Source: Rhizobium sp. C4 (GTDB lineage: Bacteria; Pseudomonadota; Alphaproteobacteria; Rhizobiales; Rhizobiaceae). From it: a stretch of DNA of 64,000 bases. Of the stretch, positions 1-64,000 are shown piece after piece; positions within the stretch are counted from its first letter, which is position 1, and each line of letters begins with the position of its first letter. The DNA is taken from the NCBI RefSeq assembly GCF_021026315.1, contig NZ_JAJNCX010000008.1:1-64000 (forward strand), given 5' to 3'. The notes under the pieces were generated by a model. It saw only the letters and a program-made list of their open reading frames with translations, did no database searches and was not told where the DNA came from. The translations under genes and the position numbers were made by a program.

Positions 1-46
1 GCATTCGCAAGAATGGCGGCCTCGCATTTCACGATCCATCCCCCAT

Positions 47-85
47 CGCCGGAGAAGGATGGCCGTCCTCTCCGGCGCTTCTTTA
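47..85 (+). terminator. Hairpin terminator of an upstream gene outside the window
   Basis: An inverted repeat has arms at 47-59 and 66-77 with one bulged A, a short GC-rich loop, and a pyrimidine-rich tail (cttcttta). It reads as a rho-independent terminator on the plus strand, for a gene that ends before the window starts. No coding region is seen between 1 and 222. Confidence 0.55.
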
Positions 86-114
86 TCTCACGAAGAAGCC
101 AGAAAATCATAAGA

Positions 115-215
115 CAAGCAATTCCAGCAAAAGTGGAAACCGGTTTCGCGTCCGGAATTGCGTAAAAACAAAGAGATAGAGCGTCTTCGCGTTTCGATGA
201 AACGCGGAAACGCGC
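115..215. repeat. Probable dispersed rhizobial intergenic repeat with hairpin
   Basis: This noncoding stretch ends in a hairpin with arms 181-195 and 199-213, 15 bp with two mismatches and a 3-base loop. The preceding bases, including the aaacaaagagatagagc part, resemble a palindromic intergenic repeat that I recall being common in Rhizobiaceae genomes. The hairpin is seen directly; the family assignment is from memory. It lies at the 3' end of the minus-strand permease and could also act as its terminator. Confidence 0.4.
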
Positions 216-222
216 TAGCCGC

Positions 223-1074
223 TCAATGTGACGACTGCTGCTTGGCGCGCGTCACGATCTGCGTCGGATTGACGAATTGCAGCGCGATCACCAGCCAGAA
301 CAGCGTCGTGACCATGTAGACGACCGCCATCGCATCAATCGACTGCGAGGCCCGCACGCCCGAGGCGAATACCGCGTAATAGAGCGAAACGACGAGTGTC
401 TGTGTCGTCGGCCCGGCGACGAGGAAGGTCAGCTCGAACATGGCGAGCGCCCTGACCAGAACCAGAAGCAGCGCGGCGAGCATTCCCGGCAACAGCAGAG
501 GCAGCAGGATGCGCAGGAAAAGGCTCGTGGTCCCTGCCCCGAAGACGCGCGCCGCCGCCTCGATGCGCGGATCGATCTGCTCGATGAAGGGGATCATCAC
601 CAGCACCACGAAGGGGAAGGACGGGACGAGGTTGATGAGCACCACGCCCCAGAAGGTGCCGCCAAGGCCGAACTGGTAAAGCACGGTCGCCAGCGGGATG
701 CCGTAGGTCAGCGTCGGGATCAGGAGCGGCAGCAGGAACAGGAGAACGACGATCTTCTTGCCCGGAAAGTCGCGCCGCGCCAGCGCATAGGCGGTCATGA
801 CGCCGAGCACGCCCGAGAGGATCGTCACGGTAAAGACGATCTCGAAGGTCACCAGCACGACATCGGACAGCTGGAACTCCTTCCAGGCGTCGAAATACCA
901 GCGCGTCGTCCAGCCGGCGGGAAGCCAGGTTCCAAGCCAGCGCGTGGCAAAGGAATTGATGATCACGACAGCGATCACGCCCGCCAGATTGAGGACGAAG
1001 AGGCCGGCGATGGCCCAGATGGCAAAGCGCCAGATCTTCGAGGTGAGGCCCTTGTCACGGATCATCTGGATCAA
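223..1074 (-). CDS. ABC transporter permease, PotC-like
   Basis: This 283-residue inner-membrane permease belongs to the spermidine/putrescine and iron(III) class of ABC importers. Hydrophobic segments begin at about residue 15. The EAA loop, the contact site for the ATPase, lies near residues 170-190 (ARVFGAGTTSLFLRILLPLL). It is the last gene of a four-gene minus-strand operon, binding protein - ATPase - permease - permease. Its start codon overlaps the stop of the upstream permease in an ATGA arrangement, so the two are translationally coupled. The family is clear; the substrate is not. Confidence 0.88.
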   Translation of the reverse strand: MIQMIRDKGLTSKIWRFAIWAIAGLFVLNLAGVIAVVIINSFATRWLGTWLPAGWTTRWYFDAWKEFQLSDVVLVTFEIVFTVTILSGVLGVMTAYALARRDFPGKKIVVLLFLLPLLIPTLTYGIPLATVLYQFGLGGTFWGVVLINLVPSFPFVVLVMIPFIEQIDPRIEAAARVFGAGTTSLFLRILLPLLLPGMLAALLLVLVRALAMFELTFLVAGPTTQTLVVSLYYAVFASGVRASQSIDAMAVVYMVTTLFWLVIALQFVNPTQIVTRAKQQSSH

Positions 1075-1952
1075 CCTTTCGTGCCGCCGGCAGGGCCGCG
1101 ATAGAAGAGAGACCGGCCGGCGAGCACCAGCACGACAACGACAAGCTCGACGCCGCCCATGACCAGCGCAATCGCCGAGCCCATCGAGTGGTCATATTGC
1201 TCGAAGGCTGCCTGATAGGCCGCAATGGAGATCACGCGCGTCGGTCCGGCCGGCGCGCCAAGAAGGACGGCGGACGGGAAGACCGCATAGGCCTGAACGA
1301 AGGACAGACAGAATGTGACCGCCATCCCCGGAACCAGCAGCGGCAGGAAGATGCGGCCGAACCTTTGCCGCGGTCCCGCGCCCAGCGTCGCTGCGGCCTG
1401 CTCGATGGCCGGATCGATGCCGGACACATAGGAGAGCGTCAGCAGGAAGGCGAAGGGAAAGCCGGTGATGAGCAGCGAGGCGAAAACGCCCCAGTAATTG
1501 TTCGTGAGCTTCAGCGGCTCATGCAGAATGCCGAGCAGCATCAGGACATGGTTGAACCAGCCGCGGGGCCCGAGGAACGTCAGCAGGCCATCGGCGACGA
1601 AAACCGTTCCGAGCGTGATCGGCAGGACGAGGATCGTCGTCAGCAGCCGCTGCCGGCGCATCAACCGGACGCGAAAGGCGATCGGAACGGCGAGCGCGAG
1701 GTTGACGATCGTCACCGGCAGCGCCAGCCAGAGCGTCGCAGCGATCGTGCCGTACTGATAGGGATCGCTGAAGAATTTCGCGTAGTTCGCATACCAGACG
1801 CCGCCATCCTTGGGACGCAGGGAATCGATGACCCCGAAGGCGAAGGGATAGATGAACAGCGCAAGGATGAAGAGCAGCCCCGGCAGAATCAGCATCGTCG
1901 TGCCGTCAAGGCCACGGGCGGCAAGCCGGCTGCGAAGCGAAGGCGTACTCAT
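1071..1952 (-). CDS. ABC transporter permease, PotB-like
   Basis: This 293-residue integral membrane permease is the partner of the downstream PotC-like subunit. The first membrane segment is around residues 20-40 (LILPGLLFILALFIYPFAFG). An EAA-type loop is near residues 185-205 (AAATLGAGPRQRFGRIFLPL). The start codon overlaps the stop of the ATPase gene by 4 bases. Together with the ATPase and a Tat-exported binding protein it forms a complete importer. Substrate specificity cannot be read from the permease; polyamine, iron(III) or an organic anion are all used by this class. Confidence 0.88.
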   Translation of the reverse strand: MSTPSLRSRLAARGLDGTTMLILPGLLFILALFIYPFAFGVIDSLRPKDGGVWYANYAKFFSDPYQYGTIAATLWLALPVTIVNLALAVPIAFRVRLMRRQRLLTTILVLPITLGTVFVADGLLTFLGPRGWFNHVLMLLGILHEPLKLTNNYWGVFASLLITGFPFAFLLTLSYVSGIDPAIEQAAATLGAGPRQRFGRIFLPLLVPGMAVTFCLSFVQAYAVFPSAVLLGAPAGPTRVISIAAYQAAFEQYDHSMGSAIALVMGGVELVVVVLVLAGRSLFYRGPAGGTKG

Positions 1953-3070
1953 GCCACATCTTCCCGGAAGATCAGGGCACGGCCGGGAGCCGGCGAAAGA
2001 AAGGCCGACGACCCGCGCGGCAAGGCCTCGTCGGCGCGGAAATAGAGTTCCGCTCCGGCAGCGGTGCGCGCCAGACCGAAGAAGGCGCGGCCACGATATT
2101 CGATGCTGACGACGGTCGCCGCAATGCCGGGACCCACGGCACTTGCCACGAGATCTTCGGGACGGATCGCGAGCACGGCGCTCTCCCCGCTTCGCAAGGC
2201 CTCGCGCGCAAGCCCGGAGAAGCGGCTGCCATCGACCTCGATTTCGGCGTCGTCACCGGACACCGAGACGATGCGACCCGGCATGCGGGTGCGGAAGCCC
2301 ATGAAGTCGGCGACCGTCAGATTGACCGGCCGCTGGTAAAGCTCTTCCGGCGTGCCGATCTGCTGGATGCGGCCCTGGCTCATGACGACAATGCGGTCGG
2401 CCAACGACAGCGCCTCGTCCTGGTCATGCGTCACATAAATGGTGGTGGAGCCGACCTGGTCGTGAATGGCACGGATTTCGGCACGCATTTCCAGCCGGAG
2501 CTTGGCGTCCAGATTGGAGAGCGGTTCGTCCATCAGCACGACGGGCGGACGGATGACGATGGCGCGGGCAATCGCCACGCGCTGCTGCTGGCCACCGGAA
2601 AGCTGGCCCGGCAACTTGTCGGCCTGGCTTTCGAGCCGCACCATGGCGAGCGCATCGCGAATACGCCGCTCGGCCTCGGGGCCCTTGATGCCCTGCATGG
2701 CAAGGCCGAAGCCGACATTCTTGCGCACGCTCATGTGCGGAAACAGCGCGTAGCTCTGGAAGACCATGCCGAAGCCGCGCTTTTCCGGCTCCAGCTGGTC
2801 GATGCGGCGGCCGCCCAGGCGGATTTCGCCGCCGGTGAGATCCAGAAGACCTGCAATGCAGTTGAGTGCCGTCGACTTGCCGCAGCCCGATGGGCCGAGC
2901 AGGGCGATGAACTCGCCGGGCTCGATGGCAATGTCGATGCCGGCCAGTGCATGATAGGCGCCGAAGGCCCGACGAAGGCCGTCGAGTTCGAGACGTCCAC
3001 CAATTCGGGATGCGCCGGTCCCCGCTGCGGGGGCCGCATGTTCTGCCAGTGCGTTCACCATATGCTCCAT
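1949..3070 (-). CDS. ABC transporter ATP-binding protein, PotA/FbpC-like
   Basis: This cytoplasmic ATPase powers the importer of this operon. It has a Walker A motif (GPSGCGKST), a Q-loop followed by the usual [10 protein letters not shown] stretch, the signature LSGGQQQR, Walker B ([12 protein letters not shown]) and the switch histidine (YVTHDQDEA). A roughly 120-residue C-terminal TOBE-type region follows, giving about 373 residues. I placed the start at 3070; a second ATG at 3061 is equally possible. The reading frame stays open further upstream, but that would run into the binding-protein gene. The start lies 53 bases after the binding-protein stop, behind a strong hairpin. Confidence 0.87.
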
Positions 3071-3083
3071 TCCGGAAAGACAG

Positions 3084-3111
3084 GCGATGCGGGGCGCGTG
3101 CTCCGCATCGC
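3084..3111 (-). terminator. Intercistronic hairpin between binding-protein and ATPase genes
   Basis: A perfect 9-bp inverted repeat (GCGATGCGG at 3084-3092 and CCGCATCGC at 3103-3111, 10-base loop) fills the 53-base spacer. It has no U-run, so it is more likely an RNA-stabilising or partial attenuation element than a full terminator. Similar hairpins follow three other binding-protein genes in this window. Confidence 0.5.
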
Positions 3112-3123
3112 GAGCGCTTGCAA

Positions 3124-4299
3124 TCAGCCCTTCTTGGAACCGATCTTTTCGTCCCAGATGCGGAAGGCTTCGACCATCTGCTTGGGCTTCAGCGGCACTT
3201 CCAGCGGATTGCCGGAAATCCACTCGGCATATTCCGGCCGGCCGAATTCCTTGATCACGTCCTGGCTGGCCTTCGGAGCCATATCAAGCGTGACGTCCTT
3301 CACGGCCGGGCCGGGATAGAAATAGCCGGCGTCGAAGGCGATCGCCTGCTGCTTGGGCTGCAGGATGAAGTTCAGGACGTCCATGAGGACGGCGACCTTC
3401 TCGTCCGACACACCCTTCGGAACCACGGCATAATGCGCATCCGTCACCCAGTGGAAGCCGTCGAGCTTGGCGACCTTGGCTTCGGCCGGCACGATGCCGA
3501 GCGCGCGCGGGTTGATGTCCCAGCCGGTGGTCGAAACCATCATGTCGCGGGTGCCTTCGCCGAGTTCCTTGCAGACCTGCGTCGTGCCGCTCGGGTAGTA
3601 CTGGATGTTTTCGCCAAGGGCGGCGAGATATTCCCAGGTCTTGGCCCAGCCGTTGGCCGGATCAAGCGGATCCTTGTCGCCGAGCAGATAGGGGAGCCCC
3701 ATCAGGAAGGTGCGGCCCGGACCGGAATTGGCGGGACGGGCATAGATGAAGCGGTTCTTGTTCTGCTTCGTCCACTCCAGCAGTTCCTGCGCGTTCTTCG
3801 GCGGGGTCTTCACCTTGTCGGGCATGTACTCGATGAGCGGGCCGGACGGATAATAGGTGACGACGATGCCCTGGTCCTTGGCCAGCGCCTGCATCTTCCA
3901 GGCCTGCGGCAGATAGATCTTTTCCAGATCCGGCAGATCGGCCTTGCGGGCCGAAAGGTCGAGCCAGAGTTCCTGGTCGAGACCGGCCGAAAGCGCATCC
4001 GTGCCGGTCAGAACGAGATCGATATCGACCTTGCCTGCGGTCTGCTGCGCCTTGATCTTGCCCGGCAGTTCGGGCGCCGGCGCCTTGGTGAAGGCGAAGC
4101 GCGAAACCCAGTCCGGCTTCTGCGCGGCATAGGCCTCGAACATGCCCTGCGTGAGCGCCAGATTGCCGGCAACATCGGTCACCGTTATTGTGACCGGGCT
4201 CGCCGGCTTCTTGATTTCCGCGAACAGGCGGCTGGGAAAGGACCCCATGACAACCGCGCCGGCCGCGCCTCCGACAAATGTTCTACGCGTAATTTTCAT
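3124..4299 (-). CDS. ABC transporter substrate-binding protein with Tat signal
   Basis: This 391-residue periplasmic binding protein is of the extracellular solute-binding family 1 type. The N terminus carries a twin-arginine signal (ITRRTFVGG, residues 3-11) followed by a hydrophobic stretch, so export through Tat in folded form is likely. The start at 4299 is set by a GAGGAG ribosome site just upstream; the frame is open further upstream but has no ribosome site there. It heads the four-gene importer operon and is divergent from the GntR gene at 4468. That suggests, without proving, that the hexuronate regulator controls it. The ligand is unknown. Confidence 0.87.
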   Translation of the reverse strand: MKITRRTFVGGAAGAVVMGSFPSRLFAEIKKPASPVTITVTDVAGNLALTQGMFEAYAAQKPDWVSRFAFTKAPAPELPGKIKAQQTAGKVDIDLVLTGTDALSAGLDQELWLDLSARKADLPDLEKIYLPQAWKMQALAKDQGIVVTYYPSGPLIEYMPDKVKTPPKNAQELLEWTKQNKNRFIYARPANSGPGRTFLMGLPYLLGDKDPLDPANGWAKTWEYLAALGENIQYYPSGTTQVCKELGEGTRDMMVSTTGWDINPRALGIVPAEAKVAKLDGFHWVTDAHYAVVPKGVSDEKVAVLMDVLNFILQPKQQAIAFDAGYFYPGPAVKDVTLDMAPKASQDVIKEFGRPEYAEWISGNPLEVPLKPKQMVEAFRIWDEKIGSKKG

Positions 4300-4419
4300 G
4301 CTGGCTCCTCCCTTTGTTTCAGGCCGGCACACAGGTGCCGCAACCGTGAAATCGACTGCAAAATGGTCTGAAATCTTCAGTCGGGCCCGACCTCCTCCGT
4401 CGTGGCCCTTGGCAAGTCT

Positions 4420-4445
4420 GATCAACTGATATACTAGTACACTTA
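4420..4445. promoter_or_regulatory. Candidate GntR operator in the divergent promoter
   Basis: An AT-rich patch contains the 8-bp palindrome tactagta (4432-4439) beside tgatcaactgata. It lies 22 bases upstream of the GntR start in the 168-base gap between divergent genes. FadR-subfamily operators often show short palindromes with a TATAC-like core. The assignment is inference only. Confidence 0.3.
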
Positions 4446-4467
4446 ACCCTGTCAACAGAGCCCTTTG

Positions 4468-5190
4468 ATGACACAGAATGAGACCGTTTCCAGTTTCGAC
4501 GACCCTTCGGCCGGCAGAAGGCCGGTTGGCCTTGTCCGCGTGACCACGGCGCGCGCCATCTACGAGCGGCTTCATGCGGACATCCTGTCGCTGAAAATGC
4601 CGCCCGGCATGGCGCTGCAGGAAAAGAAGATCGCCGAGGAATTCGGCGTCAGCCGCACGCCGGTGCGCGAGGCGCTGCTGCGCCTGTCGGAAGGCGGTCT
4701 GGTCGATATCTATCCGCAATCGGGAACGGTCGTCTCGCGCATCCCGGTCTCCGCCATCCCGGAAGCGGTCGTCGTGCGCAAGGCGCTGGAGGCCACCACG
4801 GTCGAGCGGGCGACCGAGATTGCCGATGCGGCTGCCATTGCGCGGCTTGACGCCATCATCGCGCGGCAGCGCACGCGCTCGGCGCTCGGCGACACATCGG
4901 GCTTCCACGAGGAAGACGAGGCCTTTCACGAGGCGATCACCCAGATCGCCGGCTATCCGGGGATCTGGAACATCCTGAAATCGGTCAAGGTGCAGATCGA
5001 CCGCGCCCGCCGCATCACGCTTCCGATCCTCGGACGCATGGACAAGGTGATCCAGGAACATGTCGACATTCGCGACGCCATCGCTGCACATGATCTTGGT
5101 CGCGCCAGGGAGGCGATCCTGCATCATTTGAGCGCCGTCATTCCCGACGTTGCGGAATTGCGGCTGAAACACCCGGATTACTTCCGGTAA
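4468..5190 (+). CDS. GntR-family regulator, FadR/FCD type, of the hexuronate operon
   Basis: This 240-residue transcription factor has an N-terminal winged helix at about residues 25-90 (KIAEEFGVSRTPVREALLRL is the typical recognition region). An FCD ligand domain follows from about residue 100, with metal/ligand histidines in the EEDEAFHEAI segment and near HLSA. The ATG at 4468 is preferred over an overlapping TTG at 4465. It is the first gene of a run with uxuA, uxaC and uxuB, and is divergent from the PotABCD-type importer. By position and family it is a UxuR-like repressor sensing a hexuronate or mannonate-type acid. The effector is inferred. Confidence 0.85.
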   Translation: MTQNETVSSFDDPSAGRRPVGLVRVTTARAIYERLHADILSLKMPPGMALQEKKIAEEFGVSRTPVREALLRLSEGGLVDIYPQSGTVVSRIPVSAIPEAVVVRKALEATTVERATEIADAAAIARLDAIIARQRTRSALGDTSGFHEEDEAFHEAITQIAGYPGIWNILKSVKVQIDRARRITLPILGRMDKVIQEHVDIRDAIAAHDLGRAREAILHHLSAVIPDVAELRLKHPDYFR

Positions 5191-5243
5191 GCACAGACGA
5201 ACATAAAAAAGACAGGCAGGCCGAAAGGCGGGAGGAGCAAGAG

Positions 5244-6431
5244 TTGCGGCAGGGTTGGAGATGGTTTGGGCCGGAAGCGCCGGTCACGCTGGATGAGGTG
5301 CGCCAGACGGGTGCGACGAATATTGTATCTTCGCTGCATCAGGTCCCGATCGGTCGGGCCTGGACGGAAAGAGAGGTCGCCGAGCGCAAGTCGCTGATCG
5401 AGACGACGCCGGCGGGCCGCTCGCCCCTCGCCTGGTCGGTGGTGGAGAGCATCCCGATCCCGGATGCCGTCAAGCGCATGGGCGGCAAGGCGAAGGCGGA
5501 GATCGAGGCGTGGATTGCCAGTCTCGAGGCGGTCGCCGCCTGCGACATCCCGATCGTCTGCTATAATTTCATGCCCGTGGTGGACTGGACCCGCACCGAT
5601 CTCGATTACGAGATCGAGACGGGCGCAACGGCGATGCGCTTCGACCACGAGCGCTTTGCCGCCTTCGACCTTCATATCCTGCAGCGCCCCGGCGCGGAGG
5701 CTGAATATTCAGCCGAGGATCGCGCCCGCGCCCGCACCGTCTTCGAGGCGATGAGCGAGGCGGAGATCGCGGAAATCACCCGCAACATCGCATCGGCCCT
5801 GCCTGGCTCAACCACCGAGCCGATGACCGTGCCCGGTTTTCGCGAAAAGCTCGCGCAATATAAGGGCATCGACGCCAAAATCCTCAGGCAGCACCTCATC
5901 GAGTTCCTGGAGGCCGTGACGCCTGTCGCCGAGGCGCGCGGCGTCAAGCTGACGCTGCATCCCGACGACCCGCCGCGCCCGCTCTTCGGCCTGCCGCGCA
6001 TTGCCTCGACGGCCGAGGATTATGCCGCGCTGTTCGATGCCGTTCCCTCGCCTGCCAATGGCATGTGCTACTGCACAGGCAGTCTCGGCGTGCGCGCCGA
6101 CAACGACCTGCCCGCCATTGCCCGCCGTTTTGCGGAGCGGATCCATTTCGTCCATCTGCGCGCCACGAAGCGCGAGGGCGATGGCCGCTCGTTCCATGAG
6201 AGCGCGCATCTGGAGGGCGATGTCGACATGGTCGCCGTCCTCAAGGAGCTCGTCACTGAAGATCGCAAGCGTGATGGCGCGTCGCAGATCGTCTTCCGCT
6301 CTGACCACGGTCACCGGATGCTCGACGATCTCAGCAAGACGGTAACGCCCGGCTACCCGGCCATCGGGCGCATGCGGGGGCTCGCCGAGCTGCGCGGCAT
6401 TCTCTACGCGCTCGGCGCGATCCCGAATTGA
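5244..6431 (+). CDS. uxuA: Mannonate dehydratase
   Basis: The product is predicted to dehydrate D-mannonate to 2-keto-3-deoxy-D-gluconate in glucuronate catabolism. At 395 residues it has the normal length. The N terminus (RQGWRWFGP) and GATNIVSSLHQVP match the family. The conserved HPDDPP segment is at residues 239-244, and CYCTGSLG at about 275-282 supplies a metal-site cysteine. It begins with TTG, supported by GGAGGAG six bases upstream and by the family's fixed N terminus. It sits 53 bases after the GntR gene and 9 bases before uxaC, so one operon is likely. Confidence 0.95.
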   Translation: MRQGWRWFGPEAPVTLDEVRQTGATNIVSSLHQVPIGRAWTEREVAERKSLIETTPAGRSPLAWSVVESIPIPDAVKRMGGKAKAEIEAWIASLEAVAACDIPIVCYNFMPVVDWTRTDLDYEIETGATAMRFDHERFAAFDLHILQRPGAEAEYSAEDRARARTVFEAMSEAEIAEITRNIASALPGSTTEPMTVPGFREKLAQYKGIDAKILRQHLIEFLEAVTPVAEARGVKLTLHPDDPPRPLFGLPRIASTAEDYAALFDAVPSPANGMCYCTGSLGVRADNDLPAIARRFAERIHFVHLRATKREGDGRSFHESAHLEGDVDMVAVLKELVTEDRKRDGASQIVFRSDHGHRMLDDLSKTVTPGYPAIGRMRGLAELRGILYALGAIPN

Positions 6432-6440
6432 GGAACTGAC

Positions 6441-7856
6441 ATGGACTCCAGGAACGGCATCCTCCACCCTGACCGGCTTTTCCCGTCGGATCCTGCGACA
6501 CGCACGGTCGCGCGCGACCTTTATGAAACCGTCAGCGATCTCCCGATCGTCAGCCCGCACGGCCATACGGAACCCGCATGGTTTGCCAATGACACGCCCT
6601 TCGAGGATGCTTCGGCCCTGCTGGTCATCCCCGACCACTACCTCTTCCGCATGCTCAACAGCGTCGGCGTCAAGCTCGACGATCTCGGCGTCCCGCGCCT
6701 TGATGGACAGCCGGTCGCCAGGGGGCGCGATATCTGGCGCGCATTCGCCCGGCACTATTCGCTGTTTCGCGGCACGCCGTCGAGCCTCTGGGTCGATCAC
6801 GCCATGTCCGCCGTGCTCGGCTGCGACGAAGCCTTGAACGCGGAAAACGCCGACCGGCTCTACGACCACATCAACGCGCAGCTCGCAAAGCCCGAATTTC
6901 GCCCCCGCGCGCTGCTGACGCGCTTCGGCATCGAGACGATCGCCACGACCGAAGGCGCGCTCGATCTCCTGCCGCATCACCAGAAACTCGCCGTCGACGG
7001 CTGGATCGGCAAGGTGCGCACGACCTATCGGCCCGACACCGTCACCGACCCGGATGCGCCCGGCTTCCGCGACAACCTGATCAGGCTCGGCGAGTTCACC
7101 GGCGCAGACGTCACCCGCTGGGACGGCATGATCGAGGCCCATCGCAACCGGCGCGCCTATTTCCGCCAGTTTGGCGCCACCGCAACCGATCATGGCGTCC
7201 CCTCCGCCTTCACTGCCGATCTCGCACCGACGGAAAAGCAGGCGCTGCTCGACAAGGCGCTGAAGGGGCCGCTCTCCGCCACCGACGCCGAACTCTTCCG
7301 CGGCCAGATGCTGACGGAGATGGCGGGGCTTTCAGCCGAAGATGGCATGGTCATGCAGATCCATGCTGGATCGCGCCGCAACACGGATGGGCAGCTTTTC
7401 GCCACCCGTGGACCCAATATGGGTGCCGATATCCCCGGCCGGACCGACTGGGTTGGCGGCCTCAGCGCGCTGCTTGGCAAGCACGGTCATGCGCCGGGCC
7501 TGAAAATCCTGCTCTTCACGCTGGATGAAACGACCTATGCCCGCGAACTCGCCCCCATGGCCGGCTATTGGGAATGCCTGATGATCGGGCCTCCCTGGTG
7601 GTTCCATGACAGCCCCGCCGGTATTCGCCGCTATCTCGATCAGGTCTCGGAAACGGCGGGCTTCGCCAATCTCGCCGGATTCAACGATGACACCCGCGCC
7701 CTTCTGTCGATCCCGGCGCGACACGACGTCTGGCGTCGCGAGGTCTGCCGTTACCTCGCGGGTCTGGTGACGGAACATCGGATGACGAAACAGGAAGCGG
7801 AACTCGTCGCGCACGATCTCTGCTACGCGAATGCGAAGAAGGCCTACAAGCTGTGA
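6441..7856 (+). CDS. uxaC: Uronate isomerase (glucuronate isomerase)
   Basis: The predicted reaction is isomerisation of D-glucuronate to D-fructuronate (and galacturonate to tagaturonate), the first step of the pathway. The 471-residue protein belongs to the amidohydrolase superfamily. The metal-binding SPHGHTEP motif is at residues 38-45 (His40, His42), and the length is as expected. Later family stretches such as MQIHAGSRRNTD and HDSPAGIRRY are present. It lies between uxuA and uxuB, and its stop codon overlaps the GTG start of uxuB. Confidence 0.95.
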   Translation: MDSRNGILHPDRLFPSDPATRTVARDLYETVSDLPIVSPHGHTEPAWFANDTPFEDASALLVIPDHYLFRMLNSVGVKLDDLGVPRLDGQPVARGRDIWRAFARHYSLFRGTPSSLWVDHAMSAVLGCDEALNAENADRLYDHINAQLAKPEFRPRALLTRFGIETIATTEGALDLLPHHQKLAVDGWIGKVRTTYRPDTVTDPDAPGFRDNLIRLGEFTGADVTRWDGMIEAHRNRRAYFRQFGATATDHGVPSAFTADLAPTEKQALLDKALKGPLSATDAELFRGQMLTEMAGLSAEDGMVMQIHAGSRRNTDGQLFATRGPNMGADIPGRTDWVGGLSALLGKHGHAPGLKILLFTLDETTYARELAPMAGYWECLMIGPPWWFHDSPAGIRRYLDQVSETAGFANLAGFNDDTRALLSIPARHDVWRREVCRYLAGLVTEHRMTKQEAELVAHDLCYANAKKAYKL

Positions 7857-9301
7857 CGACACGCCTGCAAAATCCGGATGGCCTGCCCGCCTCCGTCACC
7901 CGCCCTGCCTATCGTCGCGATGCGCTCACCACCGGCATCCTGCATCTCGGACCGGGCGCCTTTTTCCGCGCCCATCTCGCCGTCTATACCGATGATGTGC
8001 TGGGTAAGGACACCCGCTGGGGCATCGAGGCCGTCAGCCTGCGCAGCACCGATGTGGTCGATCATCTGAACGAACAGAACGGCCTCTACAACCTTCTGGT
8101 CCGCGACACGGCCGGCACGACCGCGCGGGTGATCGGCTCGATCGTCAAGGCCCGCGCCGCCGTCCCCGATCCGGCGGGCCTGCTCGCGCGCCTCGCCGAT
8201 CCCGCCATCCGCATCGTCAGCCTGACCGTCACCGAAAAGGCCTATGGGCTCGACCCGCGCACCGGCGGGCTCGATCTCGCCCATCCCGACATCGCCGCCG
8301 ACCTTGCCAATCCCACCAAGCCACGCGGCGTCATCGGATATATCGTGGCTGGTCTCGCCGCCCGCCGGGCGCTGGGCCTGACTCCCTTCACGCCGCTCAG
8401 CTGCGACAACCTGCCGGGCAATGGCGCGGTGCTGAAGCGCCTGACGCTGGAGTTTGCCGAGCGCGTTGACGCGTCGCTGCGCCACTGGATCGAGGAGACG
8501 GTTCCCTTCCCCTCCACCATGGTCGATCGCATCACGCCGGCAAGCACCGACGAGACCTATGCGGACGCGGAGCGCCTGACCGGCCAAACCGATCTTGCCG
8601 CCATCGAGACCGAACCCTTTTCGCAATGGGTGATCGAGGATCACTTCGCTGACGGCCGGCCGGCCTGGGAAGCGGCGGGGGCGGTGATGGTTTCGGATGT
8701 CTCGGCCTATGAAAAGATGAAGCTGCGGATGCTGAATGGCGCGCATTCGCTGCTCGCCTATCTCGGCTTCATCGCCGGCCACGAATTCATCCGCGACACG
8801 ATGCAGGACGCCGCGCTGAAATCGCTTGCCGAACGCCACATGGAGGCCGCCGCGAGAACGCTCGATCCGGTCTCCGGCATCGACCTTGGCGCCTATGCGT
8901 CCGACCTCATCGCCCGCTTCGAAAATCGCGCGATCGCCCACCGCACCTATCAGATCGCGATGGACGGAACGCAGAAACTGCCGCAGCGGCTGCTTCAGCC
9001 CGCGACAGAGGCGCTGGCGCGCGGCGAGGATGCCGAAACCTTTGCCATCGCCGTCGCCGGCTGGATGCGGTACGCGACAGGCCTCGACCGCGACGGCAAG
9101 CCCTATGAACTCCGCGACCCCCGCGCGGCCGAAATCGCAGAGCTGTTGAGCGGATCGGAGAAGGACAGCGGGAGCATCAGCCGCGCGCTCTTCTCACTGC
9201 CCGGCCTCTTCCCGGGAGCGTTGACCAGCAATGCGGCCTGGACGAGCAGGGTCGAGCAGGCGCTTGCGGACCTGCTTCGCGAAAACCGGATCTCCGCATA
9301 A
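7853..9301 (+). CDS. uxuB: D-mannonate oxidoreductase / fructuronate reductase
   Basis: This 482-residue member of the mannitol/long-chain dehydrogenase family is predicted to reduce D-fructuronate to D-mannonate with NADH. That bridges UxaC and UxuA. The N-terminal Rossmann segment carries HLGPGAFFRAHLAVY (about residues 30-45). The catalytic region has the family-typical KMKLRMLNGAHS stretch. The start is GTG, overlapping the uxaC stop as GTGA. The operon lacks a KDG kinase and KDPG aldolase, which must be encoded elsewhere. A mannitol or arabitol dehydrogenase is a less likely reading given the neighbours. Confidence 0.9.
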   Translation: MTTRLQNPDGLPASVTRPAYRRDALTTGILHLGPGAFFRAHLAVYTDDVLGKDTRWGIEAVSLRSTDVVDHLNEQNGLYNLLVRDTAGTTARVIGSIVKARAAVPDPAGLLARLADPAIRIVSLTVTEKAYGLDPRTGGLDLAHPDIAADLANPTKPRGVIGYIVAGLAARRALGLTPFTPLSCDNLPGNGAVLKRLTLEFAERVDASLRHWIEETVPFPSTMVDRITPASTDETYADAERLTGQTDLAAIETEPFSQWVIEDHFADGRPAWEAAGAVMVSDVSAYEKMKLRMLNGAHSLLAYLGFIAGHEFIRDTMQDAALKSLAERHMEAAARTLDPVSGIDLGAYASDLIARFENRAIAHRTYQIAMDGTQKLPQRLLQPATEALARGEDAETFAIAVAGWMRYATGLDRDGKPYELRDPRAAEIAELLSGSEKDSGSISRALFSLPGLFPGALTSNAAWTSRVEQALADLLRENRISA

Positions 9302-9306
9302 GCGAC

Positions 9307-9339
9307 CCTGGCGCGGTTTTCAAAGAGAAGCGCGCCAGG
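9307..9339. terminator. Terminator-like hairpin between convergent uxuB and rhaK
   Basis: A perfect 9-bp inverted repeat, CCTGGCGCG at 9307-9315 and CGCGCCAGG at 9331-9339, spans the 18-base gap and the last codons of rhaK. Both genes point into it, so it could stop transcription from either side. There is no clear U-run. Confidence 0.5.
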
Positions 9340-10693
9340 CCTCTGCATAACGCCGCAAGGCGATTTCATTCGCAGGCCGTTCGGCCTCACCTTTGGCCCC
9401 GGCAAGGCGCGCACCCCCGACCAGAAGGGCCGCGCCAATGCTGGTGCCAGTGCCCGCCACCGCCTCGACCGGACGGCCAGCGACAGCGGCGAGCATGGCG
9501 AGATAGGCACGGTTTTCCGCAAACGGCCCTTCGACCAGAACCGGACCTTGCGCGCCGACAATCTCGAGCCCCGTTGACGTCATCAGCGCCAGATAGAAGG
9601 AAACCGTGACATATCGCTCGGCCGGCGTAAGCCGTGACTGGTCGACCGTCCACACAGCATTGCGCCCCTGGAACGGGCCCGACTGGTTTTCGATCGCCGG
9701 CAGAAGCATGGACGCGCGCGCTAGAACGGAATCAATGTCGGCGGGCGCAAAATCCTTCGGCTGGTCGCCGATCAGCCGTTCGAACTCGCGTCCGCCCATG
9801 AAGCGGGCAGACGGCACCGGGTCGCCATAGGCGTTCACATTGACCAGCGTGTCACGGGCCGGATCAAGCGCCACTTTGGCGCCGCCGACGGCCATGGAAA
9901 TCACCCAGGTTCCGGTGGAGACAACGGCAAACGGGGCCTCGCGCGCGGAAAGATGCGCATAGAGCGACGCGTTGGAATCGTGGATGCCGCAGATCACGGG
10001 TATATCGGCAGGAAGACCGGTTGCCGCCGCGATCTCCGGCAGGACCGGCCCGAGCCGATCGGCAGCACGCGCCACAGGCGCCATCAACTCCCGCCATCCC
10101 TCGCGGTCCACCAGCGAAGAGTAACGCCCCTCCTCCGGCATCCAGAGATCGGTATGGCAGCCAAGCGAGGTCACTTCGTTGACCGCCACGCCGCTCAACC
10201 GAAAGGCCCAGTATTGCGGATAGGTCAGGATCGTGCGGGTCTTTTCCTTGAGGCCGGGGAACGTGCGGAACTGCCAGAAAAGCTGCGCGCCGAGGTTCAG
10301 GCCGAGCGGCAGCCGGGCCGAGCCGGTCTCTGCAAATGGGGGACGCGCGGCATCATATTCGGCGGCCAGCGTATCGGGGCCGTCGAATTCATAGTCGAGC
10401 GCCGGCGCGGCAAGCTTGCCCTCCGCATCCAGAAGAACGGCAGACGCCCCATGCGTGGTGATCGAAATCGCGTCGACGCTGAACTCGGCCTGAAAGCGCT
10501 TCAACCCGTCGAGAATGAAAGCCCAAAGCCCCTCGACATCATAATGCGGATAGGGCGGGCCCTTGAGCACCGCATTCGGCCGCTTGGCGACGGCGATCTC
10601 GGTCAGGCTGCTCAGCTCGACGAGGGCGACCTTCGCATTGGTCTTGCCGATATCGATGACGGCGATGTGGCGCATGAGGGGCTTTCTGTTCAT
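9320..10693 (-). CDS. rhaK: L-rhamnulokinase, FGGY family
   Basis: The predicted role is ATP-dependent phosphorylation of L-rhamnulose to rhamnulose-1-phosphate. The sequence has the FGGY phosphate-1 motif near the N terminus ([14 protein letters not shown]) and the C-terminal ADP-binding glycine-rich region ([18 protein letters not shown]). About 457 residues fit the family. The start at 10693 overlaps the stop of rhaU as ATGA; an internal ATG at 10675 is possible. It is the last gene of the rhamnose operon, matching the R. leguminosarum order. In that species RhaK is reported to be required for transport itself, which is literature knowledge rather than something visible here. Confidence 0.9.
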
Positions 10694-11019
10694 TCCATAT
10701 GGAAGACGGGCGTGAGGTCGATGGCGATGGGCTCGTGTCTGTCGTTCGTCGCCATGATATCCGCCATATGCGCCCACCATTTCTGCATGACCGCCGTCTG
10801 AGGCAGCGCAGCCATCGTGTGGTCGCGGCGACGCCAGAGCACGCCGTAGAGCACGTTCGTCTCCTCATCGAGAAAGATCGAATAGTCCGAGACACCGGCC
10901 TCGTGCAGCAGGTCGACCAGTTCCGGCCAGATCTCGTCATGCCGACGCTGGTATTCCTGCCGCATGCCCGGATTGAGGAACATCTTGAAGGCATGTTTTT
11001 CGAGATTGGCGTGGCTCAT
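10690..11019 (-). CDS. rhaU: L-rhamnose mutarotase
   Basis: This 109-residue protein interconverts the alpha and beta anomers of L-rhamnose so the isomerase gets its preferred form. The compact ferredoxin-like family is recognised by its N-terminal His ([11 protein letters not shown]), [26 protein letters not shown] and the tryptophan pair [10 protein letters not shown]. The gene overlaps both neighbours by 4 bases (rhaQ upstream, rhaK downstream), placing it firmly in the operon. The name rhaU follows the rhizobial nomenclature; rhaM is the enterobacterial equivalent. Confidence 0.95.
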
Positions 11020-12017
11020 CGGCGGCGGTTCCTGAATTTCCGGAAGACGATTGGCAAGGCGATGACGAAGATCAGCAGCACGCCGATGAAGATCGACATG
11101 ACGATGCCCGGCACGTTGAGAAGCCCAAGCCCGAATGTGACAAGGCCCATGATGAGGGCTGCGATCACCACACCCTGGATCGTCCCCGCCCCGCCGAGAA
11201 TGGACACGCCGCCCAGCACGACCATGGTAACGGCCTCCAGCTCCCAGCCGGCGGCAATCGAGGGCCGGGTGGAATCGAGCCGCGAGGTCAAGAGCACCGA
11301 GGCAATCCCCGACATCAGTCCCGTCAGCAGGAAGAGGATGAACTTCACCCGCTCGACGCGGATGCCGGAAAAGCGGGCGGCCACGTCATTATTGCCGATG
11401 GCAAAGACCTGCCGGCCAAAATTCGTCCGGTGCAGCAGCAGGTAATAGATGAACGAGAAGACGATGAAGAGAACGAATTCGAAGGAAAAGACCCAGAAGA
11501 CATAGCCCTGCCCGAAATAGGCAAAGCTCTCCGGATAGCCTTTGAACGCCTGATCGCCGAGCACGATATAGGAAATGCCGCGAAAGAAGCTCATCGTACC
11601 GATGGTGACGACGATGGAGGGCAGGCCGAGCCCGGTGACGAGGAAGCCATTGAACGCGCCGCAGATGAGGCCTGTGACAATGCCGATCAGCACCAGTTCC
11701 GGCGTGCCCGCCCCATGCTGCAAGGCCAGCCCCATCATGGTCGAGGAAAGCGCAATGATCGAGGCGACCGAGAGATCGATTTCGCCGGCGATGATCAGCA
11801 GCGCCATGGCCAGAGCGATCAGCACCTTTTCGGTGAAATTGAATGTGGCATCCGACAGCGACCAGGGCGACAGGAAGTAGGGCGAAGCCAGCGAATTGAC
11901 GATGAAGAGCACCACGCCGACGACGAGCAGCAGGCTCGGCCAGGAGAAGATCGCAGCCTTCAGCGGCGTGCCGAGACGGTCAGGGATGTGGCGGGTTTCG
12001 GGGGATTGCAGGCTCAT
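11016..12017 (-). CDS. rhaQ: Rhamnose ABC transporter permease
   Basis: This 333-residue integral membrane permease belongs to the RbsC/BPD-2 class. Many hydrophobic segments are visible, along with the class-typical [19 protein letters not shown] stretch near residue 85 and a late [20 protein letters not shown] segment. Its start overlaps the rhaP stop and its stop overlaps the rhaU start, each by 4 bases. It pairs with RhaP as the membrane channel for L-rhamnose. Assignment as RhaQ rather than RhaP is by gene order. Confidence 0.9.
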
Positions 12018-12994
12018 GCCGCGGCCTCCGCTTGTCTGAGAATGAGGCGCTGGCTGCGCTTGGCGCCACGCCCGTTGAGGACCACGGCGAGGATGATGGC
12101 AGCACCCGAAATCGCCATCTGCCAGAAGGGCGAGATGTTGATGACCGGCAGCGCACCGTTGATGACGCCGAGGAAGAGCGCGCCGAGAACAGCGCCGGCG
12201 ACTGTGCCGACGCCACCGGAAATCGAGATGCCGCCGATGACGCAGGCGGCCACCACGGTCAGCTCATAGCCGCGCGCCACTTCGACCGAGCCGATGACAT
12301 AGCGCGACACCCAGAGATAACCGCAGAAGCCCGAGAGCAGGCCGGACAGGCAGAAGGCATAGAAGGTCGTGCGCCCGACATCGATCCCGGCATAGACGGC
12401 AGCCGTCGGATTGACGCCGACCGCATAGAAGGACCGGCCAAGCGAGGTGCGCGACATGAGGATCACGAAGGCGGCAACGACGGCCACCGCATACCAGATG
12501 AGCAGCGGCAGGCCCAAAAACTCGATGCGTGTATAGGCGACGAAAGAGGCCGAGAAGGCATCCGCATTCACCCATTGCCCGCCGGCAATCAGGAAGATGA
12601 CACCGCGATAGATGGTGAGCGAACCGAGCGTCACGACGATCGCCGGAATGCCGAGCCGCCAGATGAAGAGACCGTTGAGCGCGCCGAGCAGCAGGCCGCA
12701 AGAGGTGGCAATCAACATCAGCGCAGGCACCGGAATGCCGGGTGCCGCCTTGTTGATGAGCGCCACAATCATGCCCGAGAGTGCGAGGTTCGAAGCCATC
12801 GAAAGATCGATGGAACGGGTCAGGATCACCACCATCTGGCCAAGCGCCAGGATCATCAGGATCGAGGAATCCTCGACGATGCCGGAAAGCCGGCCGGGAT
12901 TCGCAAAGCCCGGCGCGCGCATGTCGGTGGCAAAGACAAGGGCTGCGATCAGCACGGCCAGCCAGAATTCCCGCAACTTGAGGATGGAACTCAT
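12014..12994 (-). CDS. rhaP: Rhamnose ABC transporter permease
   Basis: This 326-residue RbsC-class permease is the second membrane subunit of the rhamnose importer. The diagnostic SIDLSMASNLALSGMIVAL segment is near residue 60, and VTLGSLTIYRGVIFLIAGGQW near residue 140. The late glycine-rich VVAACVIGGISISGGVGTVAG segment is also present. The start is coupled to the rhaT stop by a 4-base overlap. The order rhaT-rhaP-rhaQ equals that of the characterised Rhizobium locus. Confidence 0.9.
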   Translation of the reverse strand: MSSILKLREFWLAVLIAALVFATDMRAPGFANPGRLSGIVEDSSILMILALGQMVVILTRSIDLSMASNLALSGMIVALINKAAPGIPVPALMLIATSCGLLLGALNGLFIWRLGIPAIVVTLGSLTIYRGVIFLIAGGQWVNADAFSASFVAYTRIEFLGLPLLIWYAVAVVAAFVILMSRTSLGRSFYAVGVNPTAAVYAGIDVGRTTFYAFCLSGLLSGFCGYLWVSRYVIGSVEVARGYELTVVAACVIGGISISGGVGTVAGAVLGALFLGVINGALPVINISPFWQMAISGAAIILAVVLNGRGAKRSQRLILRQAEAAA

Positions 12995-14505
12995 GCGGCT
13001 TCTCCAATGCCTGCCGCCGCCCGGACCAGCGCTTCGGGTCGCAGAGCGGCATTGTTTTCAAATTCGGTGACGATGCGGCCCTCGCGCATGACGACGATGC
13101 GGTCGCTCATGCCCATGATTTCGGGCAATTCGGAAGAGACCATGATGACGGCGAGACCTTGGCCGGCGAGTTCCGACATGAATTCATGCACGGCCGCCTT
13201 CGAGCCGATGTCGATGCCCTTGGTCGGCTCGTCGAGAATGATGACGCGCGGCTTCGTCGCCAGCCATTTGGCGATGACGACCTTCTGCTGATTGCCGCCG
13301 GAAAGATTGCCGACATGCTGGTCGAGCGAGGCGGCGCGCAGATCCAGCCGCTCGGTATATTCGCGCGCCAGCCTGAACTCTTCGGCCAGACGCAGGAAGC
13401 CATGCTTCGAGGTCTTGTTGAGCGAGGCGAGCGTGACATTCTGGAAGATCGGCAGGCCCGTGATCGCCCCCTGCTTGCCGCGATCTTCCGGCACATAGAC
13501 AATGCCCCGGTCAACGGCTTCGGCGGGCGAGCGGATGACGGCGACCTCGTCATCAATGCGCACCGCGCCCTTCGATGGTTTGGTGATACCGAAGAGCGAT
13601 TGCATGACCTCGCTGCGGCCGGCGCCGACAAGGCCGTAGAAGCCGAGAATTTCGCCCTCGCGGAGCGAAAAGCCGATGTCGTCGAATTCGGTCGGATGGC
13701 AATAGCCGACGACCTTCAGCACTTCCGCGCCTGGCGTGACCTGCTTTTTCGGGAAGACCTGATCGACCGCGCGGCCGACCATCATGCGGACGATCTCCTG
13801 CTGGGACGTGTCCTTCAGCAGCCCCTCGCCCACCATCTCGCCATCGCGGAAGACGGTGTAGCGGTCGGCGATGCGATAGATCTCGTCGAACTTGTGCGAG
13901 ATGAAGAGAATGGCCTTGCCCTGGCCTTTCAGGAGTTCGATGAGCTCGAACAGGTCCTGGATTTCCTTGTAGGAGAGTGCCGCCGTCGGTTCGTCCATGA
14001 TCACGACCTCGGCATTCACCGACAGCGCGCGGGCAACGGCGACCAGATGCTTGTTGGCAATCGACAGGTCTTTCAGCTTCGTCTCCGGCGCGATATGGCC
14101 GGCGCCGATTTCGGTCAGCAGAGACTTTGCCCGCGCATTCATTGCACGCCAGTCGATCAGCTTCAAAGCCGTACGCGGGGCATGGCCGAGAAAGATGTTT
14201 TCCGCCGCCGACAGCTCGTCAAACAGAACCGTTTCCTGATGGATGGCGGTGATGCCGGCCTGAAAGGCGGCATGCGGGGAGGCGAGCGTGACCGGCTTGC
14301 CCGAGACGCGGATTTCGCCCTCGTCCGGCTGGTAGATGCCCGTCATGGTCTTGACCAGCGTCGACTTGCCGGCGCCGTTTTCGCCGATCAGGGCGGTCAC
14401 TTCGCCGGGATAGAGGCGCAGCGCCACCTTGTGCAGCGCGCGCACGCCGGGGAAGGACTTCGAGATGCCCGACAGCTCTATCTTCGGCTCTTTTTGAGGG
14501 TTCAT
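12991..14505 (-). CDS. rhaT: Rhamnose ABC transporter ATP-binding protein (double cassette)
   Basis: The 504-residue protein has two ATPase cassettes in tandem, as usual for RbsA-class importers. The first has Walker A GENGAGKS and Walker B VVIMDEPTAAL. The second carries a degenerate Walker A region (GLVGAGRSEV), the signature LSGGNQQKV and Walker B VIILDEPTKGID. I placed the start at 14505 (MNPQKEPKIEL); an open frame continues upstream but would take in two hairpins and has no family similarity. It is separated from rhaS by 128 bases that hold a terminator-like hairpin. Confidence 0.93.
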   Translation of the reverse strand: MNPQKEPKIELSGISKSFPGVRALHKVALRLYPGEVTALIGENGAGKSTLVKTMTGIYQPDEGEIRVSGKPVTLASPHAAFQAGITAIHQETVLFDELSAAENIFLGHAPRTALKLIDWRAMNARAKSLLTEIGAGHIAPETKLKDLSIANKHLVAVARALSVNAEVVIMDEPTAALSYKEIQDLFELIELLKGQGKAILFISHKFDEIYRIADRYTVFRDGEMVGEGLLKDTSQQEIVRMMVGRAVDQVFPKKQVTPGAEVLKVVGYCHPTEFDDIGFSLREGEILGFYGLVGAGRSEVMQSLFGITKPSKGAVRIDDEVAVIRSPAEAVDRGIVYVPEDRGKQGAITGLPIFQNVTLASLNKTSKHGFLRLAEEFRLAREYTERLDLRAASLDQHVGNLSGGNQQKVVIAKWLATKPRVIILDEPTKGIDIGSKAAVHEFMSELAGQGLAVIMVSSELPEIMGMSDRIVVMREGRIVTEFENNAALRPEALVRAAAGIGEAA

Positions 14506-14551
14506 CGGCTCTGGTCCGGTCTGCTTCTGGAGATGGCAAAAGGGGATAAAA

Positions 14552-14613
14552 GAAAGCCGGCAAACCGGCTTTCGCGAGATCAGGATGGGGGGCAGCGGAG
14601 CCAGATGCTCCGC
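14552..14613 (-). terminator. Two hairpins between rhaS and rhaT, one terminator-like
   Basis: On the minus strand the second structure is a perfect 9-bp stem (14552-14560 with 14565-14573, 4-base loop) followed by TTTTAT, a good intrinsic terminator. A 7-bp stem (14595-14601 with 14607-14613) precedes it. Because transporter genes continue after it, partial read-through is likely, giving more RhaS than RhaTPQ. Confidence 0.6.
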
Positions 14614-14633
14614 CGCCTTAAGCCTTGGGAGGC

Positions 14634-15626
14634 TCAGTAGATCTTCGAGAACTTCTCGATGTTCGACTTGTCGAACTGGTAGGGAGCCGCCATGGCAGCC
14701 GAGTTCGTGTCGTCGAGCTTGATCGAGCCGACCTTGCCGAGCGAGAAGGAAGCACCCGGCTCTGCCTTCTTGCCCTTGATCAGCTGGTCGGAGATGTAGA
14801 CAGCCGAGTAGCCGAGGTCGATCGGGTTCCACAGCGCCACGCCCTGCGACGCGCCGTTGTCGATGAACTTCTTGAACTCGGAGGGCAGAGCGAGACCGGT
14901 GACGTTGATCTTACCGATCAGCTTCTGGTCGGTGACGACCTGGGCAGCCGCCACGACGCCGACGGTGGTCGGAGCGATGATGGCCTTGAGGTTCGGATAG
15001 GACGAGATCAGGCCCTTGGCTTCGTTCGTCGACTTGACCGAGTCGTCATCGCCATAGGCGACGCTCACGAGCTTGATCTTGGGGAACTTGGTTGGCAGGA
15101 TCTTCTTGGCGGCGTCGATCCAGGCGTTCTGGTTGGTCGCCGTGGAAGAAGCCGACAGGATCGCAACTTCACCGCCATCCGGCAGATGGTCGGCAGCAAG
15201 CTTGATGATCGTTTCGCCGATCAGGTTGGTGTCGGACGGGTTGAGGTGCAGCATGCGGCCGCCCTTGGCGACGCCCGAATCCCACGAAATCACCTTGATA
15301 CCGCGGTCCATGGCCTTCTTCAGCGCCGGAACGAGTGCGTCGGGGTCGTTGGCGGAAATCGCAATCGCATCGACCTTCTGGGCGATCAGCGAGTTGATGA
15401 TTTCGATCTGGCCTTCGGCCGTGGCCGAGGTCGGGCCGGTATAGATGACCTCGATGCCACCACCGAGTTCCTTGGCGGCATCCTGCGCGCCCTTGGCGGC
15501 AGCGTCGAAGAAGCCGTTGCCGAGCGACTTGACGACGAGCGCGATCTTCTCGGCGGCAGAAGCCGGTCCGGCCATCAGGGCGGCGGCAATCGCCGTCGAG
15601 ATTGCGAGTTTATGCAGAAGTTTCAT
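14634..15626 (-). CDS. rhaS: Rhamnose-binding periplasmic protein
   Basis: This 330-residue periplasmic sugar-binding protein is of the ribose/rhamnose class (Peripla_BP_4 type). Residues 1-24 form a Sec signal peptide ending at ASAAEK. ALVVKSLGNGFFDAAAKGAQ then opens the mature domain, and ISANDPDALVPALKKAMDRG and VISWDSGVAKGG are class-typical. The ATG at 15626 is chosen over one at 15632 because the GGAGG sits 7 bases before it. It follows rhaR by 38 bases, as in the rhizobial rhaRSTPQUK order, so the ligand is inferred to be L-rhamnose. Confidence 0.92.
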   Translation of the reverse strand: MKLLHKLAISTAIAAALMAGPASAAEKIALVVKSLGNGFFDAAAKGAQDAAKELGGGIEVIYTGPTSATAEGQIEIINSLIAQKVDAIAISANDPDALVPALKKAMDRGIKVISWDSGVAKGGRMLHLNPSDTNLIGETIIKLAADHLPDGGEVAILSASSTATNQNAWIDAAKKILPTKFPKIKLVSVAYGDDDSVKSTNEAKGLISSYPNLKAIIAPTTVGVVAAAQVVTDQKLIGKINVTGLALPSEFKKFIDNGASQGVALWNPIDLGYSAVYISDQLIKGKKAEPGASFSLGKVGSIKLDDTNSAAMAAPYQFDKSNIEKFSKIY

Positions 15627-15664
15627 GTTCATTCCTCCCGTTGAAGTTCTCCCCCCGGCTGGCG

Positions 15665-16468
15665 TCACGCCACGACCGAGGCCTGTTCCTTGGCTATTTT
15701 ATCCGCGATGATCAGCTCGACGCCCGCTTCCTCAAGCATCTGTCGGTCCTCGTCGCGAATTCCGTCATCCGTGATGATCGTCGTCACGCGGTCCAGCGGG
15801 CAGAGCACCAGGCTGGAACGCTTCTTGAACTTGGACGAGTCGGCGAGCACGACGAGTTCGTCCGCCTGGCCGATCAGCTTCTGCTCGGCCTGGATCAGCA
15901 GCGGATCGGCCTCCATGAGACCAAGCTTGCTCAACCCTTGAGCCCCCATGAACATGCGCTTGGCGTAGAAATTCCGCGTCACGTCGTTCTCGAAGGGGCT
16001 GAGAATGATGTTCTGCTCGCGATAGATGACCCCGCCCGAGAGCATGATCGTATTCTTCGAATTCCTGAGCAGATGTTCCGCAATCGGGAACGAATTGGTG
16101 AAGATCTGCATGCGCCGCGACGCGAGCAGATGCACCATCTGGAAGGTCGTCGTGCCGCCATTGATGATGATCGGATCGCCATCGGCGCAAAGTTCGACCG
16201 CTTTCAGTGCAATCGCGCGCTTCTGAGCGATATTGATCGTTTCGTTGACCGAGAAGGGTCGGCCGGCAAGACCGGGGAAGGCCGGCGGATTGATCGCCTC
16301 GGCCCCGCCGCGCACCCGGCGCAGCTTCTTCTGCACATGCAGCGTCGCAATGTCCCGCCGGATCGTCGCTTCCGACGATTCCGTGAGTTCAACCATTTCG
16401 CCGACGGTCACGACAGGCTTTTCCTGGACCGCTGACAGAATGATGCGATGGCGCTCTTTCTCGTGCAT
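15665..16468 (-). CDS. rhaR: DeoR-family repressor of the rhamnose genes
   Basis: This 267-residue regulator has the DeoR winged helix in the first 60 residues (TVGEMVELTESSEATIRRDI). A C-terminal sugar-phosphate-sensing DeoRC domain follows, including INGGTTTFQMVHLL and the later SSKFKKRSSLVL stretch. The start at 16468 has a strong GGGAGGA 5 bases upstream. It is the first gene of the minus-strand rhamnose operon and diverges from rhaD across about 180 AT-rich bases holding palindromes. By analogy with the characterised locus it represses both operons until rhamnose or its phosphate appears; the effector is not visible. Confidence 0.92.
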   Translation of the reverse strand: MHEKERHRIILSAVQEKPVVTVGEMVELTESSEATIRRDIATLHVQKKLRRVRGGAEAINPPAFPGLAGRPFSVNETINIAQKRAIALKAVELCADGDPIIINGGTTTFQMVHLLASRRMQIFTNSFPIAEHLLRNSKNTIMLSGGVIYREQNIILSPFENDVTRNFYAKRMFMGAQGLSKLGLMEADPLLIQAEQKLIGQADELVVLADSSKFKKRSSLVLCPLDRVTTIITDDGIRDEDRQMLEEAGVELIIADKIAKEQASVVA

Positions 16469-16534
16469 GAATTCCTCCCTGCCCTGAACATATTCACTCA
16501 ATGTTAAATTTGTCAATCACATCCGATCAGAAAT

Positions 16535-16559
16535 AATCATATTGCGCTGCAATATGATT
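16535..16559. promoter_or_regulatory. Palindrome, candidate RhaR operator
   Basis: A perfect 11-bp inverted repeat, AATCATATTGC and GCAATATGATT with a 3-base spacer, sits in the divergent rhaR-rhaD promoter region. It is followed by near-repeats of ATTGAAAT / ATCGAAAT / CGATTG (about 16556-16582). It is the strongest symmetric element between the two operons. Assignment to RhaR is by location only. Confidence 0.55.
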
Positions 16560-16649
16560 GAAATTGATCGAAATCGATTGACTTGCGACAAGTTTTGCAG
16601 CATCGATACCGCAAAACTCGAAACATGCGTGTTACGCAGGGAGGAAGAT

Positions 16650-18752
16650 ATGTCGATACAAGAGGCCGGTTCGCGGCTGAAAAACCTGTGGGATAAGGCC
16701 CGCGCGAGCGGCATGAGCGAGCCCGAACTGCTTCTCTATCGCTCCAACCTGCTGGGTTCCGACAAGCGCGTCACCAATTACGGCGGCGGCAATACGTCGG
16801 CCAAGGTGATGCAGAAGGATCCGCTGACGGGCGAACTCGTGGAAGTTCTCTGGGTCAAGGGTTCCGGCGGCGATGTCGGCACGATCAAGATGGACGGCTT
16901 TGCCACGCTCTATATGGACAAGCTGCGCGCGCTCAAGGGCATCTATCGCGGCGTTGCGTTCGAAGACGAGATGGTCGGCTATCTGCCGCACTGCACCTTC
17001 AATCTGAATGCACGCGCCGCCTCCATCGACACGCCGCTGCATGCCTATGTGCCGAAGAAGCACGTCGACCACATGCATCCCGACGCGATCATCGCGATTG
17101 CCGCGTCGGCCAATTCGAAGGAACTGACGCAAAAGATCTTCGGCGGCGAGATCGGCTGGCTGCCCTGGAAGCGTCCGGGCTACGAGCTGGGCCTCTGGCT
17201 TGAAAAGTTCTGCCTCGAAAACCCGTCCGCCAAGGGCGTGGTGCTCGAAAGCCATGGCCTCTTCACCTGGGACGATGACGCGGAAGCCTGCTATGCGCTC
17301 ACCATCGACATCATCAACCGGGCGATTGCCTGGTTCGAGACGGAAACTGCCGGCAAGGCCGTCTTCGGCGGCGAGAAGCACAAGTCACTCGCCCCCGCCG
17401 AGCGCCGCGCTGTGGCAGCAAGCCTCATGCCCGCCATTCGCGGCATGATCTCGAAAGAGGCCCACATGGTCGGCCATTTCGATGATAGCGATGCCGTGCT
17501 GCAGTTCGTCTGCGCCAAGAACATGGAAGCGCTCGCGGCCCTCGGCACCTCCTGCCCCGACCACTTCCTGCGCACCAAGATCCGCCCGCTGGTCGTCGAT
17601 TTCGACCCTGCAAAGCCGGATATCGCCGCGACGCTCGAAAGCCTGAAGCCGAGCGTGGAAGCCTATCGCAAGGACTACGCGGCCTATTACGAACGCTGCA
17701 AGCATCCCGACAGCCCGGCGCTGCGCGATCCCAACGCCATCGTCTATCTCGTCCCCGGCGTCGGCATGATCACCTTCGCCAAGGACAAGGCAACGGCGCG
17801 CATTTCCGGCGAGTTCTATACGAACGCCATCAACGTGATGCGCGGCGCCTCCACCGTGTCGACCTACGTCGGCCTGCCGGAACAGGAAGCCTTCGACATC
17901 GAATACTGGCTGCTCGAGGAAGCCAAGCTCCAGCGCATGCCGAAGCCGAAGTCGCTTGCCGGCCAGATTGCCATCGTCACTGGCGGCGCCGGCGGTATCG
18001 GTTCGGCGACAGCCGCCCGCCTTCTCTCCGAAGGCGCCTGCGTGGCGCTCGCCGATATCGACGAGACCGCCCTTGCCTCGACAATCGACAATCTCGCCGG
18101 CCGCTACGGCAAGGATGTCGTGCGTTCGGTCAAGATGAACGTCACGGACGAGGCTGCGGTCATTGCGGCTTATGCGGATATCGCAGTCGAATTTGGCGGC
18201 ATCGACATTATCGTGTCCAATGCCGGCATCGCCTCCTCCGCTCCGGTCGAGGAAACCTCGCTGGAACTCTGGAACCGCAACATGTCGATCCTGTCGACCG
18301 GCTATTTCCTCGTTGCCCGCGAAGCCTTCAAGGTTCTGCGCCAACAGGCTATCGGCGGCTCGATGATCTTCATCGCCTCGAAGAACGGCCTTGCCGCTTC
18401 GCCGAATGCGTCCGCCTATTGCACCGCCAAGGCCTCCGAAATCCATCTCGCGCGCTGCCTGGCGCTCGAAGGGGCGGAAGCCGGCATTCGCGTGAATGTG
18501 GTGAACCCCGACGCGGTTCTGCGCGGCTCGAAGATCTGGTCCGGCGAGTGGCTGGACCAGCGTGCCTCGACCTACAAGACCGACAAGGAAGGTCTCGAGG
18601 AAATGTACCGCCAGCGCTCCATGCTGAAGCGTTCGGTCCTGCCGGAGGATATTGCGGAAGCGACTTATTTCTTCGCCTCCGATGCCTCGTCCAAGTCGAC
18701 GGGCAATATCATCAACGTCGACGCCGGCAACGTTCAGGCATTCACGCGCTAA
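16650..18752 (+). CDS. rhaD: Bifunctional rhamnulose-1-phosphate aldolase / SDR dehydrogenase
   Basis: This 700-residue fusion has an N-terminal class II aldolase-like domain (about residues 1-430), with GGGNTSAK at 45-52 and a HMHPDAIIAIAAS metal-site region. The C-terminal short-chain dehydrogenase carries GGAGGIG near residue 445 and the YCTAK active site near residue 590. It is predicted to cleave rhamnulose-1-phosphate to DHAP and lactaldehyde and then oxidise the lactaldehyde. The ATG at 16650 follows AGGGAGGA; the upstream extension of the frame crosses the operator region and is rejected. It is first in the rhaD-rhaI operon, divergent from rhaR. Confidence 0.94.
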   Translation: MSIQEAGSRLKNLWDKARASGMSEPELLLYRSNLLGSDKRVTNYGGGNTSAKVMQKDPLTGELVEVLWVKGSGGDVGTIKMDGFATLYMDKLRALKGIYRGVAFEDEMVGYLPHCTFNLNARAASIDTPLHAYVPKKHVDHMHPDAIIAIAASANSKELTQKIFGGEIGWLPWKRPGYELGLWLEKFCLENPSAKGVVLESHGLFTWDDDAEACYALTIDIINRAIAWFETETAGKAVFGGEKHKSLAPAERRAVAASLMPAIRGMISKEAHMVGHFDDSDAVLQFVCAKNMEALAALGTSCPDHFLRTKIRPLVVDFDPAKPDIAATLESLKPSVEAYRKDYAAYYERCKHPDSPALRDPNAIVYLVPGVGMITFAKDKATARISGEFYTNAINVMRGASTVSTYVGLPEQEAFDIEYWLLEEAKLQRMPKPKSLAGQIAIVTGGAGGIGSATAARLLSEGACVALADIDETALASTIDNLAGRYGKDVVRSVKMNVTDEAAVIAAYADIAVEFGGIDIIVSNAGIASSAPVEETSLELWNRNMSILSTGYFLVAREAFKVLRQQAIGGSMIFIASKNGLAASPNASAYCTAKASEIHLARCLALEGAEAGIRVNVVNPDAVLRGSKIWSGEWLDQRASTYKTDKEGLEEMYRQRSMLKRSVLPEDIAEATYFFASDASSKSTGNIINVDAGNVQAFTR

Positions 18753-18754
18753 GG

Positions 18755-18841
18755 CCACACCCCTTCCTCTCCCCTTGTGGGAGAGGAAGAAAAATCAGCA
18801 TCTTAGCTTTAGCTAAGTGCTAGATTTTTCAGGTGAGGGGT
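18755..18841. repeat. Compound palindromic intergenic repeat between rhaD and rhaI
   Basis: Two adjacent inverted repeats are seen. The first is a perfect 11-bp hairpin (18763-18773 with 18779-18789). The second has arms of about 19 bases on either side of a TT centre (aaaaatcagcatcttagct and its partner, about 18790-18831), with one bulge per arm. GC-rich pyrimidine and purine blocks frame the pair. The design resembles mobile-type palindromic units dispersed between rhizobial genes. Lying inside an operon, it could stabilise or process the rhaD-rhaI mRNA. Confidence 0.6.
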
Positions 18842-18865
18842 CACGCACATGAGGAGGAGATTCCC

Positions 18866-20152
18866 ATGACACAGATCGACAAGAGCGTCGTAGACGCACA
18901 CAACGAAAGGGCGTCCGCAGCCCTCAAGGCGGATTATGCAGCCCTTGGCGAACATCTTTCCCGCCGGGGCATAGACATCGATGCCATCAAGGCGAAGGTC
19001 GCCCGCTATGGCGTCGCCATCCCGTCCTGGGGTGTCGGCACGGGCGGCACGCGCTTTGCCCGCTTCCCCGGCGCCGGCGAGCCGCGCAACATCTTCGACA
19101 AGATGGACGATTGCGCCGTCATCCACCGCCTGACCGGGGCAACGCCTGCCGTCTCGCTGCATATCCCGTGGGACAAGGCCGATCCGGCAGCCCTCAAGGC
19201 CAAGGCGGAAGAAACCGGCCTCACCTTCGACGCGATGAATTCCAACACGTTCCAGGACCAGCCGGACCAGGCGCATTCCTACAAGTTCGGCTCGCTCTCG
19301 CATGCCAATGCCGCAACGCGCGAGCAGGCAGCCGAGCACAACATCGAATGCATCGAGATCGGCAAGGCCATCGGCTCCAAGGCGTTGACGGTCTGGATCG
19401 GCGACGGCTCCAACTTCCCGGGCCAGACGAATTTCACCAGGCAGTTCGAGCGTTATCTCGATGCGATGCGCACCGTCTACAAGGCCCTGCCGGATGACTG
19501 GCGCATCTTCACCGAGCACAAGATGTATGAGCCGGCCTTCTATTCGACCGTCGTGCAGGACTGGGGCACGAACTACATGATCGCCGAAGCGCTGGGCCCG
19601 AAGGCCTTCTGCCTCGTCGATCTCGGCCACCATGCCCCGAACGTGAACATCGAAATGATCGTCGCCCGCCTCATCCAGGCGAAGAAGCTCGGCGGCTTCC
19701 ATTTCAACGATTCCAAATATGGCGACGACGACCTCGATACGGGCTCCATCGACCCCTACCGCCTCTTCCTCGTCTTCAACGAACTGGTGGACGCGGAAAC
19801 GCGCGGTGCCGATGGCTTCAACCCCGCCCACATGCTCGACCAGTCACACAACGTCACCGACCCGATCGAAAGCCTGATGGTCTCGGCCATGGAAGTGCAG
19901 CGCGCTTATGCGAGCGCCCTGCTTGTCGACCGCAAGGCACTGGAAGGTTTCCAGGACGGCAATGACGCGCTGATGGCGACGAACACGCTGAAAAAGGCCT
20001 TCCGCACCGATGTCGAGCCGATCCTCGCCATGGCGCGTCTCGAAAAAGGCGTGGCCATCGATCCGGTCGCGGCCTATCGCGCGTCCGGCTACCGCGCCAA
20101 GGTCGCTTCCGAGCGCCCGGCCGTTTCCGGTGCCGGCGGCGGCATCGTCTGA
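18866..20152 (+). CDS. rhaI: L-rhamnose isomerase
   Basis: The enzyme converts L-rhamnose to L-rhamnulose, the first catabolic step. The 428-residue protein is the rhizobial type of rhamnose isomerase with a TIM-barrel metal site. Visible stretches include VSLHIPWDKADP, FRIFTEHKMYEPAF-type residues around TEHKMYEPAFYS, DLGHHAPNVNIE and GGFHFNDSKYGDDDLDTGS, all rich in expected metal-binding Glu, Asp and His. The ATG at 18866 has GAGGAGGAGA upstream. It follows rhaD by 113 bases, across a palindromic repeat, and ends at a strong terminator. Confidence 0.93.
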   Translation: MTQIDKSVVDAHNERASAALKADYAALGEHLSRRGIDIDAIKAKVARYGVAIPSWGVGTGGTRFARFPGAGEPRNIFDKMDDCAVIHRLTGATPAVSLHIPWDKADPAALKAKAEETGLTFDAMNSNTFQDQPDQAHSYKFGSLSHANAATREQAAEHNIECIEIGKAIGSKALTVWIGDGSNFPGQTNFTRQFERYLDAMRTVYKALPDDWRIFTEHKMYEPAFYSTVVQDWGTNYMIAEALGPKAFCLVDLGHHAPNVNIEMIVARLIQAKKLGGFHFNDSKYGDDDLDTGSIDPYRLFLVFNELVDAETRGADGFNPAHMLDQSHNVTDPIESLMVSAMEVQRAYASALLVDRKALEGFQDGNDALMATNTLKKAFRTDVEPILAMARLEKGVAIDPVAAYRASGYRAKVASERPAVSGAGGGIV

Positions 20153-20210
20153 GGGGATCGGCAGGTCTGAAGGCCTGCCCAAACCCGTCATTCGGCACGT
20201 ACTCCAATTG

Positions 20211-20247
20211 CGCCCCCGATCGTCCCCTGTGTCGATCGGGGGCGTTT
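20211..20247 (+). terminator. Rho-independent terminator after rhaI
   Basis: A perfect 12-bp stem (CGCCCCCGATCG at 20211-20222, its complement at 20233-20244) with a 10-base loop is followed by TTTG. It closes the rhaD-rhaI operon 58 bases after the stop codon. A smaller 6-bp hairpin lies at about 20160-20179. Confidence 0.8.
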
Positions 20248-20355
20248 GCGTGTCCGGGGTCGGTCCCGAGACGCGGCACTCCTCCTGCTTGAGGCAGGTC
20301 TTGCAAAAATCAGAAAGCAGGATACAAATCGGGAAATCGGTAGCAAAAGAGTGCC

Positions 20356-21282
20356 ATGACGAAAAGCTTCCTCATCGTCGACCCCGAGGTCGATCAGGTC
20401 GTCCTCAAGGCGATCGCCTCGCCGGCCCGTGCGGCCATGCTCAAGCTTTTGCACGAGCGCGGCCCGATGAATGTCAACGACATCGCCGCTCTCCTGGCGC
20501 AGCCGCAATCGACGGTTTCGACGCATATCCAGATTCTCGAAGATGCCGGCCTCGTGCAAAGCGAGACGCAGAAGGCACGCAAGGGAAACCAGAAAATCTG
20601 CCGCGCCACCGTGGAAGAAGTGATCGTCGTTTTCAAGAACGAGGTGCGCGAACCGCGCAAGGACCTGATCGAGGTCTCGATGCCAGTCGGGCTCTATACG
20701 AGCTTTGAAGTGACGGCGCCCTGCGGCCTCTGTTCGCCGGAAGGGATCATCGGCCTGCTCGACGTCCCGAATGCGCTTCTCGACCCGGACCGCATGAAAG
20801 CCGGGCTTATCTGGTTCACGCGCGGCTATGTCGAATATCAGTTTCCCAACAATGCGAAGCTCTCCAACACCGCCATCAAGGAGCTGGAAGTCGCTGTCGA
20901 GCTCAGTTCGGAAGTGCCCGGCACCAGCGCCGACTGGCCTTCGGATATCACGCTCACCATCAACGGCAAGAAGGTCGGGGTGTGGACCTCGCCCGGCGAT
21001 TTCGGCGACAAGCGCGGCGTCTATACGCCGGACTGGTGGAAGCTCAAGGGCTCGCAATATGGCAAGCTGAAGAACTGGCGCGTCGGTCCGGACGGCACCT
21101 TTGTCGATGGTGTCCAGATCTCCAACGTAACGCTTGCCGACCTCGATCTTGCCAGCCATCACTCGATCCGCGTGCGCATCGGCATCGACGACGACGCCTC
21201 CCATCCGGGTGGCATCAACATCTTCGGCAAGGGCTTCGGCAATTACGATCAGGACATCGTTCTCAGGCTGAAAATCGAATAG
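20356..21282 (+). CDS. ArsR-type regulator with a large C-terminal domain of unknown function
   Basis: The first roughly 100 residues form an ArsR/winged-helix domain (LKAIASPARAAMLKLLHERG, then IAALLAQPQSTVSTHIQILE as recognition helix). The remaining 200 residues are not typical of ArsR proteins. They look beta-rich, with many Trp, Tyr and Gly (VWTSPGDFGDKRGVYTPDWW, GVQISNVTLADLDLASHHSI). The region contains APCGLCSPEG and could be a carbohydrate-binding or jelly-roll fold, which is inference. The gene precedes the arabinofuranosidase gene by 172 bases in the same direction, so it is probably its local regulator. Confidence 0.8.
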   Translation: MTKSFLIVDPEVDQVVLKAIASPARAAMLKLLHERGPMNVNDIAALLAQPQSTVSTHIQILEDAGLVQSETQKARKGNQKICRATVEEVIVVFKNEVREPRKDLIEVSMPVGLYTSFEVTAPCGLCSPEGIIGLLDVPNALLDPDRMKAGLIWFTRGYVEYQFPNNAKLSNTAIKELEVAVELSSEVPGTSADWPSDITLTINGKKVGVWTSPGDFGDKRGVYTPDWWKLKGSQYGKLKNWRVGPDGTFVDGVQISNVTLADLDLASHHSIRVRIGIDDDASHPGGINIFGKGFGNYDQDIVLRLKIE

Positions 21283-21374
21283 CATCAGATATTCCGATAT
21301 TTAAAATATCGTCATGAAAACAATATATTGCGTCTCCAATATGGAATAGATCAGGCCAAATTCCGCCGAATGCC

Positions 21375-21405
21375 TTGACCTTTACCGGATTTTTCGATTT
21401 AGTAT
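21375..21405 (+). promoter_or_regulatory. Candidate promoter of the arabinofuranosidase operon
   Basis: TTGACC at 21375-21380 could act as a -35 box. A weak -10 (TTTAGT at 21398-21403, or TAGTAT at 21400-21405) follows at 17-19 bases. It overlaps the left arm of the adjacent symmetric palindrome, as expected for a repressible promoter. The region upstream (21283-21375) is AT-rich and without a gene. Confidence 0.4.
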
Positions 21406-21442
21406 CCGTAATAGCGATCCATATCGCTTTTTATGATACTAA
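21399..21442. promoter_or_regulatory. 44-base doubly nested palindrome, candidate operator
   Basis: The outer arms TTAGTATC (21399-21406) and GATACTAA (21435-21442) and the inner arms AGCGAT (21413-21418) and ATCGCT (21423-21428) are all perfect inverted repeats. They share one centre (ccat) with equal 6-base spacers on both sides. It ends 3 bases before the GGGAGGA ribosome site of the arabinofuranosidase gene. It may bind two regulator dimers or form an RNA hairpin in the leader. Confidence 0.65.
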
Positions 21443-21454
21443 TGGGAGGAATGC

Positions 21455-22966
21455 ATGAAGGTTTCGGTCGTGGCGCATCCGCAGTTCGTTGTCGCGGATA
21501 TCGACCCCAGGCTCTACGGGTCCTTCATCGAGCATCTGGGTCGCGCCGTTTATACGGGCATCTATGAGCCGGGCCACGCAACCGCCGACGAAGCCGGCAT
21601 GCGCAAGGACGTGATCGACCTTGTGAAGGAACTCGACGTTCCGATCGTGCGCTATCCGGGCGGCAACTTCGTTTCGGCCTATAACTGGGAAGACGGTGTC
21701 GGTCCGAAGGACGAGCGCCCCGTCCGCCTCGATCTCGCCTGGCACACGTCCGAAAGCAACGAGGTTGGCCTGCACGAATTCGCCGACTGGTGCGTTTCGG
21801 CCAATACCGAGATGATGCTGGCCGTCAATCTCGGCTCCCGCGGGCTCGATGAGGCGCGCAATCTTCTCGAATATGCCAATCATCCCGGCGGCTCCGAATG
21901 GAGCAACAAGCGTATCGCAAACGGTCGCAAGGAACCCTTCGACGTCAAGCTCTGGTGCCTCGGCAACGAGATGGACGGCCCCTGGCAGATCGGCCACAAG
22001 ACGGCCGACGAATATGGCCGCCTGGCCCACGAAACCGCCAAGGCCATGCGCGCCTTCGACAAGTCGCTGGAACTCGTCGTCTGCGGCTCGTCGAACGCCA
22101 AGATGCCGACCTATCCGGAATGGGAAGCGACCGTTCTCGACCACACCTACAATGAAGTCGATTACATCTCGCTGCACATGTATTTCGACAACCATGCCAA
22201 CAACACGCCGAACTATCTGGCGATGAACGAGAAGCTCGACGACTACATCATGTCGGTCGCCGGCGTCATCGATTACATCAAGGCGAAGAAGCGCTCGTCC
22301 AAGCAGGTCTATATCTCCTTCGACGAATGGAACGTCTGGTATCATTCCAAGGAGCAGGACAAGAAGATCCTGGAAGGTGCCGATGGCTGGCCCTTTGCCC
22401 CGCCGCTGCTGGAAGACATCTACAATTTCGAGGATGTCCTGCAGGTCGGCCTCATCCTCAACACCTTCATCCGCCGCTCCCATGTCGTGCGGATTGCCTG
22501 CCTGGCGCAGCTCGTGAACGTGATTGCGCCCATCATGACCTCGCCGGACGGTGCGGCATGGCGGCAGACGATTTACTACCCGTTCCTGTTTGCCTCGCGC
22601 TTCGGCCGCGGCAAGGCGCTCGACCTCAAGGTCGCGGGCCCGACCTACAAGAGCGATGTTGCAGGCGAGGTCTCCTGCCTCGACGTTTCGGCGGTCCATG
22701 ACGAGGAGGCGGGTGCGGTGAGCTTCTTCATCGTCAACCGCTCGGACAAGGACGTTGACGCTGATTTCGACGTTGCGGCCTTCGGCAAGAATGCCAGCAT
22801 CATCGACCATCAGGTGATGACCCATGCCGATCTCAAGGCGGTCAACACCGAAGCCGACATGATGAATGTTGCACCGAAGAAGGCCGATACGGCAGCTCTC
22901 GCGGATGGCAGCCTCACGGCCAAGTTCGCCCCCTATTCCTACCAGATGATCCGGATCAAGGTCTGA
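21455..22966 (+). CDS. abfA: Alpha-L-arabinofuranosidase, GH51, intracellular
   Basis: The 503-residue glycoside hydrolase releases L-arabinofuranose from arabino-oligosaccharides. The family 51 architecture is clear: a TIM barrel with RYPGGNFVSAYNW at about residues 66-78, acid/base Glu172 in CLGNEMDGPW and nucleophile Glu291 in ISFDEWNVW, then a C-terminal beta domain. Both positions agree with characterised GH51 enzymes. No signal peptide is seen, so it acts in the cytoplasm on imported oligosaccharides. It leads an operon with a MalK-type ATPase, two permeases and a binding protein. Confidence 0.95.
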   Translation: MKVSVVAHPQFVVADIDPRLYGSFIEHLGRAVYTGIYEPGHATADEAGMRKDVIDLVKELDVPIVRYPGGNFVSAYNWEDGVGPKDERPVRLDLAWHTSESNEVGLHEFADWCVSANTEMMLAVNLGSRGLDEARNLLEYANHPGGSEWSNKRIANGRKEPFDVKLWCLGNEMDGPWQIGHKTADEYGRLAHETAKAMRAFDKSLELVVCGSSNAKMPTYPEWEATVLDHTYNEVDYISLHMYFDNHANNTPNYLAMNEKLDDYIMSVAGVIDYIKAKKRSSKQVYISFDEWNVWYHSKEQDKKILEGADGWPFAPPLLEDIYNFEDVLQVGLILNTFIRRSHVVRIACLAQLVNVIAPIMTSPDGAAWRQTIYYPFLFASRFGRGKALDLKVAGPTYKSDVAGEVSCLDVSAVHDEEAGAVSFFIVNRSDKDVDADFDVAAFGKNASIIDHQVMTHADLKAVNTEADMMNVAPKKADTAALADGSLTAKFAPYSYQMIRIKV

Positions 22967-23002
22967 TCCGGCATCGCCAGTCTGGTCATGGGAGGAGAGA
23001 CA

Positions 23003-24103
23003 ATGACGGCAAGCATCGACATCAACAAAGTGACCAAGCGGTTCGGTTCGCTCACCGTTCTGGATGAGCTGTCGCTTTCCATTCCAGCCAATGAGTTCGT
23101 GGTCTTCCTCGGACCATCGGGCTGCGGGAAGTCCACGCTTCTGCGCATGATCGCCGGGCTTGAAAGTGTCGATTCCGGCGAAATTCTCATCAATGGCGAG
23201 CGCATCGACGATCAGCCGCCCGGCCAGCGCGGCGTCGCCATGGTGTTCCAGTCCTATGCGCTCTACCCGCATATGACCGTGCGCGACAACATGGCCTTCG
23301 GGCTGAAGAACATCTCCGTCGACCGCGCCGTCATCGAGGCGCGCATTGCCGAAGCCGCGCGCATGCTCGAAATCGGCCATCTGCTGGATCGCAAGCCCGG
23401 CCAGCTCTCCGGTGGCCAGCGCCAGCGCGTGGCGATCGGCCGCGCCGTGGTCAAGGAGCCGAAGGCCTTCCTGTTCGACGAGCCCCTTTCCAACCTTGAC
23501 GCGGCGCTGCGCACCCGCACCCGCATCGAACTTGCCCAGCTGCACCAGCGGCTGAAATCCACCATGATCTTCGTCACGCACGACCAGATCGAGGCCATGA
23601 CGCTGGCCGACCGGATCGTCGTCATGAACAACCGGAAGATCGAACAGATCGGCGCGCCGATGGAGATCTACAACCGGCCCGCCAGCCGTTTCGTTGCCGG
23701 GTTTGTCGGCGCACCGGCGATGAATTTCCTGCCGGTGACGATCCGGGAAAATGCCGGTTTCGTTGCCGCCACGACGGGGGCCGGACTTGAGCTGACGACG
23801 GCGATCCCGACAAGCGGTCTTCCGGACGGCCCGTTCGAACTCGGCATCCGCTCCGAGCATGTGCGCATCACGCCCCCAACGGCCAATGCGGCCGAAGGCG
23901 TGGTCGATGTGCTCGAACGGTTGGGCGAACGGACGCTTGTCTATGTGCGCCTCGGCGACGGCCAGCAGATTGTCGGCTCGGACAGCGGCGACAGCCGCGT
24001 CGCCGTCGGCGATCGTGTGGGTCTCGCCTTCGAGGGCGCAAAGGCGCATCTCTTCGATGCGTCGGGCCGCGCCTGGCATGGCGGGGAGGCTGGCCATGGC
24101 TGA
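23003..24103 (+). CDS. Sugar ABC transporter ATP-binding protein, UgpC/MalK class
   Basis: The 366-residue ATPase has Walker [10 protein letters not shown], the FQSYALYPHMTV Q-loop region, signature LSGGQRQRV, Walker [12 protein letters not shown] and the His switch VTHDQIEAMT. A C-terminal MalK-type TOBE regulatory region of about 120 residues follows. The start at 23003 has GGAGGAGAG just upstream. It lies 36 bases after abfA, and its last 8 bases overlap the first permease gene. It most likely powers import of arabinose-containing oligosaccharides. Confidence 0.92.
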   Translation: MTASIDINKVTKRFGSLTVLDELSLSIPANEFVVFLGPSGCGKSTLLRMIAGLESVDSGEILINGERIDDQPPGQRGVAMVFQSYALYPHMTVRDNMAFGLKNISVDRAVIEARIAEAARMLEIGHLLDRKPGQLSGGQRQRVAIGRAVVKEPKAFLFDEPLSNLDAALRTRTRIELAQLHQRLKSTMIFVTHDQIEAMTLADRIVVMNNRKIEQIGAPMEIYNRPASRFVAGFVGAPAMNFLPVTIRENAGFVAATTGAGLELTTAIPTSGLPDGPFELGIRSEHVRITPPTANAAEGVVDVLERLGERTLVYVRLGDGQQIVGSDSGDSRVAVGDRVGLAFEGAKAHLFDASGRAWHGGEAGHG

Positions 24104-25019
24104 GCCTCGGACTGCCGGAACCGCCACCGCTCGGTCGCGCCGCAAAAGCGTCGACATCTATGCGCCGCAGTGGCGCAACTTCCTCTTCGTCGCGCCCTAT
24201 CTCACGATCTTCGCGACGCTTCTCGTCTTCCCGCTCTTCTGGGGAATCTGGCTGTCCTTTCACAAGGCCGACACGTTCTCATCGGGCCGTTTCGTCGGTC
24301 TGGACAACTATTTCCGGCTGTTCCGCGATCCGATTTTCATGCAATCGATCTGGAACACCTTCTATTTCGTGTTTCTGACCGTTCCGGCGCTGGCGCTCAT
24401 CGGCCTTTTCCTGGCGCTCTGCCTCAACCGGCGCACGCGAAGCGCGGCGGTCCTGCGCGCGCTCTTCTTCTCGTCCTCGGTTCTGTCGGTCACCATCGTC
24501 ACGCTGATCTGGCGCATCGTCTTCATTCCCGATCTAGGGCTTCTGTCGATGGTCTATGGCCTGTTCGGAGCCCAGGCGCCGGCCTTCCTGGCCGACCCCC
24601 ACCTGGCCATGATCGGGATCGCCATTGCCACCGTCTGGTGGTGCATCGGCCTGCCGATGATGCTCTTCCTCTCGGCCCTGCAGCAGATCCCGCAGGATAT
24701 CTACGAGGCAGCGGCCCTCGACAACGCCAACCGCTGGCAGACGCTGTGGTCGATCACGCTGCCCTCGATCAAGCGGACCTTCATCCTGGTGATCATCATC
24801 CAGATCGTGCTGCAGTTCCAGCTCTTCGGGCAGGCGTGGCTGATGACGCGCGGCGGACCCAACAACCTGACCAAGCCGATCGTGCTCTATATCTACAACA
24901 CCGCCTTCCAGCGCTGGGATATCGGGCTGGGTGCGGCTGCCTCTGAAATCCTGTTCCTGCTGATCCTCATCGCGGCCATGGCGCAATATCTCGTCACCCG
25001 CAGAAAGGCAGATGCGTGA
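24096..25019 (+). CDS. Sugar ABC transporter permease, MalF/UgpA-like
   Basis: This 307-residue permease has its first membrane span at about residues 28-52 (FLFVAPYLTIFATLLVFPLFWG). The conserved EAA loop is near 205-225 (EAAALDNANRWQTLWSITLP). The start at 24096 overlaps the ATPase gene by 8 bases and has GGGGAGG upstream; the open frame further upstream is inside the ATPase and is rejected. Its stop overlaps the next permease start (TGATG). The substrate is inferred from the neighbouring arabinofuranosidase. Confidence 0.92.
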   Translation: MAEPRTAGTATARSRRKSVDIYAPQWRNFLFVAPYLTIFATLLVFPLFWGIWLSFHKADTFSSGRFVGLDNYFRLFRDPIFMQSIWNTFYFVFLTVPALALIGLFLALCLNRRTRSAAVLRALFFSSSVLSVTIVTLIWRIVFIPDLGLLSMVYGLFGAQAPAFLADPHLAMIGIAIATVWWCIGLPMMLFLSALQQIPQDIYEAAALDNANRWQTLWSITLPSIKRTFILVIIIQIVLQFQLFGQAWLMTRGGPNNLTKPIVLYIYNTAFQRWDIGLGAAASEILFLLILIAAMAQYLVTRRKADA

Positions 25020-25867
25020 TGGCCTCGCACAATTCCGAAATCATCGGCAGATCCTTTGGCGATCGCGTCCTCTTCGGCCTCGTCATCCTGCTGGCGCTCG
25101 TCATGGCCGGGCCGGTGCTCTACGTCATCGCCCTGTCGCTCAAGGACAACAAGGAGCTGATGGTCGATCCGCATTCGGTCTTCCACATGCCCTACACGAT
25201 CAAGAATTACATCGACACGATCGGCACATCGAACGTCTTCTCCTGGGTGTTCAACAGCATCATCGTTGCGGGCGGCCTGACCGTCTTCACGCTGATCCTC
25301 TCGTCGCTTGCCGGCTACGGCTTTGCGCGGCTGAACTTTCCGGGTCGCGCTGTCCTCTTCGTGATCGTTCTTCTGGGGCTCGCGGTCCCGGAACAGGCCG
25401 TGCTGATTGCCCGCCACCAGATCTTCAGCTGGCTCGGCCTGCACAATTCCTATCCGGGCCTGATCCTGCCCGGTCTGTCGAGCGCTTTCGGCGTGTTTCT
25501 GATGACACAGTATTTCCGCGCCATTCCGAAGGAACTGGACGAGGCGGCGATCCTCGACAATGCAAGCCGCTTCCGGGTGTTCTGGAAGGTTCTGCTGCCG
25601 CTGACGGTCCCGGCGCAGGCAACGCTCGGCATCTTCACCTTCCTCGGCGCCTGGAACGACTATTTCTGGCCGCTGATTTCGGCCACCAAGAAGGAAATGT
25701 TCACGCTGACGGTCGGCATTGCCTCGACACAGATGAATTTCGCCCAGTCGCAAGGCATCGGCTTCCTGATGGCGCAGGCGGTCTTTGCCGGTGCGCCCAT
25801 CCTGATCATCTATCTGTTTTTCCAGAAATATATCGTCACCGCCGTCTCGGGAGCGGCGGTTCGGTAA
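25019..25867 (+). CDS. Sugar ABC transporter permease, MalG-like
   Basis: This 282-residue second permease has spans starting near residue 15 (VLFGLVILLALVMAGPVLYV). An EAA loop near 180-200 (EAAILDNASRFRVFWKVLLP) is followed by LTVPAQATLGIFTFLGAWND, typical of the MalG group. The ATG at 25019 shares a base with the previous stop; a GTG at 25016 is an alternative. It pairs with the MalF-like subunit as the transport channel. The binding-protein gene follows after 91 bases of hairpin-rich spacer. Confidence 0.92.
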   Translation: MASHNSEIIGRSFGDRVLFGLVILLALVMAGPVLYVIALSLKDNKELMVDPHSVFHMPYTIKNYIDTIGTSNVFSWVFNSIIVAGGLTVFTLILSSLAGYGFARLNFPGRAVLFVIVLLGLAVPEQAVLIARHQIFSWLGLHNSYPGLILPGLSSAFGVFLMTQYFRAIPKELDEAAILDNASRFRVFWKVLLPLTVPAQATLGIFTFLGAWNDYFWPLISATKKEMFTLTVGIASTQMNFAQSQGIGFLMAQAVFAGAPILIIYLFFQKYIVTAVSGAAVR

Positions 25868-25873
25868 AGCATG

Positions 25874-25921
25874 CGCCGGGGGGAGAATTTGAGCCCGGCG
25901 ATTGAGGGAACGGCGCCGTTC
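25874..25921 (+). other. Two hairpins between permease and binding-protein genes
   Basis: The first hairpin has a perfect 7-bp stem (CGCCGGG 25874-25880 with CCCGGCG 25894-25900). The second element is a 14-base perfect palindrome, GAACGGCGCCGTTC (25908-25921). They lie in the 91-base spacer ahead of the binding-protein gene and may shield its 3' mRNA segment from degradation. No promoter is obvious. Confidence 0.4.
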
Positions 25922-25958
25922 ACTGTTGGACGGTGAAAACCAACTAGGAGGAAATGAC

Positions 25959-27278
25959 ATGACATTGAGAAAACTGTTTCTCGCGACCATCTCCGCTGCG
26001 ACGGTGATGATGGCGTCGCCGAGCTTCGCGGCGACCGAACTGCAGGTGCAGCGCTTCTTCGGCGCCTGCGACGCCGATTTCGGCAAGAACACCGACGTCA
26101 CCAAGGCCGTCGGCGAATGCGGCATCATCACCTCGCTGATCAACAAGTTTGCCGCCGACAATCCGGATATCAAGATCAATGTCACGACGGTCGAATGGCC
26201 GGGCTACGACCAGCTGACCGCGCAGTTTGCCTCGGGCGACGCGCCGGACATCGTCACGATCCATGAATCGGTTCTGTCCGACTATCAGTCGAAGGGCCTG
26301 CTGATGCCGCTCGATGACGTCCTGAAGACGGTCGGCCTCACGACGGACCAGTTCACCGGCGCCGCCAAGGAAGGCGCGACGAAGGACGGCAAGATCTATG
26401 GCCTGCCGATCGACAACTGGACCATGCTCTACCATGTGAACATGGACCTCTTCAAACAGGCCGGCCTGGTCAATGCCGACGGCACGCCGATGCTGCCGAA
26501 GTCGCCCGAAGAGCTGCTGGCGCAGGCCGAGCAGTTCAAGCAGAAGACGGGCAAGCCCTATTTCGTGCAGAACCTTGCCAATGAAACGGCGCTCTTCACC
26601 CGCAATCTCTACACCTATCTCTTCCAGCAGAATTCCGACTTCTTCGCCGATCCGAAGAAGGCAAAGTTCAACACGCCGGAAGCCAAGAAGGTTGTCGAGA
26701 TGTACAAGGCCATCTTCGACAAGGGTTACACGACGAAGAACCTGGATTACGGCGGCGCCATCAACGCATTTCTTGCCGGTGAAGGCGGCGTTCAGCTGAA
26801 CGGCACCTGGGTCGTCGGCGACTATAATGCCCAGTCGGAAAAGGCCGGCACCGCGCTCAACAAGGGCGGCTATGCGGTCTATCCCTATCCGCAGCTCTTC
26901 TCCGGCGCCAAGGCGCAGTATGCCGACGGCCATACCTGGGCGGTCTCCAAGAAGGATCGTTCGCCTGAGCAGACGGCTGCCATCGGCAAGTTCCTGAAGT
27001 TCTTCGCCGACAACGACTTCGAATGGTCGCGCACCGGCCACCTGCCGGCCTACAAGGCCGTGATGGAGTCCGCCAAGTTCAAGGCGCTGCCGCATCGTGA
27101 CACGATCGCAGCCATCGCAACCCTCGGCAAGCCGCTGCCGTCCGCCGTCCAGCGCCAGTTCGCCATCCAGGACATCGTCGGCGAAGAAATGAGCGCCGCC
27201 GTGACCGGCCAGAAGCCTGTCGACAAGGCACTTGCCGACATGGAAAGCCGCGTCAACGAGTTGCTTGCCAACCTCTGA
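25959..27278 (+). CDS. Sugar ABC transporter substrate-binding protein
   Basis: This 439-residue periplasmic family 1 solute-binding protein has a Sec signal peptide at residues 1-24, cleaved after SPSFAA. The mature part shows the class pattern, including KFAADNPDIKINVTTVEWPG, QFASGDAPDIVTIHESVLSD and IYGLPIDNWTMLYHVNMDLF. The start is fixed by AGGAGGAAA 5 bases before the ATG at 25959. It is the last gene of the abfA transporter operon and is followed by a strong terminator. Arabino-oligosaccharides are the likely ligand, by context only. Confidence 0.92.
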   Translation: MTLRKLFLATISAATVMMASPSFAATELQVQRFFGACDADFGKNTDVTKAVGECGIITSLINKFAADNPDIKINVTTVEWPGYDQLTAQFASGDAPDIVTIHESVLSDYQSKGLLMPLDDVLKTVGLTTDQFTGAAKEGATKDGKIYGLPIDNWTMLYHVNMDLFKQAGLVNADGTPMLPKSPEELLAQAEQFKQKTGKPYFVQNLANETALFTRNLYTYLFQQNSDFFADPKKAKFNTPEAKKVVEMYKAIFDKGYTTKNLDYGGAINAFLAGEGGVQLNGTWVVGDYNAQSEKAGTALNKGGYAVYPYPQLFSGAKAQYADGHTWAVSKKDRSPEQTAAIGKFLKFFADNDFEWSRTGHLPAYKAVMESAKFKALPHRDTIAAIATLGKPLPSAVQRQFAIQDIVGEEMSAAVTGQKPVDKALADMESRVNELLANL

Positions 27279-27304
27279 TCGGCTCCCGAATGCGGCCCAG
27301 CCGC

Positions 27305-27348
27305 AACCGCGTCGCGTCATCCCTCCCGGAGGCGCGGCGCGGTTTTTT
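27305..27348 (+). terminator. Rho-independent terminator of the abfA operon
   Basis: A 12-bp stem with one G-T pair (27305-27316 with 27333-27344) is followed directly by TTTTTT. It lies 26 bases after the binding-protein stop. This is the clearest intrinsic terminator in the window. Confidence 0.9.
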
Positions 27349-27463
27349 GTAGGCCTCCGCACGGTCAAAGCTGGCGGACGAAGGGCATTCCCCGGCATCG
27401 AATTCCCATCGTAACGCACCCTCGTAGAGTGCCCTGAAGCAACCTCCGCACCCGCTTGAAATT

Positions 27464-27497
27464 TTTGATCAAAGATCGTAGAAATATTTTGATCAAA
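27464..27497. promoter_or_regulatory. Tandem TTTGATCAAA palindromes upstream of the amine operon
   Basis: Two identical perfect 10-bp palindromes, TTTGATCAAA at 27464-27473 and 27488-27497, are set 24 bases apart in an AT-rich stretch. The second ends 53 bases before the aminotransferase start. The spacing places them on nearly the same DNA face. They look like a pair of operator sites for a regulator not encoded nearby. Confidence 0.6.
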
Positions 27498-27550
27498 TTT
27501 GAAACGCGCCTTGCCGCAGGCGATGCAGCGAATTCACAAGGGGGCGAACC

Positions 27551-28933
27551 ATGACCATTCTGAACAATACGCGCGAGCTTCAGAGCATCGACGCCGCGCA
27601 TCACCTGCATCCCTTCACCAACACGCGCGAAATCAACGAACGCGGCGTGCGCATCATCACCTCGGCCAGCGGCATCTACGTGAATGACGCCGAAGGCAAC
27701 CGGATCCTTGATGGCATGAGCGGTCTGTGGTGCATGAATGTCGGCCATGGCCGCAAGGAAATCATCGACGCCGTCGCCCGGCAGATGGAAGAGCTGACCT
27801 ATTACAACACCTTCTTCAACACGGCGCACCCGCCGGTGATCGAGCTTTCCCGCCTTCTGGCGGAAGTCACGCCGCCGCAGTTCAACCACTTCCATTTCAC
27901 CGGCTCGGGCTCGGAATCCAACGACACCATCTTCCGCCTCGTCCGCTACTACTGGGAGCTGGAAGGCAAGCCGGAGAAGTCGATCTTCATTTCGCGCCGC
28001 GGCGCCTATCACGGCTCGACGGTCGCGGCGGCCTCGCTTGGCGGCTTCAGCTCCATGCACAAGCAGGGCGGCCTGCCGATCGACGGCATCTACCACGCAC
28101 CCTCGCCGGACTGGTGGAGCTATGGCGGCGAACTCAGCCCGGAAGATTTCGGCATCAAGGTGGCCGAGCAGACACTGGCGCTGATCGACGGCATCGGCGC
28201 CGACCGGATCGGGGCGATGATTGCCGAGCCGATCATGGGCGCTGGCGGTGTCATCATTCCGCCGAAGACCTACTGGCCGATCCTCGCCAAGGGGCTGAAG
28301 GAACGCGACATCCTGCTGATCTCGGATGAAGTCATCTGCGGTTTCGGCCGCACCGGCCAATGGTTCGGCTGCGAATTCATGGGAACCCAGCCCGATTTCA
28401 TGACCATGGCCAAGGGCATCACCTCGGGCTATGTGCCGATGGGCGCCGTTGCGGTCTCCGACCGCGTGGCCAATGTGCTTCTGGAAAAGGGCGACGAGTT
28501 TGCCCATGGCTACACCTATTCCGGCCATCCGGCTGCCTGCGCCGCTTCGATTGCGACGATCGGCATCATGCGTTCGGAAAAGCTGGTCGAAAATGTTCGC
28601 GACGATGTCGGCCCCTATCTCAAGGAAAAGTGGCTGCAGCTGGCGGACCATCCGATGGTGGGCGAGGCCGTGATGGAAGGCCTGATCGGCGCTTTCCAGT
28701 TCTCCTCCGACAAGAAGGCCCGCGCCGGCTTCCCGGACGGATCCAAGATCGGCTTCACCGCGCGCGAGCATTCCTTCCAGAACGGGCTTGTCATGCGCGC
28801 CGTTGGCGATCGCATGGTCATCGCACCGCCGCTGACGCTGACCCGCGCCCAGGCTGACGAACTTGTCGAAAAGGCTGTCAAGGTGATCGATCTGACCTAT
28901 GCCTACGCCAAGAAACAGGGCCTTATGGCCTGA
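27551..28933 (+). CDS. Class III PLP aminotransferase, probably putrescine/amine-pyruvate type
   Basis: The 460-residue class III aminotransferase has the PLP lysine at about residue 288 (MTMAKGITSG) and the DEVICGFGRTG cofactor-binding stretch at 259-269. TGSGSESNDT at about 117-126 and the EELTYYNTF segment are typical of omega-amine:pyruvate and putrescine-pyruvate (SpuC-like) enzymes. It is predicted to move an amino group from a diamine or beta-amino acid to pyruvate. The next gene, a gamma-glutamyl-amine-ligase-like glutamine synthetase homologue, supports amine catabolism. The exact substrate is not determined. Confidence 0.88.
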   Translation: MTILNNTRELQSIDAAHHLHPFTNTREINERGVRIITSASGIYVNDAEGNRILDGMSGLWCMNVGHGRKEIIDAVARQMEELTYYNTFFNTAHPPVIELSRLLAEVTPPQFNHFHFTGSGSESNDTIFRLVRYYWELEGKPEKSIFISRRGAYHGSTVAAASLGGFSSMHKQGGLPIDGIYHAPSPDWWSYGGELSPEDFGIKVAEQTLALIDGIGADRIGAMIAEPIMGAGGVIIPPKTYWPILAKGLKERDILLISDEVICGFGRTGQWFGCEFMGTQPDFMTMAKGITSGYVPMGAVAVSDRVANVLLEKGDEFAHGYTYSGHPAACAASIATIGIMRSEKLVENVRDDVGPYLKEKWLQLADHPMVGEAVMEGLIGAFQFSSDKKARAGFPDGSKIGFTAREHSFQNGLVMRAVGDRMVIAPPLTLTRAQADELVEKAVKVIDLTYAYAKKQGLMA

Positions 28934-28940
28934 AGCACTT

Positions 28941-28965
28941 CGCCCCGCGACATGGTTGCGGGGCG
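28941..28965 (+). other. Hairpin between aminotransferase and ligase genes
   Basis: A perfect 8-bp stem, CGCCCCGC at 28941-28948 and GCGGGGCG at 28958-28965, lies 7 bases after the aminotransferase stop and 33 bases before the next start. With no U-run it is probably a processing or stability element within an operon. Confidence 0.4.
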
Positions 28966-28998
28966 CGCGAACACCTGGCCGGAACGGATAGAACAGAC

Positions 28999-30378
28999 AT
29001 GACGACAGCATCGCCCAGCGGCTCGCATCTGCAGGAAGCGGAAGATTTCCTGGCCCGGTATCCGGAGCTCGAGGCGATCGACATCGTGATGACCGACTTT
29101 CACGGCATCGGCCGCGGCAAGATCATCCGCCGCCACGAGCTGGCCTCGCTTTACAAGTCGGGCCGCGGCATGCCGGCCTCCCTGTTCGGACAGGATGTGG
29201 CGGGCGACGACGTCGACAGTTCCGGCCTGATCCTGACCGATGGCGGCGGCGACAAGCTTTGCTGGCCCATTCCCGGCACGCTCGGCATGATGCCCCATAC
29301 CGGCCGCGGCCAGGTTCTGGTCAGCATGTACAATTCCGACGGCAGCCCCTTCGATGCGGAGCCGCGTCACGCGCTGGTGCGCCAGGTCGAACGGGCAGCA
29401 AAGGCTGGCTTCTCGCCAATGGGCGCCTTCGAACTCGAATTCTACCTCATCGACCGCGAGCGCGACGGCAAGGGCCGATACCAGCCGGCGCGCTATGCGC
29501 TCAACGGTCGCGATTGCCTCCATCGCAGCACCATGTCCGTCGACGAACTCGACGAGATGTCGCCGCTGTTCGATGTCATCTATCAGGGCGCAAAGCATCT
29601 CGGCCTGACGCTGGAATCGCTGATTTCCGAATATGCCGCCGGTCAGTATGAAATGACCATCCGCTATCGCGATCTGCTGCGCGCCGCCGATGATGTGATC
29701 GTCGCCAAGCGGCTGATCCGCTCCGCTGCCCGCCGTTTCGGCATGGAGGCCTGCTTCATGGCCAAGCCCTTCGGCCAGCAGGCCGGCTCCGGCATGCACC
29801 TTCATCTCTCATTGGCAAACGGTGCGGGCGACAATCTGTTCGGCGACCCGACGGAGGGCACGCTCAGCCCCCTGATGCTGAACGCGATCGGCGGTATCCG
29901 TGAGACGGTTGGCGACACGATGCTGGTGCTTGCCCCCTTCCTCAACTCGTGGCGACGCTTTGCCTCGGTCTCCTATTCTCCGGCCTCCGACGACTGGGGG
30001 ATCGAGAACCGCACGGTTGCGCTGCGCGTGCCCGGAGCGCCAGGCAAGGGCCGCCACTTCGAACACCGCGTCGCAGGCGTCGATGCCAACGCCTACATGG
30101 TCGGCACCGTCACGCTCGCCGGTGCCCTGCAGGGCATCGAAACGAAGGCTGATCCCGGCCCCGCCGTGGAACCGGACGCCGGCGGTCAGGACCGGACCAG
30201 CAACCTGCCCAACAGCTGGCAGAATGCCATTCAACGCGCCGGGCAATCGGACTTTCTGCGCGACGCCCTGGGCCAGACACTTCATCACGGCTTCGTCGCC
30301 GTCAAGCAGGCGGAATATCAGCGGCTTGCGCTTGAGGTCACCGAGGCGGAATGGGGCCTCTACGGCTTCGTCGTCTGA
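28999..30378 (+). CDS. Glutamine synthetase family ligase, probably gamma-glutamylputrescine synthetase
   Basis: This 459-residue homologue of GlnA has the short N-terminal beta-grasp region (MTDFHGIGRGKIIRRHEL) and a catalytic domain. The latter carries GAFELEFYLID (metal glutamates), KPFGQQAGSGMHLHLSL (histidine/ammonia-site region) and the NRTVALRVPG arginine-bearing stretch. Such PuuA-like enzymes join glutamate to putrescine or other amines using ATP. It follows the aminotransferase by 65 bases. A true nitrogen-assimilation enzyme is unlikely, given the context and the divergent active-site loops. No amine oxidase or gamma-glutamyl aldehyde dehydrogenase is present here. Confidence 0.85.
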   Translation: MTTASPSGSHLQEAEDFLARYPELEAIDIVMTDFHGIGRGKIIRRHELASLYKSGRGMPASLFGQDVAGDDVDSSGLILTDGGGDKLCWPIPGTLGMMPHTGRGQVLVSMYNSDGSPFDAEPRHALVRQVERAAKAGFSPMGAFELEFYLIDRERDGKGRYQPARYALNGRDCLHRSTMSVDELDEMSPLFDVIYQGAKHLGLTLESLISEYAAGQYEMTIRYRDLLRAADDVIVAKRLIRSAARRFGMEACFMAKPFGQQAGSGMHLHLSLANGAGDNLFGDPTEGTLSPLMLNAIGGIRETVGDTMLVLAPFLNSWRRFASVSYSPASDDWGIENRTVALRVPGAPGKGRHFEHRVAGVDANAYMVGTVTLAGALQGIETKADPGPAVEPDAGGQDRTSNLPNSWQNAIQRAGQSDFLRDALGQTLHHGFVAVKQAEYQRLALEVTEAEWGLYGFVV

Positions 30379-30457
30379 CGGCAGCCGCCTGATCGAAGGC
30401 ACGGAAGGCAGGGCGTCTGGTCGCAAAGGTGATCCGGCCACGCCCCGAAGTCGTAAC

Positions 30458-30473
30458 CCTCCTTAAATGGAGG
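30458..30473 (+). promoter_or_regulatory. Small hairpin that includes the ribosome binding site
   Basis: CCTCC (30458-30462) is perfectly complementary to GGAGG (30469-30473), the Shine-Dalgarno of the next gene, with a 6-base loop. Pairing would hide the ribosome site. It may be an RNA switch or simply chance given its 5-bp stem. Confidence 0.35.
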
Positions 30474-30481
30474 ATCAAACG

Positions 30482-31015
30482 ATGTCAGCTTTCAGCCGCC
30501 TGTCCCTCGCCGCCCTGCTCATGACCGCCGGTCTCGGTCTTGGAACCGCTCCGGCACAGGCCGAGCCCAATGTCGTCAAGGTCGGCCGCGATCACTACAC
30601 CGGCACCTGGCTGGAAATCGCCCGCACGCCGATGAAGATCACCGACGGCTGCGTCGCCGGCTACACGACCTACATGCCATCAGCCAGCAGCGATGTGTTC
30701 CGCATCGAAGACGGCTGCCGCACCGGCTCGCCGAAGGGCGAGCTGCTCACCATCGACGGGATCGGCAAGCTCGAGGATGCCGGAGCCACGAATGCCAAAT
30801 TGACGGTACGCTACCTTGGCGGCATCGTCACGTTCAAATACTGGGTTCTCTACAAGTCGCCGGACAAGAGCTGGTTCATCAGCGCCGATCCGCAGATGCA
30901 GAACCTCTGGATCTACGCCCGCAAGGCGCCGTCGAAGAAGGAGCTCTCGGTCATGGTCGCCAAGGCGAAAGCGCTCGGCTATGACACGCGCAAGCTGGAA
31001 TATCCCGAGCCCTGA
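30482..31015 (+). CDS. Small secreted lipocalin-like protein
   Basis: The 177-residue protein has a Sec signal peptide (residues 1-26, ending APAQAEP). The mature part shows the lipocalin first-strand motif with an invariant GxW (HYTGTWLEIARTPMK) and a C-terminal NLWIYARKAP stretch, comparable to the last strand of Blc-type bacterial lipocalins. Cysteines near CVAGYTTY and DGCRTG could form a disulfide. There is no lipobox, so it is probably soluble in the periplasm. The ATG at 30482 is chosen because GGAGG lies 8 bases upstream; an ATG at 30467 has no site. The ligand is unknown. Confidence 0.75.
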   Translation: MSAFSRLSLAALLMTAGLGLGTAPAQAEPNVVKVGRDHYTGTWLEIARTPMKITDGCVAGYTTYMPSASSDVFRIEDGCRTGSPKGELLTIDGIGKLEDAGATNAKLTVRYLGGIVTFKYWVLYKSPDKSWFISADPQMQNLWIYARKAPSKKELSVMVAKAKALGYDTRKLEYPEP

Positions 31016-31023
31016 GGGCTCGG
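31005..31023. terminator. Bidirectional hairpin with the stop codon in its loop
   Basis: A perfect 8-bp stem (CCGAGCCC at 31005-31012, GGGCTCGG at 31016-31023) has the lipocalin gene's TGA stop as its 3-base loop. It lies between convergent genes, the SDR gene ending at 31031, and may terminate both. No U-run is present. Confidence 0.5.
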
Positions 31024-31030
31024 CGCCATT

Positions 31031-31732
31031 TCACCACTCGATAGCGGACCCGTCATAGGCAAAGAAACCGCCGGTCTTTTCCGGCGGTAATTCGTTGAGC
31101 ACGGCGAGAAGATTGGCCGCAGCCTCTGCCGGCGAAACGGCAGCATGGGTGCCGCGATAGCCGACAGACAGGCCGGTCTCCACCGTTCCCGGATGCAGCG
31201 CCGCGACCACCGCAAGCGGCCGGGTGCGCGCGATCTCGATGGCCGCCGTGCGGACGATCTGGTTCTGCGCCGCCTTGGCGGCCCGATAGGAGATCCAGCC
31301 GCCGAAATGGTTGTCGCCGATCGAGCCGACGCGGGCGGAGAGGGAACAGAAGATCCCCCTGCGGTCGCGCGGCAGCAGAGGCGCAAAGTGCTTGAGCAGA
31401 AGCGCAGGCCCGACGGCGTTCAACGCAAATTGCCGGAGCATGGCTTCCGGATCGATCGCCTTCAGCGCCTTTTCAGGTCCCGCACCTTCAATCGTCAGCG
31501 CACCAGTCGCGTTGAAAATCAGATCAAGGCCATCCGAACCCGCCGCAAGGCGTGCCGCTTCTCTTGCAACGGAGGCTTCGTCTGTGACATCGAAACCGAA
31601 ATTGTCGCGCCGCGACAGGCACATCACCGCGCCGGCGCGCGGGTCGCGCCCAAGCGCCTCCGTAACTGCCGAACCTATGCCACCGGATGCGCCGATTACC
31701 AGGGCACGATAGCCGTCTCTTAAGGAATTCAT
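31031..31732 (-). CDS. Short-chain dehydrogenase/reductase (SDR)
   Basis: This roughly 233-residue Rossmann-fold oxidoreductase has the nucleotide motif GASGGIGSAV near residue 14. The NATGAL stretch stands in for the NNAG motif, and the active-site pattern SLSARVGSIG...SYRAAKAAQN provides Ser, Tyr and Lys. It resembles the CsgA/atypical SDR group with NAD(P) and an unknown substrate. The start at 31732 is uncertain: an in-frame ATG at 31741 is possible and neither has an ideal ribosome site. It is divergent from the DUF2254 gene and convergent with the lipocalin gene. Confidence 0.8.
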   Translation of the reverse strand: MNSLRDGYRALVIGASGGIGSAVTEALGRDPRAGAVMCLSRRDNFGFDVTDEASVAREAARLAAGSDGLDLIFNATGALTIEGAGPEKALKAIDPEAMLRQFALNAVGPALLLKHFAPLLPRDRRGIFCSLSARVGSIGDNHFGGWISYRAAKAAQNQIVRTAAIEIARTRPLAVVAALHPGTVETGLSVGYRGTHAAVSPAEAAANLLAVLNELPPEKTGGFFAYDGSAIEW

Positions 31733-31851
31733 CTTGATCATGTTCCTGATACGAAGTGCGCGATGGCGCGGATTTCCGGGAACGAAACTGGATGACTTGC
31801 TTTTGAGGTTGAAAGCCGGGGATAGTGGACCCGAGGACACGGCGAGGATCA

Positions 31852-33126
31852 ATGAATTTCAAACTCTGGAACATCTACAGGGCCTGGCGGCAGAAGATCT
31901 GGATGCGGGTCGTCGCCATTGCCTGCCTTTCGGTGCTGTCTGTTATTCTGGCGCAATTGCTCGCCCCCTATGTGCCCGAACTTGTGGCGCTCAAGGCGGG
32001 CTCCGACGCCGTGTCGCAGATCCTCGAAATCCTCGCCTCCTCGATGCTGGCCGTGACGACGTTCTCGCTTTCCATTGCCGTGACTGGCTTCGGCACCGCC
32101 GCAGCGACGGCAACACCGCGCGCCACCGCGCTCCTGCAGGAAGACACGACGACACAGAATGTCCTTGCAACCTTTATCGGCGCCTTTCTCTTCAGCCTGC
32201 TTGGGCTGATCGCGCTCAACGCCCAGCTCTATAGCCAGTCCGGCAAGGTCGTACTCTACATTTTCACCATCGCCGTGGTGCTCCTTGTCGTCATCGCGCT
32301 CATCCGGTGGATCGGGCATCTGCTGAGCTTCGGGCGCATGGACGATACGCTCGACCGCGTCGAGACCGCCACGCGCGATGCACTGATCGCGCGGGTAGCC
32401 AATCCCTATCTCGGCGGACGCCCTTTGAACGGCCCAATCCCTGAAGGCTGCCTCGAAATCCCGGCCCCCGTCACCGGCTATATCGAACACATCGACATGG
32501 CGACCTTGCAGGCCCTTGCCGAGGAGATGAAAGGCGAGGCCTATCTCCTGCAGATCCCCGGTTCCTTTGTCGTCGAACGGGGGCCGTTGATGTATCTGCG
32601 GGCCGAAAGCCTCTCCGACGAGGAGACGGGGAGCCTGCAGGCGGCATTTGCCATCAGCCGACAGCGCGCTTTCGATGGCGATCCGCGTTTCGGGCTCATC
32701 GTGCTCTCCGAGATCGCCTCGCGGGCGCTTTCGCCTGCGGTCAACGACCCGGGCACTGCGATCAGCGTTCTCGGACGGCTTGTCCGCATCCTCACGGAAT
32801 GGAACGGGCGGGCGGTTGTCGAGCCTGACTATGCATCATTACATGTCAGTCCGATCAGACCGGAAGATGCCATCGAGGACGCTTTCCGGCCGATGGCGCG
32901 CGATGGAGCCGAGATGATCGAGGTTCAGGTGCGGCTACAGAAAGCTCTTTCGGCGCTTCGCCGCTCTGTGCCCGAGGCGTTTGATGCGCCCGGCGCAGAC
33001 CTGTCGGCCTATGCCTTGGCGCTTGCCACCAAAGCCGGCCTGCCTGAGGCAGAAATCGCACTCCTGCGCAGGCTCTCTCAAGCGGGCACGCATCGAACGA
33101 CAGGAAACGTTGACATGTCGGTCTGA
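31852..33126 (+). CDS. DUF2254 family membrane protein
   Basis: This 424-residue protein has four N-terminal membrane spans, at about residues 18-40, 60-82, 105-130 and 135-155. A large soluble C-terminal region follows. The segment FSLSIAVTGFGTAAATATPRA with TTTQNVLATFIGAFLF is characteristic of DUF2254. The biochemical role of the family is unknown. It stands alone, divergent from the SDR gene; a hairpin at about 33136-33165 and then the fluoride riboswitch of crcB follow. Confidence 0.85.
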   Translation: MNFKLWNIYRAWRQKIWMRVVAIACLSVLSVILAQLLAPYVPELVALKAGSDAVSQILEILASSMLAVTTFSLSIAVTGFGTAAATATPRATALLQEDTTTQNVLATFIGAFLFSLLGLIALNAQLYSQSGKVVLYIFTIAVVLLVVIALIRWIGHLLSFGRMDDTLDRVETATRDALIARVANPYLGGRPLNGPIPEGCLEIPAPVTGYIEHIDMATLQALAEEMKGEAYLLQIPGSFVVERGPLMYLRAESLSDEETGSLQAAFAISRQRAFDGDPRFGLIVLSEIASRALSPAVNDPGTAISVLGRLVRILTEWNGRAVVEPDYASLHVSPIRPEDAIEDAFRPMARDGAEMIEVQVRLQKALSALRRSVPEAFDAPGADLSAYALALATKAGLPEAEIALLRRLSQAGTHRTTGNVDMSV

Positions 33127-33135
33127 CAGGGAACA

Positions 33136-33165
33136 GGCAAAGATTGCAATGGCGCCATTCTTGCC
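33136..33165 (+). terminator. Possible terminator hairpin after the DUF2254 gene
   Basis: An imperfect hairpin pairs GGCAA (33136-33140) with TTGCC (33161-33165) around an inner AATGG/CCATT stem (33148-33152 with 33155-33159). It is followed by CTAGATC, with no U-run, and would separate the DUF2254 transcript from the riboswitch leader. Confidence 0.3.
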
Positions 33166-33180
33166 CTAGATCATCAAACC

Positions 33181-33245
33181 GATGGGAATGGGGCTTCCCG
33201 AGAACCGCCGGCCTTTGAAGAAGGTGTGGCTGATAGCTCCTGCCG
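33181..33245 (+). ncRNA. Fluoride riboswitch (crcB motif)
   Basis: The sequence folds like known fluoride aptamers. It has a short P1 helix (GGGA/TCCC) around ATGGGGCT, then GAACCGCC, a variable stem (GGCCTT with AAGG) and the conserved GGCTGATAGCTCC end. GGGGCT can pair with AGCTCC to form the required pseudoknot. It lies about 100 bases upstream of crcB on the same strand, which is the classic arrangement. It should switch on the exporter when fluoride is bound. Confidence 0.88.
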
Positions 33246-33342
33246 AATGCGGAATGGTCGAAAGCCGTCCGCGATGGCGGGAGCGTGTCTTGACCTTCCC
33301 CTCGTCGCCAGGCTTTCGTTGCAACAACGAAAGGACAAATCC

Positions 33343-33729
33343 ATGAACTATCTGATCGTCTTCATCGGCGCCGGCATCGGCGGCATGCTGCGCCAGGGCG
33401 TGAACGTCGCAGCGCTGAAGTGGCTCGGCCCGAGTTTTCCCTGGGGAACGCTTTGCGTCAATATTCTCGGTAGCCTCATCATGGGGCTGATCGCTGAATA
33501 CTGGGCGCTGAAATCCGGCCTGCCGCAATCGGCGCGGCTGTTTCTGACCACCGGCATCCTCGGCGGCTTCACCACGTTCTCGACCTTCTCTCTCGATACG
33601 TCGGTCATCTTTGAGCGCGGTGAAACATGGCTTGCCGTTGGCTATGCCATCGCCTCAGTGGTCCTGTCGGTCGGCGCCCTGTTCGTTGGCCTGGCGATCG
33701 TGCGCAATCTCGTCGCCGTCCAGGGCTGA
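33343..33729 (+). CDS. crcB: Fluoride exporter CrcB/Fluc
   Basis: The 128-residue, four-span membrane protein acts as a dual-topology dimeric channel that expels fluoride. Hallmarks are GAGIGGMLRQGVN at residues 9-21, WGTLCVNILGSLIMG at about 34-48 with the conserved Asn, and GILGGFTTFSTFSLD at about 72-86, which holds the phenylalanine/threonine fluoride track. The ATG at 33343 has AAGGA upstream. It is preceded by a fluoride riboswitch. Its stop codon directly abuts that of the convergent pxpA gene. Confidence 0.96.
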   Translation: MNYLIVFIGAGIGGMLRQGVNVAALKWLGPSFPWGTLCVNILGSLIMGLIAEYWALKSGLPQSARLFLTTGILGGFTTFSTFSLDTSVIFERGETWLAVGYAIASVVLSVGALFVGLAIVRNLVAVQG

Positions 33730-34491
33730 TCAAGCCGCCAGAAACGACCTGAGCGCCACGCCACGCGCAGTCAGCTCTCCCCGGATATGGACTGCCATGG
33801 CGATCGCGCTCGGCCCGTCGCCGTGAACACAGATCGAATGGGCGTCGAGCTTGATCGGCGCGCCATCGACGACCGGCATCAGCCCGGTTTCGAGATAGGA
33901 GACCAGCCGGTCGGCGGCCTCTTGCGGATCATGGATCATCGCATCAGCCCGCGAGCGCGGCACGAGGCGGCCTGTGGACAGATATCCGCGATCGGCAAAA
34001 ATTTCGCTGTAGACCGGAACGCCGAGTTCGCGGGCGGCAAGCTCGAGCTCCGTCCCGGAAATCGCCAGAACCGCCATGTCGGGCCCGAAGGCACGGGCGG
34101 CACGGGCGACGGCGGACGCGGCGGCGCGATCATCTGCGCAATGGTTGGCGAGCGCCCCGTGGGCCTTGATATAACGCACCGTGACGCCGGCCAGCGCTGC
34201 CGCGCCCATCAGCGCGCCGGTCTGCGTCGCCACCAGCCGCTCGATTTCGCCCGGCGTCATCGGGATCAGCCGGCGGCCGAAGCCCTCGCGATCGGCAAAG
34301 CCCGGATGCGCACCCACCACGACGCCCCGGTCACGCGCGATTTCCAGCGTGCGGAACATGGTTTCGGGATCGCTGGCATGACCGCCGCAGGCGACGTTGG
34401 CGCTGGTGACGACCTGCAGGATCGCCTCGTCATCACCCATCTTCCAGGGGCCGTAGCTTTCGCCGAGATCGGAATTGAGGTCGATGCGCAT
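33730..34491 (-). CDS. pxpA: 5-oxoprolinase subunit A (LamB/YcsF family)
   Basis: The 253-residue subunit works with PxpB and PxpC in ATP-dependent hydrolysis of 5-oxoproline (pyroglutamate) to glutamate. The family signature is DLNSDLGESYGPW (residues 4-16), followed by SANVACGGHASDP, VGAHPGFADREGFGRR, KAHGALANHC and the C-terminal ICVHGDGPSAI. It is the last gene of the minus-strand cluster, 12 bases after a degenerate biotin-carrier-like gene. Unusually, biotin carboxylase and carrier genes separate it from its partner subunits. Confidence 0.93.
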   Translation of the reverse strand: MRIDLNSDLGESYGPWKMGDDEAILQVVTSANVACGGHASDPETMFRTLEIARDRGVVVGAHPGFADREGFGRRLIPMTPGEIERLVATQTGALMGAAALAGVTVRYIKAHGALANHCADDRAAASAVARAARAFGPDMAVLAISGTELELAARELGVPVYSEIFADRGYLSTGRLVPRSRADAMIHDPQEAADRLVSYLETGLMPVVDGAPIKLDAHSICVHGDGPSAIAMAVHIRGELTARGVALRSFLAA

Positions 34492-34503
34492 GGTCGGACA
34501 ATC

Positions 34504-34878
34504 CTATTCAAACTCGAAGACGGTTTCGCCATAGCCGACAAGGTCACCGGGCCTGACGGGTTTCGCGGCGACCCGACCGGGCTTGTCCGCCTCGATGGCA
34601 AAGCGGATCTCGCCAAGCTCCAGAAAGCCGACGATCTGGTGTTCGGCGACCGGATCACCAACACGGATTGCCGGGACGGTATCGGCGAAGACGCCGAAAT
34701 AGCGGGTGCGGATCGCGGCCTTCGGCTTCACCGCTTTCGGTGCCGCCACCTGAACCGGCTTTTGCGGCCGGTTGACGATGACCTTCAGCCGTCCGCCCTG
34801 GCCGATGGCACATTCGAGTTCGGCAAGCCCGCGGGATTTGGCCAGCGCAATTGCGCGTTCGATTTCGTCGAGCGTCAT
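34504..34878 (-). CDS. Biotin-carrier-like protein lacking the biotinyl lysine
   Basis: This 124-residue protein has the outline of a biotin carboxyl carrier protein: an N-terminal helix ([20 protein letters not shown]), a linker rich in Lys, Pro and Ala, and a biotinyl-like beta domain (residues 58-124). Alignment with the intact carrier two genes upstream puts E-L-G-E-I (residues 87-91) where EAMKM should be. The acceptor lysine is a glutamate, so it cannot be biotinylated there. The flanking IEAD and PGR residues are kept. It overlaps accC by 4 bases. It may be a structural partner or regulator; the function is unknown. Confidence 0.82.
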
Positions 34879-36248
34879 TGTCCGCCCTCCGGCTTCAGGC
34901 CGCCATCGGCAATCAGCGCTTCGAGATAATGGATATCGAAGCCTCCGTCCCGGAAGCCCGGATCATCCATCAGCCTCCGTTGCAGCGGAATATTGGTCGT
35001 CAGCCCGCCGATCTCATATTCGGCCAGCGCCGCCTTCATCCGCGTCACGGCCTCGTCACGCGTGTCGCCATAGGCAATCAGCTTGGCGACGAGTGAATCG
35101 TAATGCGGCGGCACTTCGTAGCCGTCATAGAGATGTGTATCGAGCCGGATGCCCGGCCCGCCCGGCGGACGGTGCGTCTCGACGCGGCCGGGGGCGGGCG
35201 TGAAGGCAAAGGGGTCCTCGGCATTGATGCGGCATTCGATGGCGTGGCCATGCATCGCGATATCGCTTTGGGTAAACGACAGCGGCTCGCCCATGGCGAT
35301 GCGGATCTGCTCACGCACGATGTCGATGCCCGTCACCATTTCCGTGACCGGATGCTCGACCTGCACCCGCGTGTTCATCTCGATGAAGAAGAAGTCGCCG
35401 TTTTCGTAGAGGAATTCAAACGTGCCGGCGCCGCGATAACCCATCTGCTGGCAAGCCGCCACGCAACGCGCGCCGACGCGTTCGATTGCCTCGCGGGGAA
35501 TGCCGGGGGCTGGCGCTTCCTCGATCACCTTCTGGTGCCGGCGCTGCATCGAGCAATCGCGCTCGCCGAGCATGACGGCATTGCCATGATTGTCGGCCAT
35601 TATCTGGATCTCGACATGGCGCGGATGTTCCAGGAACATCTCGATATAGACATCCGGATTGTTGAAGGCGCGGCCCGCTTCCTCGCGGGTCAGCGCCACG
35701 GCACCGGCGAGATCCTCCTCGCGCCGCACGATGCGCATGCCGCGACCGCCGCCGCCACCCGAGGCCTTGACGATGAGCGGATAGCCGGTCTCGGCGGCGA
35801 TATGGCGAACCCGCCAGTCCTCGTCCGGCAAGGCCCCGCCGGAGCCCGGAACGCACGGCACGCCCGCGGCGCGCATCGCTGCCTTGGCGGCGATCTTGTC
35901 GCCCATGGTGCGGATGGCGTCGGCTGGCGGGCCGATGAAGACGAGCCCCGCCTTTTCCACCGCCTCGGCAAAGCCGGCATTTTCGGAGAGAAAGCCATAG
36001 CCCGGATGGATGGCACCCGCCCCGGTCGCCTTCGCCGCCAGAAGGATCGAGGCGATGTTGAGATAGCTGTCGCGCGCCGGCGCGGGGCCGATGCAGAGGC
36101 TCTTGTCGGCAAGCTGCACATGACGCAGATCGCGGTCGGCTTCGGAATGGATTGCAACCGTCTTCAAGCCCAGCGACCGGCAGGCGCGCAGGATGCGGAG
36201 CGCGATCTCTCCCCGGTTGGCGATGAGAACCGTGTCGAACATGGTCAT
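34875..36248 (-). CDS. accC: Biotin carboxylase (AccC-like), linked to oxoprolinase genes
   Basis: The 457-residue biotin carboxylase of the ATP-grasp family carboxylates carrier-bound biotin with ATP and bicarbonate. Motifs include [14 protein letters not shown] at the N terminus, [15 protein letters not shown], the ATP-grasp glycine loop [32 protein letters not shown] and the catalytic [12 protein letters not shown]. Its position inside a pxp cluster suggests it is not the housekeeping acetyl-CoA carboxylase subunit. It is coupled at both ends by 4-base overlaps to the carrier genes. The symbol denotes family only. Confidence 0.9.
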
Positions 36249-36694
36249 CCTTCGATTTCGGGAAGGAGGGCGCCGATCTCGAAGAGAAGCGCGCCACGCG
36301 TAACCGGAGCACCATCCTCGACCGCAATGGAGACAATCCTGCCTGCGCGGTCGGCCTCGATGGGCGTCAGCATCTTCATCGCCTCGATAAGACCGAGCAC
36401 CTGCCCCTCCGCGATCGTGTCACCCGGCTTCACATAGGGTTCCGCCCCCGGCGCCGAGGCGCGATAGAAGGTGCCGGCCATGCCGGAATTGAGCTTGTGC
36501 AGCGCCGGCGGTGGCGGAGCGGCGCCCTCGCCGGCCGCCTTCGTCTCGACATGCGCGACGCGATCGGTCGAGCTTTCCTCCTCTTCGTCGCCCAGCGTGA
36601 TGCGCACGGTCTCGCCATTCACCTCATATTCGAGGCCGGCAATTCCGCTCTTCTTCGCCAGTTCGATCAGGCGTTCGATGAAGTCGATATCCAT
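36245..36694 (-). CDS. accB: Biotin carboxyl carrier protein (AccB-like)
   Basis: This 149-residue carrier has an N-terminal helical region ([20 protein letters not shown]) and an acidic stretch at about 36-41. A Pro/Ala linker (APPPPAL) leads to the C-terminal biotinyl domain with an intact EAMKM motif, Lys107 being the biotin site. The start at 36694 lies 7 bases after the pxpC stop and its stop overlaps the accC start. It should be biotinylated and serve the neighbouring biotin carboxylase. Which carboxyl transferase it serves is the open question; PxpB and PxpC are the nearest candidates. Confidence 0.9.
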
Positions 36695-36701
36695 GTCAGT
36701 C

Positions 36702-37661
36702 CTAACCAGCCAGCGACCGGGCCACGGCCACGGTACGGGCGAGTGCGTCGATCTCAAGGCGCTGCCTGCGAAGCGCGGCATTGGCTTCGTCCGGCGTCAC
36801 TTCGGTGAAGAGAAAGCGGCTTTCGGGTCCGGCCTGCCCGACGATCCAGAGATCCGCCTCGATGATGGTCGCGATCTTCGGATAGCCGCCGCATGTATTG
36901 GCATCCGCCAGCTGGATGATCGGCTTGCCGGAGGGCGGAACCTGGATCGTGCCGGGCAGGATGCCATGCGACATCAGTTCCAGCCGGCGCTCAAGCTTCA
37001 GTTCCGGGCCTTCGAGGCGATAGCCCATGCGGTCCGCCTCCGGCGTCACCCGCCAGGACCAGCGCGAGAAAAGCTTGCGGGCATCGGCAGAGAAGACCGA
37101 AAACTCCGCCGCCGGCACGGCCCGAACGGGGAGCGGATTGGCAAAGTCGAGCATCGCGAAAGGGTCGAGCGCCGCGCCGAAGGCCCGCATCGGCGGCATG
37201 GCCGCCACCGTCAGCCGGTCGCCGCGCCTCAGGCCGCGCCCTTCCAGCCCGCCATAGCCGGATTTGAGGTCCGTCGCGCGTGAGCCCAGCACCGGCTCGA
37301 TCTCGATGCCGCCGGCGAAAGTGATATAGACGCGCGCACCCTTTTCCGGCGGCGCGATCACCAGCGTCTCGCCTTCGGCCGCACTTGCCGCCCAGCGCGG
37401 CGGCAGCGGGCGTCCGCCAAGCGTAACGTCACCTTCCGCGCCGGTGACGGCAAAGCGGGTCGGCTGATCGAAGCGCAAGCGGAAGGGGAAGATGGCGATC
37501 TCCAGGCCCGCCGCATTCAGATCGTTGCCCAGCAGCGCATTACCGATCATCAGCGACAGGCGATCCATCGCGCCGCTGCGGCTCACCCCGATATCGAAGC
37601 GACCATTGCGGCCGAGATCCTGGATCGAATTCGCCGCACCCGTCGTCAGCACCTCGATCAT
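36702..37661 (-). CDS. pxpC: 5-oxoprolinase subunit C (biotin-dependent carboxyltransferase family)
   Basis: The 319-residue protein belongs to the KipA/PxpC family, homologous to a domain of urea amidolyase. Recognisable stretches are NSIQDLGRNGRFDIGVSRSG at about residues 11-30, AMDRLSLMIGNALLGND, the VPPSGKPIIQLADANTCGGY region and a PKIATIIEADL segment. It pairs with PxpB; the two genes overlap by 4 bases. It is the natural cyclophilin-like partner in 5-oxoproline hydrolysis. Its family name comes from similarity to carboxyltransferases, which the adjacent biotin genes make interesting. Confidence 0.92.
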   Translation of the reverse strand: MIEVLTTGAANSIQDLGRNGRFDIGVSRSGAMDRLSLMIGNALLGNDLNAAGLEIAIFPFRLRFDQPTRFAVTGAEGDVTLGGRPLPPRWAASAAEGETLVIAPPEKGARVYITFAGGIEIEPVLGSRATDLKSGYGGLEGRGLRRGDRLTVAAMPPMRAFGAALDPFAMLDFANPLPVRAVPAAEFSVFSADARKLFSRWSWRVTPEADRMGYRLEGPELKLERRLELMSHGILPGTIQVPPSGKPIIQLADANTCGGYPKIATIIEADLWIVGQAGPESRFLFTEVTPDEANAALRRQRLEIDALARTVAVARSLAG

Positions 37662-38317
37662 AGCCAGACATCCTCGATGGTGAAGCGGACGATGTCGCCC
37701 GGTGCCAGTGTCGAGGGCTCGTCGCGATGCGGATCGAAGAGTGCGATCTTGGTATGGCCGATGATATGCCAGCCCGAAGGCGAGGTCTGCGGCATGACGG
37801 CGGCCTGCGCGCCGCCGACGATCACCGATCCGACGGGGACGGCAAGCCGCGGCGTCGAGCGCCGGGCAATCGCCAGCGCCGGATCGAGACCGGACAGATA
37901 GGGAAATCCCGGCATCGCGCCAATCGCCGCCACCTGATAGGTCCCCGCCGCATGGCGCTGCGCGGCCTCAAGCGGGGCGAGCCCGCAATGGCGCGACCAG
38001 GGCTTGAAATCCTCGCCATTCTGCCCGCCATAGACGACGGGAATTTCCACCGTCTTGCCACGACGCGGCAGCGGCTGCGCCTTGGCCCAGCGGTCGGTGA
38101 GTTCCCGGCGCGCCTCTTCCGGCGCGATCTGCTCGGGGTCAAAGAGCGCAAGGATGTTGTTCATGCCCGGCACGGTTTCGATGAAGCCCGGTGCCGAGGT
38201 CAGGTCGCTCGCCAGCGACCAGATGCGCTTCTGGAACTGGTCATCGAAACGGCTTGAATTGGATTGCAGGAGCAATGCACTTCCGCCGGAAAAACTGATC
38301 GTGATCGGCTCTCGCAT
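37658..38317 (-). CDS. pxpB: 5-oxoprolinase subunit B (KipI/allophanate hydrolase subunit 1 family)
   Basis: The 219-residue subunit has the family motifs FSGGSALLLQ near the N terminus, TVPGMNNILALFDP, the PVVYGGQNGEDF stretch and MPGFPYLSGLDPALAIARR. The C-terminal PVGSVIVGGAQAAVMPQTSP is followed by GWHIIGHTKIALFDP. The start at 38317 has GGGGAG upstream; the longer open frame upstream lacks similarity. It is the first gene of the pxpB-pxpC-accB-accC-carrier-pxpA run. The 133-base gap before it should hold the operon promoter, although the sugar-acid dehydratase gene upstream points the same way. Confidence 0.92.
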   Translation of the reverse strand: MREPITISFSGGSALLLQSNSSRFDDQFQKRIWSLASDLTSAPGFIETVPGMNNILALFDPEQIAPEEARRELTDRWAKAQPLPRRGKTVEIPVVYGGQNGEDFKPWSRHCGLAPLEAAQRHAAGTYQVAAIGAMPGFPYLSGLDPALAIARRSTPRLAVPVGSVIVGGAQAAVMPQTSPSGWHIIGHTKIALFDPHRDEPSTLAPGDIVRFTIEDVWL

Positions 38318-38450
38318 GACGGTTGGCGGCTCCCCTTTCGCCGGATCGGAAGCGCGAGACTCATGCCCGCCCTTCCGTTGCGTCAGGATGGCCCTTTCAG
38401 CCAACGAAAACAAGGAACAGACAAGGTTATCCCCTGCCCTCGTCCCAGGC

Positions 38451-39623
38451 TCAGAGACGATCGATCAGCCCGCGCGCGGCCAGGTTCTTCATCAGTGCCC
38501 GCACGCCGAAGCTCCATGGCGGGCAGGCATCCGTGCGGTCCACGAAGTTGACGAGTCGGCCGAGACGGGGCGAAGCGATCTCCACCCGGTCGCCGATCTC
38601 GTGCGTGAAGCCGAGACCCGGGCCACGGCGATCCTTGACGGGCGCGAACATGGTGCCGAGGAAGAGAGCCGCGCCATCGGGATATTGATGGTTGCGGTTC
38701 AGCATCTGGCCGGCCAGGTTCTTCGGCGTGCGGCTGATCGCCGACATGTGGCTGACGCCGGTCATCTCGAACCCATCGTCCCCCGTCACGCTCAAGGAGA
38801 CGCTCAGGCTGCCGACATCGTCCAGCGTGAAGCCCTGATCGAAGAGGCGGATGAATGGGCCGATGGCGCAGGAGGCATTGTTGTCCTTCGCCTTGCCGAG
38901 CAGCAGGGCCGAACGGCCTTCGACGTCGCGAAGGTTCACGTCATTGCCAAGCGTCGCGCCGACAATGGTTCCGTCCGAGCGCACGGCGAGCACCACTTCC
39001 GGCTCCGGATTGTTCCATTCGGAGATCGGATGGATGCCGACCTTCGCCCCGCAGCCAACGGCCGACATGGGCTGCGCCTTGGTGAAGATTTCCGCATCCG
39101 GGCCGATGCCGACTTCAAGATATTGCGACCAGAGCCCCATGTCCTGCAGCAGCGCCTTGACCTTGGCGGCCTCCGGCGAACCGGCGACCACACCCTTCAG
39201 GCTCTCGCCGAGCACGGGCGCGAGCCGCTTGCGGATCTCCTCTGCCCGGCCGCTGTCGCCTTTTGCCTGTTCCTCGATCACACGCTCCAGCATGCTGCCG
39301 GCAAAGGTGACGCCCGCCGCCTTGATGGCCTGGAGATCGACAGGCGCCAGAAGTTCGCCCGCCTCACCGCTCAGAAACGCGTCGAGCGGGCCGAGATCTG
39401 CAAGCCCGGTCAGGCCGGAAAGCCATGTCGCCACATCCGGCTTTTCCAGAAGCGAGGCGATCGTGGCGACGTGACCGGAGAGGTCGAGGAGACGTCCGGC
39501 GCGCAAGATCACCGGCGACGGGCCATCGGCGGCCTTGGACCAGACGCGGCCGACCAGCAGCGCCTCATCGGAATCCTCCGGCAAAATGGTTGCTGCGGTG
39601 AGCGGCGGTCTCGCATTTGCCAT
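38451..39623 (-). CDS. FAH-family sugar-acid dehydratase, XylX-like
   Basis: This 390-residue fumarylacetoacetate-hydrolase-fold protein is close in recalled sequence to Caulobacter XylX, which dehydrates 2-keto-3-deoxy-D-xylonate or L-arabinonate. Shared stretches include LLAPVDLQAIKAAGVTFA, ERVIEEQAKGDSG, GLWSQYLEVGIGPDAEIFTK, WNNPEPEVVL, GATLGNDVNLRDVEGRSALL and LGKAKDNNASCAIGPF. The FAH metal-site glutamates lie in EPEVVL. It diverges from a galactofuranose-type importer, which suggests a pentose or galactose-derived sugar acid in an oxidative pathway. No sugar dehydrogenase or sugar-acid dehydratase of that pathway is in the window. Confidence 0.82.
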   Translation of the reverse strand: MANARPPLTAATILPEDSDEALLVGRVWSKAADGPSPVILRAGRLLDLSGHVATIASLLEKPDVATWLSGLTGLADLGPLDAFLSGEAGELLAPVDLQAIKAAGVTFAGSMLERVIEEQAKGDSGRAEEIRKRLAPVLGESLKGVVAGSPEAAKVKALLQDMGLWSQYLEVGIGPDAEIFTKAQPMSAVGCGAKVGIHPISEWNNPEPEVVLAVRSDGTIVGATLGNDVNLRDVEGRSALLLGKAKDNNASCAIGPFIRLFDQGFTLDDVGSLSVSLSVTGDDGFEMTGVSHMSAISRTPKNLAGQMLNRNHQYPDGAALFLGTMFAPVKDRRGPGLGFTHEIGDRVEIASPRLGRLVNFVDRTDACPPWSFGVRALMKNLAARGLIDRL

Positions 39624-39800
39624 GAATTCCTCCCGAATTTTTATCTGGCGCGGAGTTCCGTTTTGGACGATTCAGACGCGTCGCGCAATCGTCGCCGTTG
39701 CGCTGCGCCTGCACAACGCAGGTGCGGGAAGCTCTTGATTCAATGTTGATTGCGGAACCTTTCCGGCAGCATCTCCTGCGGGCATTTTCATCTTTTACGT

Positions 39801-39851
39801 GCATAAAATGGTGCCAAATACACTTTTTATGAGGATATATTTACATATAAT
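39801..39851 (+). promoter_or_regulatory. Candidate promoter and operator upstream of ytfQ
   Basis: CATAAAATGGTG (about 39802-39813) and ACACTTTTTATG (about 39820-39831) form an imperfect inverted repeat. A TATAAT box is at 39846-39851, 65 bases before the ytfQ start; no good -35 is seen. The rest of the 292-base divergent gap (39624-39915) has no gene. Confidence 0.4.
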
Positions 39852-39915
39852 AGTACTTTTGATAGCGTCCCCTCAGCTACCCGGAGAGAGTGGGTAAGCA
39901 TTGTGGGAGGAAATC

Positions 39916-40887
39916 ATGAAGTTCTTTACGAAGCTCGCGGTCGCCGCGGGCGTTGCTGCCCTGTTGTCTTCTGCTGCCTATGCCGACAGCCTGAAGGGCA
40001 AGACGATCGGCTTCTCGCAGATCGGTTCGGAATCCGGCTGGCGCGCCGCTGAAACCTCGGTCACCAAGCAGCAGGCTGAGAAGCGTGGCATCAATCTGAA
40101 GTTCGCCGATGCCCAGCAGAAGCAGGAAAACCAGATCAAGGCCATCCGCGGCTTCATCGCCCAGGGCGTTGACGCCATCCTCGTCGCTCCGGTCGTATCC
40201 ACCGGTTGGGATGCCGTTCTCGGCGAAGCCAAGGACGCCAAGATCCCGGTCATCCTTCTCGACCGCGGCGTTGACGCTCCGCAGGACCTCTACCTGACCT
40301 CGGTTGCTTCCGACCAGGTGAAGGAAGGCAAGGTCGCCGGCGACTGGCTCGTCAAGACCGTTGGCGACAAGAAGTGCAACGTCGTCGAACTCCAGGGCAC
40401 CGTCGGCTCCACGCCGGCCATCAACCGCAAGAAGGGCTTTGAAGAAGCCATCAAGGGCCACGACAACATCAAGATCGTGCGCAGCCAGACCGGCGACTTC
40501 ACCCGCTCCAAGGGCAAGGAGGTCATGGAAGGCTTCCTGAAGGCTGAAGACGGCGGCAAGAACATCTGCGCCATGTATGCCCACAACGACGACATGGCTG
40601 TCGGTGGCATTCAGGCCATCAAGGATGCCGGCCTGAAGCCGGGCAAGGACGTTCTCGTCGTCTCCGTTGACGCCGTTCCGGATATCTTCAAGGCCATGAT
40701 GACCGGCGAAGCCAACGCGACGGTCGAACTGACGCCGAACATGGCAGGCCCCGCCTTTGACGCGCTCGACGCCTACTGGACGAGCAAGAAGGCACCGGAA
40801 AAGTTCATCATCACGGAATCGAAGCTCTACACGCCGAACGACGATCCGAAGAAGGTGTACGAAGAAAAGAAGGGTCTGGGTTACTGA
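39916..40887 (+). CDS. ytfQ: Galactofuranose-type periplasmic binding protein
   Basis: The 323-residue binding protein has a Sec signal peptide (residues 1-23, ending AAYADS). The mature part agrees closely with recalled E. coli YtfQ: GFSQIGSESGWRAAETS, QKQENQIKAIRGFIAQGVDA, NVVELQGTVGSTPAINRKKG, TGDFTRSKGKEVMEGFLKAE, MYAHNDDMAVGGIQAIKDAG and VELTPNMAGPAFDALDAY. It would bind galactofuranose or arabinofuranose-like sugars. GGGAGGAAA precedes the ATG. It heads an operon with ytfR, ytfT, yjfF and a GntR gene. Confidence 0.93.
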   Translation: MKFFTKLAVAAGVAALLSSAAYADSLKGKTIGFSQIGSESGWRAAETSVTKQQAEKRGINLKFADAQQKQENQIKAIRGFIAQGVDAILVAPVVSTGWDAVLGEAKDAKIPVILLDRGVDAPQDLYLTSVASDQVKEGKVAGDWLVKTVGDKKCNVVELQGTVGSTPAINRKKGFEEAIKGHDNIKIVRSQTGDFTRSKGKEVMEGFLKAEDGGKNICAMYAHNDDMAVGGIQAIKDAGLKPGKDVLVVSVDAVPDIFKAMMTGEANATVELTPNMAGPAFDALDAYWTSKKAPEKFIITESKLYTPNDDPKKVYEEKKGLGY

Positions 40888-40929
40888 TCCCGGAGTAGCC
40901 CTCAAGCCATGAAACTCATGGCTGAAAAG

Positions 40930-40956
40930 CGTTCCGTCGGACCATCCGGCGGAACG
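40930..40956 (+). terminator. Hairpin between ytfQ and ytfR
   Basis: An 11-bp stem with one G-T pair (CGTTCCGTCGG 40930-40940 with CCGGCGGAACG 40946-40956) is followed by TTCTTGTCTT. It lies in the 122-base gap after the binding-protein gene. It probably causes partial termination or 3' protection so that YtfQ is made in excess. Confidence 0.6.
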
Positions 40957-41009
40957 TTCTTGTCTTCGGTTGCAACACCGTAAAAGATTGCGAAAACGGG
41001 AGGGGAACG

Positions 41010-42554
41010 ATGGTCGATCATCAAACCGACAATTCGTTCGTGCTGGAAGCACGCGGCGTCATCAAGATATTCGGCCAGAGCCGGGCGCTCGACGGCGTCA
41101 ATTTCGGCCTAAGGCGCGGCGAAGTCCATGCGCTGCTCGGCGAAAACGGCGCCGGCAAGTCGACACTCATCAAGATCCTGACGGGTGCCTACCAGCCGGA
41201 TGGTGGCGAAGTCCTGCTCGATGGCGAGCCCGTGCATTTCGCCGATCCGCTGCATGCCCAGTCGCATGGCATCGGCACGGTCTATCAGGAGGTCAACCTC
41301 CTGCCGAACCGCTCGGTTGCCGAAAACCTCTTCCTCGGCCGCCAGCCGACCCGCTTCGGCTTCGTGCGCAAGTCGCTGATCGAGAAAAACGCCCGCGAGC
41401 TTCTGTCGCGCTATGGCCTCGACATCGACGTGCAGGCCGAGCTTGGCACCTATTCGGTTGCCGTCCAGCAAATCGTGGCGATTGCCCGCGCCGTCGAATT
41501 GTCCGGCAAGGTCCTCGTGCTCGACGAGCCGACCGCCAGCCTCGACAAGCTCGAGGTCGAGAAGCTGTTCGAAGTGGTCACGCAGCTTAAAGAACGCGGC
41601 ATGGCCATCGTCTTCATTACCCATTTCCTAGATCAGGTCTTCGCCATTTCCGATCGCGTCACGATCCTGCGCAACGGCCGCCTGATCGGCACCGAACCGC
41701 TCTCTGGCCTGACGCGCACCGATGTCGTGCGCATGATGCTCGGCAAGGACATTACCTTCGCTCCCGCCGTCACCGGCATCGAGGAGCGTGCGGCCGGCCC
41801 GGCGCTGGTGGAATTCACGGAGTGCGGCAAGGCCGGCAAGATCCATCCCTTCTCGCTCAAGATCCGCCGCGGCGAAGTGGTCGGCGTTGCCGGCCTCCTC
41901 GGATCCGGGCGCACCGAAATGGCGCGCATCATGTTCGGCGCGGACCAGTGCGATGCCGGCGAAATCCGCATCGGCGACAAGCCGGTCGCGCTGAAATCGC
42001 CGGTGCAGGCCATCGCCCACGGCTTCGGCTTCTGCCCGGAAGACCGCAAGGTCGAGGGCATTCTGGGCGACCTGTCGGTGCGCGAAAACATCGTCATCGC
42101 GCTCCAGGGCAAGCTCGGCTGGTTCAAGGCGTTGAACCGCGACGAGCAGATGGAGATTGCCGGCAAGTTTGCCGAAGATCTCGACATCCGCGCCGCCTCG
42201 CTCGACATGCCGGTCAAGCTCTTGTCCGGCGGCAACCAGCAGAAGGTGATCCTCGCCCGCTGGCTGGCAACCGACCCCAATTTCCTGATCCTCGACGAGC
42301 CGACCCGCGGCATCGATGTCGGCGCCCATGCCGAAATCGTGCGCACCATCAACCGGCTGCGCGAGGAAGGTCTCGCCCTTCTCGTCATCTCGTCGGAACT
42401 CGACGAAATCGTCGCCTATTCGTCCCGCATCGTCGTGATGCGAGACCGCGAAATGGTGGCCGAGCTGACCGGCGACAACATCAACCCGTCCGTCATCGTC
42501 CAGGCGATTGCCGCCCAGCATGAAACGGTTTCGGCCGAGGGAGCAAGCGTATGA
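41010..42554 (+). CDS. ytfR: Galactofuranose-type ABC transporter ATP-binding protein
   Basis: The 514-residue double-cassette ATPase has first Walker A GENGAGKST, VYQEVNLLPNRSVAENLFLG as the Q-loop region, and Walker B VLVLDEPTASLD. The second cassette has GLLGSGRTEMARI, the signature LLSGGNQQKV and LILDEPTRGIDVG. The ATG at 41010 follows GGGAGGGGAA. The stop overlaps the ytfT start as ATGA. It energises the YtfT-YjfF channel for furanose sugars delivered by YtfQ. Confidence 0.93.
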   Translation: MVDHQTDNSFVLEARGVIKIFGQSRALDGVNFGLRRGEVHALLGENGAGKSTLIKILTGAYQPDGGEVLLDGEPVHFADPLHAQSHGIGTVYQEVNLLPNRSVAENLFLGRQPTRFGFVRKSLIEKNARELLSRYGLDIDVQAELGTYSVAVQQIVAIARAVELSGKVLVLDEPTASLDKLEVEKLFEVVTQLKERGMAIVFITHFLDQVFAISDRVTILRNGRLIGTEPLSGLTRTDVVRMMLGKDITFAPAVTGIEERAAGPALVEFTECGKAGKIHPFSLKIRRGEVVGVAGLLGSGRTEMARIMFGADQCDAGEIRIGDKPVALKSPVQAIAHGFGFCPEDRKVEGILGDLSVRENIVIALQGKLGWFKALNRDEQMEIAGKFAEDLDIRAASLDMPVKLLSGGNQQKVILARWLATDPNFLILDEPTRGIDVGAHAEIVRTINRLREEGLALLVISSELDEIVAYSSRIVVMRDREMVAELTGDNINPSVIVQAIAAQHETVSAEGASV

Positions 42555-43558
42555 AACTGAAGAAACTCTCCCCGCTTGTGAACCCGCAGTCGATCGCGCT
42601 TGTCGTCGTGCTGCTCGTCAACTGGGCCCTGTTCCCCGGCTTTTTCAACGTCACCTGGCAGGACGGCCGGCTTTTCGGCAGTCTGATCGACGTGCTCAAT
42701 CGCGGTGTCCCGGTGGCGATCTTGGCCATCGGCATGTCGGCCGTCATCGCCACCAAGGGCGTCGACCTGTCGGTCGGCGCGGTCATGGCCATTTCCGGCG
42801 CCGTTGCCGCCACGCTGGTCACGGACGGCTATCCGGCTTCTGTCGCCGTGATTGCGGCCCTGGCCATCGGCGTCCTCTGCGGCGTCTGGAACGGCGTCCT
42901 CGTCGCCTTCCTGGAAATCCAGCCGATCATCGCAACCCTCGTTCTCATGGTTGCCGGGCGCGGCATCGCGCAGCTGATCACGGCGGGCTCGATCGTGACC
43001 TTCGCCGATCCGCTGCTGATTTCGATCGGCACGGGCTCGTTTGCGGGGCTGCCAATGCCGGTCGTCATCGCGATCGTCCTGCTCTTCATCAGCGTCTTCG
43101 TGGTGCGCTCCAGTGCCGTCGGCCTGTTCATCGAATCCGTCGGCGTCAACCGCGCGGCGGCGAGCCTTGCCGGCATCCGCAGCGGCCTTCTTCTGGTCGC
43201 CGTCTATGGCTTCTCCGGCTTCTGCGCCGCCATCTCCGGCCTCATCGTTGCCGGCGACATCAAGGGGGCTGACGCCAACAATGCCGGGCTCTGGCTCGAG
43301 CTGGATGCGATCCTCGCGGTCGTCATCGGCGGCACGTCGCTGCTCGGCGGGCGGTTCTCGATTGCCATGTCGGTGCTGGGCGCCATCATCATCCAGGCGA
43401 TGAACACCGGCATTCTCGTGTCGGGCTTCCCGCCGGAATTCAACCTCGTGGTCAAGGCCGGCGTCATCATCCTGATCTTCACCATGCAGTCGCCGCTCGC
43501 CACCCGCCTCATCGAAATGCGCAAGACCCAGCGCGCTGTCGCCAGGAAAGCATCATGA
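42551..43558 (+). CDS. ytfT: Galactofuranose-type ABC transporter permease
   Basis: The 335-residue RbsC-class permease has GVDLSVGAVMAISGAVAATL around residues 75-95, QPIIATLVLMVAGRGIAQLI near 125-145 and a late DAILAVVIGGTSLLGGRFSI segment. About nine or ten membrane spans are expected. It is translationally coupled to ytfR and yjfF by 4-base overlaps. Together with YjfF it forms the heterodimeric channel, following the E. coli ytfQRT-yjfF gene order. Confidence 0.92.
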   Translation: MKLKKLSPLVNPQSIALVVVLLVNWALFPGFFNVTWQDGRLFGSLIDVLNRGVPVAILAIGMSAVIATKGVDLSVGAVMAISGAVAATLVTDGYPASVAVIAALAIGVLCGVWNGVLVAFLEIQPIIATLVLMVAGRGIAQLITAGSIVTFADPLLISIGTGSFAGLPMPVVIAIVLLFISVFVVRSSAVGLFIESVGVNRAAASLAGIRSGLLLVAVYGFSGFCAAISGLIVAGDIKGADANNAGLWLELDAILAVVIGGTSLLGGRFSIAMSVLGAIIIQAMNTGILVSGFPPEFNLVVKAGVIILIFTMQSPLATRLIEMRKTQRAVARKAS

Positions 43559-44541
43559 ACCGCAGTCTCCGTCCGCTGGCGGCCACCGCCGTCATTTTCG
43601 CGCTCGCCTATGCGGCCAGCATCTTCCAGTTTCCGGGCATGTTCTCCACGCGCGTGCTCGGCAACTTCCTCACCGACAACGCCTTCCTTGGCATCACCGC
43701 CGTCGGCATGACCTTCGTCATCATCTCGGGCGGCATCGATCTTTCGGTCGGCGCCATCATCGGCTTCACCGGCGTGCTGATTGCCGTGCTCATCGGCTGG
43801 GCGGGCATCCACCCGCTCGCGGCCTTTGTCATCGCGCTCGTTGTGGCCGGGGCCTTTGGCGCCGCTATGGGAGCCGCGATCCACTATCTGGAAGTGCCGC
43901 CCTTCATCGTAACGCTGGCCGGCATGTTCCTGGCGCGCGGGGCAGCCTCCGTCATCACGCAGGATTCCATTCCCGTCACGCATGAATTCTATTCCAAGGT
44001 CACCTCCACCTACTGGCTGATGCCGGGCGGCGGTCGCTTGAGCATGATCGGCGCGCTGATGATCATCGTCTTCATCGTCGGCGCTCTCGTTGCACATCGC
44101 ACCCGCTTCGGCTCGAATGTCTATGCGCTCGGCGGCAACGCCACGTCGGCTGCCCTCATGGGCGTGCCGGTGGCGCGCACGACGATCCTCATCTACACGC
44201 TCTCTGCAACGCTGTCCGGTCTCGCCGGCATCGTCTTCTCGCTCTACACGTCCGCCGGCTATCCCCTGGCCGCGGTCGGCGTCGAGCTCGACGCGATCGG
44301 CGCTGTCGTCATCGGCGGCACGCTGCTCACCGGCGGCTACGGTTTCGTGGCCGGCACCTTCATCGGCGTCATGCTGCAGGGTCTTGTCCAAACATACATT
44401 ATTTTCGATGGAACCCTTTCAAGCTGGTGGACGAAGATAGTAATAGGTGGCCTGTTGTTCGTCTTCATCGTGCTGCAGAGGCTCGTCTTCTCTGCGTCCT
44501 CTTCGCGGTCCAAGGTGTTTTGGAAATTGAAACATGAGTGA
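43555..44541 (+). CDS. yjfF: Galactofuranose-type ABC transporter permease, second subunit
   Basis: The 328-residue permease of the same class has SGGIDLSVGAIIGFTGVLIA at about residues 60-79, VPPFIVTLAGMFLARGAASV near 115-135 and DAIGAVVIGGTLLTGGYGFV near 245-265. It is the fourth transport gene, matching the E. coli order. Its final 8 bases overlap the start of the GntR regulator. The last 40 residues are a soluble, basic tail. Confidence 0.92.
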   Translation: MNRSLRPLAATAVIFALAYAASIFQFPGMFSTRVLGNFLTDNAFLGITAVGMTFVIISGGIDLSVGAIIGFTGVLIAVLIGWAGIHPLAAFVIALVVAGAFGAAMGAAIHYLEVPPFIVTLAGMFLARGAASVITQDSIPVTHEFYSKVTSTYWLMPGGGRLSMIGALMIIVFIVGALVAHRTRFGSNVYALGGNATSAALMGVPVARTTILIYTLSATLSGLAGIVFSLYTSAGYPLAAVGVELDAIGAVVIGGTLLTGGYGFVAGTFIGVMLQGLVQTYIIFDGTLSSWWTKIVIGGLLFVFIVLQRLVFSASSSRSKVFWKLKHE

Positions 44542-45277
44542 ACCCGGCAGCCTGATTCGCTCCCGAACAGGGCGGTCGGCTGCGCCGAACTTCCACTCCT
44601 TCGTCATCAACGAACTGGGGCTCGGCATCGTCACCGGCAAATTCCCTGCGGGCTCGATCCTGCCGCGGGATGCCGAACTCATGGACATGTACGGGGTCTC
44701 GCGCACCGTGTTGCGCGAGGCGCTGAAGACACTGGAAGCCAAGGGCATGGTCGAGGCGCGGCCAAAGGTCGGCACGCGCGTGGCGGCGAAGAACCGCTGG
44801 GCCTATTTCGACCAGCAGGTGCTGCTCTGGCTCTTCGAAGGCGGATTTGATGCCAGCCTTGCGGCACATTTCTTCTCGATCCGCCGCCTGATCGAAGGCG
44901 AGGCCGTGCGGCTTGCCTGTCGCAACCGCACGGCGGATCAGGTCCGCACCATGTATTACTGGCTGCAGCAGATGAGCATTTCACGCGGCGTGTCGGAGAG
45001 CTTCGCGCTGGCCAATCTGGAACTCCACCAGATTTTTCTCACCGCCTCGCAGAACCCTCTGATGCGTGCGGCACTCGGCGTCGTCGAATTCACGCTCGCA
45101 GCCGCCATGCCGAAGGGCGAGTTCACCGACGGAACCTCGCCCTATTACGAAACCTCGATCTTCACGCAGCGCGCGCTGGCCCAGGCCGTCGAGGCCGGCA
45201 ATCAGGACAACGCCTGCGAAAATCTGCTGCGCATTCTCGAGCTTGAAGAGGCGAGCGCCTCGGCAAACCTGAAATAG
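44534..45277 (+). CDS. GntR-family regulator (FadR/FCD type) of the ytf operon
   Basis: The 247-residue transcription factor has a winged helix at about residues 25-90 (MDMYGVSRTVLREALKTLEA includes the recognition helix; VEARPKVGTRV forms the wing). The C-terminal FCD domain includes FSIRRLIEGEAVRLACRN and NLELHQIFLTAS. It is the last gene of the ytf operon, overlapping yjfF by 8 bases, so it is co-transcribed with what it likely controls. Candidate sites are the imperfect repeat upstream of ytfQ. Confidence 0.88.
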   Translation: MSEPGSLIRSRTGRSAAPNFHSFVINELGLGIVTGKFPAGSILPRDAELMDMYGVSRTVLREALKTLEAKGMVEARPKVGTRVAAKNRWAYFDQQVLLWLFEGGFDASLAAHFFSIRRLIEGEAVRLACRNRTADQVRTMYYWLQQMSISRGVSESFALANLELHQIFLTASQNPLMRAALGVVEFTLAAAMPKGEFTDGTSPYYETSIFTQRALAQAVEAGNQDNACENLLRILELEEASASANLK

Positions 45278-45283
45278 GCGGGC

Positions 45284-46333
45284 TCAGATCGCCTTCGTGT
45301 ACATCATCCTGTTGTTGCTCAGCGCGCCGCGCAGCTCCATCGAATAGACGGTGGTGCGATTTCTGCCGCCGTTCTTGGAGGAATAGAGGGCAAGGTCGGA
45401 GTTCTGATAGAACTCCACGCCATCGAGCGCATCGTCTGCCATGCTGACGCCGAGCGAGATCGTCACGGGATCCACCTTCGCGCCGCCCTTGATTTCGAAG
45501 ATGATCGAGGCGACTTCCTGGCGAACCAGTTCGGCGAGGCGTCCCGCCTCTTCCGACGACATGTTTTCTGCAATGAGCGCGAATTCCTCGCCGCCCGGAC
45601 GTGCCACGAAGATGTTGCGCCCGGCGAACTTGGCAAGCGACTGGCCCACGGCCGTCAGGACCTTGTCGCCGACCGGGTGGCCATAGGTGTCGTTGAAGCG
45701 CTTGAAATGATCGATATCGGCGAGAATCAGCGCGCAGCCGCCAAGCTTGCGGTATTTCGCGAAGGCGGATGCCATGCGGTCGTCGAAGGCGCGGCGATTG
45801 AAGAGCCCGGTGAGGCTGTCGATATAGGCGAGCCGCTTGTATTCGTTGAGCTTGCGGCGCATTTCCTGCAGGCTCGCCGACTTGTTCTCCGCCTCGGCCA
45901 TGACATTGCCGTTGGCGGCCAGCGTCTTTTCGGTCACCGTCTGGATGTCCGCAATCGCCTGCGCGATCTGGCCGAGCGACTTGTCGTCATTGGCGGCCAG
46001 CGTCTTCTTGAGGCCGTTGAGCGACGCGCCGTGATTTTCCAGCTCGTCCTTCTCGCGGCCCAGCAGGTTCAGCAGGGCGGCAAGCTCCTCGGAAAGGTTG
46101 CTATGCGCCTTGTCGATCTGCCGGTTTCGGCGCAACTCGCCCATATATTTGTCGAACAGGGCATCGAGCTGCACCTGCATCGGCTGCAGACCGAGCGCCG
46201 CAAGCTCGGAAGACAGCTTCGTATTCGAACCTATGACCGCCTCGTAAAACAGCTCATAGTTGCGAGGCAGCGGCGGAACCTTGCGCCTGCGCATTAGCTC
46301 TGTCACCGGATTGCTGACGACAACGGCACACAT
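45284..46333 (-). CDS. Soluble GGDEF diguanylate cyclase
   Basis: The 349-residue protein is predicted to make cyclic di-GMP. The C-terminal GGDEF domain (about residues 165-335) has SLTGLFNRRAFDD, the metal Asp in ILADIDHFKRFND and an active-site GGEEF at 247-251. The inhibitory RxxD site expected just upstream is R-N-I-F, so product inhibition through the I-site is probably absent. The N-terminal 160 residues have no membrane span. They are largely helical with coiled-coil character and begin with a PRNYELFYEA segment seen in related alphaproteobacterial cyclases. The input signal is unknown. Confidence 0.88.
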   Translation of the reverse strand: MCAVVVSNPVTELMRRRKVPPLPRNYELFYEAVIGSNTKLSSELAALGLQPMQVQLDALFDKYMGELRRNRQIDKAHSNLSEELAALLNLLGREKDELENHGASLNGLKKTLAANDDKSLGQIAQAIADIQTVTEKTLAANGNVMAEAENKSASLQEMRRKLNEYKRLAYIDSLTGLFNRRAFDDRMASAFAKYRKLGGCALILADIDHFKRFNDTYGHPVGDKVLTAVGQSLAKFAGRNIFVARPGGEEFALIAENMSSEEAGRLAELVRQEVASIIFEIKGGAKVDPVTISLGVSMADDALDGVEFYQNSDLALYSSKNGGRNRTTVYSMELRGALSNNRMMYTKAI

Positions 46334-46708
46334 GCTCGATCATTCCCTTTGATCCAAAGAACATCAACCGGGGGTAACAGGGCCACGCGCACCGCCTGCG
46401 GATGCGCCGAAAGCCCGGTCTCGGGCGGTTCGGCATCTCCATGATCCGCGACCCGCCATCCCCAAGTTTCATTCCCTATTTCTTGGGGTAATGTGTTGAG
46501 ATATTGCTAACGTTAACCTGCTCATTTCAGAAAAACTGCAACTTCTGGCAATCGGCGCGACATCCTTCCCTCAAGCGCGATCACAGATTGACAAATGCCT
46601 GTTGCGCCTTCGATAGTGGGCTATCAGCAATTGCCGGACAGCGACTCGTGATCGTCCGGCCACAGCAGCACCGCCCGGTGCGCCGCCTGCCTGATTCCGG
46701 AGGAAAAT
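46334..46708. other. 375-base gene-free divergent intergenic region
   Basis: No convincing coding frame, repeat or RNA is seen here. The only marked symmetry is the small palindrome TAACGTTA at about 46506-46514. The region must contain the promoters of the diverging GGDEF and molybdenum hydroxylase genes; GGAGGAAA at its right end is the ribosome site of the latter. Confidence 0.5.
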
Positions 46709-49012
46709 ATGAACGTCTACACCGCGAAATTCGGCTTGGGAGCCTCTGTTCTGCGCCTTGAAGACAACGCGCTTCTCAAGGGCGAGGGCAAATTTACCGA
46801 CGACCTGAAATTCGAGGGCGTTCTGCACGGCTATGTCCTGCGCTCGCCGGTCGCCTGCGGCACATTCCGGATCAATTCGGTGGAGGCCGCACGCGAAGCG
46901 CCGGGCGTGCATCTGGTGCTGACGGCCGAGGACATCACCCACCTGCCGGACTTGCCGCCGCAGGCGTTGCTGCCGGGCGAGGACGGCAATAAGCCGGTGC
47001 CGCATGGCATTCCGCTCCTCTGTCGCGATCGCGTGCGCTATGTCGGCGATGCGGTGGCCTTCATCGTTGCCGAAAGCCGCGCGCTGGCGCAGGACGCTGC
47101 CGAACTCATCGACCTCGACTATGACATGGAAGAGGCCGTCATCGGCGCGGAGGCCGCACTGGCCGAAGGCGCACCGAAGGTCTGGCCCGATCTCGCCTCC
47201 AACGCCGCCGTCACCTACCGCATGGGCGACCGCGCCAGGAGCGACGCGGCTTTCGAAAAGGCTGCCCATGTCAGCCGTGTCGAATTCATCAACAACCGCC
47301 TCGTCTGCAACTACATGGAGCCGCGCTCGGCGGTCGCCGAATGGAAGGGCGAAGACGAAGGCTTCGTTCTGACCACCGGCACGCAGGGCGTCCATGGTTT
47401 CCAGGAGATCCTGTCGCGCGATATCTTCAAGATCGATCCGGCAAAGCTGCGCGTCCTGACCTTCGACGTCGGCGGCGCGTTCGGCCCCAAGGGCTTCGTC
47501 TATCGCGAATATCCGCTCGTCATGGAAGCAGCCCGCCAGCTTGGCCGGCCGGTCAAGTGGACCGCCGACCGCACCGAGCATTTCCTCACCGATGCGCAAG
47601 GCCGCGACAATCTCTCGGTTGCTGAAATGGCAATGGACGAAAACGGCCGCTTCCTGGCGCTGCGCGTGCGCACCAAGGCGAGCTTCGGGGCCTATATCTC
47701 GCAGTTCGGGCCTTACATCCCTTACGTCGGCGCGACCATGCTGACCGGCGTCTACGACCTTCCCGCCGTCGATATCGCCGTCACCTGTTATTATGACAAT
47801 GCCTGTCCGGTGGACGCCTATCGCGGCGCCGGCCGGCCGGAGGCAGCACTTCTCCTTGAAAAGCTCGCCGACCAGTGCGCCCGCGATCTGAATGTGGGTG
47901 CGGACGAAATCCGCCGGCGCAATTTCATCCGGCCGGAACAGTTTCCCTACAAGACCGTGCTCGGCCGCTCCTACGATGTCGGCAATTTCGACGGGCATCT
48001 GGAAGCAGCACTGGAAAAGGCCGGCTGGGCCGATTTTGACGCACGGCTGAAGGCGTCCAAGGCGCGCGGGATGATCCGCGGCATCGGCCTTGCCACCTAT
48101 ATCGAATGCTGCGCCTTCCCGGGCGGCGAGCCGGTGCATCTGACGCTGGAAACCGACGGCACGGTGACCCTCGACATCGGCACGCAGACCGGCGGCCAGG
48201 GGCATGCCACGGCCTATACGCAATTTGTCTCTGACAAGCTGAACCTGCCGCCGGAGAAGATCATCGTCCGGCAGGGCGACACATCACGGCTGAAAACCGG
48301 CGGCGGCACGGGCGGCTCTCGCTCGATCCCGCTCGGCGGCGTCTCGGCCGCCCGCGCCGGCGAGGATCTGGCAAAGAAGATCCGCAAGCTCGCCGCCGAC
48401 GAGCTGGAAGCAGCGGAAACCGATATCGAATTCGACAACGGCATTGCCCGCATCGCCGGCACCGACCGGACAGTGGACTTTGCAACGCTTGCCGGCAAGG
48501 CGAAGAACCCGGAAGACCTGAAGGGCCTCGGCGAATTCACCTCGGAAGAATGCACCTATCCGAACGGCACGCATATCTGCGAAGTCGAGATCGACCCGGA
48601 AACCGGCGCGCTCGAAATCGTCGGCTATACGGTCGTGGACGATTTCGGCGTCGTGGTGAACCCGATCCTGCTTCAGGGCCAGGTCCATGGCGGCATCGTG
48701 CAGGGCATCGGCCAGGCGCTGAGCGAAGGTGCGGTCTATGCGGAGGACGGACAGCTGCTGACGGCGAGCTTCATGGATTACGCCATGCCACGCGCCGACA
48801 ATCTGCCGATGTTCGACTGGGACGGCGCGCATGTGCCCTCCACCATCAACCCGCTCGGCATCAAGGGCGCCGGCGAAGCCGGCACGATCGGCGCAACACC
48901 CGCCGCCCTCAATGCCGTGACCGACGCGCTCTACCGCGCCTATGGCATTGGCCATATCGAAATGCCGACGACCCCGCAGCGGATCTGGCAGGCGATCCAG
49001 TCGGTGAAATAG
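46709..49012 (+). CDS. Molybdenum hydroxylase large subunit (xanthine dehydrogenase/CoxL family)
   Basis: This 767-residue molybdopterin-cytosine-dinucleotide-type subunit has an N-terminal aldehyde oxidase a/b-hammerhead domain (about residues 15-130). The Mo-binding domains follow, with FDVGGAFGPKG, AYRGAGRPEAALLLEK, TGGQGHATAYTQFVSDKL and the catalytic Glu723 in IKGAGEAGTIG. Such subunits oxidise aldehydes, purines or CO together with an iron-sulfur and a FAD subunit. Neither small nor medium subunit gene is adjacent, which is unusual. The Mo-loop residue pattern AYRGAGRPE lacks the Cys/Ser of true CO dehydrogenase. The substrate is unknown. Confidence 0.87.
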   Translation: MNVYTAKFGLGASVLRLEDNALLKGEGKFTDDLKFEGVLHGYVLRSPVACGTFRINSVEAAREAPGVHLVLTAEDITHLPDLPPQALLPGEDGNKPVPHGIPLLCRDRVRYVGDAVAFIVAESRALAQDAAELIDLDYDMEEAVIGAEAALAEGAPKVWPDLASNAAVTYRMGDRARSDAAFEKAAHVSRVEFINNRLVCNYMEPRSAVAEWKGEDEGFVLTTGTQGVHGFQEILSRDIFKIDPAKLRVLTFDVGGAFGPKGFVYREYPLVMEAARQLGRPVKWTADRTEHFLTDAQGRDNLSVAEMAMDENGRFLALRVRTKASFGAYISQFGPYIPYVGATMLTGVYDLPAVDIAVTCYYDNACPVDAYRGAGRPEAALLLEKLADQCARDLNVGADEIRRRNFIRPEQFPYKTVLGRSYDVGNFDGHLEAALEKAGWADFDARLKASKARGMIRGIGLATYIECCAFPGGEPVHLTLETDGTVTLDIGTQTGGQGHATAYTQFVSDKLNLPPEKIIVRQGDTSRLKTGGGTGGSRSIPLGGVSAARAGEDLAKKIRKLAADELEAAETDIEFDNGIARIAGTDRTVDFATLAGKAKNPEDLKGLGEFTSEECTYPNGTHICEVEIDPETGALEIVGYTVVDDFGVVVNPILLQGQVHGGIVQGIGQALSEGAVYAEDGQLLTASFMDYAMPRADNLPMFDWDGAHVPSTINPLGIKGAGEAGTIGATPAALNAVTDALYRAYGIGHIEMPTTPQRIWQAIQSVK

Positions 49013-49035
49013 TCTTGCTTGGCGCTTGAGGGACC

Positions 49036-49209
49036 CAACCCCCTCTGGCCTGCCGGCCATCTCCCCCGCAAGGGGGGAGATTGACTCGTGGCGCGAACGC
49101 CGTCCGATAACTGCGCATCAAACCAGGACGTCAGCTGTTGGAGTAAGCGTGCTCGTCTTGCCGATCTCCCCCCTTGCGGGGGAGATGCCTGGCTAGGCAG
49201 AGGGGGGTT
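49036..49209. repeat. Inverted pair of RIME-like palindromic elements
   Basis: Two copies of a 45-base element face each other (about 49036-49081 and 49163-49209). Each has its own hairpin, ATCTCCCCC and GGGGGGAGAT around GCAA, next to a CCCCCTCTG-type outer end. The pattern matches the Rhizobium-specific intergenic mosaic elements known between genes. The roughly 80 bases between them have no gene. They separate the convergent hydroxylase and btuC genes. Confidence 0.75.
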
Positions 49210-49234
49210 CCGCAGACGCGATGCTCGAACGCGT

Positions 49235-50245
49235 TCACCGCTTCCCGTGCATCAGCATGGCAATCACAAAAAACGCGCCGATCGAACTCGTCACCACCCC
49301 CACCGGCAATTCCTGCGGCGGCAGAAGCGTGCGGGCCAGCAGATCGCTGCCCAGCATCAGCGCCGCCCCGATCAGGCTGGACACAATGGCAAGGCGTGCA
49401 TGCAGCGGGCCGGCAAAGGCTCGGGCGATATGCGGCACCATGAGGCCGATGAAGCCGATGACGCCGGTGATCGAGACAAGCAGCGCGGTCGAGAAGCTGG
49501 CGACAAGGAAGGTCACATTGCGCAGCCGCTTCACCGGCACGCCGAGACTTTCCGCCGTCTGCTCGCCACCGAGCAGGGCATCGAGCTGCCGGTGCCGCGC
49601 CAACGTATAGGCAAGCACCATCCCGGCACCCGCCACGCCGATGCCGATATTGTGCCAGCTGGAAAGGCCAAGCCCGCCCATCGTCCAGAAGAGCACCGAA
49701 TGGGCGGCGCGCTGGTCGCCGGAAAAGACGAGATAATTGGTCAGCGCCGTGAAGAGAAACGACACGGCAAGCCCGGCCAGAACCAGCCGCTCATTGCCCT
49801 GCCCCTCCGTGCGCCGCAGCAGGAAGAGCACGGCCCCCGTTGCGCACATGCCGCCGGTGAAGGCGGCAATCGGCAGGGTGAAGACGCCAAGCTGATCGCC
49901 GACGCGGGTGATGACGGCCACAGCACCAGCCGCCGCCCCCGCCGAGAGACCAAAGAGAAACGGGTCGGCGAGATCATTGCGGGTGATGGTCTGGAGCAGC
50001 AGGCCGATGACGGCAAGGCCAGCCCCGACCGCAATTGCCACCAGCGCGCGCGGCAGGCGCAGATCGACGATGATCCGATCAATCGGCGTGGCGGCGCTGG
50101 CATGGCTCAAGCCCACGGCGCGGGCAATCGCGCCCACCACCTGATCGAGCGGAATGACCGTCGAGCCATAGGCAACCGAAATGCAGGCCAGGATGACGAC
50201 AGCGAGGATCGCCGCCGTCACACCAAAAGCAAAGCGCGCGGTCAC
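49235..50245 (-). CDS. btuC: Cobalamin-type ABC transporter permease (FecCD/BtuC family)
   Basis: The 336-residue permease has about ten spans. FecCD-family landmarks include LPRALVAIAVGAGLAVIGLLLQ at about residues 65-86, NDLADPFLFGLSAGAAAGAV, FWTMGGLGLSSW and SITGVIGFIGLMVPHIARAF near 245-265. It is the last gene of a minus-strand operon after btuD and btuF, whose stop is 2 bases before its start. Family members carry siderophores, heme or vitamin B12; the cobalamin riboswitch upstream of the operon favours B12. Confidence 0.87.
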   Translation of the reverse strand: MTARFAFGVTAAILAVVILACISVAYGSTVIPLDQVVGAIARAVGLSHASAATPIDRIIVDLRLPRALVAIAVGAGLAVIGLLLQTITRNDLADPFLFGLSAGAAAGAVAVITRVGDQLGVFTLPIAAFTGGMCATGAVLFLLRRTEGQGNERLVLAGLAVSFLFTALTNYLVFSGDQRAAHSVLFWTMGGLGLSSWHNIGIGVAGAGMVLAYTLARHRQLDALLGGEQTAESLGVPVKRLRNVTFLVASFSTALLVSITGVIGFIGLMVPHIARAFAGPLHARLAIVSSLIGAALMLGSDLLARTLLPPQELPVGVVTSSIGAFFVIAMLMHGKR

Positions 50246-50247
50246 GC

Positions 50248-51195
50248 TCAGAAGGCTTCCGGATGGAGCGCGCGGGCGATCTTGCCGATGGCCTTGATAT
50301 TGTCCGGGCCGGGGGTCAGCTCTTCATAGCGCAGCGCCACGAAACGGTTGTTCTTCACCGCATCCGTTTCCTTCATGGCCGGGTGAGCCTTCAGGAAATC
50401 GAGCAGCTTCTTGTAGCCGGCGCCGTCCTGATAATCGAGCAGGACGAGGAATTGCGGATTGCGCGCGGCAACCGTTTCCCAATCCGTATTGCCCCAGCTC
50501 GTCTGCATGTCGGCCATGATGTTCTGGCCGCCGGCCGCCTCGATCATGGCGCTCGGGATCGCGAACTTGCCGGCGGTGAAGGGCTTGTCCTCGCCGGAAT
50601 CATAGAGGAAGACGCGCGTGCCGGCATTCTTGCCGACTTTTTCCCGGATACCGGCCAGCTCGACCTTCCAGCCGTCGATCAGCTTGCCGGCTTCGGCTTC
50701 CTTGCCGAAGATCTTGCCGAGCTTTTCCATGTCGCCGAAGAGCAGGTCCATGGAGGCGGCCGGGCGGTTCTTGTCGAGATGGACGCAGCTTTCGGTCAGC
50801 ACCAGCGTCTTGATGCCATGTTGGGCCAGCGTATCCGGCGTCACTTCGCCGCCCGGCTTCATGCCGTAATACCAGCCGGCGAAGAAGAAATCCGGATTGG
50901 CCGAGAGGATGTTTTCCATCGTCGGATATTTCGGCGCAAGCTCGGGGATCGAGCCCTGCTCCTTCTTGAATTCGTCATCCAGCTTGTACCAGCCGGACAC
51001 GCCGGTGATGCCGACGATTTCGGGCTGCAGGCCCAGCGCGAAGGCCATTTTCGACATGTTGATGTCGTTGATCACGGCGCGCTTCGGGGCGGCGTCAAAG
51101 GTCAGCGGCTTGCCGCAGCTGTCAACGGTGACGGGGAAGGCAAAGGCGGAGCTTGCGGCAAGCGAAAGCAGGAGGCTGAGCGTGAAGCGTCTCAT
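50248..51195 (-). CDS. btuF: Cobalamin-type ABC transporter substrate-binding protein (BtuF-like)
   Basis: The 315-residue periplasmic binding protein of the helical-backbone metal/cofactor class has a signal peptide at residues 1-19 (SSAFAFP). Landmarks are VDSCGKPLTFDAAPKRAV with a conserved Cys, ILSANPDFFFAGW, SAMIEAAGGQNIMAD and AVKNNRFVALRYEELTPGP. It lies between btuD and btuC. Siderophore-binding proteins share this fold, so B12 specificity rests on the upstream riboswitch. Confidence 0.85.
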   Translation of the reverse strand: MRRFTLSLLLSLAASSAFAFPVTVDSCGKPLTFDAAPKRAVINDINMSKMAFALGLQPEIVGITGVSGWYKLDDEFKKEQGSIPELAPKYPTMENILSANPDFFFAGWYYGMKPGGEVTPDTLAQHGIKTLVLTESCVHLDKNRPAASMDLLFGDMEKLGKIFGKEAEAGKLIDGWKVELAGIREKVGKNAGTRVFLYDSGEDKPFTAGKFAIPSAMIEAAGGQNIMADMQTSWGNTDWETVAARNPQFLVLLDYQDGAGYKKLLDFLKAHPAMKETDAVKNNRFVALRYEELTPGPDNIKAIGKIARALHPEAF

Positions 51196-51225
51196 GGGAA
51201 GATCATCCAGTCTTTGAGGGGTGGT

Positions 51226-51996
51226 TCAGTGGGCGAGCGGAATGTCGAAAACGGTCAGCTCGCGGTTTTCATGCGGATGCGGCAGGCGCAGAAGATCGAT
51301 GCCGAAGACGTCGCGCACCAGATCGCGCGACAGGGTCTCATCCGACGAAATCAACTTTCCATCGCGCATGACGGCCACGCGCGTGGCGAAATCCGGCACG
51401 AGATTGAGATCGTGGAGAACGGCAACGACAGTGAGGTCGAGATTGGCGACGAGCGCCAGCAGCGCACCACGGGCGCGCGGGTCGAGATGGTTCGTCGGCT
51501 CATCAAGGAAGAGAATGCGCGGCTCCTGCGCCAGCGCACGGGCAATCTGCGCCCGCTGGCGCTCGCCGCCCGAAAGGAGGCCCATTTCGCGCGTGGCAAG
51601 CGCCGTGAGGCCCGTGCGCTCCATTGCGGCATCGACAAGATCGGCGTCTTCGGCACGGGTGCGGCGCGCGGCATGCGGGATACGGCCGAGCGCCACATAG
51701 TCGCGCACGGAAATGCGCCGGTCGGGCTGGTCGGCCTGGCCGACGACGGCGATCTGGCGTGCCCGATCAATGGGTTTCAGCGCATGAAGCGGCGTGCCGT
51801 CGAGGGTAATGGAGCCGGACGTTGGGCGGCTCATGCCGCACAGGAGTTTCAGGAGCGTCGTCTTTCCCGCCCCGTTCGGCCCGATGATGGCCATGCGGTC
51901 GCCGGTGCGGATATCAAGCGAAACGGCATCGACGATCGACGCGCCACTGGGGGTGCGGAAGGTCAGGTCCTGGGCTGCAAGCGCTGTCAAACTCAT
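51226..51996 (-). CDS. btuD: Cobalamin-type ABC transporter ATP-binding protein
   Basis: The 256-residue ATPase of the FecE/BtuD class has Walker A GPNGAGKTT, a Q-loop near VVGQADQPDRRISV, signature LLSGGERQRAQ, Walker B ILFLDEPTNHLD and the switch histidine in VAVLHDLNL. The start at 51996 is preferred because the longer frame would extend toward the riboswitch expression region. It is the first gene of the btuDFC operon, about 110 bases downstream of the cobalamin aptamer. Confidence 0.88.
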   Translation of the reverse strand: MSLTALAAQDLTFRTPSGASIVDAVSLDIRTGDRMAIIGPNGAGKTTLLKLLCGMSRPTSGSITLDGTPLHALKPIDRARQIAVVGQADQPDRRISVRDYVALGRIPHAARRTRAEDADLVDAAMERTGLTALATREMGLLSGGERQRAQIARALAQEPRILFLDEPTNHLDPRARGALLALVANLDLTVVAVLHDLNLVPDFATRVAVMRDGKLISSDETLSRDLVRDVFGIDLLRLPHPHENRELTVFDIPLAH

Positions 51997-52104
51997 CTCA
52001 TCTCTCGGCAATCGGCGCTGGAGAAGGATGATCGGCCGCACGGGCGCAGAGGCGCGTGGGTCCATCAACGCTTCCCGGCACACCCCGTCCGGTTGCTACG
52101 TGTC

Positions 52105-52300
52105 TTGACGGCAGGTCTCCTGGCTTGCGGGTCGATAGCCCTGTCTGCCTTCCCGGTCTTTTCAGACCAGTGGCGTCGTTGACAGAGCCTCACCGCTCAC
52201 AGTTGCGGGGGCAGCCATGGTTTCGGCCCCATTCGGGTCGTCCTCACCATGTTCCCTATTAATCCCTTCGGCTTTGCCTTCAGGAACCGTCACCCGCAGT
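52105..52300 (-). ncRNA. Cobalamin (vitamin B12) riboswitch
   Basis: Read on the minus strand, the classic B12-element features appear in order: GGGAACATGGTG, then CCGAAACCATGG, the B12 box CTGCCCCCGCAACTG (52200-52214), GCCACTGG with a pairing stem, and the 3' CCCGCAAGCCAGGAGACCTGCC end (about 52110-52132). It ends about 110 bases before btuD. It should shut the operon off when adenosylcobalamin is plentiful. The gene-free stretch 51997-52364 is filled by this element, the btuD leader and the promoter. Confidence 0.95.
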
Positions 52301-52364
52301 TATGCGCGGGCATGCGGCGGTGTCAAGTCGCATCACCGCCGCGCGCCCTCAACAGATTTGCGGA

Positions 52365-53348
52365 CTATTCCGCCGCCTGCCTGAAGAGCCGGCATTTGTC
52401 GAAGCCATCGATGATGACGTCCTTCGGCAGGTTGCGGCCGATGAAGACGAGACGCGTGAAGCGCTCCTCGTTTTCACGCCAGGCGCGCTGGTGATTGCCT
52501 TCCATCAGCATATGCACCCCCTGAACCACATAGCGGTCGTCGTCGCGGTCGAAGCTGATGATCCCCTTCATCCGCAGGATATCGGTGCCGAAATGCTTCA
52601 CCGTCAGTTCCAGCCAGGGGAAGAAGCGTTCGGGATCAAGGGGCTCACGGGCCGTCAGCGAAAGGCTCGAGACATGGTCGTCATGCTCGTGTTCATGCGT
52701 CTCGTCGAGGAAATCGGGCTCGACTTCGAGAATGCGGTCGAGATCGAAGGCATGGCGATCGAGAAGGGCGGCGATATCAACGTCGCAGCGCTGCGAACGG
52801 ATGATGGAGGCCGCCGGGTTCAGCCGACGAATGCGCTCCTCGACGGCGGCAATCTCTTCTTCGCTGACGAGGTCAACCTTGTTGAGGATGATCGTATCGG
52901 CAAAGGCGAGCTGTTCCTGCGCCTCATGGGCCTGATCGATTTCGCCGAGCAGATGCTTGGCATCGACCACGGTGATGATCGAATCGAGCCGCGTCTTCGA
53001 ACGCACGTCCTCATCGACGAAGAAGGTCTGCGCCACCGGCGCAGGGTCCGCCAGGCCCGTCGTTTCGATGAGGATGCCGTCGAAGCGGTCGCGGCGGCGC
53101 ATCAGCGTCTCGATGATGCGGATGAGATCGCCGCGCACCGTGCAGCAGATGCAGCCATTGTTCATCTCGAAGACTTCCTCGTCGGTGTCCACGATGAGGT
53201 CGTTGTCGATGCCGACTTCGCCGAACTCGTTGACGATGACCGCGAATTTGCGGCCATGCGGCTCGGTGAGGATGCGGTTCAAAAGCGTGGTCTTGCCCGC
53301 GCCGAGATAGCCCGTCAGCACGGTGACTGGAGTTGCTTCGCGTTCCAT
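52365..53348 (-). CDS. COG0523 (CobW/ZagA-type) metal-chaperone GTPase
   Basis: The 327-residue G3E GTPase has P-loop GYLGAGKTT at residues 13-21, the NEFGEVGIDND switch, the metal-binding CxCC motif NNGCICCT (Cys66, 68, 69) and a GTP-specificity segment LNKVDL. A C-terminal CobW_C domain follows a His-rich linker (ETHEHEHDDH, about residue 230). The ATG at 53348 has GAGGA upstream. Zur-like palindromes lie just upstream, so a zinc-delivery role under zinc starvation is more likely than cobalt insertion into B12. It is divergent from a second COG0523 gene. Confidence 0.88.
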   Translation of the reverse strand: MEREATPVTVLTGYLGAGKTTLLNRILTEPHGRKFAVIVNEFGEVGIDNDLIVDTDEEVFEMNNGCICCTVRGDLIRIIETLMRRRDRFDGILIETTGLADPAPVAQTFFVDEDVRSKTRLDSIITVVDAKHLLGEIDQAHEAQEQLAFADTIILNKVDLVSEEEIAAVEERIRRLNPAASIIRSQRCDVDIAALLDRHAFDLDRILEVEPDFLDETHEHEHDDHVSSLSLTAREPLDPERFFPWLELTVKHFGTDILRMKGIISFDRDDDRYVVQGVHMLMEGNHQRAWRENEERFTRLVFIGRNLPKDVIIDGFDKCRLFRQAAE

Positions 53349-53417
53349 CGGATTGTCCTCTTCGGGTTTCGGGCAGCGACATCGCATGGCTTGCGCAGCC
53401 ATCATCTCGCCGTATAT

Positions 53418-53435
53418 GTAATGTTATCACATTAC
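53418..53435. promoter_or_regulatory. Zur-box-like palindrome 1
   Basis: GTAATGTTATCACATTAC is an almost perfect 18-base palindrome (7-bp arms, 4-base centre). It matches the general form of alphaproteobacterial Zur operators. It lies 70 bases upstream of the minus-strand GTPase gene and 61 bases before the plus-strand one. Confidence 0.75.
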
Positions 53436-53447
53436 TCATCTGCCGGC

Positions 53448-53460
53448 GTAATAACATTAC
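53448..53460. promoter_or_regulatory. Zur-box-like palindrome 2
   Basis: GTAATAACATTAC is a second palindrome of the same type. Its minus-strand reading, GTAATGTTATTAC, shares the first 10 bases with box 1. It is 36 bases before the plus-strand COG0523 gene. Two boxes suggest each divergent gene has its own site. Confidence 0.65.
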
Positions 53461-53495
53461 ATCTGCGTCGCTTGTCAACCCCGGATCGGGACCGC

Positions 53496-54629
53496 ATGGA
53501 AACGCCAGAACTCTCCGATCACAACCCGGCTTCGGCACCGCGCACCGGCGGCAGGCGCGCGGATAATCGTATCCCCGTGACGCTGCTGACCGGCTTTCTC
53601 GGCGCCGGCAAAACGACGCTGCTCAACGAGATCCTCACCCATCCGGCGATGACCGGGACGGCGGTGATCGTCAATGAATTCGGCACCATCCCGGTCGATC
53701 ACGATCTGGTCCATTCGGGCCGCGAAACCTATCTGCGCACCTCCACCGGCTGCCTCTGCTGCACGGCGACGAGCGATATCCGCGCCTCGCTCTACGAACT
53801 GGATCAGGCGATTGCGGCGGGCGATGTGCCGCCGGTCCGCCGCGTCGTCATCGAAACGACCGGCCTTGCCGACCCCGCCCCCATCGTCAACAGCCTGATT
53901 GCCGGCGGCGCGCCGGCCATGGGTCTGCGCGACCATGTCGTGGCGCGGCGCTATCAGCTTGCCGGCGTCGTGACAGCCTTTGACGCGTTGGAAGGGCTTT
54001 CGACGCTGGAGCGCTTCATCGAAGGCTGGAAACAGCTCGCCTTTGCCGACCATATCGTGCTGACGAAAACCGATCTGCCGCATCTCGCCTGCGACTTTGC
54101 GGCAGAGCTTCAGCATCTGAACCCCGCAGCAAAACTCCATGACCGGCATGCGCCAGGCTTCGACCTCGTGTCGCTCTTCGGCACTGGTGCCTATTCGCCT
54201 GACGGCAAGGCGGAAGACGTGGTCGGGTGGCTTGCCATGGAGCGGCTGAGAGGCCCGCATGAGCACGCGCACGACCCCGCCCGCCACGGCCGGATCGAGG
54301 CGGTCGCGCTGACGCATGACGTGCCGCTCGACCGGCGCTCGCTGGATGTTTTCCTGAAGGTCGTGACCAGCAATATCGATTCCGGGCTGTTGCGGATGAA
54401 GGGGCTGTTTGCCGTTTCCGATGCGCCCGAGCGCCCGGTCGTCGCGCATGCGGTCCAGCATCGGCTCTATCCGCTGGCCCAGCTTGACCGCTGGCCGGAC
54501 GAGAACCGGCAGACCCGCGTCGTGCTGATCGGTCAGGACATGCCGATCAAACAGATCCGCGAGCTTTTTGCAGCCCTTGCCCCCGCCCCGCGCCGGGCAT
54601 TCGGCTGGCTGCCAGGGAGAGATGCGTGA
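53496..54629 (+). CDS. Second COG0523 metal-chaperone GTPase
   Basis: The 377-residue G3E GTPase has P-loop GFLGAGKTT at about residues 33-41, NEFGTIPVDHD, the CxCC motif STGCLCCT (Cys86, 88, 89), ETTGLADPAP and LTKTDL. The C-terminal CobW_C domain contains DSGLLRMKGLF, and a short His-rich stretch GPHEHAHD lies near residue 260. It differs clearly from the first GTPase, so it belongs to another subfamily. It starts at 53496, 36 bases after Zur-like box 2, with only a weak ribosome site. Its stop overlaps the start of a small downstream gene. Confidence 0.87.
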   Translation: METPELSDHNPASAPRTGGRRADNRIPVTLLTGFLGAGKTTLLNEILTHPAMTGTAVIVNEFGTIPVDHDLVHSGRETYLRTSTGCLCCTATSDIRASLYELDQAIAAGDVPPVRRVVIETTGLADPAPIVNSLIAGGAPAMGLRDHVVARRYQLAGVVTAFDALEGLSTLERFIEGWKQLAFADHIVLTKTDLPHLACDFAAELQHLNPAAKLHDRHAPGFDLVSLFGTGAYSPDGKAEDVVGWLAMERLRGPHEHAHDPARHGRIEAVALTHDVPLDRRSLDVFLKVVTSNIDSGLLRMKGLFAVSDAPERPVVAHAVQHRLYPLAQLDRWPDENRQTRVVLIGQDMPIKQIRELFAALAPAPRRAFGWLPGRDA

Positions 54630-54913
54630 ATTCCGGTTTCGTCAATCCGCTGAAACGGCGCGCGCCCGGGCTTGTCGATCAGGCCCGCTCGATCAAGCAA
54701 TGGACGCGGGAAAGTCTTTCACTCACTGAGGATACCGTTGTGTCGGTCAATGAACTGGCCTGCCATGTGCCCGGCTGCCCCCCGCAGGAAACCGTCATTC
54801 TCGTGATCCGCCCGTCGGAGACCGTTCAGGCCTCGATCCACAAGGCGATGGCCGATGTGGCTGAGGCGGATATCCAGTCCGCCACCTGGAGCAGGCCGCT
54901 CGCTCAGCGCTGA
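54626..54913 (+). CDS. Small conserved-looking protein coupled to the COG0523 gene
   Basis: I do not recognise this 95-residue protein with certainty. It starts with GTG overlapping the GTPase stop (GTGA), so it is translationally coupled. The middle holds VSVNELACHVPGCPPQETVI with two cysteines five residues apart, then a hydrophobic strand and a C-terminal helix. No signal peptide or membrane span is seen. The arrangement suggests a partner or client in metal handling. Its last 10 bases overlap the convergent LacI gene. Confidence 0.7.
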   Translation: MNSGFVNPLKRRAPGLVDQARSIKQWTRESLSLTEDTVVSVNELACHVPGCPPQETVILVIRPSETVQASIHKAMADVAEADIQSATWSRPLAQR

Positions 54914-55938
54914 AGCCCGCGCGGTGGCTGCAGTGATTTGCCGGGCATGAACTCCACCGGGATGATCTCGCCGCGCCGCTGGTTGCGCTGCTCATCTTTC
55001 GACAGGAGATCGAGCACGGTTTCGCCAAGCCGTGTGCCGAGCGCATCAAGGTCAATCCTGAAGCAGGCGGGCGCGGGGTTGAGGAAACGCATCAGTGGGT
55101 TCTCGCGGAAGGCGACGATGGAAATGTCGCGCCCCGCCTCGACGCCCATTTCGCCGAAGGCCGCATAGACCCCCGCGGCCGTCACTTCCGAGCAGAGCAG
55201 CAGCGCCGTCGGCTGATCGCTCATCCCGGCCACCTGCTTGCCGAGGCTGAAGCCTCCCATTTCGCTGGTCGGCACGCGGATGATGAGGCTTTCGTCGACC
55301 GCAATTCCGGCCTCTGCCAGCCCCTTGAGATAGCCGGCCTTGTAGTGATAGCCGAGCGCGACATCATTATCCGGCAAACCGACGGCGATCCGCCTGTGGC
55401 CGAGCTTGACCGCCTCCTGCACGGAGCGAAGCGCTACACCTTCGAAATCAAGGTCGATCCAGGAATAGTTGCCGGGCGTCTCGCTGCGGCCCAGCGTCAT
55501 GAAGGGCAGCTTCGATTTTGCCAGCTGGGCGATGCGGTGATCGATGCGGCGCGTGGCGGTCATCACCAGCGCATCGACGATGCCGCGCGCAATCACCCGC
55601 GACAGGAACTCGACGGGATCATCCGCCGAATGGCAGGGCAGGATCACCAGATCGTAGCGCTGTTCGGCGAGATAGAGGTTCATCGCATCGAGCACGACGT
55701 AGAAGAACTGGTCGCCGGACTGGTGCGCCGGATGGCCCGTCTCGATGACGAAGCCGATCGTGTTCGTCGCGCCGCGCCTCAGCGAACGCCCGGACTGATT
55801 GGCGACATAGCCGAGTTCGGCGGCGGCTTTCAGAACCTTTTCAAGCGTTTCCGGATGAACACCCGGCCGGTTGTTGAGCGCACGCGACACCGTTCCGATC
55901 GAGATATTGAGATGGTCGGCCAGCCGGCGAATGTTCAT
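54904..55938 (-). CDS. LacI-family repressor of the adjacent sugar operon
   Basis: The 344-residue LacI-type regulator has its helix-turn-helix at residues 3-25 (IRRLADHLNISIGTVSRALN) and the hinge helix VANQSGRSLRRG near residues 45-56. A periplasmic-binding-protein-like effector domain follows. The start at 55938 sets the HTH at the very N terminus, as usual. It diverges from the Gfo/Idh-type dehydrogenase gene, and two LacI-type operators lie between them. It therefore most likely represses itself and the operon until a sugar is present. The sugar is unknown. Confidence 0.9.
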   Translation of the reverse strand: MNIRRLADHLNISIGTVSRALNNRPGVHPETLEKVLKAAAELGYVANQSGRSLRRGATNTIGFVIETGHPAHQSGDQFFYVVLDAMNLYLAEQRYDLVILPCHSADDPVEFLSRVIARGIVDALVMTATRRIDHRIAQLAKSKLPFMTLGRSETPGNYSWIDLDFEGVALRSVQEAVKLGHRRIAVGLPDNDVALGYHYKAGYLKGLAEAGIAVDESLIIRVPTSEMGGFSLGKQVAGMSDQPTALLLCSEVTAAGVYAAFGEMGVEAGRDISIVAFRENPLMRFLNPAPACFRIDLDALGTRLGETVLDLLSKDEQRNQRRGEIIPVEFMPGKSLQPPRGLQR

Positions 55939-55950
55939 AACGCATGCCTC

Positions 55951-55962
55951 GTAAACGTTTCC
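55951..55962. promoter_or_regulatory. LacI-type operator 1
   Basis: GTAAACGTTTCC differs from a perfect palindrome by one end base. It lies 13 bases upstream of the LacI start. The central AACGTT core is typical of LacI/GalR sites. Confidence 0.7.
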
Positions 55963-56002
55963 AAGATTTTCTTGACACGTCTCAAGACCCATGGCAACTT
56001 TC

Positions 56003-56014
56003 GTAAACGTTTAC
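56003..56014. promoter_or_regulatory. LacI-type operator 2
   Basis: GTAAACGTTTAC is a perfect 12-base palindrome, 52 bases (about five helical turns) from operator 1. TTGACA at 55972-55977 between the two sites is a plausible -35 box for the plus-strand operon, so operator 2 would block its start site. Confidence 0.78.
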
Positions 56015-56062
56015 AAAACGGCCGCGACAGAGGAAACGCGGTGCTCTGGGAGGAGATCTGGT

Positions 56063-57094
56063 ATGCTGACCGCCGTCATGGCGGGGTGCGGAGCTATGTC
56101 TGATGGCTGGCTCACCGCGCTTCGTGAAATTCCGTATCTGAAAGACAATATGCGTCTCGTCGGCATGGTCGATCTCGACCCCGAAGTGGCGGTGCGCCGC
56201 GCCGAAAAGCATGGGCTCGCCGGCTTGTCGATCAGCGCCGACCTCCCCGACATGCTTGCCGACCTGAAGCCCGATCTTCTCTTCGATCTCGTCGTTCCCC
56301 CGGCCCGCTTCGCCGTCGTCGAGGCCGGCCTTGCCGCCGGCTGCCATGTCCTGTCGGAAAAGCCGATGGCCAATACGCTCGATGAGGCGAAGGCGCTCGT
56401 CGGGCTCGCCTCAAAGTCCGGCAAACTTCATGCCGTCATCCAGAACCGCCGCTTTCTCGCCGGCATCCGCCGCGTCAAGGCGCTGATCGAGGCCGGCACG
56501 CTCGGCGACCTGACGGCCGTCCATGTCGATTTCTTCATCGGCGCCCATTTCGGCGGCTTCCGCGATGCGATGGACCATGTGCTGCTTCTCGACATGGCGA
56601 TCCATACATTCGATGCCGCACGCTACCTGATCAACCGCAAGCCTGTTTCCGTCTATTGCCGCGAGACCAATCCCAAGGGCTCCTGGTATGCCCATGGCGC
56701 GGCGGCTGACGCGCTCTTCGATTTTGAAGACGGCGTCGCCATGACCTATCGCGGCTCATGGTGCGCGGAAGGGGCGAATACCGCCTGGGAAAGCACATGG
56801 CGCATCATCGGCACGAAGGGCACCGTCCTCTGGAACGGCAATGAGGGCTTCGAGGCACACGTGGTCGCCGGCGAAGAAGGCTTTTTCCGGCCGCTCGAAG
56901 CCATCGACGTTCCGCCGCTCTCCGAACCGCTGATCGAGGGCCATGGCGGCGTGATTGCCGATTTCGTCCGCGCGGTCTTGAGCGGCAGCACGCCGCTCAC
57001 CGTCGGCTCGGACAATATCCAGAGCCTCGCCATGGTGGCCGCCGCCATCGAGAGCGCGACCGCCGGCGAGAAGCGCCGCGTTGATTTGACTTGA
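56063..57094 (+). CDS. Gfo/Idh/MocA family sugar dehydrogenase
   Basis: The 343-residue NAD(P)-dependent oxidoreductase has an N-terminal Rossmann region (VMAGCGAMSDGW, then VGMVDLDPEVAVRRA) and the family's EKPMA motif at about residues 98-102 (catalytic Lys). A C-terminal alpha/beta domain has an HTFDAARYL catalytic histidine region. GGGAGGAGA precedes the ATG at 56063. It is the first gene of the LacI-controlled operon, 14 bases before an isomerase/epimerase gene. Dehydrogenation of an imported sugar, polyol or glycoside is likely. Confidence 0.88.
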   Translation: MLTAVMAGCGAMSDGWLTALREIPYLKDNMRLVGMVDLDPEVAVRRAEKHGLAGLSISADLPDMLADLKPDLLFDLVVPPARFAVVEAGLAAGCHVLSEKPMANTLDEAKALVGLASKSGKLHAVIQNRRFLAGIRRVKALIEAGTLGDLTAVHVDFFIGAHFGGFRDAMDHVLLLDMAIHTFDAARYLINRKPVSVYCRETNPKGSWYAHGAAADALFDFEDGVAMTYRGSWCAEGANTAWESTWRIIGTKGTVLWNGNEGFEAHVVAGEEGFFRPLEAIDVPPLSEPLIEGHGGVIADFVRAVLSGSTPLTVGSDNIQSLAMVAAAIESATAGEKRRVDLT

Positions 57095-57108
57095 TAAAGG
57101 AACCTCCC

Positions 57109-58041
57109 ATGACCAATCCCGCAAAATCGATCCGCATCGGCACCATGGTCGCAGCCCATGGCGGTCAGGCAGCCGAGCGCATCGCCGAGATCGCCGATCT
57201 CGGCTTCGAGAGCTTCGAGCCGTTCTTCTGGCAGACGACCAACGGGCAGAACCTTGCCGATCTCGGCAAGCGCTGCGTCGAGGCCATCGGCGACCGCGAC
57301 ATCACGATCTCGACGCTCGGCATGTTCGGCAATCCGCTGGAAGCCGACACGATGGATCTCGAAACGCTGCAGGGCTGGAAGGATTGCATCGACAATGCCC
57401 ATCACTTCGGCGCCACCTGCGTCGCCGGCTTTACTGGCCGTGTCCGCAACAAGCCGCTGACGGACAGCCTGCCGCGCTATCGCGAGATCTGGAGCGAGCT
57501 TGCCAGGCGCGCCGCCGACAAGGGCGTGAAGATCGCCTTCGAAAACTGCGCCATGGACGGCAACTGGCAGACCGGCGACTGGAACATCGCGCATAACCCG
57601 GATGCCTGGGAGCTGATGTTCAACGAGACGCCGGACGACAATCTCGGCCTCGAATGGGAGCCCTGCCACCAGCTCGTCTATCTGATCGACCCGCTGCCGC
57701 AGATCCGCAAATGGGTACACAAGTTCTTCCACGTTCACGGCAAGGACGCCACCGTGCGCTGGGATGTGGTGCGCGAGCACGGCATTTTCGGCAAGCACCC
57801 CTTCGTCCTGATGCGCACGCCGGGCTTCGGCGACAGCAACTGGACCGACATCATCAGCGAGCTTCGCCTCGGCGGCTATCAGGGCGCGATCGACATCGAG
57901 GGCTGGCACGACCCGGTCTATCGCGATGCGCTGGAGATGACCGGCCAGGTTCGCGCGCTCAACTATCTGAAGGATTGCCGGGGCGGCGACTTCGTCGACA
58001 TCACGGCGCAATATGAAGGCGGCGACCCGTCGCTTTTGTGA
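57109..58041 (+). CDS. Sugar phosphate isomerase/epimerase family TIM-barrel protein
   Basis: The 310-residue protein is of the AP-endonuclease-2/xylose-isomerase-like fold (IolE/IolI/EboC-type superfamily). Metal-site residues appear in KIAFENCAMDG (Glu), NLGLEWEPCHQL (Glu, His), FFHVHGKDATV (His) and the late GAIDIEGWHDP (Glu). The start at 57109 has AAAGGAA upstream. Partnered with a Gfo/Idh dehydrogenase, such proteins act on keto-sugars or inositol derivatives. The specific reaction is not determined. Confidence 0.87.
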   Translation: MTNPAKSIRIGTMVAAHGGQAAERIAEIADLGFESFEPFFWQTTNGQNLADLGKRCVEAIGDRDITISTLGMFGNPLEADTMDLETLQGWKDCIDNAHHFGATCVAGFTGRVRNKPLTDSLPRYREIWSELARRAADKGVKIAFENCAMDGNWQTGDWNIAHNPDAWELMFNETPDDNLGLEWEPCHQLVYLIDPLPQIRKWVHKFFHVHGKDATVRWDVVREHGIFGKHPFVLMRTPGFGDSNWTDIISELRLGGYQGAIDIEGWHDPVYRDALEMTGQVRALNYLKDCRGGDFVDITAQYEGGDPSLL

Positions 58042-58096
58042 GGAGGAGACGCCGGTAGACCGGCAACATCGTCATCATGATCAAAGGAGGAGTATC

Positions 58097-59305
58097 ATGA
58101 ATATTGCAAAGCTGATGGGCGCTGTCGCGCTTGTAACGCTGTCGACGCCCGCCTGGGCGGAGCCTGTCACCATCAATCTCTGGACCGTCGACCGGCCCGG
58201 CGAATATCACTACAAGATGGCCGAGGAGTTTTCGGCCAAGAACCCGGACATCAAGGTCAATGTCCGCTCGGTCCAGTTCCCGGACATGGTCAACGAGCTG
58301 GCGAAGGCGATGGCGACCGGCGAAGCGCCGGATGTCACCTATATCGACAATCCGGACGTGGCGCTCTTTGCCTCGCGCAAACTGCTGCTCGACCTGAAGC
58401 CGATGGTCGACAAGAGCTCGGTCATCAAGCTCGACCAGATCTTCCCCGGCCCGCTCGCCTCGGTGAGCTACAAGGGCGGCATCTACGGCATTCCGCGTGG
58501 CGCCAACACGATCGCGCTCTACTACAATGCCGACCTGTTCAAGGCCGCCGGCCTTGATCCGGCCAAGCCGCCGAAGACCTGGGACGAGGTCTATGATGCC
58601 GCCAAGAAGCTGACGAACAAGGACAAGGGCGTCTACGGCCTCGCCTTCTCGGCAGCAGCGTCGGAAGAAGGCACCTTCCAGTTCCTGCCCTGGCTGCAGA
58701 TGGCCGGCGGCGACTATAACAAGGTCAATGTTCCGGGCGGCGTTCAGGCGCTGGCGCTGTGGAAGAAGTTCATCGACGAGGGTCTGGCTTCCAAGGACAC
58801 GCTGATCCGCGGCCAGTGGGATTCGACCGGCACGTTCAATGCGGGCAACGCCGCCATGGACATTTCCGGTCCCTGGGAACTGCCGCGCATGAGCAAGGAT
58901 GCGAAGTTCGACTATCGCGTCGCCCTCCTTCCCGTGCCGAAGGACGGCGCACCGCGCGCGTCGGCTCTCGGTGAAGGCGACAACGTCATCGTCGCCAACT
59001 CCAAGCATCCGAAGGAAGCCTTCAAGTTCGTCGAATACATGTACGAGCAGATGCCGCGCGTGTGGAACGAATTCGGCTACATGCCGGCCTATCCGGTGAA
59101 GGTCGACAAGCCGAACTATCCGCAGGCTTATGAGGTCTTCAACGAGTCGATGAAGTTTGCGCGCAATCGCGGGCCGAGCCCGGATTGGGCGAAGGTCTCC
59201 AAGGCGATCCAGACGGCCATCCAGACCACGCTGACCGGCCAATCCTCCCCGGAAAATGCGTTGGCGGCGGCCCAGAAGTCCATCGATGGGGTTCTGAGCA
59301 AATAA
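58097..59305 (+). CDS. Sugar ABC transporter substrate-binding protein
   Basis: The 402-residue periplasmic family 1 binding protein has a signal peptide at residues 1-21 (STPAWAEP). The mature part includes NLWTVDRPGEYHYKMAEEFS, AMATGEAPDVTYIDNPDVAL, IPRGANTIALYYNADLFKAA and AAMDISGPWELPRM, typical of MalE/UgpB-like proteins. AAAGGAGGAG precedes the ATG at 58097. It is third in the LacI operon, and a perfect hairpin follows before the permeases. The ligand is unknown. Confidence 0.92.
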   Translation: MNIAKLMGAVALVTLSTPAWAEPVTINLWTVDRPGEYHYKMAEEFSAKNPDIKVNVRSVQFPDMVNELAKAMATGEAPDVTYIDNPDVALFASRKLLLDLKPMVDKSSVIKLDQIFPGPLASVSYKGGIYGIPRGANTIALYYNADLFKAAGLDPAKPPKTWDEVYDAAKKLTNKDKGVYGLAFSAAASEEGTFQFLPWLQMAGGDYNKVNVPGGVQALALWKKFIDEGLASKDTLIRGQWDSTGTFNAGNAAMDISGPWELPRMSKDAKFDYRVALLPVPKDGAPRASALGEGDNVIVANSKHPKEAFKFVEYMYEQMPRVWNEFGYMPAYPVKVDKPNYPQAYEVFNESMKFARNRGPSPDWAKVSKAIQTAIQTTLTGQSSPENALAAAQKSIDGVLSK

Positions 59306-59331
59306 GGCCTCCGTTGGTCACCTTGTGAAAC

Positions 59332-59362
59332 GGCCGCGGGCAGGCGTCCCTTGCCCGCGGCC
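59332..59362 (+). other. Perfect hairpin after the binding-protein gene
   Basis: An 11-bp perfect stem (GGCCGCGGGCA 59332-59342 with TGCCCGCGGCC 59352-59362, 9-base loop) sits 26 bases after the stop. There is no U-run, so 3' stabilisation of the binding-protein mRNA is the likely role. Confidence 0.6.
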
Positions 59363-59419
59363 AGTTGAGACATCGCGAACAAGATGCTCATCTGGAATCC
59401 ATGCATGCTGGGAGGCGAG

Positions 59420-60322
59420 ATGTTACGTTTCAACCGTGTTTTCCGCGATGGCGGCGGCTTTGACAGCGCGCTGGTGCTGCTGGCGCTCGCCTATCTCGTC
59501 TTCTTTTCCGCCTTCCCGCTTATCTACAATCTGGTGATTTCCTTCCAGAGCGTCGATCTCTTCACGATCGCGACCTTCGACCGGCCCTTTGTCGGGCTCG
59601 AAAACTATCGCGACATCGTCAACGATCCGCTGTTCTGGCCGGTCGTACGCAACACCATCCTGTTCGTCGGCGTTTCGGTCGTCTTCCAGCTCGCGATTGG
59701 CCTGGCGCTGGCGCTCTTCTTCCGGCTCGATTTTCCGGGCGCGACCTGGCTGCGCGGCCTGTTTCTCGCCGGCTGGATCATGCCCGGCCTCGTCGTCGGC
59801 GCCATCTGGGGCTGGCTGCTTGCCGGCGATTTTGGGGTGGTGAACTGGCTCATCCAGTCGCTCGGGCTGACGCAGCAGAAGATCTTCTGGCTCTCCGATC
59901 CGTCGATCTCGATCTACTCGGTCATCATCGCCAATGTCTGGCTCGGCGTGCCCTTCAACATGATCCTGCTGTCTGTCGGCCTCGCCGCGATCCCGGCGGA
60001 TGTCTACGAGGCGGCAGAACTGGATGGCGCGACGCGGCTGCAGCGCTTCTTCACCATCACGCTGCCGATGATGCGGGCGCAGCTTGGCGCCGTCATCTCG
60101 CTCGGCATCATCTTCACGCTCCAGCAGTTCGACCTTTTCGCAGCATTGACCCAAGGCGGGCCGTCGAATGCCTCCAACGTGTTGCAATACTGGTCCTGGG
60201 AGCTGGCCTTCCGCGAATACCGCATCGGCCATGGCTCGGTCGTCTCGGTCTTCATGATCCTCGTGGTGATCTTCGTCGCCACCGCTTATGTCCGCTCGAC
60301 GAGGCACGAACATGTTGTCTAG
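59420..60322 (+). CDS. Sugar ABC transporter permease, MalF/UgpA-like
   Basis: The 300-residue permease has its first span at about residues 14-36 (ALVLLALAYLVFFSAFPLIY). The EAA loop near 200-220 (EAAELDGATRLQRFFTITLP) is followed by the LQQFDLFAALTQGGPSNASN segment typical of the class. Of three in-frame ATGs, 59420 is chosen because GGGAGG lies 4 bases before it. The stop overlaps the second permease start by 11 bases. Confidence 0.91.
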   Translation: MLRFNRVFRDGGGFDSALVLLALAYLVFFSAFPLIYNLVISFQSVDLFTIATFDRPFVGLENYRDIVNDPLFWPVVRNTILFVGVSVVFQLAIGLALALFFRLDFPGATWLRGLFLAGWIMPGLVVGAIWGWLLAGDFGVVNWLIQSLGLTQQKIFWLSDPSISIYSVIIANVWLGVPFNMILLSVGLAAIPADVYEAAELDGATRLQRFFTITLPMMRAQLGAVISLGIIFTLQQFDLFAALTQGGPSNASNVLQYWSWELAFREYRIGHGSVVSVFMILVVIFVATAYVRSTRHEHVV

Positions 60323-61142
60323 CACCCCCTGGAAACGCTGGCTGCTGCTGGCCATCGCCGTCGTGCTTGTCGCGATCTACCTCTTCCCGCTCTACTGGAT
60401 GTATGTGACGGCGCTGAAGACGAATACCGAAACGTTTGCCAACCCGCCGACGCTCTGGCCGCATCATGCCGAGCTGAAGGTGACGCGCGTCTGGAACGAC
60501 ATGGGCATGGGCTCCTTCATCCAGAACTCGCTCGTCATCGCCTGCGGCACCGTTACGCTTGTCGTGCTCTTCGGCACGGGCTGCGCCTATGGGCTTGCCC
60601 GGGTGCGCTCGGTCTGGATGGATGTGGCGCTGTTCCTCGTGCTCATGCTGCAGGTCCTGCCGGCGTCTCTGATGGTTACGCCGATCTTCGTCGCCTTCAG
60701 CCAGCTTGGGCTTCTCTCCTGGCCGCGCACGGGCACCATTCTTGCCACCGCTGCCAACAAGCTGCCGCTCTATATCGTGCTCGTGCGCGCCGCCTTCACG
60801 CAGGTGCCGCGCGAACTGGAAGAGGCAGCCCTTGTCGACGGCAACAGCCGCATCGGCGCGTTCCTCTCCATTTCCGTGCCGCTTGCCCGCAACGGCATTC
60901 TCGTCTCGGCGATCCTCATCTTCCTGCAGGCGCTGGGGGAATATGTCTATTCCCGCTCGCTGATCACCGATCGCGCCTATCAGCCCGCGACCGTCGGCCT
61001 GCAATTCTTCGTCGGACCGAATGCCTCCGACTGGACCGGCATCATGACCTTCGCGGCGATCTATGTGACGCCCATCCTCATAATCTTCGTCCTGCTTCAG
61101 CGCCGTATCGTCAGCGGCCTGACTTCCGGAGCGCTCAAATGA
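60312..61142 (+). CDS. Sugar ABC transporter permease, MalG-like
   Basis: The 276-residue permease has its first span at about 10-32 (LLLAIAVVLVAIYLFPLYWM). The class motif YVTALKTNTETF follows, and an EAA loop lies near 170-190 (EAALVDGNSRIGAFLSISVP). The ATG at 60312 overlaps the previous gene by 11 bases. The stop overlaps the ATPase start as ATGA. It completes the channel with the MalF-like subunit. Confidence 0.91.
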   Translation: MLSSTPWKRWLLLAIAVVLVAIYLFPLYWMYVTALKTNTETFANPPTLWPHHAELKVTRVWNDMGMGSFIQNSLVIACGTVTLVVLFGTGCAYGLARVRSVWMDVALFLVLMLQVLPASLMVTPIFVAFSQLGLLSWPRTGTILATAANKLPLYIVLVRAAFTQVPRELEEAALVDGNSRIGAFLSISVPLARNGILVSAILIFLQALGEYVYSRSLITDRAYQPATVGLQFFVGPNASDWTGIMTFAAIYVTPILIIFVLLQRRIVSGLTSGALK

Positions 61143-62221
61143 CCTTGCAGATCGAACTTGCCGGCATCCAGAAATATTACGGCGGCTATCACGCGCTGCG
61201 CGGTATCGACATCGCCATCCCCAAGGGCCAGTTCGTGGCGCTTGTCGGTCCCTCCGGCTGCGGCAAGTCCACGCTTCTGCGCACCATTGCGGGGCTGGAG
61301 ACGATCACCAGCGGCGCGATCCGCATCAAGGGCGAGGACATCACCCGCCAGCCGCCGCGGCTTCGCGACATCGCCATGGTGTTCCAGTCCTACGCGCTCT
61401 ATCCGCATATGACGGTGGAAAAGAACCTCACCTATTCGCTCCGCCTCAAGGGCGTTCCGAAGGCGGAAGCCCGGCGAAAGGCCGAGGAAATTGCGGAGAT
61501 CACGGGGCTTGGCCAGCTGCTCGACCGCTATCCGCGCGAACTCTCCGGCGGCCAGCGCCAGCGCGTCGCCATGGGCCGCGCCATCATCCGCAACCCAAAA
61601 GCCTTTCTCTTCGACGAACCCTTGTCGAACCTCGACGCAGCGCTGCGTGTCCACATGCGCGCCGAAGTCCGCAAGCTGCATAACAGCCTTGGCGCGACCT
61701 CCGTCTATGTCACCCATGACCAGATCGAGGCCATGACCATGGCCGACCATGTTGTCGTCATGCGCGCCGGTGTCATCGAACAGCAGGGCGCGCCGCTCGA
61801 CCTCTACGACCGCCCCGTCAACCGCTTCGTCGCCGGCTTCATCGGCTCGCCGGCGATGAATTTCATCGATGGCATCGTGACTGAGGCAGGCGACCGCGTG
61901 CGCCTGACCCTCCCGGGCGATCCGATCGTCAGCTTTGCCGGCCACCGCCCCGCCGGCGAAGCCGTGACCGTTGGGCTCCGCCCGGAACATCTGAACGTGG
62001 TCTCCGAAACTCAGACCGGCAACACGTTGCGCCTGCCGGTTTCACTCGTCGAGCAGACCGGCTCGATGACCTATGTCGTCACCGAAACCGAGCCCATGCT
62101 GACCATTGCCGCCAATATGAGCCGGGCGATCCTGACGGCGAAAAGCATCGACGTGCAGATCGACCCCGGCCATGTCTACCTCTTCGACCGGACAAGTGAG
62201 GCGGCGCTGCAGAGCCTCTGA
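61139..62221 (+). CDS. Sugar ABC transporter ATP-binding protein, UgpC/MalK class
   Basis: The 360-residue ATPase has Walker [22 protein letters not shown], signature LSGGQRQRV, Walker [12 protein letters not shown] and VTHDQIEAMT. A MalK-type C-terminal regulatory domain contains AVTVGLRPEHLNVV. It closes the LacI-controlled operon and is followed by a clean terminator. The operon thus holds regulator (divergent), dehydrogenase, isomerase and a complete importer, but no kinase or hydrolase. Confidence 0.93.
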   Translation: MTLQIELAGIQKYYGGYHALRGIDIAIPKGQFVALVGPSGCGKSTLLRTIAGLETITSGAIRIKGEDITRQPPRLRDIAMVFQSYALYPHMTVEKNLTYSLRLKGVPKAEARRKAEEIAEITGLGQLLDRYPRELSGGQRQRVAMGRAIIRNPKAFLFDEPLSNLDAALRVHMRAEVRKLHNSLGATSVYVTHDQIEAMTMADHVVVMRAGVIEQQGAPLDLYDRPVNRFVAGFIGSPAMNFIDGIVTEAGDRVRLTLPGDPIVSFAGHRPAGEAVTVGLRPEHLNVVSETQTGNTLRLPVSLVEQTGSMTYVVTETEPMLTIAANMSRAILTAKSIDVQIDPGHVYLFDRTSEAALQSL

Positions 62222-62245
62222 AACCGCAGCCGCGCGGTAACCTTG

Positions 62246-62272
62246 AAACGGCATCTCCGCATGCCGTTTTCC
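62246..62272 (+). terminator. Rho-independent terminator of the LacI-controlled operon
   Basis: A perfect 9-bp stem, AAACGGCAT (62246-62254) and ATGCCGTTT (62261-62269), with a 6-base loop is followed by TCC. It starts 24 bases after the ATPase stop. The A-rich left arm would also make it work on the minus strand. Confidence 0.8.
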
Positions 62273-62374
62273 TCTGCCCTGTACATTTTGCCAAAGTGCA
62301 GGTAGAAGGCGCGCATGATTGATCCCGCAGCATGCGTTCCCGCATCAGCCGGTCCTGTTCCGAAAGATTTCCGC

Positions 62375-64000
62375 ATGACCCTATTCGACGGCGTTGCGAC
62401 GCCGCTTGGCAACGCGCTTCAAAAGCGCGGCTACAGCCAGTTGACACCTGTTCAGGAAGCAATGCTCGCTTCCGACCTGCAGGGCCGCGACGCCCTCGTT
62501 TCCGCCCGGACCGGCTCCGGCAAGACCGTTGCCTTCGGCATCTCCATCGCGCCCGACATCCTGGGCGAGAGCCGCCTCTTCGGCCCGGCGGAGGCGCCGC
62601 TTGCGCTCGCCATTGCGCCGACGCGCGAGCTTGCCGTCCAGGTCGCCAGTGAACTCGAATGGCTCTATGGCGAAACCGGTGCGGTGATTGCCACCTGCGT
62701 CGGCGGCATGGATACGCGGAAAGAACGCCGCGCGCTGGAGCGCGGATGCCATATCGTTGTCGGCACGCCGGGGCGTCTGCGCGACCATATCACCCGCAAC
62801 GCGCTTGACCTCTCCAACCTCGCCGCCGTCGTGCTGGACGAGGCCGACGAGATGCTGGACCTCGGCTTCCGCGACGACCTCGAATTCATCCTCGGCACGT
62901 CGCCGACCGAACGCCGCACGCTGATGTTCTCGGCCACCGTGCCGAAGTCGATTGCGGCGCTCGCCAAGAGCTACCAGCGCGACGCGCTGCGCATCACCAC
63001 GTCGGCAGAAGAAATGCAGCACACCGATATCGAATATCGCGCGCTGCTGTGCACCGGCCATGACCGCGAAAACGCCATTCTCAACACGCTGCGCTATTAC
63101 GATGCGGCCAGCGCAATCGTCTTCTGCTCGACGCGCGCCGCTGTCGCGCATCTGACGGCGCGCTTTTCCAATCGCGGCTTCCCGGCCGTGTCGCTTTCGG
63201 GTGAACTCTCGCAGAGCGAACGCAGTCATGCGCTGCAGGCCATGCGCGACGGACGCGCCCGCGTCTGTATCGCGACTGACGTTGCCGCGCGCGGCATCGA
63301 CCTGCCGAGCCTCGAACTCGTCGTCCATGCCGACCTGCCGACCAATGCCGAAACGCTGAAGCATCGCAGCGGCCGCACGGGTCGCGCCGGCCGCAAGGGC
63401 GTTTCCGCCCTCATCGTGCCGCTGGCCGCCCGCCGCAAGGCCGAGCGCCTGCTCGACGCCGCCGGTATCCAGGCCGAATGGGCCAACCCGCCGACTGCCG
63501 CCGCCATCCTGAAGCGCGACGACGAACGGCTCATCTCCGACCCGGAACTGAGCATTGCCGTCGACGCGGACGACCGCGAAATGATCGCAAGCCTCATCGA
63601 AGCGCATGGCGCCGAGAAGATCGCCGCCGCCTATATCCGCCATTTCCGCTCAACGCGCTTTGCGCCGGAAGACATCCAGGAAATGGCCGTCTACGCGCCG
63701 AAGACCCGCGAGGCCAGAGAAGGCACGCGTGAACGCCGCACGTCGGATTTCGAGGCGCAACCCGCCCGCGCCCGCGAAGACTTTGACGAAAGCGTCTGGT
63801 TCTCGCTCTCGGTCGGCCGCAAGCAGAATGCCGAGCCTCGCTGGCTCATCCCCATGCTCTGCCGCGCCGGCAATATCGGCAAGCGCGACATCGGCTCGAT
63901 CAAGATGCAGCCCAGCGAAACCTATGTCGAGATCCACGCCAGCGCCGCCGATGGCTTCCTCGCCTCGCTCGGCCCGAAGATGATGATCGAAGACAAGCTT
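62375..64000 (+). CDS. DEAD-box RNA helicase, DbpA-like (3' end beyond window)
   Basis: The first 542 codons of an ATP-dependent RNA helicase are present; the gene runs off the right edge. Motifs appear in order: Q motif SQLTPVQ (21-27), motif I ARTGSGKT (44-51), VGTPGRL, DEAD (155-158), SAT (186-188), IATDVAARGID (about 299-309) and HRSGRTGRAGR (about 330-340). Residues from about 465 (GRKQNAEPRWLIPMLCRAGN) resemble the DbpA RNA-binding domain, suggesting a role in 50S ribosome assembly. The ATG at 62375 is the first fitting the family N terminus; its ribosome site is weak. Confidence 0.9.
   Translation, partial: MTLFDGVATPLGNALQKRGYSQLTPVQEAMLASDLQGRDALVSARTGSGKTVAFGISIAPDILGESRLFGPAEAPLALAIAPTRELAVQVASELEWLYGETGAVIATCVGGMDTRKERRALERGCHIVVGTPGRLRDHITRNALDLSNLAAVVLDEADEMLDLGFRDDLEFILGTSPTERRTLMFSATVPKSIAALAKSYQRDALRITTSAEEMQHTDIEYRALLCTGHDRENAILNTLRYYDAASAIVFCSTRAAVAHLTARFSNRGFPAVSLSGELSQSERSHALQAMRDGRARVCIATDVAARGIDLPSLELVVHADLPTNAETLKHRSGRTGRAGRKGVSALIVPLAARRKAERLLDAAGIQAEWANPPTAAAILKRDDERLISDPELSIAVDADDREMIASLIEAHGAEKIAAAYIRHFRSTRFAPEDIQEMAVYAPKTREAREGTRERRTSDFEAQPARAREDFDESVWFSLSVGRKQNAEPRWLIPMLCRAGNIGKRDIGSIKMQPSETYVEIHASAADGFLASLGPKMMIEDKL

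Follow-up and report, generated by a model that had tools for sequence, protein, structure and literature searches.

Why should the genes of a 5-oxoprolinase share an operon with those of a biotin carboxylase and its carrier? The prokaryotic enzyme PxpABC, whose subunits we take to be YbgJKL in Escherichia coli and KipI/KipA/YcsF in Bacillus subtilis, was reportedly rebuilt from recombinant B. subtilis PxpA, PxpB and PxpC in a 2017 study, and its published description needs no biotin subunits. The window analysed here, a stretch of 64,000 nucleotides (positions 1 to 64,000 of contig NZ_JAJNCX010000008.1 of Rhizobium sp. C4), holds homologues of all three proteins with conserved residues, but together with AccB and AccC. 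On the minus strand, 33730-38317 is occupied by the six genes, in the order pxpB-pxpC-accB-accC-carrier-pxpA:

37658..38317, minus strand: pxpB, carboxyltransferase subdomains C/D, 219 aa; PF02682 (CT_C_D) 7.9e-62, scored, as for TIGR00370, on the longer frame 37658-38413
36702..37661, minus strand: pxpC, carboxyltransferase subdomains A/B, 319 aa; PF02626 (CT_A_B) 5.5e-84
36245..36694, minus strand: accB, biotin carboxyl carrier protein (BCCP) with the biotinyl-lysine motif EAMKM, 149 aa; PF00364 (Biotin_lipoyl) 2.3e-19, scored on the longer frame 36245-36781
34875..36248, minus strand: accC, biotin carboxylase, 457 aa; PF00289, PF02786, PF02785
34504..34878, minus strand: pseudo-carrier, BCCP paralogue without the biotin lysine, 124 aa; TIGR00531 1e-6
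33730..34491, minus strand: pxpA, LamB/YcsF lactam hydrolase subunit, 253 aa; PF03746 (LamB_YcsF) 1.6e-89

Four-base ATGA overlaps occur at pxpB/pxpC, accB/accC and accC/carrier-like, with gaps of 7 bases between pxpC and accB and 12 bases between the carrier-like gene and pxpA. This order, with its overlaps and gaps, had been described in an earlier sequence-only reading and is exact to the base in the window coordinates. The upstream gap at the operon measures 133 bases. We propose that the products of the six genes probably form a single biotin-dependent lactam hydrolase, which would consume ATP and bicarbonate and be related to urea amidolyase, though split into separate chains.

The sequence-only reading had suggested a survey of how often accBC lie with pxpABC. 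From the PF02626 places in a phylum sample, 76 PxpC loci were fetched, leaving out frames longer than 1,000 aa (judged from their length alone to be urea carboxylases), the cut match G004 and the two loci of the window's own genome. An accC gene lies within ~ 9 kb of 19 of the 76, against ~ 2 expected by chance (our own estimate from the 8 biotin carboxylase genes per 5.2 Mb of this genome), and the other 57 have no accC nearby. In quick trees that carry SH-aLRT support only, all but one of the groups formed by linked PxpC loci are clades, named types I-III; the remaining one is a lone locus. The window operon belongs to type I, which extends over Rhizobiales, Burkholderiales, Acetobacteraceae, Pseudomonas and others; all six genes stand together in 67 of 93 loci examined, across several proteobacterial orders. 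A second, different pxp-acc cluster in the same genome is of type II. Of the 11 type III loci, 10 have a PxpB-PxpC fusion, and AccC is fused to a biotin domain (EAMKM detected in 10/11).

The kinship of PxpB and PxpC to the carboxyltransferase of urea amidolyase, likewise proposed earlier, is borne out by their CT_C_D and CT_A_B families, by the alignment of PxpB with the CT_C_D part of urea carboxylase and by the fit of the predicted PxpC model to urea carboxylase 3va7 (TMq 0.83). Among the matches listed, the structure closest to this model is E. coli YbgK (5dud_A, TMq 0.85), and the best PDB match of PxpB is E. coli YbgJ (5dud_B). PxpB passes the PxpB equivalog TIGR00370 (184.3 bits, cut-off 145.55); PxpC passes TIGR00724 (279.1 bits, cut-off 230.2) and fails the PxpC_5OPro equivalog NF045499 (281.6 bits, cut-off 500). 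Urea carboxylase and urea amidolyase (3va7, 5i8i) also combine a biotin carboxylase and a BCCP with the carboxyltransferase domain found here, a PxpC-like part preceding a PxpB-like one, and in urea amidolyase carboxylation is followed by a hydrolase acting on the carboxylated product. However, urea carboxylase is a single fused chain of ~ 1,200 aa with a catalytic Lys1605, and the hydrolase of urea amidolyase is allophanate hydrolase, in place of which the window operon has the LamB/YcsF protein PxpA. A plain urea carboxylase is ruled out because the window genes are split, Lys1605 is replaced by Arg and the TIGR02712 cut-off of 1303.85 is missed by the separate genes (PxpC 145.1 bits, AccC 491.2 bits).

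Arg152 of the window PxpB occupies the position of Lys1605, the general base of Kluyveromyces lactis (K. lactis) urea carboxylase. This column holds Lys in 6/6 urea carboxylases and 8/8 type II proteins, and Arg in 21/21 type I rows (two without accC, the window among the 21) and in 56 of 57 unlinked PxpB; Trp183 of PxpB and Ser231 of PxpC in the window also match the unlinked pattern. The nearest neighbors of type I in the tree are a clade of unlinked loci resembling YbgJ; the motif GFQPGF of E. coli YbgJ is present in several PxpB of that clade. The window PxpA keeps N6, D8, E11, H38, D41, H62, D67, R73, Q90, K109, H111, D167, R168, H223 and D225. Its Lys109 is kept in 49/50 unlinked proteins, but 22 of the 87 type I rows, the window not among these, have Ser or Gly instead; position 115 is Tyr in 31/50 unlinked proteins and Gly or Ala in 84/87 type I rows, with Ala115 in the window.

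These features bear on the alternative that survives best, namely that the complex is a biotin-dependent carboxylase turning a small nitrogen compound (an imide, or one resembling urea or guanidine) into a stable carboxylated product on which PxpA acts, 5-oxoproline not being involved. Such an enzyme would agree with the carboxyltransferase homology to urea carboxylase, with the PxpC score below the 5-oxoprolinase equivalog cut-off and with the presence, in the own-genome type II cluster, of the urea-carboxylase residues Lys, Asp and Tyr. Type I PxpB and PxpC, however, have Arg, Trp and Ser as in unlinked PxpBC, and group with the clade sharing the YbgJ motif. Neighboring genes point in both directions. 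Among 81 type I loci, all near relatives of one query, an aminotransferase is found at 29, an SDR at 30, RraA at 27 and a proline racemase family gene at 22, versus 3, 1, 5 and 0 of 57 unlinked loci; none of these companions lies nearby in the window, and aminotransferase, RraA and racemase are all absent nearby in 31 of the 81. D-glutamate cyclase (PF07286), which acts in 5-oxoproline chemistry, is near 6/11 type III, 10/57 unlinked, 0/5 type II and only 1/81 type I loci, and is also present in a Lactiplantibacillus and a Klebsiella plasmid operon with biotin carboxylase. The unlikeness of type I and unlinked companions and the scarcity of D-glutamate cyclase at type I loci favor the small nitrogen compound, but the aldolase, aminotransferase and racemase companions fit an amino-acid lactam better than urea, and on balance we regard this alternative as rather unlikely. 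For the preferred lactam hydrolase, whose case includes the D-glutamate cyclase neighbors described above, the aminotransferase, RraA-type aldolase, SDR and proline-racemase-family genes suggest that a substituted 5-oxoproline, e.g., hydroxylated or methylated pyroglutamate, would be a likely type I substrate.

The gene between accC and pxpA had been labeled carrier-like, and as far as the fold is concerned the label holds: its predicted model (mean pLDDT 85) matches the E. coli BCCP biotinyl domain (1bdo) with a TM of 0.84 by target length, and BCCP similarity is found in NCBIfam, with no Pfam family matched. As a working carrier it does not hold, because the biotin lysine is lost; the alignment places Glu at that position, and a second working carrier is thus ruled out for the third acc gene. 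In an alignment keeping 168 of 176 carriers (frames of at least 260 aa were left out), 85 have the lysine and 83 do not; the carrier upstream of accC retains it in 71/71 type I cases, while the one downstream lacks it in 72/73. A lysine-less BCCP stands beside a working carrier in 78 of the 89 loci with aligned carriers. Per-locus carrier labels came from a motif; by these labels L197 and L212 have no lysine-less carrier, yet the alignment shows one in both. At 15 of 93 loci both carriers are adjacent and pxpABC is kept, with accC absent from the examined stretch; in six genomes with such loci, the biotin carboxylases detected lie outside that stretch. A close relative, L141, has no pxpA beside the operon. 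A plasmid search with the carrier-like protein alone returned only 4 records.

A second alternative holds that PxpABC alone phosphorylates 5-oxoproline and that accBC are co-transcribed merely to boost malonyl-CoA or carbon flux at amino-acid plenty, making the linkage regulatory. ATP-dependent phosphorylation of 5-oxoproline by PxpBC is an assumption in print (PMC13274462), which favors this view, as does Staphylococcus aureus, for which PMC11315280 describes a six-gene operon under CcpE, including pxpA, pxpB, pxpC, accB and accC, in terms of 5-oxoprolinase and fatty-acid genes. Against it, a Pfam search finds neither accA nor accD in the window operon; the AccC proteins cluster by linked type, each type in a separate clade that excludes housekeeping AccC (in a tree whose length filter leaves out the short AccC L066); carriers are retained where accC is missing; and the type III fusions tie PxpB to PxpC and AccC to a biotin domain. 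A further argument comes from PDB entry 9yx5, from another organism, whose molecule list has PxpB/PxpC homologues ('allophanate hydrolase' subunits 1 and 2; chains W and V) alongside a protein that combines biotin carboxylase and BCCP. Unlike in the window, this protein is AccA3, a shared biotin subunit. The entry is not among the best 50 matches of the PxpC fold search, and no paper on the complex is among the literature matches listed. Taken together, a regulatory linkage appears improbable.

That accBC are remnants or spare housekeeping genes lying here by chance is hardly credible. AccC, a complete biotin carboxylase (PF00289, PF02786 and PF02785 at full length), does pass the acetyl-CoA carboxylase equivalog TIGR00514 (706.1 bits, cut-off 626.5), which favors that view. 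However, the incidental linkage that the earlier reading would have accepted had these been the only copies and essential for fatty acid synthesis is ruled out because another accB-accC lies at C1:449852-451406 (L022, whose AccC is 56% identical) and the arrangement recurs in the survey.

The recurrent linkage in separate clades, the conserved carrier pair and the 9yx5 entry give strong support to a biotin system dedicated to PxpBC, and hence a carboxylation step in lactam breakdown, as suggested from the sequence, is the best reading, even though Arg in place of Lys1605 in PxpB speaks against that part of the proposal. Either the chemistry differs, or unlinked PxpABC borrow a biotin carboxylase too. 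Also weighing against the proposal are the reported rebuilding of the B. subtilis enzyme from three proteins, the phosphorylation assumed in print, the 57 loci with no accC nearby, the Ser or Gly replacing Lys109 in some type I PxpA, the absence of companion genes from the window and of any of aminotransferase, RraA or racemase from 31 type I loci, and the missing pxpA of L141. In the proposed lactam hydrolase, AccC, which is intact and family-typical like its partner, would spend ATP to carboxylate the biotin of AccB. PxpB and PxpC, by homology the carboxyltransferase domain of urea carboxylase, would then pass the carboxyl group to the lactam ring nitrogen. PxpA would hydrolyze the activated ring amide, after which the carbamate would lose CO2 and free the amino acid. 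The lysine-less BCCP may be a structural or docking subunit pairing with AccB, since it is conserved with AccB even where accC is missing.

A bolder extension, which we put forward tentatively and consider doubtful, is that prokaryotic 5-oxoprolinase is a biotin enzyme in general, in which PxpBC N-carboxylates 5-oxoproline, biotin carboxylase spends the ATP and PxpA opens the ring. Types I-III and Bacillota would then have their own AccC and carrier, and E. coli, B. subtilis and mycobacteria would borrow the housekeeping ones. Type I loci with carriers and no accC might represent an intermediate step, and the type I lysine-less paralogue would be conserved as a companion to the carrier that still works. 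Like the window operon, the S. aureus CcpE operon and the Lactiplantibacillus plasmid operon L221 unite pxp and acc genes; in contrast to the window, L221 has one BCCP, plus D-glutamate cyclase and an NRAMP-type transporter. Type III masses are 60.4-62.8 kDa for AccC-BCCP (11 loci), 56.1-59.9 kDa for PxpBC (nine loci with a single 533-568 aa frame, omitting the untrimmed frame of L076 and the two separate frames of L084) and 26.1-27.3 kDa for PxpA. PMC8453981 cites an old two-component oxoprolinase of Pseudomonas putida with component A of 64 + 51 kDa and component B of 82 kDa; by reported kDa alone, its likeness to type III is rough and serves as a lead only.

The operon suggests that stubborn cyclic amides may be opened in bacteria after CO2 has been attached to them via biotin. 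The way PxpABC uses ATP is an assumption in print; biotin-dependent N-carboxylation, if it drives lactam opening, would change the picture of how this widespread enzyme of metabolite repair works. Many genes named as acetyl-CoA carboxylase subunits would then be misnamed, perhaps including those of the S. aureus operon, and with the lysine-less BCCP a new type of subunit would be added to carrier complexes. CO2 attachment would, in that case, be used in nature against stable amides beyond urea and guanidine.

The six genes lie in the window in the order given by the sequence-only reading, pxpB-pxpC-accB-accC-carrier-like-pxpA (the carrier-like gene encodes a lysine-less carrier), and its account of the junctions is borne out as well, with ATGA common to three and gaps of 7 and 12 bases at the remaining two. 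Such junctions make it reasonable to infer a single transcription unit. The window sequence places its ends as follows:

38317, minus strand, start of pxpB (ATG)
33730, minus strand, end of pxpA

Downstream lies a convergent frame, which we take to be crcB. The upstream neighbour, 133 bases off on the same strand, encodes an FAH-like protein (PF01557, below cut-off only), and its translation suggests that it goes with a divergent sugar ABC transporter.

The assembly contains eight biotin carboxylase C-terminal domains in total. A separate accB-accC pair on contig C1 encodes an AccC 56% identical to that of the window, and contig C20 of the same genome carries a second cluster in the order pxpA, short accB, accC, pxpB, pxpC:

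C20:15861-20108 (locus L021, 6862-11109), type II pxp-acc cluster with urea-carboxylase-like Lys/Asp/Tyr residues

The linkage would have been incidental, on the earlier account, had the window accB and accC been the sole copies in the genome and essential for fatty acid synthesis; given the C1 pair and the C20 cluster, they are not the sole copies. The C20 cluster is a different carboxylase from the window's, without a name. As read from translations, it appears to be preceded by a LysR gene and a sigma-54-type regulator and followed by a branched-chain-type ABC transporter.

The survey covered 199 genomes of the phylum, 81 of which had a match to PF02626, the PxpC family. We fetched 76 places whose frames fell short of urea carboxylase length, together with flanks of up to 9 kb either side, and scanned them for partner genes; accC was found at 19. 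Type I (2 loci) combines accB, accC, lysine-less BCCP, pxpB, pxpC and pxpA in varying order and strand, and type II (5 loci) consists of pxpA, short accB, accC, long pxpB and pxpC. Type III (11 loci) has pxpA, pxpB-pxpC (one fused gene in 10/11) and an accC ending in a C-terminal biotin domain, with EAMKM detected in 10/11. At the remaining locus, L088, accC and accB adjoin pxpBC of another clade; this locus also has, at 6276-6701, another BCCP-like frame that lacks the lysine, ~1.5 kb from pxpA. Annotated plasmids added a haloarchaeal type II relative and a Lactiplantibacillus pxp-acc operon, and the pxp-biotin carboxylase operons on the Klebsiella (L222) and Lactiplantibacillus (L221) plasmids include D-glutamate cyclase and an NRAMP-type transporter. 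In the close relative Rhizobium sp. C1 (L141, pxpC 92% identical), the operon has no adjoining pxpA, and tblastn with the window and C20 pxpA gave no match anywhere in the 21-kb locus.

In a quick tree of PxpC+PxpB (104 aligned rows; SH-aLRT support in brackets), urea carboxylase and type III each form one branch (both 100, starred). Type II is a 9-row branch including one unlinked member, L064 (99, starred), and type I a 22-row branch including one unlinked member, L073 (99, starred). Type I pairs, under a branch of 100 (starred), with a clade of seven unlinked loci and L088 (94, unstarred), in which several PxpB share the GFQPGF motif of E. coli YbgJ. In the AccC tree (50 rows), the type I rows, the type III rows and six type II rows each group into a clade of their own, distinct from urea carboxylase and three housekeeping-type AccC; the carboxylases thus seem to have long been kept together with their PxpBC. 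The L088 AccC is sister to that of type I (96, starred), and the long branch of the haloarchaeal type II AccC falls elsewhere in the tree.

To view the carriers more broadly, genome contigs were scanned with type I PxpC and the best 80 matches kept as named loci, with hosts among Rhizobiales, Burkholderiales, Acetobacteraceae, Pseudomonas and others. Together with the window, 7 plasmid loci and L053, L061, L098, L088 and L073, this gave 93 loci. Among the matches listed, motif labels placed all six genes at 67/93; 11/93 showed other departures, several at contig ends, and 15/93 had both carriers and pxpABC with accC absent from the examined stretch:

Type I loci lacking accC, both carriers and pxpABC present: L147, L150, L156-L161, L164, L175, L178, L180, L188, L196, L216

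The biotin column of 168 aligned carriers from the matches listed holds Lys in 85 and another residue in 83 (Pro 28, Glu 10, Leu 9, Gly 8, Ser 7, Ala 6, Met 4, Val 4, His 3, Thr 2, Asp 2). Since a Lys/non-Lys split defines itself, we regrouped the carriers by position relative to accC. Among the matches listed, those upstream have Lys in 71/71 and those downstream are without it in 72/73. Per locus, aligned frames of the matches listed comprise one Lys and one lysine-less carrier in 77/89, two Lys and one lysine-less in 1, one Lys only in 6 and one lysine-less only in 5. The window lysine-less protein has a predicted BCCP fold with an N-terminal helix, and would probably serve as a scaffold. 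No more than 8 bases separate the two carrier genes, where they do not overlap, at any of the 15 accC-less loci. Biotin carboxylases occur outside the stretch in six of these genomes, two of which have there just one AccC-like frame and one frame of 1,158 aa; a housekeeping AccC therefore probably serves these carriers.

Relatives of the window PxpC and PxpB appeared in a PDB sequence search as chains V and W of 9yx5, which are labelled 'allophanate hydrolase' subunits 2 and 1 and are nearly identical to M. smegmatis Msmeg0435-0436 (3mml). The entry, known here as a chain list, was also among those found with AccA3. Its sister entries, 9yx1 and 9yx2, carry a title that names a long chain acyl-CoA carboxylase complex of Mycobacterium smegmatis. 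A mycobacterial PII study reports AccA3 as a PII partner and lists MSMEG_0435 ('allophanate hydrolase subunit 2') as changed (PMC11001197); together with 9yx5, this may reflect one nitrogen-linked system. A literature search of open-licence papers found none explaining the pxp-acc linkage, and hence gives no proof of novelty. Related papers describe an S. aureus operon of six genes, pxpA, pxpB, pxpC, accB and accC among them, whose accBC are taken as fatty-acid genes (PMC11315280), extra accBC and, apart from that, pxpB/pxpC in Lactiplantibacillus pentosus (PMC12427679), and phosphorylation of 5-oxoproline by PxpBC, stated as an assumption (PMC13274462).

Neighbouring genes suggest candidate substrates. 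The D-glutamate cyclase family (PF07286) is nearby in type III (6/11) and unlinked (10/57) loci, in none of the type II loci (0/5), in 1/81 type I loci among the matches listed, and inside the Lactiplantibacillus and Klebsiella operons; these neighbourhoods appear to tie 5-oxoproline to type III, Bacillota and unlinked PxpABC. Type I loci among the matches listed, an uneven sample of 81 near relatives of one query, have other companions: aminotransferase (29/81 versus 3/57 unlinked), SDR (30/81 versus 1/57), RraA-type aldolase (27/81 versus 5/57) and proline-racemase family (22/81 versus 0/57), with at least one of aminotransferase, RraA and racemase at 50/81. Racemase-family genes lie by type I pxpC, for example at L150 11003-12037 and L198 13254-14279. 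Their motif among the matches listed is SPCG in 20/22 and SPTG in two (L198, L192), so the activities may differ. Annotated cases have amino-acid or branched-chain ABC transporters nearby, others MFS transporters. The neighbourhoods of L053 and L136, where an SDR, an aminotransferase and an RraA-type aldolase accompany the module, are candidate catabolic clusters of plant-associated bacteria. The type I companions would fit a route in which a substituted 5-oxoproline yields a glutamate analogue, which is then transaminated and cleaved by the RraA aldolase. None of the four companions occurs in the window, and they therefore do not point to the substrate of its own operon.

PxpA position 115 is Tyr in 31/50 unlinked, 7/7 type II and 11/11 type III rows; in type I it is Gly (72) or Ala (12) in 84/87 rows among the matches listed, Ala in the window, which would suit a bulkier substrate. 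Lys109 is replaced by Ser or Gly in 22/87 type I rows among the matches listed, the window not among them, and type I may thus itself be divided in function:

Type I PxpA with Ser/Gly for Lys109: L098, L133, L135, L136, L138, L190, L193, L195, L200, L202, L205-L215, L217

The analysis establishes the operon and its recurrence, the separate AccC clades, the paired carriers and the homologies. We infer that PxpBC transfers a carboxyl group onto the lactam nitrogen, with PxpA probably carrying out the hydrolysis. For K. lactis urea amidolyase, PMC5770610 names Lys1605 as most likely the general base of carboxyl transfer; counted along the alignment, it falls in TKYNP. This column is Lys in urea carboxylase (6/6) and type II (8/8), and Arg in type I (21/21, two accC-less; Arg152 of PxpB in the window), type III (11/11), L088 and 56/57 unlinked loci, the exception being L064 of the type II branch. 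PxpB183 (Tyr versus Trp) and PxpC231 (Asp versus Ser) follow the same split with one unlinked exception each. This pattern counts against a plain urea-carboxylase mechanism. At these three sites types I and III, though biotin-linked, are indistinguishable from unlinked PxpBC, and so the chemistry may be common to all of them.
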